A DNA stretch of 36,093 nucleotides from the NCBI GenBank assembly GCA_009692065.1, contig SHZY01000055.1, positions 1 through 36,093 on the forward strand, read 5' to 3'. This stretch comes from Gemmataceae bacterium. GTDB lineage: Bacteria > Planctomycetota > Planctomycetia > Gemmatales > Gemmataceae. The notes below the pieces were generated by a model that saw nothing but the letters and a program-made list of their open reading frames with translations, searched no databases and was not told where the DNA came from. Shown piece after piece: positions 1 to 36,093 of this stretch. The first letter of the stretch is position 1; the number at the start of each line of letters is the position of its first letter. The translations under genes and the position numbers were made by a program.

Positions 1-135
1 TGTTCGTGCATATTTTCGAACAGGAGTAAGTAACGAACTTGATCTTCGTTTCTCACGACGCATACAGAGAATCACTTATTTCTTTCACCAAGAAACTTTC
101 GTTCCTTAATGAAGATGCAACTCTTTCCGCTGCCT

Positions 136-150
136 AATTGTCAAAGAACA
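136..150 (-). promoter_or_regulatory. boxA-like rRNA antitermination site
   Basis: Read on the minus strand this site is TGTTCTTTGACAATT. It matches the E. coli rrn leader boxA (TGCTCTTTAACAATT) at 13 of 15 positions. BoxA is bound by NusB-S10 in rRNA leaders and 16S-23S spacers and keeps RNA polymerase resistant to termination. Positions 1-135 are AT-rich compared with the rest of the window and hold no convincing ORF, as expected for a leader. The rRNA gene itself would lie left of position 1 and is not seen. The match is seen directly; the rRNA operon is inferred. Confidence 0.5.
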
Positions 151-179
151 ACGCCATCCCAGAGGGAAGGTGGACAATC

Positions 180-228
180 ATTCTAGGAGAGCGACCCCGA
201 TCGGCAATGGCAGATGGAAATTATTTTC
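180..228 (-). promoter_or_regulatory. Putative rRNA operon promoter with UP-like element
   Basis: On the minus strand a -35 TTGCCG (202-207) is separated by 16 bases from a -10 TAGAAT (180-185). An A/T-only stretch, AAAATAATTT (218-227), sits just upstream of the -35, where UP elements bind the alpha C-terminal domain. The boxA-like site starts about 30 bases downstream of the -10. Promoter, UP element and boxA in this order and spacing are typical of rrn leaders. It would fire leftwards, away from efp. Confidence 0.42.
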
Positions 229-422
229 GATTCGCGAAAGGCTTGCGGAAATCGGCTCAATTCGCCCGCGACGTAGCCCGGGGCACGCAAAAACCCTGCC
301 CAGCTGGGGTGTTCTGCTCGGGTTGACCCGCGGCATCTGGCAGACGAAGCCCTTCGCCAATAAGATGACCATCCAACTACATCGGAACGGCCGCCAGCGG
401 CTTAGTCAAGGAGTTCCTACCC

Positions 423-995
423 ATGCCAAATATGAAAATGCGCGACGTCAAGATCGGCGAAGCAATCATGTACAACGGCGAAGTCTGGGTCATCTTCGAT
501 CGTCACGAGCAAACCCGCGGCAACCTGCGGACGTACTGGCAGATCAAGCTCAAGCACCTCGATCGCGGCAATGTCGTCGAACAGCGGTTTTCGCCGGACG
601 ACAATGTCGAGAAGATCATCCTCAACCGCCAGGAATTCGAGTATCTCTACCGCGACGGCGACATGTTTGTCTGCATGGATCCGACCTCCTACGAGCAAAC
701 CATGGTGCACGAGAAATTGATTCCGGAGGTGCAGCGCGGCTACATGGTGCCGAACATGAGGCTGAGCTTGCTCAAGATCGAGGACAAGGTAGTGCAGGTC
801 GAATTGCCGCAGATAATTGAGGTGGATGTGATCGATGCCCCGGAAGGAGCCCGCGGGGACACGGCAACGTCGGTGACGAAGCTGGCGACGATCGAGACCG
901 GGGCTGAAGTGCGCGTGCCGGGGCACATTCGCAAGGGGGACAAGATCAAGATTCGGACCGAGGACGGCGAATTTCGCGGGCGCGTAGGGGCTTAG
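423..995 (+). CDS. efp: Elongation factor P, variant without the tip lysine
   Basis: EF-P binds between the P and E sites of the ribosome and relieves stalling at polyproline. The 190 residues cover the usual three beta-barrel domains: KOW-like N-terminal (1-65), OB (66-130) and the conserved C-terminal barrel ending GEFRGRVGA. The start has AAGGAG nine bases upstream. The loop that reaches the tRNA reads TRGNLRTYWQIKL (about residues 36-48), where classical EF-P has KPGKGQAFARVKL. The lysine that is beta-lysylated in E. coli is therefore replaced, with Asn by direct alignment and an Arg nearby. This resembles paralogues I know from planctomycetes and verrucomicrobia, and partly EfpL/YeiP, whose loop carries Arg. 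A classical copy may exist elsewhere in the genome. EF-P identity is secure; the mode of tip modification is unknown. Confidence 0.93.
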   Translation: MPNMKMRDVKIGEAIMYNGEVWVIFDRHEQTRGNLRTYWQIKLKHLDRGNVVEQRFSPDDNVEKIILNRQEFEYLYRDGDMFVCMDPTSYEQTMVHEKLIPEVQRGYMVPNMRLSLLKIEDKVVQVELPQIIEVDVIDAPEGARGDTATSVTKLATIETGAEVRVPGHIRKGDKIKIRTEDGEFRGRVGA

Positions 996-1002
996 CAGCT
1001 TG

Positions 1003-1040
1003 CGTTTAGCGCCCGCGTGGCGCCAGGCGGGCGCTAAACG
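1003..1040. repeat. TTTAGCG-family palindrome, copy 1
   Basis: A perfect 14-base inverted repeat (1003-1016 and 1027-1040, arm CGTTTAGCGCCCGC) with a 10-base loop lies between the convergent genes efp and cnoX. It belongs to the family also seen at 6139, 9639, 17691, 18873, 24340, 29923 and 34254. It could fold in RNA and act as a bidirectional terminator here, but it has no U-run. Confidence 0.85.
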
Positions 1041-1048
1041 AAGAGGGG

Positions 1049-1912
1049 CTAATACAGCATCGACGTCAACTTGTCGCGATACGCGTCGGCCAAATCACTT
1101 CGCACGCCGATCACGAAAAAGATCTTCACCATCGTCTCACGCACCTTGGCCGTTGCCAGCTTGCGGTCAAGCATGCCGGCTTGATAAAGCGTTTCGAGCG
1201 ATTCCGTCGTTTTGCCATCCGCGGCCAACACGCAGCCGAGTTCATATTGAGACTGCGCGTCCTTTGGATTTGTTTTCACTTTTTTCCGAAGCGCCTCCCC
1301 ATCCGGAAAATCCTTGGCGCGATCAGCGAGCCAGAGGATCGCCCGCAATTTTTCAGCTTCCGCACCGAACTCACCACCGGGCCCAATTCGCTCGATCAGG
1401 TCGTTCGCTTCCTCGTTATTTTTCTGGTCAACGAGCAACCGGGCCAGGCCGACCATGGCGTCTTCCTGGTCCGGATTATTCTTCAAGGCCAGGCGATACA
1501 TTTCCTCCGCCTTGGCCGGATCGGTTTTTTCGAGTGTTGCGGCTGTTTCGGCAGACTTCTCGGCTTCGGTTGGTTCGAGCCGATTGAAGAAATCCGTCAG
1601 TTGGGCCTCGGGCAGCACGCCCTCGAAGGACAGCACGGCGCGTCCTTTGCGAAAGGCAACCACGGTAGGCAGCGCGTTGATACCGTACTGTGCGGCAAGG
1701 CCCTGTTGTTCATCGGTGTTGACCTTGGCGAGTAGCGCCTTGCCGGCACGCTGGTCGATCATGCCTTCGAGAATCGGGCCCAACGATCGACACGGGCCGC
1801 ACCAGGGCGCCCAGAAATCGACGACCACCGGCACGTCCTGCGACTTCTTGAGCACCTTCTCCTCGAAGTCGGCTTCGGTCACGTCGAAGACCCATTCGCT
1901 CTTGATGGCCAT
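1049..1912 (-). CDS. cnoX: Thioredoxin-TPR protein, CnoX/YbbN family
   Basis: Residues 1-110 are a thioredoxin fold with an intact WCGPC active site (37-41) and the cis-proline loop at Pro82. Residues 125-287 are helical and fit the TPR-like C-terminal half of YbbN/CnoX. Such chaperedoxins hold damaged proteins for GroEL and DnaK. E. coli CnoX has lost the redox CxxC, whereas Caulobacter-type members keep it; this protein has both cysteines and should be redox active. The length (287) fits the family (about 280-300). No signal peptide is seen, so it is cytoplasmic. The start is preceded by a GAGGT Shine-Dalgarno, and a TAGAAT -10-like box (1946-1951, minus strand) lies about 35 bases upstream. 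It is transcribed alone, convergent with efp. Confidence 0.88.
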   Translation of the reverse strand: MAIKSEWVFDVTEADFEEKVLKKSQDVPVVVDFWAPWCGPCRSLGPILEGMIDQRAGKALLAKVNTDEQQGLAAQYGINALPTVVAFRKGRAVLSFEGVLPEAQLTDFFNRLEPTEAEKSAETAATLEKTDPAKAEEMYRLALKNNPDQEDAMVGLARLLVDQKNNEEANDLIERIGPGGEFGAEAEKLRAILWLADRAKDFPDGEALRKKVKTNPKDAQSQYELGCVLAADGKTTESLETLYQAGMLDRKLATAKVRETMVKIFFVIGVRSDLADAYRDKLTSMLY

Positions 1913-2022
1913 GCTGCACCTCTAACTTGTGGATTCGTTTTCCTTATTCTATTCAGGGTGGTTGCGTTGAGCGCTCACACATCGTCCTGCGAACGCTAAA
2001 CGGGGACCGGGGACAGACGATT

Positions 2023-2412
2023 ATGGCCGACAACGTCAACTCAGAGCTGCTTGCGCTCAATCAGCGGTTGCTCGACAGCATTGCGCGGGCAGACTGGAAA
2101 ACGTACCAGGAATTTTGCGACCCGACGATGACTTGTTTTGAGCCGGAAGCGATTGGGCAACTCGTAGAAGGCTTGGAGTTCCATCATTTTTACTTTCACC
2201 TGGGTGGCGCTACGGCGCCGTTCCACACGACGATGGCCTCGCCGCACGTGCGCGTGATGGGGGACGTGGCCGTCGTCTGCTATGTGCGTCTCAATCAAAG
2301 CGTCTCCGGCGGGATGCCAAGTACCAGCGCGGTAGGCGAGACACGCGTTTGGCAGAAACAAGACGGCGTCTGGAAGCACGTGCACTTCCATCGCTCGGTG
2401 CCGACCAAATGA
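2023..2412 (+). CDS. CaMKII association-domain (SnoaL/NTF2-like) protein
   Basis: The 129-residue product is a single cone-shaped alpha+beta domain of the calcium/calmodulin-dependent kinase II association type, in the NTF2/SnoaL superfamily. Seen are the helical N-terminus LNQRLLDSIARADWKTYQEF, the central CFEPEA and FHHFYF segments, and the C-terminal strands ETRVWQKQDGVWKHVHFHRS. Bacterial members usually form oligomers and often stand alone; no substrate is known. I chose ATG 2023 because family similarity begins there. The frame is open further up (to 1927), but that part is not family-like. It lies 15 bases before the SGNH hydrolase gene and is probably co-transcribed with it. Confidence 0.85.
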   Translation: MADNVNSELLALNQRLLDSIARADWKTYQEFCDPTMTCFEPEAIGQLVEGLEFHHFYFHLGGATAPFHTTMASPHVRVMGDVAVVCYVRLNQSVSGGMPSTSAVGETRVWQKQDGVWKHVHFHRSVPTK

Positions 2413-2427
2413 CCAAGGAGTTCCACG

Positions 2428-3099
2428 ATGAAACGACTTTTGGCACTCGCTGTATTCACCACGCTGCTCGCGTTGGCCGGCGCGAATCTCGCGCAGGACA
2501 AGAAGAAGGGCGATCCCGCGTTCGACCCGATCAAGGATGATCCGGCATTGCCTCGCGTCCTGCTCATCGGCGATTCGATCTCGATCGGCTACACGCCGGC
2601 GACGCGCAAGCTGCTGGCGGGCAAGGCGAATGTTCACCGCATCCCGGAGAACGGCGGGCCAACCGACAACGGCACGAAGAAGACCAAGAAATGGCTGGGC
2701 GAGGGCAAGTGGGACGTGATCCACTTCAACTGGGGCCTGCACGACATCAAGCTCGGCAGCGGCAAACATCAGGTGCCGATCGAAGATTACGAGAAGAACC
2801 TCCGCGAGCTCGTCAAGGCGATGAAGGGGACCGGCGCAAAGCTGATTTGGGCCACGACGACGCCGGTGCCGGAAGGCAAAACCAGTCCGCCGCGCAAGAA
2901 TGCCGACGTGATCGAGTACAACAAGTCCGCCAAGAAGATCATGGAGGAAAACGGTGTTGCCATTAACGACCTCTACGTGTTCGCATTGCCGCAGCTGGAC
3001 AAGCTCCAGCTCAAGGTGAATGTACATTTCACGGAGAAGGGTTCGGAGGCGCTGGCAGTGCGCGTGGCGGCGACGATCGAGGCAGCGTTGAAAAAGTAG
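2428..3099 (+). CDS. Secreted SGNH/GDSL-type hydrolase
   Basis: Residues 1-22 are a signal peptide, so the protein is exported. The block I motif IGDSISIG places the nucleophile at Ser50. Asn101 in FNWGLHD fits block III, and His200 in VHFTEKGSE is the expected catalytic histidine of block V. The Asp normally three residues before this His (DxxH) is Val197, so the triad may be reduced to a dyad. SGNH enzymes remove acyl groups from sugars, lipids or cell wall; the substrate cannot be predicted. Total length is 223, typical for a single-domain member. AAGGAG-like sequence (AAGGAGTTCC) precedes the start. Confidence 0.85.
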   Translation: MKRLLALAVFTTLLALAGANLAQDKKKGDPAFDPIKDDPALPRVLLIGDSISIGYTPATRKLLAGKANVHRIPENGGPTDNGTKKTKKWLGEGKWDVIHFNWGLHDIKLGSGKHQVPIEDYEKNLRELVKAMKGTGAKLIWATTTPVPEGKTSPPRKNADVIEYNKSAKKIMEENGVAINDLYVFALPQLDKLQLKVNVHFTEKGSEALAVRVAATIEAALKK

Positions 3100-3124
3100 C
3101 GAGCAACCACAGGACACCCACGTC

Positions 3125-4426
3125 ATGCAGATCGCGGACACGCCGACACCTCCAGCCGAGCCGAGCCAGGCGTCCAATCGCTCGGCTCTGATGATCGTTT
3201 TCCTGGTGGTGTTCATCGACCTACTGGGCTTCGGCATCATCCTGCCCCTGTTGCCACGGATTGCGGAGGGCTACGTCTCACGGATACTTCCGAGTGCGAC
3301 GTGGGAGATTGGCCTGATCGTCGGCCTGCTGATGTCGTCGTTTTCGCTGATGCAATTCGTCTTCGCGCCGATCTGGGGCCGATTGTCGGATCGCATCGGC
3401 CGACGACCGATCTTGCAACTCGGGCTGCTCAGTTCCGCCGTGTTTTACGGCCTGTTCGGCTATGCGGCGTCGCTGCCGGTGGCCGAGGCGACGTTGGCGC
3501 TCGTGCTGTTCTTCGTCGCCCGCATCGGCGCCGGCATCGCGGGGGCGACCATCGCGGCCGCTCAGGCCGTCATCGCTGATTCGACGGCACCGGAAAAGCG
3601 CAAGCACGGCATGGCCCTCATCGGTGTCGCGTTCGGCATCGGCTTCACGTTCGGACCACTCATCGGCTTCGGCTGCTTGTGGATCAGCCCCACCAATCTC
3701 GGCCTGATCGGCTACACGGCCGCAGGGCTGTCGGCGCTGGCCTGGTTGCTTGGGCTCGCGCTGCTGCCGGAGACGCGCGTCTTCAACGAAGATCCTACCG
3801 GCCGACGCCATTTGCTCGATCCGTCGGCAATCCGCCAGGCCCTCGGCGACCGAGCGATTGGGCCAGTGATCCTGACGTTCTTCATCGCCAGTCTCGGCTT
3901 CGGCGCGTTCGAGGTAACGCTCGCGCTGTTCTTGAAGGACACCTTCAACCTCGGCGAGAACGGCAGCTTCCTGATGTTCGCGTACGTCGGCTTCGTCTTG
4001 ATGCTGACGCAAGGCGTGCTCTATCGTCGGTTGGCATCACGCGTCAGTGAGCCTACTTTTATCGCGATGGGCATCTTCTTCATGCTGGTGGGCGTGACGA
4101 TGCAGGGAGCGATCAATTACACGGGCGCAGTTCACCTGGCCTACCTGTTCATCGCACTTACGGCAGCCGTGGTCGGCTTCGCGTTCCTGACACCGTCGGC
4201 GCATGCGCTCATTTCGCGGCGCACCTCGGCGGATCGGCAGGGCGAGATCCTCGGCGTCAATCAGTCGGCGTCGGCGATGGCGCGGATCCTCGGGCCGGTG
4301 TTCGGCGTCACCTTGTACAAGGCTGAGGATTCGCACGTTCTGCCTTACATTGGCGGGGCGATTTTGTTATTATTGTTGTTCCTCATGTTGCCGAAGATTC
4401 GGCGCGGGGGTGACGTCGGAGCCTGA
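3125..4426 (+). CDS. Major facilitator superfamily exporter, TetA-like
   Basis: This 433-residue integral membrane protein has about 12 hydrophobic segments beginning at residue 22. The MFS motif A between helices 2 and 3 is clear: GRLSDRIGRRP at 85-95. The first helix (FLVVFIDLLGFGIILPLLPR) is typical of TetA-like drug:H+ antiporters of the DHA1 group. A second half with the same hydrophobic pattern follows a hydrophilic loop near residues 215-240. It is likely a proton-coupled efflux pump of unknown substrate. It starts 25 bases after the SGNH gene. The stop TGA lies inside the left arm of a palindromic repeat (4420-4472). Confidence 0.88.
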   Translation: MQIADTPTPPAEPSQASNRSALMIVFLVVFIDLLGFGIILPLLPRIAEGYVSRILPSATWEIGLIVGLLMSSFSLMQFVFAPIWGRLSDRIGRRPILQLGLLSSAVFYGLFGYAASLPVAEATLALVLFFVARIGAGIAGATIAAAQAVIADSTAPEKRKHGMALIGVAFGIGFTFGPLIGFGCLWISPTNLGLIGYTAAGLSALAWLLGLALLPETRVFNEDPTGRRHLLDPSAIRQALGDRAIGPVILTFFIASLGFGAFEVTLALFLKDTFNLGENGSFLMFAYVGFVLMLTQGVLYRRLASRVSEPTFIAMGIFFMLVGVTMQGAINYTGAVHLAYLFIALTAAVVGFAFLTPSAHALISRRTSADRQGEILGVNQSASAMARILGPVFGVTLYKAEDSHVLPYIGGAILLLLLFLMLPKIRRGGDVGA

Positions 4427-4472
4427 AGCGTTAGCGAAGACCTAATCTTACTCTTCGCTTACGCTGCAGGCT
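4420..4472. repeat. Imperfect palindrome of the GAAGCGTWAGCGA family
   Basis: The arms at 4420-4439 (AGCCTGAAGCGTTAGCGAAG) and 4453-4472 pair with two mismatches in 20. The left part is 20 of 22 identical to 33065-33086 downstream of the small membrane protein. It contains the stop codon of the MFS gene. It may fold as a transcript-end hairpin, but its recurrence suggests a dispersed repeat. Confidence 0.7.
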
Positions 4473-4505
4473 CAGAAATCGGACAATAGCGAAAGGATTC
4501 GCCGC

Positions 4506-5576
4506 ATGCCGGTTCGGGTTGTGCATCTGACGAAAGCGCCGGAGCGCATCGCGATCATCAAGCCGAGCGCGCTGGGCGATATCGCGCACGCCTTGCCGGT
4601 GCTGAGCGCGCTTCGGACCCGATTCCCCGCGGCACACATTTCCTGGATCGTTAACCGCGGCTATGCACCAATTCTCGAAGGGCATCGCGATCTCGACGAA
4701 ATCATTCCGTTCGATCGCGGCGCTCTGCGCAAAAGCTGGCTCACCGGGAGCTGGGAATTTACCCGCTTCCTCAAGCGATTGCACTCCAATCGTTTCGACC
4801 TCGTGATTGATCTACAAGGATTGTTTCGTACCGGTTTGATGAGCTTGGCAACGGGAGCACGTACGCGCATTGGCCTGGCTTCGGCACGCGAGGGGGCGAG
4901 GTTCTGCTACAGCCATCGCGTCGAGGATCGCCTTGACGTCACGCACGCCGTTGATCGCTACTGGCGCGTGATCGAAGCTATGGGCGAGGCACCGACGGTG
5001 AAGGCGTTTCACGTGCCGATCCAGGCCGAAGCTCGGAGATGGGCACGGGAGATTCTGCAGAAGTACCCGCGACCGTGGCTAGCGGTCGGCGCCGGCTCAC
5101 GCTGGCTGACCAAACGCTGGCCGCCGGAGCATTTCGCGGCACTCGTGCAGCGGGCGCAAACCCAGTTCGGCGGGTCGGCGATCTTCGTGGGCACGCCGGA
5201 GGAAGCTAGCCTCGCCCAGCAGGCGACAGCGCTCGTAACCGGACCGTCGTGCCAGCTCACGGGCGCCACGACGCTGCCGCAACTCGTCGCCATCCTCGAT
5301 GCGGCAGACGTCATGATCGCGAACGACACGGGGCCCCTGCATCTGGCGGTCGCCCTGGGACGGCCGGTGATCGCGCCGTATACTTGCACTCGGGTCGAGA
5401 AAACGGGGCCGTATGGGCAGAACGATCGCGCGGTCGAGACGTCGGTCTGGTGCAAGGGAAGCTACCTGAAGACCTGCCCGCGCATGGAGTGCATGGCCGA
5501 GTTGACGCCGACCCGGCTTTGGCCCGCGCTGGACAACATTTTACGCACATGGCAACAGCATCACCACGCCGCCTGA
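4506..5576 (+). CDS. Glycosyltransferase family 9, heptosyltransferase-like
   Basis: The 356-residue protein has the two Rossmann-like halves of GT9/GT-B enzymes. Seen are the N-terminal IIKPSALGDIAHALPVLSALR (acceptor side, residues 16-36), VIDLQGLFRTGL, the start of the donor half at GAGSRWLTKRWPPEHFA, and the nucleotide-sugar loop NDTGPLHLAVALGRPVIA. These match WaaC/WaaF-type ADP-heptose:LPS heptosyltransferases. It probably adds heptose or a related sugar to the outer-membrane glycolipid at the cytoplasmic face. It overlaps maf by 28 bases, so the two are co-transcribed. A HldE-like sugar kinase lies 4 kb downstream, which fits heptose use. AAAGGA precedes the ATG. Confidence 0.87.
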   Translation: MPVRVVHLTKAPERIAIIKPSALGDIAHALPVLSALRTRFPAAHISWIVNRGYAPILEGHRDLDEIIPFDRGALRKSWLTGSWEFTRFLKRLHSNRFDLVIDLQGLFRTGLMSLATGARTRIGLASAREGARFCYSHRVEDRLDVTHAVDRYWRVIEAMGEAPTVKAFHVPIQAEARRWAREILQKYPRPWLAVGAGSRWLTKRWPPEHFAALVQRAQTQFGGSAIFVGTPEEASLAQQATALVTGPSCQLTGATTLPQLVAILDAADVMIANDTGPLHLAVALGRPVIAPYTCTRVEKTGPYGQNDRAVETSVWCKGSYLKTCPRMECMAELTPTRLWPALDNILRTWQQHHHAA

Positions 5577-6139
5577 TTCTCGCCAGCAGTTCGCCGGATC
5601 GCCGCGCCATGCTGGAGCGAGCGGGGTATCCAGTCGAGGTGATCCCGTCGCACATCGACGAGCCGACCGGGCAAGGTTTCGCCGATCCACGCCATTATGT
5701 GATGACCGTCTCGTGGCTCAAGGCCGCCGCCGTCGCCCCGCAGGTTGCCGACAGTCTCGTGCTGGCCGCGGACACGGTCGGCTGGCTCGATGGGCAAGTG
5801 ATCGGGAAGCCGAATGACGTGGACGACGCACGCCGCATCCTCACTGCCCTATCCGGGCGCGAGCACGAACTATGGACCGGCGTCGTCCTCTGGCGTCGGC
5901 CGGACGATGTGCAGATTGCCTGGCAGGAATACACGCGGCTGTTCTTTCGCGCGCTCAGCAAGGATGAGCTCGATGCGTATTTAGCAACCGACACGTGGGT
6001 TGGCCGATCGGGGGCGTATGCGATTCAGGAGGAGAACGATCCGTTTTTGCGAATCCTCTCCGGGAGTTTGACGAATGTGGTCGGATTGCCGATGGAGAGT
6101 TTGGCGCGGCAATTGAAATGGTTGGGCTATGGGTGTTAG
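5549..6139 (+). CDS. maf: Maf-family nucleotide pyrophosphatase
   Basis: Maf proteins hydrolyse non-canonical or modified nucleoside triphosphates to monophosphates and influence septation. The 196 residues show the family's phosphate loop LASSSPDRRAMLERAG (11-26), the conserved AADT (73-76, Asp75 as catalytic base), IGKP at 85-88 and GAYAIQE near the C-terminus. Length is typical. ATG 5549 gives the family N-terminus MATASPRRLILASSS. The gene begins inside the 3' end of the GT9 gene in another frame (28-base overlap), suggesting coupled translation. The TAG stop sits at the edge of a TTTAGCG-family palindrome. Whether it is YhdE-like (dTTP/UTP) or YceF-like cannot be settled. Confidence 0.9.
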   Translation: MATASPRRLILASSSPDRRAMLERAGYPVEVIPSHIDEPTGQGFADPRHYVMTVSWLKAAAVAPQVADSLVLAADTVGWLDGQVIGKPNDVDDARRILTALSGREHELWTGVVLWRRPDDVQIAWQEYTRLFFRALSKDELDAYLATDTWVGRSGAYAIQEENDPFLRILSGSLTNVVGLPMESLARQLKWLGYGC

Positions 6140-6192
6140 CCGCTTGCGTTTAGCGTTCACGCGGGGCCGCGCGGGCGCTAAACGCAAGCGGC
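6139..6192. repeat. TTTAGCG-family palindrome, copy 2
   Basis: Perfect 17-base arms (6139-6155 GCCGCTTGCGTTTAGCG and 6176-6192) surround a GC-rich 20-base centre. It lies between the convergent maf gene and the 937-residue secreted protein, and begins at the last base of the maf stop codon. This copy carries both family cores, CCGCTTG and TTTAGCG. Confidence 0.85.
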
Positions 6193-6197
6193 TTGCC

Positions 6198-9011
6198 TCA
6201 GCGCGGCGTCGGATCAAACCCGGCGTTCGGTGGAATCAGCGGCTCGACGCGAACGTCGTCGAAATAGACGGTGCCGATGCCCGTCATCGTCAAGGTGACG
6301 TTAATCGTGCCCGAGGCGGGGACACGGCGATAGACGGTGTACTTTTTCCATGCCGTTGACTCAGTCCAGCGAATGGCCAAGGGTTCGCCGCCGGCGTTGT
6401 CGAACATCATGGCGCCGTCGGGCGAGGCGGTGATCGGCGCGGGAATATTCACCCAGCCGCTGATCTGCACGAGCGTGCCGGCCGGCAGCTTGACGTCGGA
6501 ACTCGTGAGCGACACGTGCGTTCGCTCCAGGGCCGATGGGGGCAGCCTGCCCTCGTGCGGCTTGATTTGCAGCATGGCACACTGCCGGCCTTCAACGGGG
6601 TAAACCGGGCCCTTGGGCGAAATCGATTTGGACTCCGTTTTCTTGGCGTTCTTGGGATCCTTCGCGTCGAGGCGCATGGCGTTCAGTTCGGAGACGCGAT
6701 CGGCAATCAACTCGAGGTCGTCGAGCGTTTCGCGGCTCTCCTTCCACCCCTCAAGCTTGCGCTCCGGCGCGAGTTCGAAGTCGCCGCCGCGCAGTTGATT
6801 GCGGCCGAGCGCTGTGCCGGGCTTACGCACCTGGTCCATGAACTGCCAGTGACGGGGCAACGTAAAAAACGAGACGGCATACGGGCTGGCCACCGGCGTA
6901 TCGAGGCCGCGCACCGCTTTTTCCCAGTGGGCCCGCATCAGAATGCGCACGGGCCGTAGGGCTCGCTCCGCTTCATGGTACGCTTCGCTGAAATTGCGCG
7001 TCTTCCAGAGCTGCTGGGACTTTTCCAGACGGCGCTTGCTGTCGTTCAGCAAGCTGTTGGCGTCGGCGATCGTCACGCCCTGCTTCTCCAACTCGGCCTG
7101 GACCTTTACAACCTTTTCGTATTCGTGAAACGCCATGTCGTGCGACCATTGGGCGGCATCCTGGCGGCGGGCACGGGCCTGGTCCTGGAATCGGCCCACC
7201 AGATTCGTGTCGGCGGTGAAAAGGATCGCGCTCGTCAGACCGAACTCCGGCAAGGTCACGCGCACGCCCGTGTCCACTCGCTCCACCTTCAAGCCACGCA
7301 CATCGCCGGGCGAGACTTCCCAGGCCTGAGCAGTCTTCGGCACCTGCGGCACCGTGATGACCAGCTTGCTAACGGCAGCCTGTCCCGGCACGAACTGTGA
7401 CGATTTCCCTTGCCAGATTGGCAGCACCAGGACGCCCTTGTCACAGCGCATTACCGCGGCCTTGATGGCCGTAACGGATGTGTCGATCCACTGCGGCGGG
7501 TCCTCAACCGTGACAAGCAGAGGCTCCAGCATGTCCATTTCCTGATTGAGCAAGGCGCACGCCAGCAGGCGATCGCGGCCTTGATGGCTGTCGGCGAGGA
7601 ATCGGTCCGACCAGTACGCCAGCCCCCGGCAACCCGAGGCGAGCGCGGTGTACGCCAAAAGTCGAATCTGCTCCGGCTGCGGGCCAACGGGTTCCTTGAA
7701 CTCGGCCTTGGCGTTCTGGTTATAGAGGATCTCGCTGTACCAGTCGGGCAGATGCGTCTGGATCCACGTCCACGTGAAGGTGCCGGGGTTCGCGAGGCGG
7801 CGGCGGGCTTCGATCCACTCGCGGTACTTCGGCAACTCCAGCGTCGTCATCAGCGGGAAGCGATGTACGCCGACGAGGTTGACGCTGCGCGAGTAGGGGA
7901 GCAAGCCATCCCATACATCGGCGGCGATGGGGTGCGCCGGATCGGCGCCTCGCGCGACCTGCGTGGCCCGTGCGACCAGTGTGGCATTCTCCAATGACAG
8001 CAGGCCGCCGATGCGGTGAAAGAGAATTGCATCGTTGTCTGCGTAGCGCTGAATCTGGCGGGTGATGTCGTCGGGCGAAAGCGCGGCCCCTTGATCGTTG
8101 GTGACGCGGAACTCCGGCACGATCCACAGACCCAATTCGCTCGCCTCCTTGAGCATCGCCGGATTGACGTCACGCTCGAAGAAGACGGAATTGAAACCGG
8201 CGCTGCGCAAGACAGGCAGCATCGTGTCCGTGTAGCGAATGGCGCGGAAGAGCATCCGTCGATTGCCGACCGTGAGGCGATTGGCGTTGAACTCCACCAC
8301 ACTGGCGTTGGCGGGGCGTGTGATGCTGGCGCCTTTGGACGGATTGGCGTTGTCCTTGCGCTCGACTGTCTGGAAGGGGGGCGATTGCGTGACGGGGCCT
8401 ACTTCCATGTCGTCGATCCAGACCTTGGTCGGTCCGGGGCCTGCGTAGAGATTCAGCACCAGCGCGTCGATGTAAGCGCCGGTGAAATCGACCTGCCTTT
8501 TGTTGCCCAGCTGGGCGTTCATGAGTTGCTGCTGCTCCTTAGCGAGCTTGACAGGGCGCGAGAGTTCCACCATTTGCCATTGCCCCGCCTGCTGATAGGT
8601 GTCGCCGCGGATGTAGGTCGTCAGAAGGTAATCGACGTTGTTCGGATCGCGCTCCTTGGGCAGCACGACGCGGGCCATGATCTGCATGCCGGTCCGATTG
8701 CTGCGCAGCCACAGGCTGGCCCGCAGCTCCTCGGTGATCGGCGCCTTGCCGACCGGATAGACGTAATGGATGAATTTGCCCTGCTTGGCGTCGAGTTCGA
8801 TATATTCGGAGCCTCGGCCGTTGTGCGGATCGCGATCGTCGATCTTGTGGGCGGTAACATCGAACGCGGCGTCGGCGCCCCCCTTCGCCCAGCCGGGCTT
8901 GCTCTCGAAGCCGTTGCGATGAACCGCAGTCTGCGCAAAGGCCAGACCGGCGATCGTGAAGAAGCAGATCAGCAGCGCGAAGCCGGAGATGCCGCACACT
9001 TTTCTGGTCAT
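6198..9011 (-). CDS. Large secreted protein with glycosidase-like core
   Basis: I do not recognise a named family for the whole 937 residues. A signal peptide (1-26, ending LAFAQ) is clear. Residues 30-205 look like a beta-sandwich carbohydrate-binding-type domain (YIELDAKQGKFIHYVYP, VWIDDMEVGPV). Residues 245-545 read like a TIM-barrel of the glycoside hydrolase superfamily: FRAIRYTDTMLPVLRSAGFN, GLWIVPEFRVTNDQG, GCRGLAYWSDRF. A beta domain and a helical, coiled-coil-like part (620-720) follow. A second beta-sandwich closes the protein (750-930, ending VYFDDVRVEPL), mirroring the first. It may bind or cleave polysaccharide outside the cytoplasm, but I cannot assign catalytic acids, so it may be a non-enzymatic relative. 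The gene stands alone. Confidence 0.75.
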   Translation of the reverse strand: MTRKVCGISGFALLICFFTIAGLAFAQTAVHRNGFESKPGWAKGGADAAFDVTAHKIDDRDPHNGRGSEYIELDAKQGKFIHYVYPVGKAPITEELRASLWLRSNRTGMQIMARVVLPKERDPNNVDYLLTTYIRGDTYQQAGQWQMVELSRPVKLAKEQQQLMNAQLGNKRQVDFTGAYIDALVLNLYAGPGPTKVWIDDMEVGPVTQSPPFQTVERKDNANPSKGASITRPANASVVEFNANRLTVGNRRMLFRAIRYTDTMLPVLRSAGFNSVFFERDVNPAMLKEASELGLWIVPEFRVTNDQGAALSPDDITRQIQRYADNDAILFHRIGGLLSLENATLVARATQVARGADPAHPIAADVWDGLLPYSRSVNLVGVHRFPLMTTLELPKYREWIEARRRLANPGTFTWTWIQTHLPDWYSEILYNQNAKAEFKEPVGPQPEQIRLLAYTALASGCRGLAYWSDRFLADSHQGRDRLLACALLNQEMDMLEPLLVTVEDPPQWIDTSVTAIKAAVMRCDKGVLVLPIWQGKSSQFVPGQAAVSKLVITVPQVPKTAQAWEVSPGDVRGLKVERVDTGVRVTLPEFGLTSAILFTADTNLVGRFQDQARARRQDAAQWSHDMAFHEYEKVVKVQAELEKQGVTIADANSLLNDSKRRLEKSQQLWKTRNFSEAYHEAERALRPVRILMRAHWEKAVRGLDTPVASPYAVSFFTLPRHWQFMDQVRKPGTALGRNQLRGGDFELAPERKLEGWKESRETLDDLELIADRVSELNAMRLDAKDPKNAKKTESKSISPKGPVYPVEGRQCAMLQIKPHEGRLPPSALERTHVSLTSSDVKLPAGTLVQISGWVNIPAPITASPDGAMMFDNAGGEPLAIRWTESTAWKKYTVYRRVPASGTINVTLTMTGIGTVYFDDVRVEPLIPPNAGFDPTPR

Positions 9012-9336
9012 GACGTGAGTCCCTTGCTATTGGCGCCTTGTTCCCAAGCTTCTGCCTGGGAACGCAAGACCGCGAAGCTCTGCTTCACCGCAATGCGGTC
9101 GGGGGAAGAGAATACCGCGGCTTCTAGCACAACTGATGTTAACAATAAAGGGCAGTTGTGTTGCCGAATGTTTACACTGGGCAAGCCCGCGAAGCCTCGT
9201 TACCGTGGTAAAACCCCAAGATTCATGGGGAAAAAACGAGGAGGCGGGCAGCGTCACGTTCGGCACATCAATTGCAATGGATGAACGAATGATCCCTCCC
9301 AAAGTTGACTCCCCTCCTTGGAAGCTGGGTAATCTC
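9012..9336. other. Intergenic region with repeat debris
   Basis: No supported gene. The left part holds a palindrome, GTTCCCAAGC to GCCTGGGAAC (9040-9063, one mismatch), followed by a short GAAGC-TCT-GCTTC hairpin near 9073-9086. Both look like dispersed intergenic repeats. The promoter of the minus-strand 937-residue gene should also lie here; I saw no clear -35/-10 pair. Confidence 0.5.
9040..9063. repeat. Short palindrome GTTCCCAAGC type
   Basis: The arms at 9040-9049 and 9054-9063 pair with one mismatch around a four-base loop. The sequence resembles a short palindrome I know to be widely scattered in other bacterial genomes. It lies upstream of the 937-residue gene, so it is not that gene's terminator. 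Confidence 0.5.
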
Positions 9337-9630
9337 ATGGCGAAGCCGCAGTCCGTCGAATGGCGTAAGGACCAAATCCCCTCCGAAGTGATCGAGCTGA
9401 AGACGCAGGTCGAGTAACTGCCTTTGCACCTCAGGCAAAAGCTGTTGCCGTTATGTGAACGGCTGCATCACTACACACGATTGCACAGTCGTTTCTTGCG
9501 GATTGCGCAGGATGCGGTCGATCAACTCCAGCTCGATGCGAAATACATGCAATTCGATCTCGAAGCAACGCGCCGTGAGCGCGATGAACTGTTGCGTGAG
9601 CTGCGCGGGTTGGATGAAGAGATGCAGTAG
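9337..9630 (+). pseudogene. Small helical protein gene, probably split by an in-frame TAA
   Basis: ATG 9337 opens a 26-codon ORF (MAKPQSVEWRKDQIPSEVIE...) ending in TAA at 9415-9417. The same frame continues at once, without an ATG, through 70 coding-looking codons to TAG at 9628-9630. The second part is strongly helical (LCERLHHYTRLHSRFLRIAQ, then a Glu/Arg-rich coiled-coil-like end). Together they would make a 97-residue protein with one internal stop, which is the simplest reading. Alternatively the second part is a real 68-residue gene starting at TTG 9424 (or CTG 9418), preceded by a very short ORF. No good Shine-Dalgarno is seen at 9418-9424. I do not recognise the family. It lies just before a TTTAGCG palindrome. 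Confidence 0.5.
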
Positions 9631-9638
9631 CCGCTGGT

Positions 9639-9703
9639 CCCCGTTTAGCGCCCGCGAGTGATGCCTTTTATCGCCGATTTTATTCGGCGGGCGCTAAACG
9701 GGG
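9639..9703. repeat. TTTAGCG-family palindrome, copy 3
   Basis: Perfect 17-base arms (9639-9655 CCCCGTTTAGCGCCCGC and 9687-9703) are separated by an AT-richer 31-base centre. The right arm is inside the coding sequence of the minus-strand sugar kinase and encodes its last residues PRLAPAE; the TAA stop follows directly in the centre of the palindrome. Confidence 0.87.
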
Positions 9704-10720
9704 ATCGGTCGCCTCGTGCCAGCGCCGGCGCACCTGGTCCGGCGCCGCCGTCCCGGTCGTGCCAATCTGCTGAATGGTAATCGAGGCGACAAGATTGCCG
9801 AAGGCCGCCGCGGCCGACAGTTCGGCGCCGCTGGCCAGAGCGCAAGCCAGCGCCGCACTGCTGGAGTCCCCTGCCCCAACCGTATCGATGGGCGCAGTCA
9901 CCCGATACGCGTGCACCTCGATTGGCTCCGCCGATCCCATCAATGCGATCAACATTCCCTTGTCGCCGCGCGTGCAAATGATGGGCCGATTTGCGGCCGC
10001 CATTAGCTTGCCCAGCGCGCCTCGCAAATCATCGGTCTTGCCAGCCGCCCGCAAGCATTCGCGCTCATTGGGTTTCAACCAGGCGTTGCGAAAAAGCCCG
10101 ATGCGCTCCCGACTATCGACGATCACCACCTTCTTGGGCTCCGTCTCGCCAAGGATCGCCAGTTGAGCGCGCACGCGCGCCGTGACGACGCCGCACTCCG
10201 GCTCGCTGACCTGATCCAATACAAGTAGCACATCCAACGCGGACCAGGCTGCCGCGAGCCGCTCCGTGAGCATGTTCTCGACCGCCGCCGGCAAGGCGAG
10301 CCGATTCTTGATATCGAGCCGATTCAGCTCACGCGGTGCTTTGCCAGGCTCACACAGCATCGGCTTGGTGTAGGTCGGCGTTCTCCGTTCGGACGTGATC
10401 GCCAGATTCGACATGTCCACGGCTGACATCTTGGCCAGCGCCTGCCGCAATTCGTGGCCTTCGCCGTCGTCGCCGATCATGCCGATAGGAACGATCCGCC
10501 CGACGCCGAGTGCCGCTAGGTTGTTGATGACCGTCCCCGCCGCCCCCGGACAGGAGCGCACCCGCGAGACCTGATACGCATCCAATCCTGTTTCAATCGA
10601 TGGTTCCGTGATCGCCGCATCGAGATCGAGATAGCGATCCAGAAACAGATCGCCGAGAACGCCGATCGTGCGCTGCGGGATGGTTGCCAGGATGTGTTCT
10701 ACGATCGCGGTGGTCAACAT
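9680..10720 (-). CDS. PfkB-family sugar kinase, HldE/RfaE kinase-domain-like
   Basis: This 346-residue ribokinase-fold enzyme has the N-terminal VLGDLFLDRYLDLD (21-34), the Gly-rich PGAAGTVINNLAALG (58-72) and the C-terminal anion-hole DTVGAGDS (279-286), with Asp285 as catalytic base. The first motif is most like heptose-7-phosphate kinases (HldE N-domain, ADP-heptose synthesis), but the cytidylyltransferase half is absent. A heptosyltransferase-like gene in the window supports a link to heptose; another sugar is possible. The stop lies within a TTTAGCG palindrome, whose arm codes for the terminal PRLAPAE, so the native end was probably different. It is the last gene of a minus-strand operon, nine bases after the pseudouridine synthase gene. 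Confidence 0.85.
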   Translation of the reverse strand: MLTTAIVEHILATIPQRTIGVLGDLFLDRYLDLDAAITEPSIETGLDAYQVSRVRSCPGAAGTVINNLAALGVGRIVPIGMIGDDGEGHELRQALAKMSAVDMSNLAITSERRTPTYTKPMLCEPGKAPRELNRLDIKNRLALPAAVENMLTERLAAAWSALDVLLVLDQVSEPECGVVTARVRAQLAILGETEPKKVVIVDSRERIGLFRNAWLKPNERECLRAAGKTDDLRGALGKLMAAANRPIICTRGDKGMLIALMGSAEPIEVHAYRVTAPIDTVGAGDSSSAALACALASGAELSAAAAFGNLVASITIQQIGTTGTAAPDQVRRRWHEATDPRLAPAE

Positions 10721-10729
10721 GGGCCAAAA

Positions 10730-11449
10730 TCACTCCTGCGAGACTCCCATTTCTTTCCAGAGGGCTGGCAGCGGCGCCGTCAGCGTGATCGGCTCATAGC
10801 TGATCGGGTGCAGAAACGTCAGGCTGCGCGCGTGCAAGGCGATGATGCGGTCGCGCGGCAACTCGGCGGCCGGGCCGAAAGCTCGCGTCGATCCGTAGAG
10901 CTGATCTCCAAGAAGCGGATGTCCGCGCACGCCGGCTTGTATGCGAATCTGGTGCATGCGCCCCGTGACGGGATGGAACTCGATGAGCGTCCCGCCGGGG
11001 GAGGGGCCGGGGATGAGTGTCTGCAGCGTGCGATACCGCAAAGTCGCAAGCTTGGCCCCTGCCGCATTCGGCTCCGCGCGCTCAGCCCTCGCCTCGTCCT
11101 GGATCTTGCGCAGCCAGTCCTCCCACACTCCCTCCGGCGGTTCGATCGTCCCTTCCACGGCACCCCAGTAGATCTTCGTCACCTTGCGATCGCGAAACTG
11201 CTCCGCCAGCCGCTGGGCCGCCTTGGTATTGCGGGCGAAGAGCACGACGCCGGAGACGGGCCGATCCAGCCGATGCGGGATGCCGAGATAGACATTGCCG
11301 GGCTTCTGATACTTTTCCTTGATGTACGCCTTGACCATGCCTTCGAGCGTCGGGATGGCGGCCGGCACGCCCTGGGTGAGCAAGCCCGCTGGTTTCGCGA
11401 CGGCGATGCAATGGTTGTCTTCGAACAGAATGTGCAAACTTTCGGTCAT
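10730..11449 (-). CDS. RluA-family pseudouridine synthase
   Basis: These enzymes isomerise uridine to pseudouridine in rRNA or tRNA. The catalytic motif HRLDRPVSG is at 59-67 with Asp62 as nucleophile. Further family features are the N-terminal LFEDNHCIAVAKPAGLLT, the FHPVTGRMHQIRI loop and the end HARSLTFLHPISYEP. At 239 residues there is no S4 domain, as in RluC/TruC-like short members; the target base cannot be told. A stretch coding IPGPSPGG (around 170) corresponds to a low-complexity CCCCGGCCCCTCCCCC sequence and looks inserted between two strands. The gene is the middle member of a three-gene operon with 15- and 9-base gaps. Confidence 0.88.
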   Translation of the reverse strand: MTESLHILFEDNHCIAVAKPAGLLTQGVPAAIPTLEGMVKAYIKEKYQKPGNVYLGIPHRLDRPVSGVVLFARNTKAAQRLAEQFRDRKVTKIYWGAVEGTIEPPEGVWEDWLRKIQDEARAERAEPNAAGAKLATLRYRTLQTLIPGPSPGGTLIEFHPVTGRMHQIRIQAGVRGHPLLGDQLYGSTRAFGPAAELPRDRIIALHARSLTFLHPISYEPITLTAPLPALWKEMGVSQE

Positions 11450-11464
11450 GGAGCACGATCTCGC

Positions 11465-13054
11465 CTACCGGACCTGGGCGGCAAATTCGGCGCGCAAGAG
11501 CACGTTGCGCCCGCTGTTGGCGCGGATCAGGTCGAGATACTCCACGACCTGGCTTTCCCCAGCCAGCACCTCGAGGACCTTCTCCTCGCGCTTGCCGATG
11601 CTGAGCCGGGTGGCCATCGAACCGACGAAGACGCCCGTGTTCGGCCCGGTCTCCTCCAGCAGCAGCGTCTTGCGGTCGCCGCTCTTGCTGAGCAGGGTGA
11701 CGTTGATCTTCTCCTTGTTCATGCGGTCCAGATTCATGTCGGCATCGGTGACGCGGACTGTGATCGGTTTGCCCGGCACGAACGTCTGGACCGGCTTGTT
11801 GCCAGCATCGAGCACTTCGATCCTGGCATCCGTTCCCGCGAGGCCAACCTCGCCCCAGGCATCGGGATTGGTGCTGACCCGGATCTGCGGGTTGTCGTTG
11901 GCCCAGAAATAGAAGAGGTTGGTGCCCGTGTCGATCTGCAGCTCGAAGCCAAGAATCTGGCCCGGCTTGAGGTCGCCGTGCCGCAGCGCCGATTTGGGGA
12001 TCAGCAGCTCCATCGTCCAGCCGGCCGCAGTCTTCTTGCCGGCCCGCAGCATTGGGTTCACGCCGACGCTGGCATGAGAAACGATGGTCCAATCCTCGCG
12101 GCCCGCCGGGTCCCTGAGAATTCGCGATTCATACCCGCCGATGCCGGCGTCTCCCGTTGTGCCGAGGGGAAAGGCGAAGAACTGGTGCAGATTCGGGGCG
12201 CCGCGCCGCTGTGGACGCTGATTGAGCGTATCGATGTAAATCTCAATGGCGTCGTTGTCCCAGAACGGCCACGCGCCTCGCCCTGGTTTGCCGGCATTTT
12301 CCAGCTCCCCGCTCGTGTCCACGACCTCGACGCCAACCAGCAAACCCTTCGGGCAATAGGCGAGATACGCCTTCTGCGTCTTCGGCGTCACGACCACCTT
12401 TTTCGTGGCCCGGCCGCGCTCCATGGCGCTCAAGTAAATCGGTTTGACGTTCGCCCAGTCCGCGAGGTCGCCGTCGATCTTGATCGCGTCGTCGTCCAGC
12501 AGGGATAAATAGGCATTGGCGAGCCGCGGCGGCAGCGGGACGGGGTCGGCCTTCTTCGGCTCCTCCGGTTTTTTCTCGACGACCTTGGGCTCGTCGATTT
12601 TCTTCGGCTCAGCCTTCTTCGGCTCGGGGGGAGTCGGCGGGGGTTTCTTTTCGATCTTGTTATCGTCCGCCTTTTTCTCCGCCGTTTTTTTCGGTTCCTT
12701 CTCGACCGGTTGGACCGGCTTCGGCTCCGGTTTCGGCTTGACTTCGGCGCGAGGCTCCTTCTGCGGCAGCGGTTTCTGCTCGGTCACCTTTTCATCTTTC
12801 GGCGCCGTTCGTTCCGGCAGCATCTGAAAAATCATGACGCCGACGGGCAAGAAGCAAAAGGCGATTGCCCCGACGACCGCCAGCACCCAGGGATAGATCG
12901 AACCCGGCGACGCCGGCGACGGTGGCAAAGCCGGCTGGGCGCGAGGCGCCGCCTGTTGCGTCGGCAGAACCGCGTCACACATCAGACACATGCCGCTCAA
13001 CGCTTCATCCGCGGTGATCGGCGTGTTGCATTGCGGACAGCGCATCAAGGCCAT
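11465..13054 (-). CDS. Zinc-ribbon membrane protein with CBM9-like domain
   Basis: The 529 residues show, in order: a zinc ribbon with Cys6, Cys9, Cys23 and Cys26; one transmembrane helix (54-79); a long Lys/Pro/Glu-rich linker (about 85-175) full of EPKK-type repeats; a beta-sandwich like the CBM9 carbohydrate-binding family (about 190-390, starting DDDAIKIDGDLADWANVKPI, with DNDAIEIYID and GWTMELLIPKSAL); and a further beta domain to the end. The layout suggests a cytoplasmic ribbon and a periplasmic binding domain on a charged spacer. Role unknown; sugar or cell-envelope sensing is an inference. It is the first gene of an operon with an RNA-modifying enzyme and a sugar kinase. Confidence 0.75.
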   Translation of the reverse strand: MALMRCPQCNTPITADEALSGMCLMCDAVLPTQQAAPRAQPALPPSPASPGSIYPWVLAVVGAIAFCFLPVGVMIFQMLPERTAPKDEKVTEQKPLPQKEPRAEVKPKPEPKPVQPVEKEPKKTAEKKADDNKIEKKPPPTPPEPKKAEPKKIDEPKVVEKKPEEPKKADPVPLPPRLANAYLSLLDDDAIKIDGDLADWANVKPIYLSAMERGRATKKVVVTPKTQKAYLAYCPKGLLVGVEVVDTSGELENAGKPGRGAWPFWDNDAIEIYIDTLNQRPQRRGAPNLHQFFAFPLGTTGDAGIGGYESRILRDPAGREDWTIVSHASVGVNPMLRAGKKTAAGWTMELLIPKSALRHGDLKPGQILGFELQIDTGTNLFYFWANDNPQIRVSTNPDAWGEVGLAGTDARIEVLDAGNKPVQTFVPGKPITVRVTDADMNLDRMNKEKINVTLLSKSGDRKTLLLEETGPNTGVFVGSMATRLSIGKREEKVLEVLAGESQVVEYLDLIRANSGRNVLLRAEFAAQVR

Positions 13055-13203
13055 GGCGGGTTCCTCGGATCAAGTGGGACAACGTCCATCATATCGGCAC
13101 GGCGAAAAAATTCCCTTGCCAAGCCGGCCTTCCAATGCCAGGATACTCTCCGCCATGCCAATTGCTGCTAATTCTTGACGCACGGAACCCGATCGGAGAT
13201 CTC

Positions 13204-14052
13204 ATGAAAAAAACCATCGTCGCCTTCTCACTCTTCGCATCGTGCCTGGTGGGCGGGACCTGGGCCCAGGGGGACAAGAAAAAACCGCTGCCCGACCCGA
13301 CGCCACGCAAGGATGCGATCCTCAAGCTCTTTGTCGAGGAGTTCGTGCCGATCACGCCCGGCAAGGACAAGTTCCCCGAGAGTTTCATGATGGGGACCGA
13401 AAAAGGCGGCCGCGACAACGAGCAGCCTGTTCGCAAGGTGACCTTCAAGCATTCCTTCGCGATCGCGAAATACGAAGTGACGCAAGAGCTGTATCACGTT
13501 GTCATCGGCAAGAATCCCGCCAAGTGGCAAGGCCTGCGCAACTCGGTCGAGATGACCGACTGGAAGGAATGCAACGAATTCTGCGCTAAAGTCACGAAGC
13601 TGCTGCGTGAACGCAAGTTGATTACCGCCGATGAGGAAATCCGGCTGCCGTCGGAGGCCGAGTGGGAATACTGTTGCCGGGCGGGGACGACGACGGCCTA
13701 TTCCTGGGGCGACGACCTCAAGCAGATCGACAAGTTCGCATGGTACAAGGTCAACGCTCCCGGTAACGATCCCCCCGTCGGCGTCAAAGCAGCGAATCCG
13801 TGGGGACTTTACGACATGCACGGCTACGTCTGGGAATGGTGCTTCGATTCCTGGTCGCCCAGCTACAAGGACGCCAAGGCGGACGGCTCGCCCTTCACGG
13901 ACAAGAACGGCACCGATCACGTCGTGCGCGGCGGCGGCTACTCCGATCCCGCCGAGGCCCTGCGCTCCGCCTACCGCCACTACGTCCCCGCCGGCACCCG
14001 CGCCGACACCATCGGCTTCCGCTGCGTCAAGTTGGCGAGCCGAGCCCCGTAA
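13204..14052 (+). CDS. Secreted SUMF1/FGE-fold protein
   Basis: Residues 1-22 are a signal peptide ending TWAQ. The rest is a formylglycine-generating-enzyme-type (SUMF1) domain: FMMGTEKGGRDNEQPVRKV, AIAKYEVTQELYHVV, IRLPSEAEWEYCCRAGT, NPWGLYDMHGYVWEWC, VRGGGYSD and the terminal GFRCVKL. The copper-binding cysteine pair of true FGE, expected between VRGGGY and YRH, is absent (SDPAEALRSA). It is thus not an aerobic sulfatase activator and is more likely a ligand-binding or structural member, abundant in planctomycetes. ATG 13204 has GGAG upstream; the frame is open to 13135 without a signal-like start. Its last codons (LASRAP) come from a dispersed repeat. Confidence 0.85.
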   Translation: MKKTIVAFSLFASCLVGGTWAQGDKKKPLPDPTPRKDAILKLFVEEFVPITPGKDKFPESFMMGTEKGGRDNEQPVRKVTFKHSFAIAKYEVTQELYHVVIGKNPAKWQGLRNSVEMTDWKECNEFCAKVTKLLRERKLITADEEIRLPSEAEWEYCCRAGTTTAYSWGDDLKQIDKFAWYKVNAPGNDPPVGVKAANPWGLYDMHGYVWEWCFDSWSPSYKDAKADGSPFTDKNGTDHVVRGGGYSDPAEALRSAYRHYVPAGTRADTIGFRCVKLASRAP

Positions 14053-14063
14053 GGGGCCGGGTT
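14032..14063. repeat. Dispersed 32-base repeat, copy A
   Basis: This sequence matches 22555-22586 (opposite strand) at 31 of 32 positions. It contains a GCCCCGNAAGGGGC hairpin flanked by conserved bases. The copy overlaps the end of the SUMF1 gene, encoding its last residues and its TAA stop. Confidence 0.85.
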
Positions 14064-14106
14064 AAGCGACACCTGAGTGATTCCATCAACTCCAAAGGGT
14101 ATGTGC

Positions 14107-15330
14107 ATGAAGCATCTTCTTTGCCTCGCCGTTGTAATTCTCCCGGTCGGCGCCATCCACGCCGACGATTGGCCCCAATGGCTCGGCCCGCGCCGCGACG
14201 GCGCCTCGACCGAAAAGGGGCTCCTCGATGCGTTTCCCAAAGGCGGCCCCAAGGTCGTCTGGGATCGCGACGTCGGCGAAGGCTTTAGCGGTCAGGTCAT
14301 CGCCGGCGATCGGCTCATCCTCTTCCACCGCGTCGACGCCGAAGAGATCGTCGAATGCCTGCACGCCGGAACCGGCAAGCTGCAGTGGAAAGTCACCTAT
14401 CCAACCGAATATCAAGACCAGCTCGGCAAAGGCAACGGCCCGCGCTCGACCCCCGTCATCAGCGGCGACAAGGTCGTCACTCTCGGCGCCGAAGGGACGC
14501 TCCACTGCCTGACTCTGGAGGACGGCAAGAAACTCTGGTCACGCTCCCTTACCAAGGATTACAAGACGCCTCTCGGCTATTTCGGCATCGGCACCTCCCC
14601 CATCGTCGAGCAAGGCCTGGTGCTCATCAACGTCGGCGGGCCGAAAGCCGGCATCGTCGCCTTCGATCTCAAGGACGGCAAGGAAGCGTGGAAGGCGACC
14701 GACGATCCGCCCAGCTACTCCTCGCCGGTGGTGACGACGGTGGACGGGGCCCGCCGAGCTGTTTTCTTCACACGCACCGGCGCCGTTGTGCTCGATCCCA
14801 AGACCGGCGCTGTGCTCTACTCCAAGCGCTGGCGGGCGCGCTACGACGCCTCGGTCAACGCAGCCACGCCGCTCATCATCGGCAACCAGGCGTTCCTCTC
14901 CACCAGCTACGAAACGGGGGCTCTCCTGCTTAAACTCAAGAAGAACGGCGCCGACGAGGTGTGGACCGACGAGAGCATCATGTCAAACCATTACAACACG
15001 TGCATCTACTACGATGGCCATCTCTACGGTTTCGACGGCCGGCAAGAGGCGGGCCCGAACCTTCGCTGCGTCGATCTGACGGCTAAGAAGGTGAAGTGGG
15101 AACAGGACCGCTTCGGCTGCGGCACGATGATTCATGCCGACGGCAAGCTGATCGTGTTGACGGAGAAAGGCGACCTGTGCCTGGTGCAAGCGACGCCGGC
15201 GGCGTTCCGTGAGACTGCGCGGGTGCGACTGATGGAGGCGGGGCCGTGCCGGGCGCAGATTGCGTTGGCCAACGGGCGATTGTATGCACGCGATCAGAAG
15301 AAGTTGGTGTGCGTCGATCTCAGAAAGTGA
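14107..15330 (+). CDS. Secreted PQQ-type beta-propeller protein
   Basis: A signal peptide (1-19, ending IHADD) is followed by the planctomycete hallmark DWPQWLGPRRDGAS. The body (about 40-407) consists of propeller blades of the PQQ/BamB type, visible as repeated LHCLTLEDGKKLWSRSL, IVAFDLKDGKEAWKAT, VVLDPKTGAVLYSKRW and LYGFDGRQEAGPNLRCVDL. BamB-like assembly roles and quinoprotein dehydrogenases share this fold; there is no catalytic disulfide or metal motif, so an enzyme is not indicated. It probably works in the periplasm as a binding or scaffold protein. Internal ATG 14107 is chosen over 14077 because of the signal peptide and the AAAGGG eight bases upstream. The preceding SUMF1 gene may be in the same transcript. 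Confidence 0.87.
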   Translation: MKHLLCLAVVILPVGAIHADDWPQWLGPRRDGASTEKGLLDAFPKGGPKVVWDRDVGEGFSGQVIAGDRLILFHRVDAEEIVECLHAGTGKLQWKVTYPTEYQDQLGKGNGPRSTPVISGDKVVTLGAEGTLHCLTLEDGKKLWSRSLTKDYKTPLGYFGIGTSPIVEQGLVLINVGGPKAGIVAFDLKDGKEAWKATDDPPSYSSPVVTTVDGARRAVFFTRTGAVVLDPKTGAVLYSKRWRARYDASVNAATPLIIGNQAFLSTSYETGALLLKLKKNGADEVWTDESIMSNHYNTCIYYDGHLYGFDGRQEAGPNLRCVDLTAKKVKWEQDRFGCGTMIHADGKLIVLTEKGDLCLVQATPAAFRETARVRLMEAGPCRAQIALANGRLYARDQKKLVCVDLRK

Positions 15331-15339
15331 GTCAGGAAA

Positions 15340-15363
15340 GCCCAGGGACGCCCGTCCCTGGGC
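15340..15363 (+). terminator. Perfect hairpin after the PQQ propeller gene
   Basis: An 11-base perfect inverted repeat (15340-15350 GCCCAGGGACG, 15353-15363) lies ten bases after the stop, between convergent genes. There is no T-run, so it may be a weak or bidirectional terminator, or a dispersed repeat: the GCCCAGGGA arm recurs in the palindrome at 27921. Confidence 0.5.
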
Positions 15364-15383
15364 CTGGGCAAATTGCTACTTCG

Positions 15384-16080
15384 CTATCTGGCAGCGCTGC
15401 GCAACTTGTCGATGATCTCCCCGTCGAACTTGCTTGAGGAATCGTAGCGCCGTTGCCCATGTCGATCGTGAACTGGTGCAGGCCGGTGTGGTAAGCCTTG
15501 TGCTTGGCCAGGAAGTTGCTGACGCCGGTGTCCCACACCTTGGTCGTCGGGATGCTGAATTTCCACTCTTCCCCCTCCTTGACCAGTTCGATGCCTTTCG
15601 TGAATACGTCGGGCGGGCCAAGAACGTTGTTGAACATCGACCAGCCAGGTCCTTTGCGTCCGTGGCAAGCTGCGCCTGGGTCAGCATGCCCGGGTTCTTG
15701 AGATTGAGCAACTGCCATTCAAAAGACCCGAAGGTCTTCCCTTTGGCAGTTTCCTTGGGGACCGGGCCGACCTTGAAGTTCAGCGGGAACGGATCGAGCT
15801 TGTGCAGGATGATCTGCAGCTTGTCGCTGACGATGCCGTCCTTGTCGCCAAAAGCGCGAATCTGGTCGATGTCGGCCCCCAACTCAGCAGCGCCGGCGTG
15901 CGTGCGGGTCAGGTATTCCGCGTAGTCCTTGGTGCAGTAGTAAGCCGCATTCTTGTAGTTGCGGGCCTGGATGGCCGTGCGGAACTGATCCATGGCCTCG
16001 GCCGGCATCTTGGCTGCAGTATAGCCCTGCGCGACACGGCCAATTCCTTGTTGAAGGTGTCCTTGCTGAACTACCCTACG
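15384..16080 (-). pseudogene. Frameshifted NTF2-like protein gene
   Basis: The protein reads continuously only by changing frame. Frame 1 gives MPAEAMDQFRTAIQARNYKN to KNPGMLTQAQLATDAKDLAG. Near 15641-15650 it moves to frame 2, WSMFNNVLGPPDVFTKG to HQFTIDMGNG. Near 15445-15452 it moves to frame 3, YDSSSKFDGEIIDKLRSAAR and stop. The segments join into one plausible alpha+beta, NTF2/DUF4878-like protein. The 5' end is also lost: no signal peptide or family-like start, and upstream sequence is palindromic repeat. A third shift near 16030 is possible (SKDTFNKELAVSR in another frame). Natural decay is likeliest; assembly errors would also explain it. Confidence 0.75.
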
Positions 16081-16097
16081 CCATCCAGCCGCCGATT

Positions 16098-16200
16098 GTG
16101 GCACGGTCTCCTGACCGTGCCACCGACCCGACCGAAGGTCTCCTGAAACGCCGTGAGACGTGCGGTCGAACTGGGTGGCACGGTCGGGAGACGGCGCCAC
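16098..16200. repeat. GGTGGCACGGTC palindrome cluster
   Basis: A perfect hairpin with 11-base arms (16098-16108 GTGGCACGGTC and 16113-16123, loop TCCT) is followed about 50 bases later by a second, degenerate unit (16175-16200, GTGGCACGGTC again at its left arm). Between them are further GACCGAAGGTCTCCTG fragments. The cluster lies at the destroyed 5' end of the pseudogene and next to the stop of the TPR-alphaCTD gene. Confidence 0.75.
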
Positions 16201-16249
16201 AACGCGCTTTGGAAGTGAATTGCGAGCGCCAAGCGAAGATCGGGATTCG

Positions 16250-17590
16250 TTAGTCACCGCGCAGGTTCAGGCCCATTTGCCGGAGCTTTTCACGCACTTC
16301 GTTGAGCGAGGTCATGCCGAAATTCTTGGCTTCGAGCAGCTCGTCGGCCGTGCACACGATCAACTCGCCTATGGCGGCAATCCCCAGGCGGTTCATGCAC
16401 TTGCGGGCCCGAACCGACAGGTTCAGGTCGCTCACCGGCTTGTTAAGGACGGCCTGTTCCGCCTCGCTCAACTGGGTTGTGGGCATGAAGCGTCGCTCCA
16501 CGTTGGCGCCCTGCTCGAGCGCTTGGCCGACGCGCAAGCTTTTGGCGCCGAGGATCAGCTTGATCTCGTTCAGCGATGTCTCGCCGAAATTTTTGCTGCT
16601 CAAGAGCTGCGGTTCGCTGACGCGCGTCAGGTCGCCCAGCGTGCGGATATTCATCTTCTTGAGGCAATTGCGGCTGCGCACCGACAATTCAAAGTCGGTG
16701 ATCGGTATCTCCAGCACCTGATTGAACTTGCTGCTGGCGAGTTCGGCCTCGGGATTGTAGTACATCGTCAGCGAGGCTTCCGCATCCTTGAGGAATAACC
16801 GGGCTTGTTCCTGGTGCGGGTCGGCGTGCAGAATGCGGCGATAGCAATCGACAGCCTTGTCGTACTTGTCCGAGTCCTCGTAGAGGATGCCGAGGTTCAT
16901 GAGCAAGCCCATGTGGATAGGCGGGTGAGTCATGCAGCGTTCGTAGAAGTCGATGGCTTCGTCGTCATTGCCGGCCAGGTCGTTGGAGTGACCGAGCTGA
17001 AAGAGGGCGCCGGTGTGGCTCGGATCGAGCTCGACCGCCTTCTCGAAGTGATGAATGGCCTTGTCGCGCACGCCTTCGAGGACGAAGCAGCAACCGACCT
17101 GAAAGTGATACTCGGGATTGTGCGTGGCCTGGCTTTCGAGTTCCCTCAAGACGGTGCGTGCCTGCGCGACGTCCCCTTTGAGGCGATGAATGCCTGCTCG
17201 CTGCAGCTTGACCTGGTTGGTATTGTAGCCAGTCTTTTCGGCCTTCTCGAATGCCTTGAACGCCTCGTCGAGCAGTTGCTTTTCCAGTAGGGCCTTGCCG
17301 AGGTAAAAGTTTGCGAGCGCGCCTTCGGCAAGCTTGAAGTTTTCGATGGCGTCGACGAGATGGCCAATGAAGTACTGGGCAATACCGAGCTTGAGGTGCC
17401 AGCGTTTGCCTAGAGGAGTGCCGGCGTTGGCCTCGACCTTTTTCTTGAGCGCCTCGGCTGATTCCCGCAAGGAGCGGTACTGCGTCTTGCCCTGGGCCAG
17501 ACCGCTGCGCAATTTCTCAACGGTGCCGGCGTCGCAGTCCTCGCGTTCGACCATCAGCGCCTTCAAGTCAATCAAGATCGTGTCCACCAT
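16250..17590 (-). CDS. TPR protein with two RNA polymerase alpha C-terminal domains
   Basis: No signal peptide; cytoplasmic. Residues 60-275 are six or so TPR units (for example NPEYHFQVGCCFVLEGVRDKAI, ELDPSHTGALFQLGHSNDLA). The C-terminus holds two RNA polymerase alpha CTDs: repeat 1 at about 295-358 (ITDFELSVRSRNCLKKMNIR, then NFGETSLNEIK) and repeat 2 at about 384-446 (VSDLNLSVRARKCMNRLGI, then NFGMTSLNEVR). In E. coli alpha these helices contact DNA and activators. Arg265 is kept in both repeats; Asn268 is kept in repeat 1 and is Lys in repeat 2; the Gly296/Ser299 positions are kept. ATG 17590 (446 residues) has GGAAGG upstream and a 39-base leader from the predicted promoter; ATG 17620 would leave almost no leader. 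It may act on transcription through UP-like DNA or activators, with the TPRs as partner dock. Function is inference. Confidence 0.87.
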   Translation of the reverse strand: MVDTILIDLKALMVEREDCDAGTVEKLRSGLAQGKTQYRSLRESAEALKKKVEANAGTPLGKRWHLKLGIAQYFIGHLVDAIENFKLAEGALANFYLGKALLEKQLLDEAFKAFEKAEKTGYNTNQVKLQRAGIHRLKGDVAQARTVLRELESQATHNPEYHFQVGCCFVLEGVRDKAIHHFEKAVELDPSHTGALFQLGHSNDLAGNDDEAIDFYERCMTHPPIHMGLLMNLGILYEDSDKYDKAVDCYRRILHADPHQEQARLFLKDAEASLTMYYNPEAELASSKFNQVLEIPITDFELSVRSRNCLKKMNIRTLGDLTRVSEPQLLSSKNFGETSLNEIKLILGAKSLRVGQALEQGANVERRFMPTTQLSEAEQAVLNKPVSDLNLSVRARKCMNRLGIAAIGELIVCTADELLEAKNFGMTSLNEVREKLRQMGLNLRGD

Positions 17591-17636
17591 CTTGGTCGTA
17601 CCTTCCGCGTTTGGAGTCATGTGGGGTCAAAACGAT

Positions 17637-17665
17637 AATATAATCAGCAACGGGGTGAAACGCAA
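17637..17665 (-). promoter_or_regulatory. Sigma70-type promoter of the TPR-alphaCTD gene
   Basis: On the minus strand, TTGCGT (17660-17665) and TATATT (17637-17642) are 17 bases apart. The predicted start of transcription, near 17629, leaves a leader of about 39 bases to ATG 17590. On the plus strand the same AT-rich block contains a perfect TATAAT (17639-17644), which could serve the divergent methyltransferase gene, though without a good -35. Confidence 0.5.
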
Positions 17666-17690
17666 GGGCCGCGCCATGTAGGGGACTATT

Positions 17691-17728
17691 CGTTTAGCGC
17701 CCGCGGGGCGCCGCGCGGGCGCTAAACG
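17691..17728. repeat. TTTAGCG-family palindrome, copy 4, between divergent genes
   Basis: Perfect 15-base arms (17691-17705 CGTTTAGCGCCCGCG and 17714-17728) with an 8-base loop. It is in the shared upstream region of two divergent genes, 17 bases before the ATG of the methyltransferase gene. It therefore cannot be a terminator for either neighbour; it would form a hairpin in the leader of the methyltransferase mRNA. Confidence 0.87.
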
Positions 17729-17744
17729 AGGATCGCGAAACACC

Positions 17745-18857
17745 ATGCCTGCCGACCGACGAACCGAACTCCCCTCCTGCTACGCCATGGTCCACGAAGG
17801 GCTCGAAGACCTCGCGGGGGCGGAGATCGCGCAGACGCTCGGCGGCAAGATCAAACGCGCGGGCAACGGCATCGTCGTCTTTCGGCTCGACGATATTGAC
17901 CGCTCCATCCTGCAATTGCGCACTACCGAGGACGTGTTCCTCTACGCCTGGGGTACCGACGAGCTCAGCTACCGCGCCAAGGATCTCGAAAGCATCGAAC
18001 GCTGGACCGACCGCGTCCGCTGGGACTCGCTCCTGAAAATCCACCACGCCGTCACGCCGAAGCCGAAGGGAAAGACGACGTATCACTTCGTCACGCAAAT
18101 GTCCGGCGTACACGGCTATAGGCGCGTCGATGCGAAGAAAGCGATGATGCGCGGCTTGATCGGCAAATTACCCGGCAGTTGGCGCTATGCCGAAGAGAAT
18201 GCGTCGGTCGAAATCTGGCTGACGATCAACGGCGCGATGGCGGTGTGCGGCATGAGGCTTTCGGACAAGACGATGCGGCATCGCAGCTACAAGCACGAGC
18301 ATCTGCCGGCGTCGATCCGGCCAACGATCGCCGCCGTCATGGTGCGCCTCGCCGAGTTGAAGCCTGACCAGACTGTGCTCGACCCGATGTGCGGCGCCGG
18401 CACGCTCTTGGCCGAGGCGCACCTGAGCACCCGTGGCAAGAAGACAACCGCGGGGACCGATTGGCCTATGCGCTTCCTCGGCGGCGATCTCGATCCGAGC
18501 CACCTGCGGGCGGCCCAGGCGAATCTGCGGCGATTCGGCATTACCGACCTGCGCACCTGGGATGCACGCGAGTTGCCGCTGGAAGACGCTTCGATGGACC
18601 GCATCGTGTGCAATCCCCCCTTCGGGAAGCAATTGGAGACGCCGGAGGCCATCGGACCGCTCTACAAGCAAAGCGTGCGCGAAATGGATCGGGTCTTGCA
18701 TCCGGGCGGAAAAGCGGTTCTGATTGTAGCAGACGCCGCCGCCTTGCGCTCGGCGATCGAGCGAGTTGGCTGGAAGGAACAACGGCACGTGCAACTGCGC
18801 ATGCTGGGCCAGCGGGCGTTCATCGGGGTGTATCGCAAGCCGAGCGCGGGCGCGTGA
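17745..18857 (+). CDS. THUMP-domain RNA guanine-N2 methyltransferase
   Basis: The N-terminal part (about 10-165) fits the ferredoxin-like plus THUMP RNA-binding module (CYAMVHEGLEDLAGAEI; then VTPKPKGKTTYHFVTQMSGV). Residues 185-365 form a Rossmann methyltransferase: SAM loop DPMCGAGTLLAEA (213-225), GGDLDPSHLRAAQANLRR and catalytic NPPFG (290-294). This is the layout of TrmN/Trm14 (m2G6 of tRNA) and of the RlmL N-terminal methyltransferase. With 370 residues and no RlmK half, a TrmN-like tRNA enzyme is most likely. The leader holds a TTTAGCG palindrome close to the start, which might affect translation. The gene seems monocistronic. Confidence 0.88.
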   Translation: MPADRRTELPSCYAMVHEGLEDLAGAEIAQTLGGKIKRAGNGIVVFRLDDIDRSILQLRTTEDVFLYAWGTDELSYRAKDLESIERWTDRVRWDSLLKIHHAVTPKPKGKTTYHFVTQMSGVHGYRRVDAKKAMMRGLIGKLPGSWRYAEENASVEIWLTINGAMAVCGMRLSDKTMRHRSYKHEHLPASIRPTIAAVMVRLAELKPDQTVLDPMCGAGTLLAEAHLSTRGKKTTAGTDWPMRFLGGDLDPSHLRAAQANLRRFGITDLRTWDARELPLEDASMDRIVCNPPFGKQLETPEAIGPLYKQSVREMDRVLHPGGKAVLIVADAAALRSAIERVGWKEQRHVQLRMLGQRAFIGVYRKPSAGA

Positions 18858-18872
18858 GCCGTTGCAAGTTCG

Positions 18873-18948
18873 CCGCTTGCCGCCTAGCGCTCGCCGGGTG
18901 TATTCGATTGCCGCGGACTCCTCACTACGAGCGCTAAGCCACAAGCGG
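18873..18948. repeat. TTTAGCG-family palindrome, copy 5 (degenerate)
   Basis: The arms 18873-18893 (CCGCTTGCCGCCTAGCGCTCG) and 18928-18948 pair with a few mismatches near the middle. It lies between tandem plus-strand genes, 16 bases after the methyltransferase stop and 18 before the next start. The family cores CCGCTTG and TAGCGCTCG are kept. Confidence 0.75.
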
Positions 18949-18965
18949 CCAAACCGGGTAAACTC

Positions 18966-19847
18966 ATGTCAGAATTCGACACCGCGAATGCCCCCCCCCC
19001 GTCACCGCGCCAGGTGTTGCTGGGCTGCTTCATCCTCTTTCATCTAACCTTCATGATCGCCGCCAACCTGCTCGGCTACGCGATCTGGGTACCGAACCGG
19101 ACTTCCGACGAACCACGCAAGATTCTCAAGCAAGCGGCGCCGGATTTCGCCGGCAACACCGGACATGGCTGGGAATGGAGCACGCAGCTCGAAACCAATA
19201 TCCGCCGCTGGACGCAACTGACCTTGCAGGACCAGGAGTGGGCGTTGTTCACGAGCGCGGCCAAGGGGACCGGTTTTCCCTGCGTGATTCTGGTCTGGGA
19301 CGACGTTGACCCGAGCGAGCCTTTGCCGCCGGGCACGAAATATACCTACGACGAAAAGAACGGCATCCACCTTGACGCGACGTGGAACCCGCCCAGCGAT
19401 GCGGAACCTCCGCTGCGCGTCGAACTGCTCTTGTCCCGGAACGAACCGAAGGACGTTGACTCCTTCGTGCGCATCAGCAATTGCCGCGTGCGCCGCTACG
19501 AAGGGCCATTGTTCATCAATCTGCAGCCCTACGACGGCGAGGAGTACGGCACGCTGGCGGCCCGGATCAGTAGCTCGCTGCACACCCAGGTGAAAGACTA
19601 TCACGATCAGCACCTGGCTTACATGCGCTGGCGCCTAAAAGAATGGACGGACGCCCATCCACACGAGCCTGCCCCAAAACAAATTCTCTTGTTCCAGCGA
19701 TTTTACCGCATCCACAAACCCGATGAGGAGCGCGGCTGGCAGCGTGCCTTGTATCCGATTGCCCGCTGGCTCCCCGATGGGCCAAAAACGGGGTACGTGC
19801 TGGATTATTTCGACTACCGAGACCGACAGTTTCTGCCGGCAAAATAA
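18966..19847 (+). CDS. Membrane-anchored protein of unknown function, HTTM partner
   Basis: The 293-residue product starts with a short polar segment and one transmembrane helix (about 17-42, VLLGCFILFHLTFMIAANLL), leaving a large domain, probably periplasmic (43-293). That domain is rich in Trp, Tyr and acidic residues and reads as mixed alpha/beta; I see no known motif. Its stop overlaps the next gene's start by one base (TAATG), so translation of the two is coupled and the products likely work together. Similar single-helix partners accompany HTTM proteins elsewhere, to my knowledge without an assigned role. No Shine-Dalgarno stands out at the ATG. Confidence 0.75.
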   Translation: MSEFDTANAPPPSPRQVLLGCFILFHLTFMIAANLLGYAIWVPNRTSDEPRKILKQAAPDFAGNTGHGWEWSTQLETNIRRWTQLTLQDQEWALFTSAAKGTGFPCVILVWDDVDPSEPLPPGTKYTYDEKNGIHLDATWNPPSDAEPPLRVELLLSRNEPKDVDSFVRISNCRVRRYEGPLFINLQPYDGEEYGTLAARISSSLHTQVKDYHDQHLAYMRWRLKEWTDAHPHEPAPKQILLFQRFYRIHKPDEERGWQRALYPIARWLPDGPKTGYVLDYFDYRDRQFLPAK

Positions 19848-21268
19848 TGAGTGCTGACACGCCACACGCCGGCCAAACTGTCGGCATTGCGCCTTGGCTG
19901 CCCTGGCCACTCTCCGCCTCCGCCGCGTGGACCGAACCCGTGCGCGCCGAGCGACTCGCCGTCTTCCGCATCGGCGTCGCTGCCTGCCTGATCTTCGATG
20001 TCGCTTACAACTATGCCCCGGAAACCCTCGCCTACTTCGGCAAGGACGGCCTGTGCGACCCCACCACCTTCGCCTGGCGATTCCAGGGACCACGGGCAAC
20101 CTGGTCGCTCCTGCGCGGCGTCGGCGACGGGGCGACGCAGTACCTCGCCCTCAGCTGCTGGATCGCCCTTACGTTGTGGATTCTCGGCACTTCGTTCTTG
20201 CGGCTGCTCTTCGTACACAAGAACCCGCCCGCGCAGGATCGCACCGGCGTCGCCATCTTCCTGTGGATATTTGCGTTCGTCTGGTATTCCGCCAGCCTGT
20301 GGTCACAGATGATTGCGGCCAAGGACATCAGCCACCTCGCCTGGGTCGTGCCGCTGCTTGGGTTTTCGGCATCGTGTCTTTTCAACACGCTCGATGTTGC
20401 CACCCGATTGCGCGATCCCGATCACCACATCCCCTGGATGAAGCTGCTGTTCGCCATGTTGACCAGCATGGCCTGCGTCGTCGTGGGCTACCTGCTTTGG
20501 GAGTTCCTCGACGTGCAGAATCTGGTCGTCGATACCGACAATCTGGACGAGACGGCCTGGTGGCTGCGGGCGTTGCGCTCCTGGCAGGAGGACAAGTTAT
20601 TGCTGGTGATGTCGATGTCGGCCTGGATCGGCTGTGGCGTCTTGTTGCTGCTGGGTTATGCAACGCGTTTCGCGGCCATAGCGACCTGGTTTTTGTCGAT
20701 GTCGTTCGCCAGCGCCAACCCGTATCTCGACAACGCCGGCGACACGATTCGCCTGATTTTGCTGTTCTATCTGATGCTCTGCCCGTGCGGGGCGGCGTGG
20801 TCGATTGACGCCCTGTTCCGCCGGCGCACCGGACCGGTCTACGTGTATCCCTGGCCCATCTGCCTTCTCTTCGCGCAAATGATTTTCATGTACTGGATGA
20901 ACGGCCTCTACAAGCTTTTTGGCGAAACCTGGACGAAGGAAGGCACTAGCCTGTACTACGTCATGGGCGATGTGGTGCTGACGCGTTTCTCGCAAAAGTC
21001 GGTGCCGCTGTCGCAGGAGGTCTACCTTCAAATCACGCAGATGATGACGTGGAGCATCCTGGCGTGGGAGGTGTCGTTTCCACTTCTAGTGATTTTCAAA
21101 TGGCCGCGGCGGTTCGCCCTTTTTGCTGGCGTCATGTTCCACCTCGGCATTTTCGCATCGATGGAGCTGGGCGGCTTCGTGCCGTATGCCCTGTGCATGT
21201 ATCTGCCGTTCCTGCCGTGGGGCGAGTTTAGCCGCTCGCCTCGGCCGAGCGAGCCTCCACCCCTTTGA
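19847..21268 (+). CDS. HTTM (gamma-carboxylase-like) membrane protein
   Basis: This 473-residue protein has about ten hydrophobic helices. It matches the HTTM family, related to the membrane part of vitamin K-dependent gamma-glutamyl carboxylase: RAERLAVFRIGVAACLIFDV (helix 1), YATRFAAIATWFLSMSFASA, NPYLDNAGDTIRLILLFYLM, then YWMNGLYKLFGETWTKEGTSL, and GVMFHLGIFASMELGGFVPY near the end. HTTM proteins without the lumenal carboxylase domain have no proven reaction. The N-terminus overlaps the stop of the partner gene by one base. A small perfect hairpin (21276-21297) follows the stop by seven bases. Confidence 0.85.
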   Translation: MSADTPHAGQTVGIAPWLPWPLSASAAWTEPVRAERLAVFRIGVAACLIFDVAYNYAPETLAYFGKDGLCDPTTFAWRFQGPRATWSLLRGVGDGATQYLALSCWIALTLWILGTSFLRLLFVHKNPPAQDRTGVAIFLWIFAFVWYSASLWSQMIAAKDISHLAWVVPLLGFSASCLFNTLDVATRLRDPDHHIPWMKLLFAMLTSMACVVVGYLLWEFLDVQNLVVDTDNLDETAWWLRALRSWQEDKLLLVMSMSAWIGCGVLLLLGYATRFAAIATWFLSMSFASANPYLDNAGDTIRLILLFYLMLCPCGAAWSIDALFRRRTGPVYVYPWPICLLFAQMIFMYWMNGLYKLFGETWTKEGTSLYYVMGDVVLTRFSQKSVPLSQEVYLQITQMMTWSILAWEVSFPLLVIFKWPRRFALFAGVMFHLGIFASMELGGFVPYALCMYLPFLPWGEFSRSPRPSEPPPL

Positions 21269-21275
21269 AAACGTT

Positions 21276-21297
21276 GGACAGGATTGGAATCCTGTCC
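21276..21297 (+). terminator. Hairpin after the HTTM gene
   Basis: Perfect 10-base arms, GGACAGGATT and AATCCTGTCC, with a two-base loop, lie seven bases after the stop. No T-run follows. It may stabilise or end the transcript, or be a dispersed palindrome. Confidence 0.45.
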
Positions 21298-21416
21298 CGC
21301 GCCCGTCGGCGTCCTGCATGAGAACGAAACGACAGTTAATCCTTGACACGAAGGCCAAACTTGCACAAGATGAGGGTACACAGCCCCCCGTGTTCTTAAC
21401 CTCCAGGAGAAATGGC

Positions 21417-22454
21417 ATGTCCGAGCAAGCAAAAGTTCAATGCCCCGATTGCGACGCGCCGGATGGCGTGGGTCGCCGCGATTTCCTCATGACGGTCGGC
21501 GGCTCGGCGGTGACGCTGGCGGGACTCGAACTCGTTCCCAAGACACTGGCCGCCCAGGGCACCGCCCCCGCGCAGCCGGCCCCGCGCGCGGCCAGGCCGG
21601 CTGAGGCGCTCATCCGCGAGCTCTTCAGCGGCCTTACCGAAGTCCAGCGCGGCCAGGTCGTGCTGCCCTGGAACCACGGCGCCGGCGGTAACGCCATCCC
21701 CACCCGCCTGCGCATGTACAACGCGTCGCTCAATGCCAACAACATCGGCGCCGTCTACACTCCGGTGCAGCGCGATTTGAACGAACGCATCCTCCGCGCC
21801 ATCTGCTCGGACGAAGAAGGCCATCGCCGCATCACGCGCAACGGCACCTTCGACGGCAGCGGCAACTTCCAGCGCTGCGGCGCCCACATCTTCGGCGATC
21901 CGACCGGCGCCAACCAGTTCGCCTGGGTGTTCTCCGGCCATCACCTCACCGTCCGCTGCGACGGCAACTCCCAGGCCGACACGGCCTTCGGCGGCCCGAT
22001 GTATTATGGTCACAGTCCCGACGGCTACAGCCAGCGCAACGTCTTCAACTTCCAGACGCGCAGCGTCATGTCGGTGTGGGAAGCCCTCAATGCGAACCAG
22101 CGCCGCCAGGCAACCATGACGGCCAGTCCGGGCGAGCAAGCCCCCTCGGTCCGCCACCGCCGCGAAGGATTCCCCGGCATTGCGATGCGTGACCTGACCG
22201 CCGATCAGCGCCGGCTCGTCGAAACGGTCATGCGCGATCTGATTTCACCCTATCGCCGCGAGGATGGCGATGAGGTCATGGAATTGATTCGACGCAACGG
22301 TGGCTTGGAACGCATCCACCTGGGCTTCTTCAAACCCGCCGGCAGCGAAAATTGGACCTTCTGGCGCCTCGAAGGCCCCGGCTTCGTATGGAACTACCGC
22401 GTACTCGAACACGTGCACTGCTTCGTCAACATCGCCCTCCAGCCCCGCGCGTAA
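21417..22454 (+). CDS. DUF3500 protein with Tat signal
   Basis: The N-terminus has two cysteines (Cys9, Cys12) and a twin-arginine motif, RRDFLMTVGG at 20-29, followed by a hydrophobic stretch and an AAQG cleavage-like site; it is probably exported folded. The rest fits DUF3500: LFSGLTEVQRGQVVLPW, NRILRAI-like ERILRAICSDEEGHRRI, the FAWVFSGHHLTVRCDG block with its His pair, and a terminal HVHCFVN. The histidines suggest metal binding, but no enzyme activity is established. ATG 21417 follows AGGAGA by seven bases; the frame is open upstream only as an overlap of the HTTM gene. An intrinsic terminator follows. Confidence 0.85.
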   Translation: MSEQAKVQCPDCDAPDGVGRRDFLMTVGGSAVTLAGLELVPKTLAAQGTAPAQPAPRAARPAEALIRELFSGLTEVQRGQVVLPWNHGAGGNAIPTRLRMYNASLNANNIGAVYTPVQRDLNERILRAICSDEEGHRRITRNGTFDGSGNFQRCGAHIFGDPTGANQFAWVFSGHHLTVRCDGNSQADTAFGGPMYYGHSPDGYSQRNVFNFQTRSVMSVWEALNANQRRQATMTASPGEQAPSVRHRREGFPGIAMRDLTADQRRLVETVMRDLISPYRREDGDEVMELIRRNGGLERIHLGFFKPAGSENWTFWRLEGPGFVWNYRVLEHVHCFVNIALQPRA

Positions 22455-22485
22455 GCGGTGCGGCAATCGATGGCAACAAGAAAAT

Positions 22486-22540
22486 CTCGCTCGGCGGTTT
22501 AGCGTATAACTCGCTGACCGTCGCGCGAGTTTTTTCTTTT
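22486..22540 (+). terminator. Intrinsic terminator of the DUF3500 gene
   Basis: A long, slightly imperfect hairpin (22486-22504 with 22512-22529) closes with CTCGC/GCGAG and is followed by a T-rich run (22530-22540). A simpler hairpin AACTCGC/GCGAGTT (22508-22531) ends at the same T-run. It starts 32 bases after the stop codon. Confidence 0.72.
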
Positions 22541-22554
22541 GCCCCTGACGCCGC

Positions 22555-22586
22555 AACCCGGCCCCTTTCGGGGCTCGGCTCGCCAA
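22555..22586. repeat. Dispersed 32-base repeat, copy B
   Basis: This is the reverse-complement of 14032-14063 with one difference. It lies directly downstream of the minus-strand membrane protein gene, three bases from its stop. It includes the GCCCC/GGGGC hairpin, without a T-run. Confidence 0.85.
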
Positions 22587-22588
22587 GA

Positions 22589-23221
22589 TCAATCGCGTAC
22601 GCGCACGCGCAGCACCGCGGCCCATTCGTGCGAATCCACGGTGCGCCGGCCAACCGTGTTCTCCTTGATCGATTGCAGCGCCAGGCCGAGCATGAACTGC
22701 GCCTTGCCGACCTTGACCCTGCCCGCAATCATCGCCCAGCGAGTCTGCTCGCCTTCCGCGGTCCCGGTTTCCGTGTTGCGATGGAAGTGGGTCGCAAAGC
22801 CCTGGTAGCTGACCTGCGTTGGCCAAACCTTCACGCGTGGCTTGTCGTGCTTGTAGATATCGCCCAGACCAGGCAGGAGCTTTTCCAGCATGGCGTGCAA
22901 CTGGTCGGCATCGACTTCCGACACCGTTCCCGCCGGCGCGATGACAACGAGCCGAATGCGCACCGGCACCCCTTCGATGCGAAGCTGCTTGTCGCCGGTG
23001 CTCGACTTGAGGTCGGGGTACTCGGTCAGGTATTCCTTCAGGCTCTTCTCGTGCTCGCTCTTCTTGCGGCGGCCAAAAAGAAACTTGTAGACGACCACCA
23101 AGAGCAACAGCCCGATGAGCCCGAGCACGCAGATCAAGCCACCCAGGATATAGAGGGCGTAGGCCCGCAGGTTTTCAGGCAACAGATCGGTCAACACCTT
23201 CGGAAGTTCAATTTCTGCCAT
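22589..23221 (-). CDS. Single-pass membrane protein, unknown
   Basis: The 210 residues comprise a short N-terminal segment, one transmembrane helix (about 23-48, LYILGGLICVLGLIGLLLLV and on), a basic stop-transfer stretch (FGRRKKSEHEKS) and a soluble alpha/beta domain (70-210) with LRIEGVPVRIRLVVIAPAG and GDIYKHDKPRVKVWP. The positive charges after the helix suggest the large domain stays in the cytoplasm. I know no family. ATG 23221 is preferred over the in-frame 23260 because GGGAGC precedes it. The gene is divergent from the TolB-like gene. Confidence 0.72.
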   Translation of the reverse strand: MAEIELPKVLTDLLPENLRAYALYILGGLICVLGLIGLLLLVVVYKFLFGRRKKSEHEKSLKEYLTEYPDLKSSTGDKQLRIEGVPVRIRLVVIAPAGTVSEVDADQLHAMLEKLLPGLGDIYKHDKPRVKVWPTQVSYQGFATHFHRNTETGTAEGEQTRWAMIAGRVKVGKAQFMLGLALQSIKENTVGRRTVDSHEWAAVLRVRVRD

Positions 23222-23269
23222 GGAGTGCTCCCTGTAAAATGGAAGTGATGCCCGTTGCAAAGCGTTCGT

Positions 23270-23275
23270 TATAAT
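23270..23275 (+). promoter_or_regulatory. Consensus -10 box before the TolB-like gene
   Basis: A perfect TATAAT lies 44 bases before the ATG of the propeller gene, in the divergent intergenic region. No matching -35 is seen at the usual distance (GATGCC at 17 bases). GGAG precedes the start codon. Confidence 0.4.
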
Positions 23276-23319
23276 GGGAAGGTAGGCTCACCCGCAAGAA
23301 AATCCCACCTGGAGCGACT

Positions 23320-24342
23320 ATGTGGACCCTCTGTGTGTGCTTGTTCCTGGCCCAACCGGGCGATGATTGGCAGAAGCTCGAAGCCGTGCATCTGAAAAAC
23401 ACCCGGCAAGTGACGCGCGATTTCGTGCGCGCCGGCGAAGGCTATTTTTCGCCCGACGCCAGCAAGATCATCTTTCAGGCCGAGGAGAAGGGGGAGAACC
23501 CGTTTTACCAGATGTTCGTGATGAACATGGAAACCGGCGCCGCCCGCCGCGTCAGCCCCGGCATCGGCAAGACAACCTGCGGCTACTTTCATCCCTCGAC
23601 CAAGAAAATCCTCTTCGCCAGCTCGCACCTCGATCCCGATGCCAGGAAGCATTACGACGCCGAGCTCAAGGCCCGGGCCGAGGAGAAGGAGACCAAGAAT
23701 CGCAGGCGCTATGCCTGGGACTTCGATAAATATATGGAAATCTTCGAAGCCAATCTCGACGGCTCCGGCCTCAAGCGTCTCACCAACAGCATGGGCTACG
23801 ACGGCGAAGGGTCGTACTCGGCCGACGGCAAGAAAATCGTCTTCTGTTCGAATCGCTCCGGCGCGAAGAACCTTGAGCTTTACACCATGGACGCGGACGG
23901 CAAGAACGTGCGCCCGCTAACCAAGGCTCCCGGTTGCTACAACGGCGGGCCGTTCTTTTCGCCCGACGGCAAGAAGGTCATCTTCCGCAGCGATCGCAAG
24001 AAAAAAGATCACCTGCAGCTCTACGTCATCAACGTGGACGGCACCAACGAGAAAGCTCTCACCGACGACGAATCGTGGGTTTTCTGGGCCCCCTACTGGT
24101 ACAAGGACAGCACACACATCATCTACACGGCGGCCGACCACTCGAATCCGCTGGTGCGTCCCAATTACGATTTGTACTGGATGAATATCGAGACGGGCAA
24201 GAAGGTGCGCCTGACCTTTGCCCCCGGCGCGGACGTGCTGCCGGTGTTTAGCCCGGACTATGCGAAAGTGATGTGGACGTCAAACCGCGACGGGCGCTCG
24301 CCGACGCATCTGTACCTGGCGGATTTTATTGCGCCCAAGTAA
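23320..24342 (+). CDS. TolB-like WD40/PD40 beta-propeller protein
   Basis: After a very short hydrophobic start (MWTLCVCLFLAQ, a minimal signal peptide), the 340 residues are PD40 propeller blades: YFSPDASKIIFQAEEKG, YFHPSTKKILFASSH, YSADGKKIVFCSNRSGAKNL, FSPDGKKVIFRSDRKKKDH and a final FSPDYAKVMWTSNRDG. Each blade follows the D-G-K-K-I-F-x-S pattern of TolB and DPP-IV propellers. Without TolB's N-terminal domain or a peptidase domain, it is likely a periplasmic binding protein. The stop TAA is the first three bases of a palindrome. Confidence 0.85.
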   Translation: MWTLCVCLFLAQPGDDWQKLEAVHLKNTRQVTRDFVRAGEGYFSPDASKIIFQAEEKGENPFYQMFVMNMETGAARRVSPGIGKTTCGYFHPSTKKILFASSHLDPDARKHYDAELKARAEEKETKNRRRYAWDFDKYMEIFEANLDGSGLKRLTNSMGYDGEGSYSADGKKIVFCSNRSGAKNLELYTMDADGKNVRPLTKAPGCYNGGPFFSPDGKKVIFRSDRKKKDHLQLYVINVDGTNEKALTDDESWVFWAPYWYKDSTHIIYTAADHSNPLVRPNYDLYWMNIETGKKVRLTFAPGADVLPVFSPDYAKVMWTSNRDGRSPTHLYLADFIAPK

Positions 24343-24386
24343 GCCGCTTGCGGCGTAGCATGCTTTGCTAAGCCGCAAGCGGCTTA
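24340..24386. repeat. CCGCTTGCGG-type palindrome, copy 6, holding both stop codons
   Basis: The arms 24340-24360 (TAAGCCGCTTGCGGCGTAGCA) and 24366-24386 pair in 20 of 21 positions around a five-base loop. The first TAA is the stop of the plus-strand TolB-like gene, and the TTA at the other end is the stop (TAA) of the convergent minus-strand gene. Confidence 0.9.
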
Positions 24387-24899
24387 ATGGATGGGCTTTC
24401 GTTCCCACTCGCTGCGCACCTTCGTCAACCCATACGCGCACAATTCGAAGCGCTCGCTCAAGCGGCGCAGCACCGTCGATTCCTCCTTGAACGGCTCCGC
24501 TTCAAACGTGCTGGCGATGTAGTAAGACCGCTTGCCCTGTTCGCAGTAGTCGATGAAGTGGTCCGTGTGCATCACCGAGCGCAGTTTTTTCAGCATCTCG
24601 GGATAGACCCCCGTCCAGAAGAGCGTGAAGTCTCCGATGTGGCGGTGCATCTCACGGCTCGTACGGCCTTCCGGCGGCATCTCCTCGACTTCCATCAGCA
24701 TCTGGGCGACTTCTTCCAGACGTGCGCCGGCGCTCGAGCGCAGCTTGTAAACCGTGTCGATGTGCACGAATCGCGACAGCATCTCGGAGAGGTAATCGAT
24801 GAGCGGCGGGTCGGCAACGCCCAGGTCGGCCATGAACGTGTGCTCCGCCAGGCCGCTGAAGTAGTGCCTCAAGGGATGATCGCTGTTGTAGTGCCACAT
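24384..24899 (-). CDS. Conserved-looking cytoplasmic protein, unknown
   Basis: The 171-residue product begins MWHYNSDHPLRHYFSGLAEH and appears mostly helical, with a His-rich middle (EMHRHIGDFTLFW, SVMHTDHFIDY). No signal peptide, membrane helix or known motif is seen. The start at 24899 is set by an excellent GAGGAGGT Shine-Dalgarno; the longer frame up to 25091 has no such site. The stop is provided by the palindrome shared with the TolB-like gene. It stands alone, downstream of and in the same direction as the pil-like operon, but separated from it by a terminator. Confidence 0.75.
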   Translation of the reverse strand: MWHYNSDHPLRHYFSGLAEHTFMADLGVADPPLIDYLSEMLSRFVHIDTVYKLRSSAGARLEEVAQMLMEVEEMPPEGRTSREMHRHIGDFTLFWTGVYPEMLKKLRSVMHTDHFIDYCEQGKRSYYIASTFEAEPFKEESTVLRRLSERFELCAYGLTKVRSEWERKPIH

Positions 24900-25268
24900 G
24901 GTCAGACCTCCTCGGTCTTGAGACGCCGGCGCTCGCTCGATCTCAATTCTAGCGCACGAAGTCGGTTGATGCAAATCGAACGCGTGGCCGAAACGCCCCG
25001 GTGGAAGAACGCCAGGGCGGCAGGAGAATTGCGCCCGCGCTCCTTCGAGCCAGAAAATTTCACGGCAAGGTGCTGCTGCAAAAATGTTCATCCCAGATTA
25101 CTCTCATGGTTCCTTCGGCTGCGGTTGGAGAATTCGTTACAAAAAACGGCCCGGCGCCCAAGTTTTCCACGGATTCTCCAAAAAGACGACGGCCAGGAAA
25201 CGCGAAACCCTGCGGTCTCGATTTCCTGGCCGTGGTGAAAACTCGGCACGCCTGGTGCGGCCCACGCG
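24900..25268. other. Intergenic region after the pil-like operon
   Basis: Apart from the intrinsic terminator (25180-25233) and the Shine-Dalgarno of the 171-residue gene, I see no gene, tRNA or repeat here. Its promoter should lie between 24915 and 25170, but no clear box pair was found. Confidence 0.55.
25180..25233 (-). terminator. Intrinsic terminator of the pil-like operon
   Basis: Perfect 12-base arms (25222-25233 and 25189-25200, ACGGCCAGGAAA) enclose a 21-base loop. On the minus strand the hairpin is followed by CGTC and then a run of five T (25180-25184). It lies about 36 bases after the stop of the third operon gene. Confidence 0.75.
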
Positions 25269-27740
25269 TTATTTTGGGCCTCCCGGCCCGACGCCGGGCA
25301 TACCGGCACCCCCCTTCTTTTCTTGCCCGCCGCCGCCGCTTAACGAGGCAGCACGGCTGCGGACGCTGGTGAGGCGATCCTGCCGTGTCTTGGCGGCGTC
25401 ATGGGCCGGATCGGCATCGACGCGTGAGTTCAGCACGCTCAAGGTCCCGTCCGCGGACAGGACGAGCGCTTCGAGGGCCGACTCCTCCTCGAACTTGGCG
25501 ACGCCGCGCTTGCCGCCCGTGTAATCAACCAGGACCGGCGGCGCCTCGAATTCGCCGTCTTTCACCTCGCGGGCCATGTCGATCTTTATGCCGGGCTTCA
25601 TGGGGGCTTTTTTCGGATCCTTGGCCGCGGTGTCCTTGATCTGATGCGGGATTTCAAAGGCATCCTTGAGTTCCTTCCAGACCGGGACGATCACCGGCAC
25701 GTCCACGCCGATCCTTTCGCCGCGGCGGACCGACACACGCTCAGCCACGGCCCAATCGCCGATGACAAAGTCTTGCCGGTCAACGGGGTCGAATTTCCTT
25801 TTGACCCACTGGTGAATCTGGAAGGTGACATGATCGCGCCACTTCGGATCGAGCGGCGCCGGAGTTGCGGGCTTGCCGATCACCGGCGGAGCAGTCCAGT
25901 GGTCGTGAGTCTGCTGATCGAGGGCGTACAGGTTGTAGTCGCTGGGAACGTAGACATCGGGCGTCTCTTCCCAGTCGGACATGAGCACTTCCTGCTCAGC
26001 GAGGTTGAGGAATGCGACGGCGTTGCCCTTGTTGAAGTTGGGGTTGTGCATGCGCACGCGGATGGCGTAGCGGTAGGTCTTACCCGTTTCGACATCGGGG
26101 TCGATGAAGCGGACGATGGCGTCGCGCTCCCAGTTGCCATTGTTGGCAAGGCCGCCGAGGCCGCCGCCCGGGTTGCCGGGCTGTTTCTCTTTGCCGCCGC
26201 CAAGTCCGATATCGGGACCACCGCCGACGCCCGGGATGGCGCCGCCGCCACCACCGCCCAGGCCGGCGTTCGGCGGTTTGCCGAGGCCTGGACCGCCTTT
26301 TTTCTTGCTGGGTTCGTCGTCGCCGCCTTCACCTGCCGCGGCGGGGGCGATATCCCAGGGGTGAAAGTAGCGGTCGACGGCGTTGTTATTGTTCTGTTTG
26401 CCGAAACCGACTTCGGCGCCCCCCTTGTTAGCGGCGGGCTGCTGATCACCCTTGAACAGGCCAAGAACGTGGTAGATGTTGTAATGGTTAGGGTCGGCCG
26501 GCGTCTTGTAGAGCCGATTGTGCAGGGCGGTCTGATCCTTGAGCAGGTCCTTTTTCTTGATGACGTCCACATTCTTGGCGGGACCGGCCGTACCGACGTC
26601 TTCCTCACCCCCGGCGAGGCCCTTGCCTCCCTTGCCGCCGCCGCCCTTGAGGCCCGGAAAGCCCACGCCCCCCTTGTCGCCTCCCTTGGCGGGCCCCTTG
26701 CCGGCCAGGTCGCCGCCTTTTTGTTCTGGTTCTTCGTCGCCCCAGGCGATGTCGAAGTCCTCGATCTTGAACTGCGGATAGCGGCCAAAAGCGAACTTGG
26801 GCATCGGCAGGTGCAAGCCATGGAACAGGTACGGCTCCAGCACAACGGGCATCGCCTCATCGAAGACAGCCTTGTGCAGGAGCGCCTCGAGCGCCGCCGA
26901 CTTCACGAACTTGCCGGTCTTGGGGTCGATGCCGACGACCACGTCGCCGGCGGGATTGAGCTTCTCGCCGTTCGGCTTGATTTCGAAGCGAATGACGTCG
27001 ATGCCGATGGGCCGCGGGGCGTCATCGCGTTTATCGGGCGCGAGCATCTCGCTTTGATATTGCATCTTGAGGGCGCGCTGGAACTCGAGGACTTGCTGTT
27101 TCATGGGGAAGACAGCCGTGCCGATGACCGCGTGGAACGGCCGAGCCTCGTGCATGAAGGGAGTTCCGCCCCCCTTGTTGCCAGCCATGCCGCCGCCCAT
27201 TTGGCCGCCGCCGCCAAACCCGCCCGGAGGCTTCCCGCCGCCACCCGCGCCGCCCACGCCGCCACCGCCGCCCTGCGCGTCGACCAAAATCTTCACGCCG
27301 ATGTGGTCGGATTTATACGCCAGAAAGCAGGCAGTCACGGGGAGCATGTCAAAGTGCTTGCGTTCCTTCTTCACCGAATAAATGATCGGGTTGACGCGTT
27401 TCTCAGGCTTTTCGGAGCCCGTTACAATCAGTGGATTTTGCACGTGGTACGAGGGCAAGTGGGCCCACTTGGAGTTGTCCGGATTCATGCGCTCCTTGGT
27501 TTCGGACGACAGGTCCGGCGCTTGTGAATCCCGGATGCCACCCGAAATCCGGTCGATGTGCTCAACCAACTCCTGCGTTAGGGGCTTGCCCGATCCATCC
27601 GCCTTGCTGGCGCCCAGGGCACGCCAAAAGCCGAGGGTGCCGAACAGGATTGCGATGAATGCGCAGGTTCCGAGGGCGACTTTTTCACCGTGGTTAAAGA
27701 TGAACTCTTTCACGCCGGACAGATCGATTTTCTTGGCCAT
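25269..27740 (-). CDS. Gly-rich single-pass membrane protein of the pil-like operon
   Basis: The 823 residues start with a cytoplasmic stretch and one transmembrane helix (20-41), so the bulk is periplasmic. Two ordered beta-rich regions are separated by long low-complexity segments rich in Gly with Lys and Pro: about 158-195 (GGGGGVGGAGGGGK and so on), 355-400 and 485-550. The last ordered part (about 555-800) includes DPDVETGKTYRYAIRVRMHN, a fibronectin-like strand pattern. The C-terminus is again Gly-rich. I do not recognise a family; its place after PilM/PilN- and PilO-like genes suggests the position of PilP, which would link the inner-membrane platform to the secretin. This role is inference. 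GGGAGGA precedes ATG 27740. Confidence 0.7.
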   Translation of the reverse strand: MAKKIDLSGVKEFIFNHGEKVALGTCAFIAILFGTLGFWRALGASKADGSGKPLTQELVEHIDRISGGIRDSQAPDLSSETKERMNPDNSKWAHLPSYHVQNPLIVTGSEKPEKRVNPIIYSVKKERKHFDMLPVTACFLAYKSDHIGVKILVDAQGGGGGVGGAGGGGKPPGGFGGGGQMGGGMAGNKGGGTPFMHEARPFHAVIGTAVFPMKQQVLEFQRALKMQYQSEMLAPDKRDDAPRPIGIDVIRFEIKPNGEKLNPAGDVVVGIDPKTGKFVKSAALEALLHKAVFDEAMPVVLEPYLFHGLHLPMPKFAFGRYPQFKIEDFDIAWGDEEPEQKGGDLAGKGPAKGGDKGGVGFPGLKGGGGKGGKGLAGGEEDVGTAGPAKNVDVIKKKDLLKDQTALHNRLYKTPADPNHYNIYHVLGLFKGDQQPAANKGGAEVGFGKQNNNNAVDRYFHPWDIAPAAAGEGGDDEPSKKKGGPGLGKPPNAGLGGGGGGAIPGVGGGPDIGLGGGKEKQPGNPGGGLGGLANNGNWERDAIVRFIDPDVETGKTYRYAIRVRMHNPNFNKGNAVAFLNLAEQEVLMSDWEETPDVYVPSDYNLYALDQQTHDHWTAPPVIGKPATPAPLDPKWRDHVTFQIHQWVKRKFDPVDRQDFVIGDWAVAERVSVRRGERIGVDVPVIVPVWKELKDAFEIPHQIKDTAAKDPKKAPMKPGIKIDMAREVKDGEFEAPPVLVDYTGGKRGVAKFEEESALEALVLSADGTLSVLNSRVDADPAHDAAKTRQDRLTSVRSRAASLSGGGGQEKKGGAGMPGVGPGGPK

Positions 27741-27920
27741 GTGCCAATCCTCCCAAAATTGGGCGATACCACACGTGAGCAAGGAGCGAGTCCATCCTCA
27801 ATCACGAACACGATTCAGCCAGGCCGAAGCGGCGAGACGCCTCGGCAACAAAGTACCTACCTTATTGTGCCATCGACACGAACAAAACGCAACCTTCAAT
27901 CTCGGCCCAAATCTGTGGAC

Positions 27921-27977
27921 GCCCAGGGATGAGGGTACTCCCGAATCCCTGGGATTCGGAGTAACTCATCCCAGGGC
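27921..27977. repeat. Nested long palindrome inside the pil-like operon
   Basis: Outer arms 27921-27933 (GCCCAGGGATGAG) and 27965-27977 pair perfectly in 13 bases. The inside also pairs (TACTCC-CGAATCCC with GGGATTCG-GAGTA, one base bulged), so almost all 57 bases fold into one hairpin. It lies 15 bases after the stop of the second operon gene. Confidence 0.82.
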
Positions 27978-27991
27978 TTGCCGCGCGAGGC

Positions 27992-29887
27992 TTACTTCTT
28001 ATCGGCGCCCGCCCGCGGCGGATGGCGATGGTAGAGGGTCATGACGCCGTAGATGACCATTTCCATGTTGGTCTCCAGATCCCCGCCGCCGACCGTTTCT
28101 TTCGCTCCGCCGCCGGCGCCCATGGGTCCTTTGCCGAGGCCTCCCTTTTTATCGCCGCCGTCGTCTTTGTTATCCGGCGCGGGTGGTTGCAGCGAATCAA
28201 TGTGCTGGTTGACGAGCACCTGCGAAGCGAGGAAACGCAACTTGGAGTTATTGAATGCCGTCATGACGCGATCGACATGATCCTGATCGACGACCAGGAC
28301 AACGGCCACCGGCACGCGGCGCGACTGCGACGAGACCTCGAGGTAACGGTGGGTCCACAGGCCATGCGCGAGCATCGAACGGTTGCCCACTTCGTTGCCG
28401 CGGGCCTTGCCTCCATCTTTCTTATCACCGCCGCCGCCATCGACACCAGGTCCGGCAGCGGGGCCGCCCCCTTTTTTATCCTTCTCATCCTTCCCGGCCG
28501 CCTTTTCCTCCAGGGGAACGAGGGCCGCGTAAGTGCGATGCGAATGGGATAAATCATCCGCGCCATTGGAGCCAATGCTGACCTGATCGATCCTCTTGAT
28601 GGCGGCGCCTTCCCAACTCAATACCTGCTCAACGTGGTAGATCCCCTCGCGTGGCGCGTACTTGCCCCCTTTGGCGAATGGGATGGTTTGCTCATAGACA
28701 TCCTTGCCCGTCGTCCCGACGGGCATCAACGCGGGACCGCTGACCCTGATCAATTCCGGCTCAAGACCCTTGCCCTTGTTCAATTTCACGCGGAAGTTCA
28801 TATCCAGCTTCTGGCGGCGTGGCAGCAGGTTCTTGATGGTCAACGCCAAGCTGTTGTCCTTCTTCAGCACCAGCTGGGCCTCGAGGTTGGAGTTCCTGAA
28901 TATCTGCGGCGAATCACGTTTCTCCGCGTCGCCTTTCTCGTCGGATCTCTTGAATATCTTCACATCGTCGTTGACCGACTTAATGATGCGGTAGATTTCC
29001 TTCTGAATCCAGATGTTCTCCTGAGCTATCCAGGCCTCATCGGACATCTTGCCGGTGACATCCCACTCGGCCGTCACGTAGCGGATGAATTTCTTGGTTG
29101 CCGGCGGATCCTTGTCGGGGCTATAGAGCCAATCGCGCAGTTCCACGATGCCATGACCCCTCTCGTCGAGCGGCTCGACGCTGCGGAGAATTTCGTGAAT
29201 CTGGTCCCGGTACGAATTGCCGAAGGCCTCTTGTTCCTTGTCACGGAGCAGGTCATTGAAGTACTTGCCGCTCTGAATGGTGACAGCCAGTGCCTTGCCC
29301 ACGTGCTTCGGCAGGTCTTCGGTCCAAAGAATGGAGCTGTTGTTTTCCTCCAGGGTGATGCTGTCGGTTGCGGTGCGACGGATGATGAGTTCGATGTCCA
29401 TGTCCTTGCCATTTTTCTTTTCCTTGGCGCGGGCCCGGATCGTGAGGAAGCTGTTTTTGATTCCGGGTAACAGCACACCATGGACGACGGTATCCGAATC
29501 GGCTGGCCAGCTTCCCTTGTCGGCGTTTTTCAGCACCTTGATCTGGGTGGCAAACTTGCCGTCGTAGAAATCGAATTCCTTCTCGACCGCGTCCGACCAG
29601 CGGAACACCGTGCGCTGCGCGGCATAGGCCTCCGACCAGACCTTGGATTCGGCAGCGCTGGCGGTCGCGGCTTCCTTGACGCGGACGTCCAAGGCCTTTG
29701 GGCCCTTGATATCTTCGGATTTGACATTGCGCGCTTCGTTAACCTGCCCCTGCAGGCCTTTCCTGAGAGCGTCCGCGTTGACGAACTCCAGGCAGGTGAT
29801 GCCGGCGAAGCCCAGCGCGCCGGAGGTGCCGAGCATGATCCAGAAGCGGTTTTTCAGCAGCATCTCTTTATTGACTTTGAGGGCCAT
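27992..29887 (-). CDS. PilO-like inner-membrane protein of the pil-like operon
   Basis: The 631 residues have a short basic N-terminus, one transmembrane helix (15-33, IMLGTSGALGFAGITCLEF) and a coiled-coil-like segment (about 35-80), as in PilO. A long periplasmic part follows, with SRRVPVAVVLVVDQDHVDRVM and FNNSKLRFLASQVLVNQHID near the end resembling the ferredoxin-like fold of PilO/GspM. Gly/Lys/Asp-rich inserts occur around 490-515 and 590-610. PilO proteins are normally about 200 residues, so this is three times the usual size. It probably pairs with the PilN half of the upstream gene. Start 29887 has GAAGGTG upstream; a palindrome separates it from the PilM-like gene. Confidence 0.65.
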   Translation of the reverse strand: MALKVNKEMLLKNRFWIMLGTSGALGFAGITCLEFVNADALRKGLQGQVNEARNVKSEDIKGPKALDVRVKEAATASAAESKVWSEAYAAQRTVFRWSDAVEKEFDFYDGKFATQIKVLKNADKGSWPADSDTVVHGVLLPGIKNSFLTIRARAKEKKNGKDMDIELIIRRTATDSITLEENNSSILWTEDLPKHVGKALAVTIQSGKYFNDLLRDKEQEAFGNSYRDQIHEILRSVEPLDERGHGIVELRDWLYSPDKDPPATKKFIRYVTAEWDVTGKMSDEAWIAQENIWIQKEIYRIIKSVNDDVKIFKRSDEKGDAEKRDSPQIFRNSNLEAQLVLKKDNSLALTIKNLLPRRQKLDMNFRVKLNKGKGLEPELIRVSGPALMPVGTTGKDVYEQTIPFAKGGKYAPREGIYHVEQVLSWEGAAIKRIDQVSIGSNGADDLSHSHRTYAALVPLEEKAAGKDEKDKKGGGPAAGPGVDGGGGDKKDGGKARGNEVGNRSMLAHGLWTHRYLEVSSQSRRVPVAVVLVVDQDHVDRVMTAFNNSKLRFLASQVLVNQHIDSLQPPAPDNKDDGGDKKGGLGKGPMGAGGGAKETVGGGDLETNMEMVIYGVMTLYHRHPPRAGADKK

Positions 29888-29922
29888 GAAAACACCTTCA
29901 ACGAGGTTGGAGATTTCGTTTA

Positions 29923-29978
29923 GCCGCTTGCGGCGTAGCATTCGCGTGTCATCCTGCGAATGCTACGCCGCAAGCGGC
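29923..29978. repeat. CCGCTTGCGG-type palindrome, copy 7
   Basis: Perfect 23-base arms (29923-29945 and 29956-29978, beginning GCCGCTTGCGGCGTAGCA) with a 10-base loop. It lies inside the pil-like operon, between the stop of the first gene and the start of the second. The arm shares its first 18 bases with the copy at 24340. Confidence 0.9.
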
Positions 29979-29990
29979 GAGATCGGGAGA

Positions 29991-32489
29991 CTACTTCTTG
30001 CCGCCGAGATCGATTTCCCGCTGGGAAGCGATCGGCTCGCGCCAGATGAGGAGGATAACGAATTCGGTGCGCGGGACGGCGCCGCCCGGGTCCGGTCCCT
30101 TGGGGTTCCCCTTGTCGCCGCCGGGATTTTCCGGAACGCCCTTGCCAAAGCCCTTGTCGCCGCCGCCGGGGAATTTGCCTGCTTCTTGCCCGACGCCCGG
30201 ACCACCGCCGCCGCCACCGGCGCCACCACCCGCGCCGCCGGCACGGCCGAAGTCGCCAAAGATCAAGGAGGCGACGTCGCCGATGGGTCTCCAGCCTTCG
30301 CGGTTGACCTTCTTGCCGTCGTCCTTATCGCCCCCCCCCTTGCCGCCGTCGATACCGCCGCCGCCGAAGCCGCCCTGAAGTGCGCCGGCGCCTGGGCCAG
30401 CTTCGGGGCCGCCTCCCTTGCCCTTGCCCTTGTCGCCGCCGCCGGCTTCGCCCTTGACGAGCGTCTTCAGATAGCTCTTGTTGATGACATTGAACTTGCC
30501 GGCGACCGGGTTCCTCACGACTTCGTTCTCGTACAGATGCAGGAAGTTGACGTAGCTCTGGATGCGCTGATTGAGCTCCTTGTAGGCGGGGTGGTTCTCA
30601 AGGAAAGTCGGCTTGCTCAGGTTGGCGACAATCGTGTTGTTCACAAATTTCGCGCCGTCCTTGTGATAGGTATAACCGCGTATCTCGACGACCCAGCCCG
30701 CCCTCGGCAGCGCCTTCTGCCTGGCGTCGTCTTCCGCGTTGGCGACGTAATCCAGGACATTCTTCTTGTCGGCGTCGGTCATGCCGGGCAGCGTGGCATG
30801 GTCTTTGGCGATCTTGACGAAATAGGGAAGCAGATCGTCGGAGTAGAGCGCATTGATCCCGGCGATGTTGACCTGGATGAGGTTGCGTTTGATCTTGCGA
30901 TCGTTCGCGGCGACCTGGTCGGGCGGCACATCCTTGACGCCGCCGAACCGCTTCGCCTGGAAGAGAGTAAAGGCCTTCTGAGCCTCCTTGTCCGAGTTCC
31001 AGTACTTTTCCCACGGCTGCTCCAGGGCCCAGTTGATCGGCAGGCGTGTGCCGTCTGGCTGCGGGGTGGACATGTTGACGTACTGGTGCAGGAGTTGCCA
31101 GTTGGGGCGTTCTTTGACACCGCCGCCCATTTCGTCGAGCGATTTGATCCTCTTTTTGAGTTTGTCTTCCTCGGCGTCGAATTCGCCGCGGGCCCGTTTC
31201 TCCGCTTCGATCTGGTCTTTTAGCTTCTTTGTCCTTTCCTGAACCACGGGGTCGGTGACGGCGTTCTTCTCCATGCCGCGGGCAAAGGCCAACAGGAACA
31301 TGCCCATCAGCAAGCACGCCGCCGCGGCAACCGCCCACGGCTTCTTGCCGCGTATCACGCGCTCCAGGCGGACCTCATACGGCAGCAGGTTCGTCTGCAA
31401 GCGGGCTTCCTTGATCCCCTGCAGCGCCAGCCCGTAGGCGACGCCGAAGCTCGTGATGTTTTCCTTGAACGTCGGCGCCGTCGTCACCGTTTCACCACCC
31501 GCCCGCTCAAATTTGGCGAGCTTGCGGACTTCGAGTTGTAGCTTCTCTTGCAGGAATTTCTGCAAGCCCGGCAGCCGGAAGGCGTTGCCCAGCCCGACCA
31601 TGAACTGGATCTGGGCATTGCGGTGCGTGTTGGTGAAGTAGCCCAGCGAGCGCTGGACTTCGCCGACGAAATCGTTCAGCACTTGCCGGAGCGAGGTGAG
31701 AATCTTCTTCAACTCCGGCGACTTGGCAGCGTTCTTTTTCAGATGCTCCGCCTTGGCGAAGGTAAGCTTCATTTCCTTGGTAAGGGCGCGGGTGAAGTGG
31801 TTACCGCCGATGGGGATCGGCCGCTGCCAGATGATGCGCCCGCCGTTGGTGATGACCAGGTTCGAGTTATCGGTGCCGATCTCCAGAGCGACGATGCACG
31901 CATTGGCATCGTCGCCGTCGTCGCCCAGCAGGTCGGCGCCTTTGCCGAGCAGGTCGTAGGAGATGAAGTTGCACAGGGCCAGCGGCGCCATCTGGACGAG
32001 ATGGACCTCGACGTTGACTTCCTTGAACTGGCGGATCGCACGCATCACCATGTCGCGTTTCATGGCAAACAGGCCGATCTCCGTCTCGAGGGCCAGGCCA
32101 TCGATGATGTCCCCCTTGTTGAGCCGCTGGAAGTCCCACACGACTTCTTCGAGCGGAAACGGGATCTGCTGCTTGGCCTCGAACTTGACGATGTCGGAGA
32201 TCTTCTTTTCATCAACCGGCGGCAGCTTGACGAATCGCGCCAGACCGCTCTGCCCGGGGACGCTGATCGACACCAGACTGCCCTTGATCTTGTTGCGCGA
32301 CAGGAACTGACTGAGCGCCTCGCGCGCCAGCTCATCCGGATCGGCGTCCGGCTGGCTCAAGATCTTCGGATGCTCGATGTACTCAAACGCGGTCGCGACC
32401 ACCAGGCCCTCTTTCATCTCCAGGCGAATCGCCTTCAGCGCGCACTGCCCAAGGTCAATGCCCCAGACGGCGGGAATACGTGCAGCCAT
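29991..32489 (-). CDS. PilM-PilN fusion protein, type IV pilus-like platform
   Basis: Residues 1-360 are a PilM actin-like ATPase: phosphate loop VWGIDLGQCALKAIRLEM (8-25), VKFEAKQQIPFPLEEVVWDF, second phosphate loop VALEIGTDNSNLVI (200-213) and VGLGNAFRLPGLQKFLQEKL. The chain continues into a PilN-like half: LQTNLLPYE (364-372, like the INLLP motif by which PilN binds PilM), a transmembrane helix (384-403), a coiled coil (411-455) and a periplasmic domain (to about 690). The end is Gly/Lys-rich (about 695-800). PilM and PilN are usually separate (about 350 and 200 residues); this has 832. PilM normally sits under the inner membrane bound to PilN, recruiting the pilus motor. ATG 32489 has GGAG nine bases upstream. 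First gene of the operon. Confidence 0.87.
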   Translation of the reverse strand: MAARIPAVWGIDLGQCALKAIRLEMKEGLVVATAFEYIEHPKILSQPDADPDELAREALSQFLSRNKIKGSLVSISVPGQSGLARFVKLPPVDEKKISDIVKFEAKQQIPFPLEEVVWDFQRLNKGDIIDGLALETEIGLFAMKRDMVMRAIRQFKEVNVEVHLVQMAPLALCNFISYDLLGKGADLLGDDGDDANACIVALEIGTDNSNLVITNGGRIIWQRPIPIGGNHFTRALTKEMKLTFAKAEHLKKNAAKSPELKKILTSLRQVLNDFVGEVQRSLGYFTNTHRNAQIQFMVGLGNAFRLPGLQKFLQEKLQLEVRKLAKFERAGGETVTTAPTFKENITSFGVAYGLALQGIKEARLQTNLLPYEVRLERVIRGKKPWAVAAAACLLMGMFLLAFARGMEKNAVTDPVVQERTKKLKDQIEAEKRARGEFDAEEDKLKKRIKSLDEMGGGVKERPNWQLLHQYVNMSTPQPDGTRLPINWALEQPWEKYWNSDKEAQKAFTLFQAKRFGGVKDVPPDQVAANDRKIKRNLIQVNIAGINALYSDDLLPYFVKIAKDHATLPGMTDADKKNVLDYVANAEDDARQKALPRAGWVVEIRGYTYHKDGAKFVNNTIVANLSKPTFLENHPAYKELNQRIQSYVNFLHLYENEVVRNPVAGKFNVINKSYLKTLVKGEAGGGDKGKGKGGGPEAGPGAGALQGGFGGGGIDGGKGGGDKDDGKKVNREGWRPIGDVASLIFGDFGRAGGAGGGAGGGGGGPGVGQEAGKFPGGGDKGFGKGVPENPGGDKGNPKGPDPGGAVPRTEFVILLIWREPIASQREIDLGGKK

Positions 32490-32797
32490 TAAATGATCTC
32501 CGATATGAAAGTCCCAAAGCGGGCCGATTGGCCAACTGATGACGGTGGCGGACATGCAACCGAATCGGTGCGGACGACCTCCGTTGCCCTACTTATCAGA
32601 CTAACACTTTGGGAAAACCCTTGTCAATCACTAAATTCGGCAAGTTGGGCCAAATCGTATTTCTCCGCTCCCCCATTGGGAATGGGGCTACGGCAACTCG
32701 CCTTTACAGCAACGACAGCTCTCTGTATGAAAGCCACCTCACCTCGCCTTCTGCAGGGATTGCGGAAGCCGCTGGCGTGCGTTCACGGAGGAACGGA
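32490..32797. other. Divergent intergenic region
   Basis: No gene supported. It holds the minus-strand promoter of the pil-like operon and, at its right end, the GGAGGA ribosome binding site (32787-32792) of the small membrane protein. The open plus-strand frame from 32609 lacks coding character before 32798. Confidence 0.55.
32598..32627 (-). promoter_or_regulatory. Putative promoter of the pil-like operon
   Basis: On the minus strand a consensus -35 TTGACA (32622-32627) is followed after 18 bases by TAGTCT (32598-32603), which keeps the TA...T of a -10 box. The predicted leader is about 100 bases long before ATG 32489. Confidence 0.4.
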
Positions 32798-33082
32798 ATG
32801 GTGTCGATGCTCGTCGAGTTGACCGTCTTGATTGCCATGCTCGCAGGCTTACTGTCGGGCAGTTGCTGCATCTACCTGGTCAAGATGAAGCCAAGCGCCA
32901 GGCAAGCACGTTGGGGCCGCCGGCTGTTCGTATTGACGCTGCTGATCCTGGGCGGCATGGGGTTGCTAGCCGCCCTGGAACGGGCCGACGGCCTCGCCCC
33001 GCTCGGCTTGCTCGCAGGTTTGTTGACCGTCGGCATGCTCTGGGAAAGCCCGACACCGGCAACCTCGGAGCCGGAAGCGTAA
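32798..33082 (+). CDS. Small membrane protein, unknown
   Basis: The 94 residues contain three hydrophobic segments: about 5-27 (LVELTVLIAMLAGLLSGSCC), 43-60 (LFVLTLLILGGMGLLAAL) and 67-82. A basic loop (KMKPSARQARWGRR) between the first two should be cytoplasmic. No known family. ATG 32798 is chosen for the strong GGAGGA five bases upstream. The C-terminal SEPEA and the TAA stop fall in a GAAGCGTAAGCGA dispersed repeat. It is divergent from the pil-like operon and a relation to it is not shown. Confidence 0.7.
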   Translation: MVSMLVELTVLIAMLAGLLSGSCCIYLVKMKPSARQARWGRRLFVLTLLILGGMGLLAALERADGLAPLGLLAGLLTVGMLWESPTPATSEPEA

Positions 33083-33118
33083 GCGACGGACAACTTCTTC
33101 GCTCACCCTTCAGCCTCG
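33065..33118. repeat. GAAGCGTWAGCGA-family repeat, second copy
   Basis: The left part (33065-33086) is 20 of 22 identical to the sequence around the MFS gene stop. It pairs poorly with GCTCACCCTTCAGCC (33101-33115), a decayed right arm. It includes the stop codon of the small membrane protein gene. Confidence 0.6.
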
Positions 33119-33127
33119 GATTTTGTA

Positions 33128-33157
33128 TTGGGATTTCCGACTCCGCTCGTGTATCCT
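33128..33157 (+). promoter_or_regulatory. Possible promoter of the secreted protein gene
   Basis: TTGGGA (33128-33133) and TATCCT (33152-33157) are 18 bases apart. The leader to ATG 33198 would be about 34 bases. Weak boxes; plausible only. Confidence 0.3.
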
Positions 33158-33197
33158 AACCTCCCGTTGATCAAACCCTCTCTACCAAGGATCAGCC

Positions 33198-34247
33198 ATG
33201 AATCACTGGTTGTTCATTGCGCCGGCGCTCGTTGTCGCGCTGGCGATGTCCACGTTCACACAAGCCCAGGAAACCATCAAGGATCGCAAGGCCTTCATCC
33301 CCAGTCGCAAGCAGGCGGCAGTCGGCGGCAAGGCGATCGGCATTCTGCTTACCGATGGGCAGCCCGTCCTCAGCACCGAAGGGCGCTCCGGGCCGGCCGA
33401 TCAACTCGTTTTCTCCTCCGGCGGCAATAGCTACCGCTGGATCTACGTGCCGACGCAAGACAATCCGCAGATCACCAACCTGCAAGTACCGGTCGGCGAT
33501 AAAGGCGAAAAGGCCGTCTACGCCGCCCTCAACCTCGCCAACCCGCGTGCGGTCCTCCCCTGGGCCGTGACCCAGTCTTACGCCCTCGTCGAACTCGAAG
33601 TCAACGGCGGCCGCGGCAGCCCGGCGGGCGACAGTTTCGTCGCCACCGAGATCAAGGTCATCGAAAACAGCAAGGACTTCCCGCTCAAAGTCGCTGACGT
33701 CGTCAAGCAGGTGAAAGCTCGCTACGAAGAATATCTTGTCAAGCAAAAAAACGCCATCGACAAGGCGATGAAAGACGGGCTGGAAAAGTCCCTGGGCGGC
33801 AAGCCGGCGACCGGACCACGCGAACGCAAGGACCTGATGTATCTCACCTGGCTGCCAGAATCGAGCACTCTGCGCGTGCACTTCCGCACGACGATCAGCG
33901 ACGGGGCGTACACCGTCGTCAACGTTGGAGACCCGCGACTGCCGCCTCGGAAGCTGCCGCTGGCTCCCAAGGGCAAGGTGCTGCCGCGCGATCCGGGATC
34001 CGTGGTCTTCATCGTCCCGGAAGAATTCGTCCTGCGCGCCGCGCCGCCCAAGAACTTCGCGACGAAAGTCGGCACGACCTTCGGCATCGAGTTCGGCCAG
34101 GCGTACATCGTCAACAAGAAGGGTGAGGTGACCGGCACCGAGACGTTGCCGATCGATTCGTTCACGCAGCAGCTCAACGCACCGGTAGGCATCGGCGGCC
34201 CGCGCCCGTTGCCGCTGCCCGTTCCCCCGGTGCGTGAAGAAAAGTGA
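33198..34247 (+). CDS. Secreted protein of unknown function
   Basis: A signal peptide is clear (1-24, ending TQAQE). The mature 325 residues look mainly beta (IGILLTDGQPVLSTEG, SYALVELEVNGG), with one charged helix in the middle (about 162-190, ADVVKQVKARYEEYLVKQKN) and a Pro-rich tail. No membrane helix, lipobox cysteine or enzyme motif is seen. It probably acts in the periplasm. AAGGA precedes the ATG, and a palindrome with T-run follows the stop. I do not recognise a family. Confidence 0.75.
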   Translation: MNHWLFIAPALVVALAMSTFTQAQETIKDRKAFIPSRKQAAVGGKAIGILLTDGQPVLSTEGRSGPADQLVFSSGGNSYRWIYVPTQDNPQITNLQVPVGDKGEKAVYAALNLANPRAVLPWAVTQSYALVELEVNGGRGSPAGDSFVATEIKVIENSKDFPLKVADVVKQVKARYEEYLVKQKNAIDKAMKDGLEKSLGGKPATGPRERKDLMYLTWLPESSTLRVHFRTTISDGAYTVVNVGDPRLPPRKLPLAPKGKVLPRDPGSVVFIVPEEFVLRAAPPKNFATKVGTTFGIEFGQAYIVNKKGEVTGTETLPIDSFTQQLNAPVGIGGPRPLPLPVPPVREEK

Positions 34248-34253
34248 TCTGAC

Positions 34254-34334
34254 CCGCTTGCCGTTTAGCGCTCGCCCCGAAGCGTCCAGAAACCGATGTT
34301 GCGGCGCGAGCGCTAAACGGCAAGCGGCTTTTTG
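34254..34334 (+). terminator. TTTAGCG-family palindrome, copy 8, with T-run
   Basis: Perfect 22-base arms (34254-34275 and 34306-34327, CCGCTTGCCGTTTAGCGCTCGC) surround a 30-base centre. Five T follow almost at once on the plus strand, so this copy could be an intrinsic terminator for the secreted-protein gene. It lies between convergent genes. It carries both family cores joined, as in the copies at 6139 and 18873, and shows the longest TTTAGCG arm in the window. Confidence 0.75.
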
Positions 34335-34336
34335 TC

Positions 34337-35128
34337 TTATCCCTTGCGCGGCGGCCGCCGATGCGGGGCCGGCTGCTTCTTCTTCGGCTCATTGAGCGGT
34401 TCCGCCTGATCGATGCGGATCGTCTTCCCGCCCAGCTCCATGTATTTGCCCTGCGATGGTTGAGCCACAAACTTCAGGATCACCGGCCCGCGGTCCGCGC
34501 CGACCGGCGCCGCTTTCTCGTTTTGATACTCGCGAATCATAGCAAACTGGTGTTGCTGCCAAAGCTGGCGGAAGCCGGCGCTGCCGTGGTTGTGAAAGAG
34601 GGCGGCCCGCAGTTTCGTGGTCGCTTCCTCGGCGCAATCTTCACGCCGCAGAACCTCCGCGACCTGGCCGACGATCTCCACGTCGGTGACGCCGAGCGCA
34701 TACGCCTTGCGAATCGACTTGAGCGCGTCCTTCGTTCTGCCGAGCGTGAACAGGTACGAGCCGTAATCGGCACAGTACGCCGGCTGCTCCGGTTCCAGTT
34801 CAATCGCGCGAGCATAATACATGTCGGCACGCTCGCGATCGGCCTCCTCGTCTTCCGAGAGGGCGACGGCCATCAGAAAGTGATACTCGGCCTTGAGCGG
34901 GCGAATCGCGATCGCGGCCGTCAGATGGCGGCGCGCGTCCTTGTAGTTTTTTTGTTGCAAATGGATTTCCGCGAGCAGCGCCTGAAGCTCTTCCAGCGTT
35001 GGCCTGGGCAGTTTGCGGAAGCCGGCGAGTTTCGTCAAGGCGGCGAGAGCTTCGGTGAAGCGGCCCATCAGGAACAGATTTCGGCCGCTGGTCAGCAGAA
35101 TATCGATGAGATTGAGCGTCCTGTTCAT
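34337..35128 (-). CDS. TPR repeat protein
   Basis: The 263 residues hold about four TPR units between 10 and 195: LTSGRNLFLMGRFTEALAAL, LQALLAEIHLQQKNYKDARR, AEYHFLMAVALSEDEEADRE and PAYCADYGSYLFTLGRTKDA. The tail (215-263) is basic and Pro/Lys-rich. There is no signal peptide, so it is a cytoplasmic interaction scaffold; partner unknown. ATG 35128 follows a perfect GGAGGA. A TTG start at 35188 is possible but its extension (PMPAGAGPTPHGG) is not TPR-like. It lies 93 bases after the beta-helix-like gene, in the same direction. Confidence 0.8.
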   Translation of the reverse strand: MNRTLNLIDILLTSGRNLFLMGRFTEALAALTKLAGFRKLPRPTLEELQALLAEIHLQQKNYKDARRHLTAAIAIRPLKAEYHFLMAVALSEDEEADRERADMYYARAIELEPEQPAYCADYGSYLFTLGRTKDALKSIRKAYALGVTDVEIVGQVAEVLRREDCAEEATTKLRAALFHNHGSAGFRQLWQQHQFAMIREYQNEKAAPVGADRGPVILKFVAQPSQGKYMELGGKTIRIDQAEPLNEPKKKQPAPHRRPPRKG

Positions 35129-35221
35129 GAGGCATCCTCCATGCGGTGTTGGACCCGCTCCCGCGGGCATGGGGATTATAACGAGCAAGCCAGCTGTCGC
35201 AAGGGCAAATCCCGCCGCCTT

Positions 35222-36093
35222 TCATCGCCCGCCAATCCAAAACCCAGCGTCGGCTTTTCCCTTCGTGAAGAGTGCATAATTCTGACTCACGTAAGAGAGC
35301 TTCCAGCCGGCCATTCCAGCGACCGGCGCTCCTTCCGCCTGCCCTACTTCCTCCCCTTCCGTGACGACGTACTGCCTCTTGCCAACATTCAAAGTCGCTT
35401 GCCCAGGCTTTCCCGCGTCGTTGCGTGGGACCCCTTTGAGCACGACGATATCCTTGTCGGCGAGCGGATTGATGTAGGGGGGAAAAAGATTCAGCTTGGC
35501 GTCGTCAACCTGCGTGCAATTCTTCTTGTGGGAAACGCGGATCGTCGGCGAATTCACAAAGACTACGTCATTGGCGTGCGATACCTCCAGATAGTTTCGT
35601 GCGTGGAGAATAGTGTCTCGCGCATGTGCAACATCAAGACAGTGCCCGCTGAACAAAAACGACCTTCTCGGGTCCTTGCCAGCAAACCGATCATCTGGCC
35701 CACGATTTCCATCATGCGAACAATGAACATAGTGGCCCGCAATCACGATGTTGCCGTAGCCATGAGCAATTTCGATAGCGCCACGCGCATAAATGATGCA
35801 TCGTTGAGCGAGCCCAATTCTCACATTTCCATCCGCGACAATAATGGAATATCGAGCCGGCCCGAATTCAACATCTTGAGCAATTATCAGCTCACTTTCC
35901 AGGCCATGGCGGCGTGCGCCCTGCTTGTCCTTTTCTGGTATGAACTCAAAAACTCCCGGCGTCCGAACCGTGACACATCCTATCTGTCCCACATTGACGG
36001 CGAACCACTGGAGGTCTGCTGATTTTTCGTTTGGTTCGGGGCAGAGGAGCTGAATGTGTCGGCTGTTTGTGCGGAAAGGTGGCGACCAGTCGC
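35222..36093 (-). CDS. Beta-helix-like protein, 5' end outside the window
   Basis: The frame is open to the right edge; 289 residues are visible, beginning DWSPPFRTNSRHIQLLCPEP. No ATG, GTG or TTG occurs in the first 33 codons, so the gene very likely starts beyond 36093, although GTG 35992 is a possible start. The middle (about 70-200) is made of short, regularly spaced hydrophobic strands with Gly, Asn and His turns (YSIIVADGNVRIGLAQRCII, IEIAHGYGNIVIAGHYVHC, TILHARNYLEVSHANDVVFV). That pattern suggests a right-handed beta-helix or a bactofilin-like solenoid. Cellular location cannot be judged without the N-terminus. The closing part is a small alpha/beta tail (VAGMAGWKLSYVSQNYALFT). Confidence 0.72.
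   Translation of the reverse strand, partial: DWSPPFRTNSRHIQLLCPEPNEKSADLQWFAVNVGQIGCVTVRTPGVFEFIPEKDKQGARRHGLESELIIAQDVEFGPARYSIIVADGNVRIGLAQRCIIYARGAIEIAHGYGNIVIAGHYVHCSHDGNRGPDDRFAGKDPRRSFLFSGHCLDVAHARDTILHARNYLEVSHANDVVFVNSPTIRVSHKKNCTQVDDAKLNLFPPYINPLADKDIVVLKGVPRNDAGKPGQATLNVGKRQYVVTEGEEVGQAEGAPVAGMAGWKLSYVSQNYALFTKGKADAGFWIGGR

Follow-up and report, generated by a model that had tools for sequence, protein, structure and literature searches.

A planctomycete TPR protein with two tandem RNA polymerase alpha C-terminal domains outside RpoA

Here, we describe a planctomycete protein in which a TPR solenoid is followed by two tandem copies of the C-terminal domain of the RNA polymerase alpha subunit (alphaCTD). 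The alphaCTD is commonly thought of as a part of RNA polymerase. The domains themselves are known and were named by a Pfam run; the protein shows the use of the alphaCTD outside RNA polymerase, here across the sampled phylum. The gene lies on contig SHZY01000055.1 of Gemmataceae bacterium (assembly GCA_009692065.1), and the whole analysed stretch of 36,093 nucleotides is referred to as the window. With roughly even confidence, we propose that the protein is a promoter-DNA-binding adaptor that would dock a conserved partner.

The open reading frame (ORF) spans 16250–17620 on the minus strand and encodes 456 residues if translation starts at 17620, and residues are numbered throughout by this 456-residue reading. 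The ATG at 17590 is probably the start, with the first ten codons untranslated, because nothing precedes GGQA-MVDT in frame in one homologue (L035) and two others (L036 and L037) begin to match at that methionine. An earlier reading of the sequence alone, hereafter the sequence-only reading, had extended the feature to 17665, which falls outside the ORF. The resulting features are listed in Table 1. In the homologues, the linker between the two alphaCTD copies measured 14–28 residues, with a median of 19 (over residues 366–385).

Table 1. Coordinates of the gene and of its domains in the window
Feature	Position	Strand	Residues	Basis and remarks
TPR-alphaCTD-alphaCTD gene	16250..17590	(-)	446 aa from ATG at 17590	ORF and homologue comparison
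TPR solenoid	16823..17416	(-)	~69-266	Pfam TPR, model helices, conservation; NLG-x-LYED in last TPR
alphaCTD copy 1	16523..16723	(-)	300-366	PF03118, tail model
Inter-copy flexible linker	16463..16522	(-)	367-386	pLDDT, entropy; least conserved part
alphaCTD copy 2	16262..16462	(-)	387-453	PF03118, tail model

The domain composition read from the sequence alone, two tandem alphaCTD copies at the end of a TPR protein, was borne out by the Pfam search. RNA_pol_A_CTD (PF03118) matched the protein in two stretches with 139.6 bits (cut-off 23.8, E 2.7e-41), both copies exceeding the cut-off individually (78.3 and 72.3 bits), and several TPR models passed their cut-offs, TPR_2 with 76.2 bits (cut-off 27). 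The bacterium's own genome (5.97 Mb in 255 contigs, of which the window is contig C177) contains three PF03118 matches in total, one in RpoA (contig C138, 82.5 bits) and two in the window protein. Copy 1 aligned without gaps to the E. coli alphaCTD (1COO) over 82 residues (E 5.3e-14) and keeps the positions of Arg265, Asn268, Cys269, Asn294, Gly296, Ser299, and Glu302, among them the four (Arg265, Asn268, Gly296, and Ser299) that the sequence-only reading had named for the first repeat. The best chain for copy 2 in the sequence comparison was 6fbv (E 1.8e-12); this copy keeps Arg265 and carries Lys at 268. No alpha N-terminal dimerisation domain was found among the 25 Pfam matches listed out of 26, and by that criterion the protein is not RpoA. 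NCBIfam RpoA models also matched the tail, well under their cut-offs (TIGR02027, 126.5 bits vs. 227.8), with the best stretch C-terminal.

The fold of the protein was further assessed using structure prediction. The whole-protein model (51 sequences) had a mean pLDDT of 87.5, with values below 50 only at residues 1–13 and 372–383, and the 50 Foldseek matches listed out of 1719 were TPR or TPR-like solenoid proteins, or complexes that contain one. For a separate tail model (37 sequences; pLDDT 80.1, pTM 0.43), all 50 matches listed out of 383 were RNA polymerase or isolated alphaCTD entries. The tail model fitted alphaCTD–DNA structures to 0.6–0.8 Å, including the CAP–DNA complexes 3n4m_B (0.7 Å, 63 columns) and 1lb2 (0.6 and 0.8 Å) and the complex with an UP element and sigma region 4, 3n97_B (0.7 Å, 64 columns). 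Each of these fits places one copy per alignment and thus refers to the tail and not to each copy separately, and alignments extending past one domain fitted worse (1coo, 5.5 Å over 85 columns). Both copies are therefore genuine alphaCTDs by sequence, and the tail is an alphaCTD by fold; a generic helix-hairpin-helix, the reading that a structure check was meant to distinguish, is ruled out by the profile scores together with Foldseek.

A match at E ≤ 1.2e-40 was found in 188 of 199 planctomycete genomes (own genome included, counted by match and not by checked full length in each), a conservation far wider than could be known from the sequence alone. These figures describe the sampled Planctomycetota and have no bearing on planctomycete specificity. 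Among the 11 genomes with weaker matches (G006, G008, G031, G053, G067, G075, G120, G123, G143, G158, and G176), only G031 (90%) and G143 (92%) reach a listed completeness of 90%, and the alphaCTD matches of G143 lie at an extreme contig end (C98:3-98 and 258-437), as if the gene had been cut. The search did not recover the gene in G031 or in G210 (94% complete, weak matches only), both of which are well covered. PF03118 itself is present in 197 of the 199 genomes. Counted by eye, exactly three matches occur in 158 of the 199 and another number (0 to 6) in 41, and we read three per genome as the one of RpoA plus the tandem pair, an assignment made from the counts. Two genomes (G192 and G179) hold ORFs that themselves carry three alphaCTD matches.

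Homologues within the same order are 54–88% identical among the 31 genomes nearest the window (own counted), with the exception of G210 and G203 (74% complete), which gave weak matches, and G209 (75%), which gave a fragment. In a contig scan, 79 of the best 80 loci were planctomycete, Lacipirellula (L074) included, and one was labelled only "bacterium" (L108). The Rhodopirellula baltica protein (L103) likewise contains TPRs and two alphaCTD stretches by Pfam. In family f45, copy 2 has diverged, and only copy 1 was found in two loci, L146 and L163, with open frames of 387 and 392 residues.

Residue conservation was evaluated in 123 homologues, which comprise the 30 best of one scan, the 80 best of another, and 20 hand-picked sequences, minus repeats and short pieces; close relatives dominate this set, and the conservation figures given below are inflated accordingly. 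The residues by which an alphaCTD contacts the minor groove are Arg265, Asn268, Asn294, Gly296, Ser299, and Glu302. In copy 1, each of the six positions is kept in 121–123 of the 123 homologues (Arg265, Asn294, Gly296, and Glu302 in 123; Asn268 in 121; Ser299 in 122), as is Cys269 (122). Copy 2, gapped in two rows, keeps the face partly, with five of the six positions retained in 115–121 homologues (Arg265 and Glu302 in 121; Asn294, Gly296, and Ser299 in 115) and Lys or Arg at position 268 in 113. The planctomycete RpoA rows, 31 in number (the best 30 RpoA loci and the own one again, 30 different), have Asn at this position in 30 cases. Moreover, position 267 is Arg or Lys in all 123 sequences of copy 1 and in 118 of copy 2, vs. 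Ser, Thr, or Ala in 26 of the 31 RpoA rows, a substitution that is predicted to add positive charge beside Arg265 in both copies while the minor-groove face is kept.

Position 297, Lys in E. coli and Lys or Arg in 27 of the 31 RpoA rows, is Glu or Asp in copy 1 in 119 of the 123 homologues, which would be expected to weaken DNA contact. Glu occurs there in the remaining four RpoA rows, and the own-genome RpoA, which has its own alphaCTD, also carries it. Mean column entropy was lowest in the two alphaCTDs (1.01 in copy 1 and 1.32 in copy 2), compared with 1.83–2.95 in the other parts (TPR residues 169–280, 1.83; residues 281–299, 2.19; residues 69–168, 2.45; residues 12–68, 2.59; inter-copy linker, 2.95).

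The TPR part contains a second set of nearly fixed residues. Gly217, Asn242, and Leu243 were present in all 123 homologues and Glu248 and Asp249 in 122, and the last TPR carries a near-invariant NLG-x-LYED motif. Residues 242, 248, and 249 correspond to repeat positions 6, 12, and 13, which face the groove in other TPRs. Because these near-invariant residues sit at groove-facing positions, they point to a conserved TPR partner, as judged from the repeat register.

Besides DNA, an alphaCTD can touch sigma, in that its acidic residue 261 contacts sigma region 4. The acidic patch of copy 1 is well kept (Asp259 in 114 and Glu261 in 120 of the 123 homologues), and position 261 stays acidic in this copy alone, the residue in copy 2 being mostly Asn (82) with the acidic character mostly lost. 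The own main sigma factor (L165) exceeded the RpoD cut-off of 354 bits with a score of 371 bits and contains EAKAVRKLQHPVRS near its end, whose basic residues we take to be the sigma side of the 261 contact.

Taken together, we infer a protein in which two alphaCTDs on a flexible linker of about 19 residues would grip A/T-rich, UP-like promoter DNA through the minor groove, as the alphaCTDs of RNA polymerase do. A further contact, with sigma region 4, may be made by copy 1 through its acidic 259/261 patch. The conserved partner would sit in the TPR groove and thereby be brought to promoters or to the polymerase, and the net effect may be recruitment or activation. Against this adaptor reading stand the acidic residue at position 297 of copy 1, the two well-covered genomes in which the gene was not found, and the usual neighbours of the gene (tgt, yajC, and secDF), which are not transcription genes. 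The contact residues may also have been retained to maintain the fold or a protein contact. In addition, a two-site grip would not be needed everywhere, because copy 2 has diverged or is missing in some lineages.

A bolder version, which we hold to be rather doubtful, takes the protein to be a general planctomycete transcription factor, a second alphaCTD set that would plug a fixed partner into most promoters and might be essential. Copy 2, with basic residues at 267 and 268, would then read UP-like DNA and copy 1, with its acidic 259/261 patch, sigma region 4, whereas the NLG-x-LYED groove would hold the fixed partner, and the protein would be a bacterial analogue of a mediator-type adaptor.

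The gene neighbourhood could point to a different role. Among 101 loci, the window included, tgt lies downstream of the gene and on the same strand in 52, whereas yajC was seen in 38 and secDF in 35. TGT, YajC, and SecD_SecF_C were identified by Pfam, and many contigs are too short for the downstream genes to be judged. In four f45 loci (L145, L146, L153, and L163), the tgt-yajC-secDF cluster lies 3.6–5.5 kb downstream; it lies at 1.4–3.0 kb in L159, and tgt alone follows at 160 bases in L158. From this proximity, it could be argued that the alphaCTDs owe their retention to contacts with protein or RNA during elongation, translation coupling, tRNA modification, or export, and that the protein acts together with the tgt-yajC-secDF neighbourhood and not at promoters. 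We consider this unlikely. No tgt was seen in the window or in 21 further loci for which about 8 kb downstream are available, yet the alphaCTD contact residues are nearly invariant, and the cluster was not seen in the fetched stretch of 14 of 20 loci from other families (L147-L152, L154-L157, L160-L162, and L164). Moreover, tgt-yajC-secDF is a common bacterial cluster, and the proximity may be inherited gene order.

The protein retains the face of Arg265, Asn294, Gly296, Ser299, and Glu302 and has no recognised alpha N-terminal domain, as would also be expected of a decoy that takes UP elements or alphaCTD-binding activators away from RNA polymerase and so lowers strong promoters. Such a decoy would not need a TPR domain with a near-invariant groove, and copy 2, diverged at 261 and 268, is no copy of RpoA, which makes this explanation quite improbable. 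Two DNA-binding-type domains on a flexible linker could finally belong to an architectural protein that bridges two DNA sites, but the copies are at most weakly basic (mean net charge about +0.1 for copy 1 and +0.8 for copy 2) and some lineages have a divergent copy 2 or none at all, so that we give bridging very little credence.

The relationship of the two copies to RpoA was analysed in a tree of 148 domains over 75 columns. RpoA, represented by 31 rows that include one from Azospirillum, formed one side with an SH-aLRT of 99; both copies grouped together opposite RpoA, and copy 2 formed one side with a support of 12. The tree fits a single alphaCTD capture followed by tandem duplication, a tentative order of events that 75 columns cannot settle. 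A phage origin was rejected, since none of the 11 matching phage records covers 80% of the query and PHROG gave no match. A plasmid origin was rejected as well: among the 40 listed of 61 matching plasmid records, the annotated ones are named RNA polymerase alpha, and the matches comprise two query pieces within about 190–330 bases, i.e. on one alphaCTD. For a defence role, PADLOC gave only a weak PglW match.

In the window, the gene is neighboured by a divergent gene for an RlmL-like methyltransferase (Pfam UPF0020), as in 11 other loci. Between the two lies a REP-like palindrome with 20-nt arms (17690-17729), which has many similar places in the own genome (at least 80 match rows, both strands). 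Just downstream of the gene, a dispersed palindromic element (16096-16204) resembles tens of own-genome places, again with at least 80 match rows on both strands. Two overlapping ORFs in different frames follow on the minus strand (15332-16257). Matches to parts of residues 70–188 of the longer ORF occur in seven relatives, in four of them beside the same gene, so that a single gene with a broken or misread frame may be present here. The first part of this stretch is the dispersed palindrome read as protein. A putative UP-element rrn promoter, which the sequence-only reading had placed in the same window, did not hold up, as no Rfam family reached its gathering score (no rRNA), no tRNA or tmRNA was detected in the window, and promoter-like sites at 15200-18900 were at chance level (1 found vs. 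0.7 expected).

The near-universal presence of a tandem alphaCTD outside the polymerase suggests an extra player in promoter recognition in the sampled phylum, one that is absent from models of promoter recognition derived from E. coli or Bacillus, and the protein may provide an additional route for bringing a partner to promoters. No description of it was found in the open-licence literature searched, and the gene is not named in the examined parts of PMC10632474 and PMC12283558, the former of which reports a saturated transposon data set for Planctopirus limnophila.

Compared with RpoA, the window protein shares the alphaCTD fold, the DNA-contact residues, and, in copy 1, the acidic 259/261 patch, but it carries the domain in tandem, fused to TPRs, with a basic residue at 267 and with no alpha N-terminal domain among the Pfam matches listed. 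Its TPR part matches OGT-type and consensus TPR solenoids in sequence and fold, and differs from OGT-type proteins in that no glycosyltransferase domain is among the listed matches. The BREX protein PglW is likewise a large protein with an alphaCTD-like domain, and copy 2 gives a weak match to the PglW model (PADLOC E 5.4e-8). An identity with PglW was nevertheless rejected, because the window protein scores 28.6 bits against an NCBIfam cut-off of 990 and shows neither a kinase nor a NERD domain among the Pfam matches listed. Kinase and NERD domains, together with one alphaCTD, were seen in L191, a planctomycete ORF of PglW size.

Other alphaCTD proteins were also observed. Two small minus-strand ORFs of 155 and 137 codons (L192:1036-1500 and L193:1047-1457) carry a single alphaCTD and no further Pfam domain except an overlapping helix-hairpin-helix match. 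Two plus-strand planctomycete ORFs (L189:2593-5058 and L190:2038-4140) encode three or two alphaCTD stretches followed by sigma-70 region 4 and HARE-HTH-like domains by Pfam. No protein of this type is encoded in the own genome, because its PF03118 matches are three in all. These proteins of the same phylum resemble the window protein in having tandem alphaCTDs that are not part of RpoA, but in the two genomes examined the alphaCTDs are fused to Sigma70_r4 and HARE-HTH-like domains and not to TPRs, such that two promoter-contact modules of the holoenzyme are joined in one non-polymerase protein.
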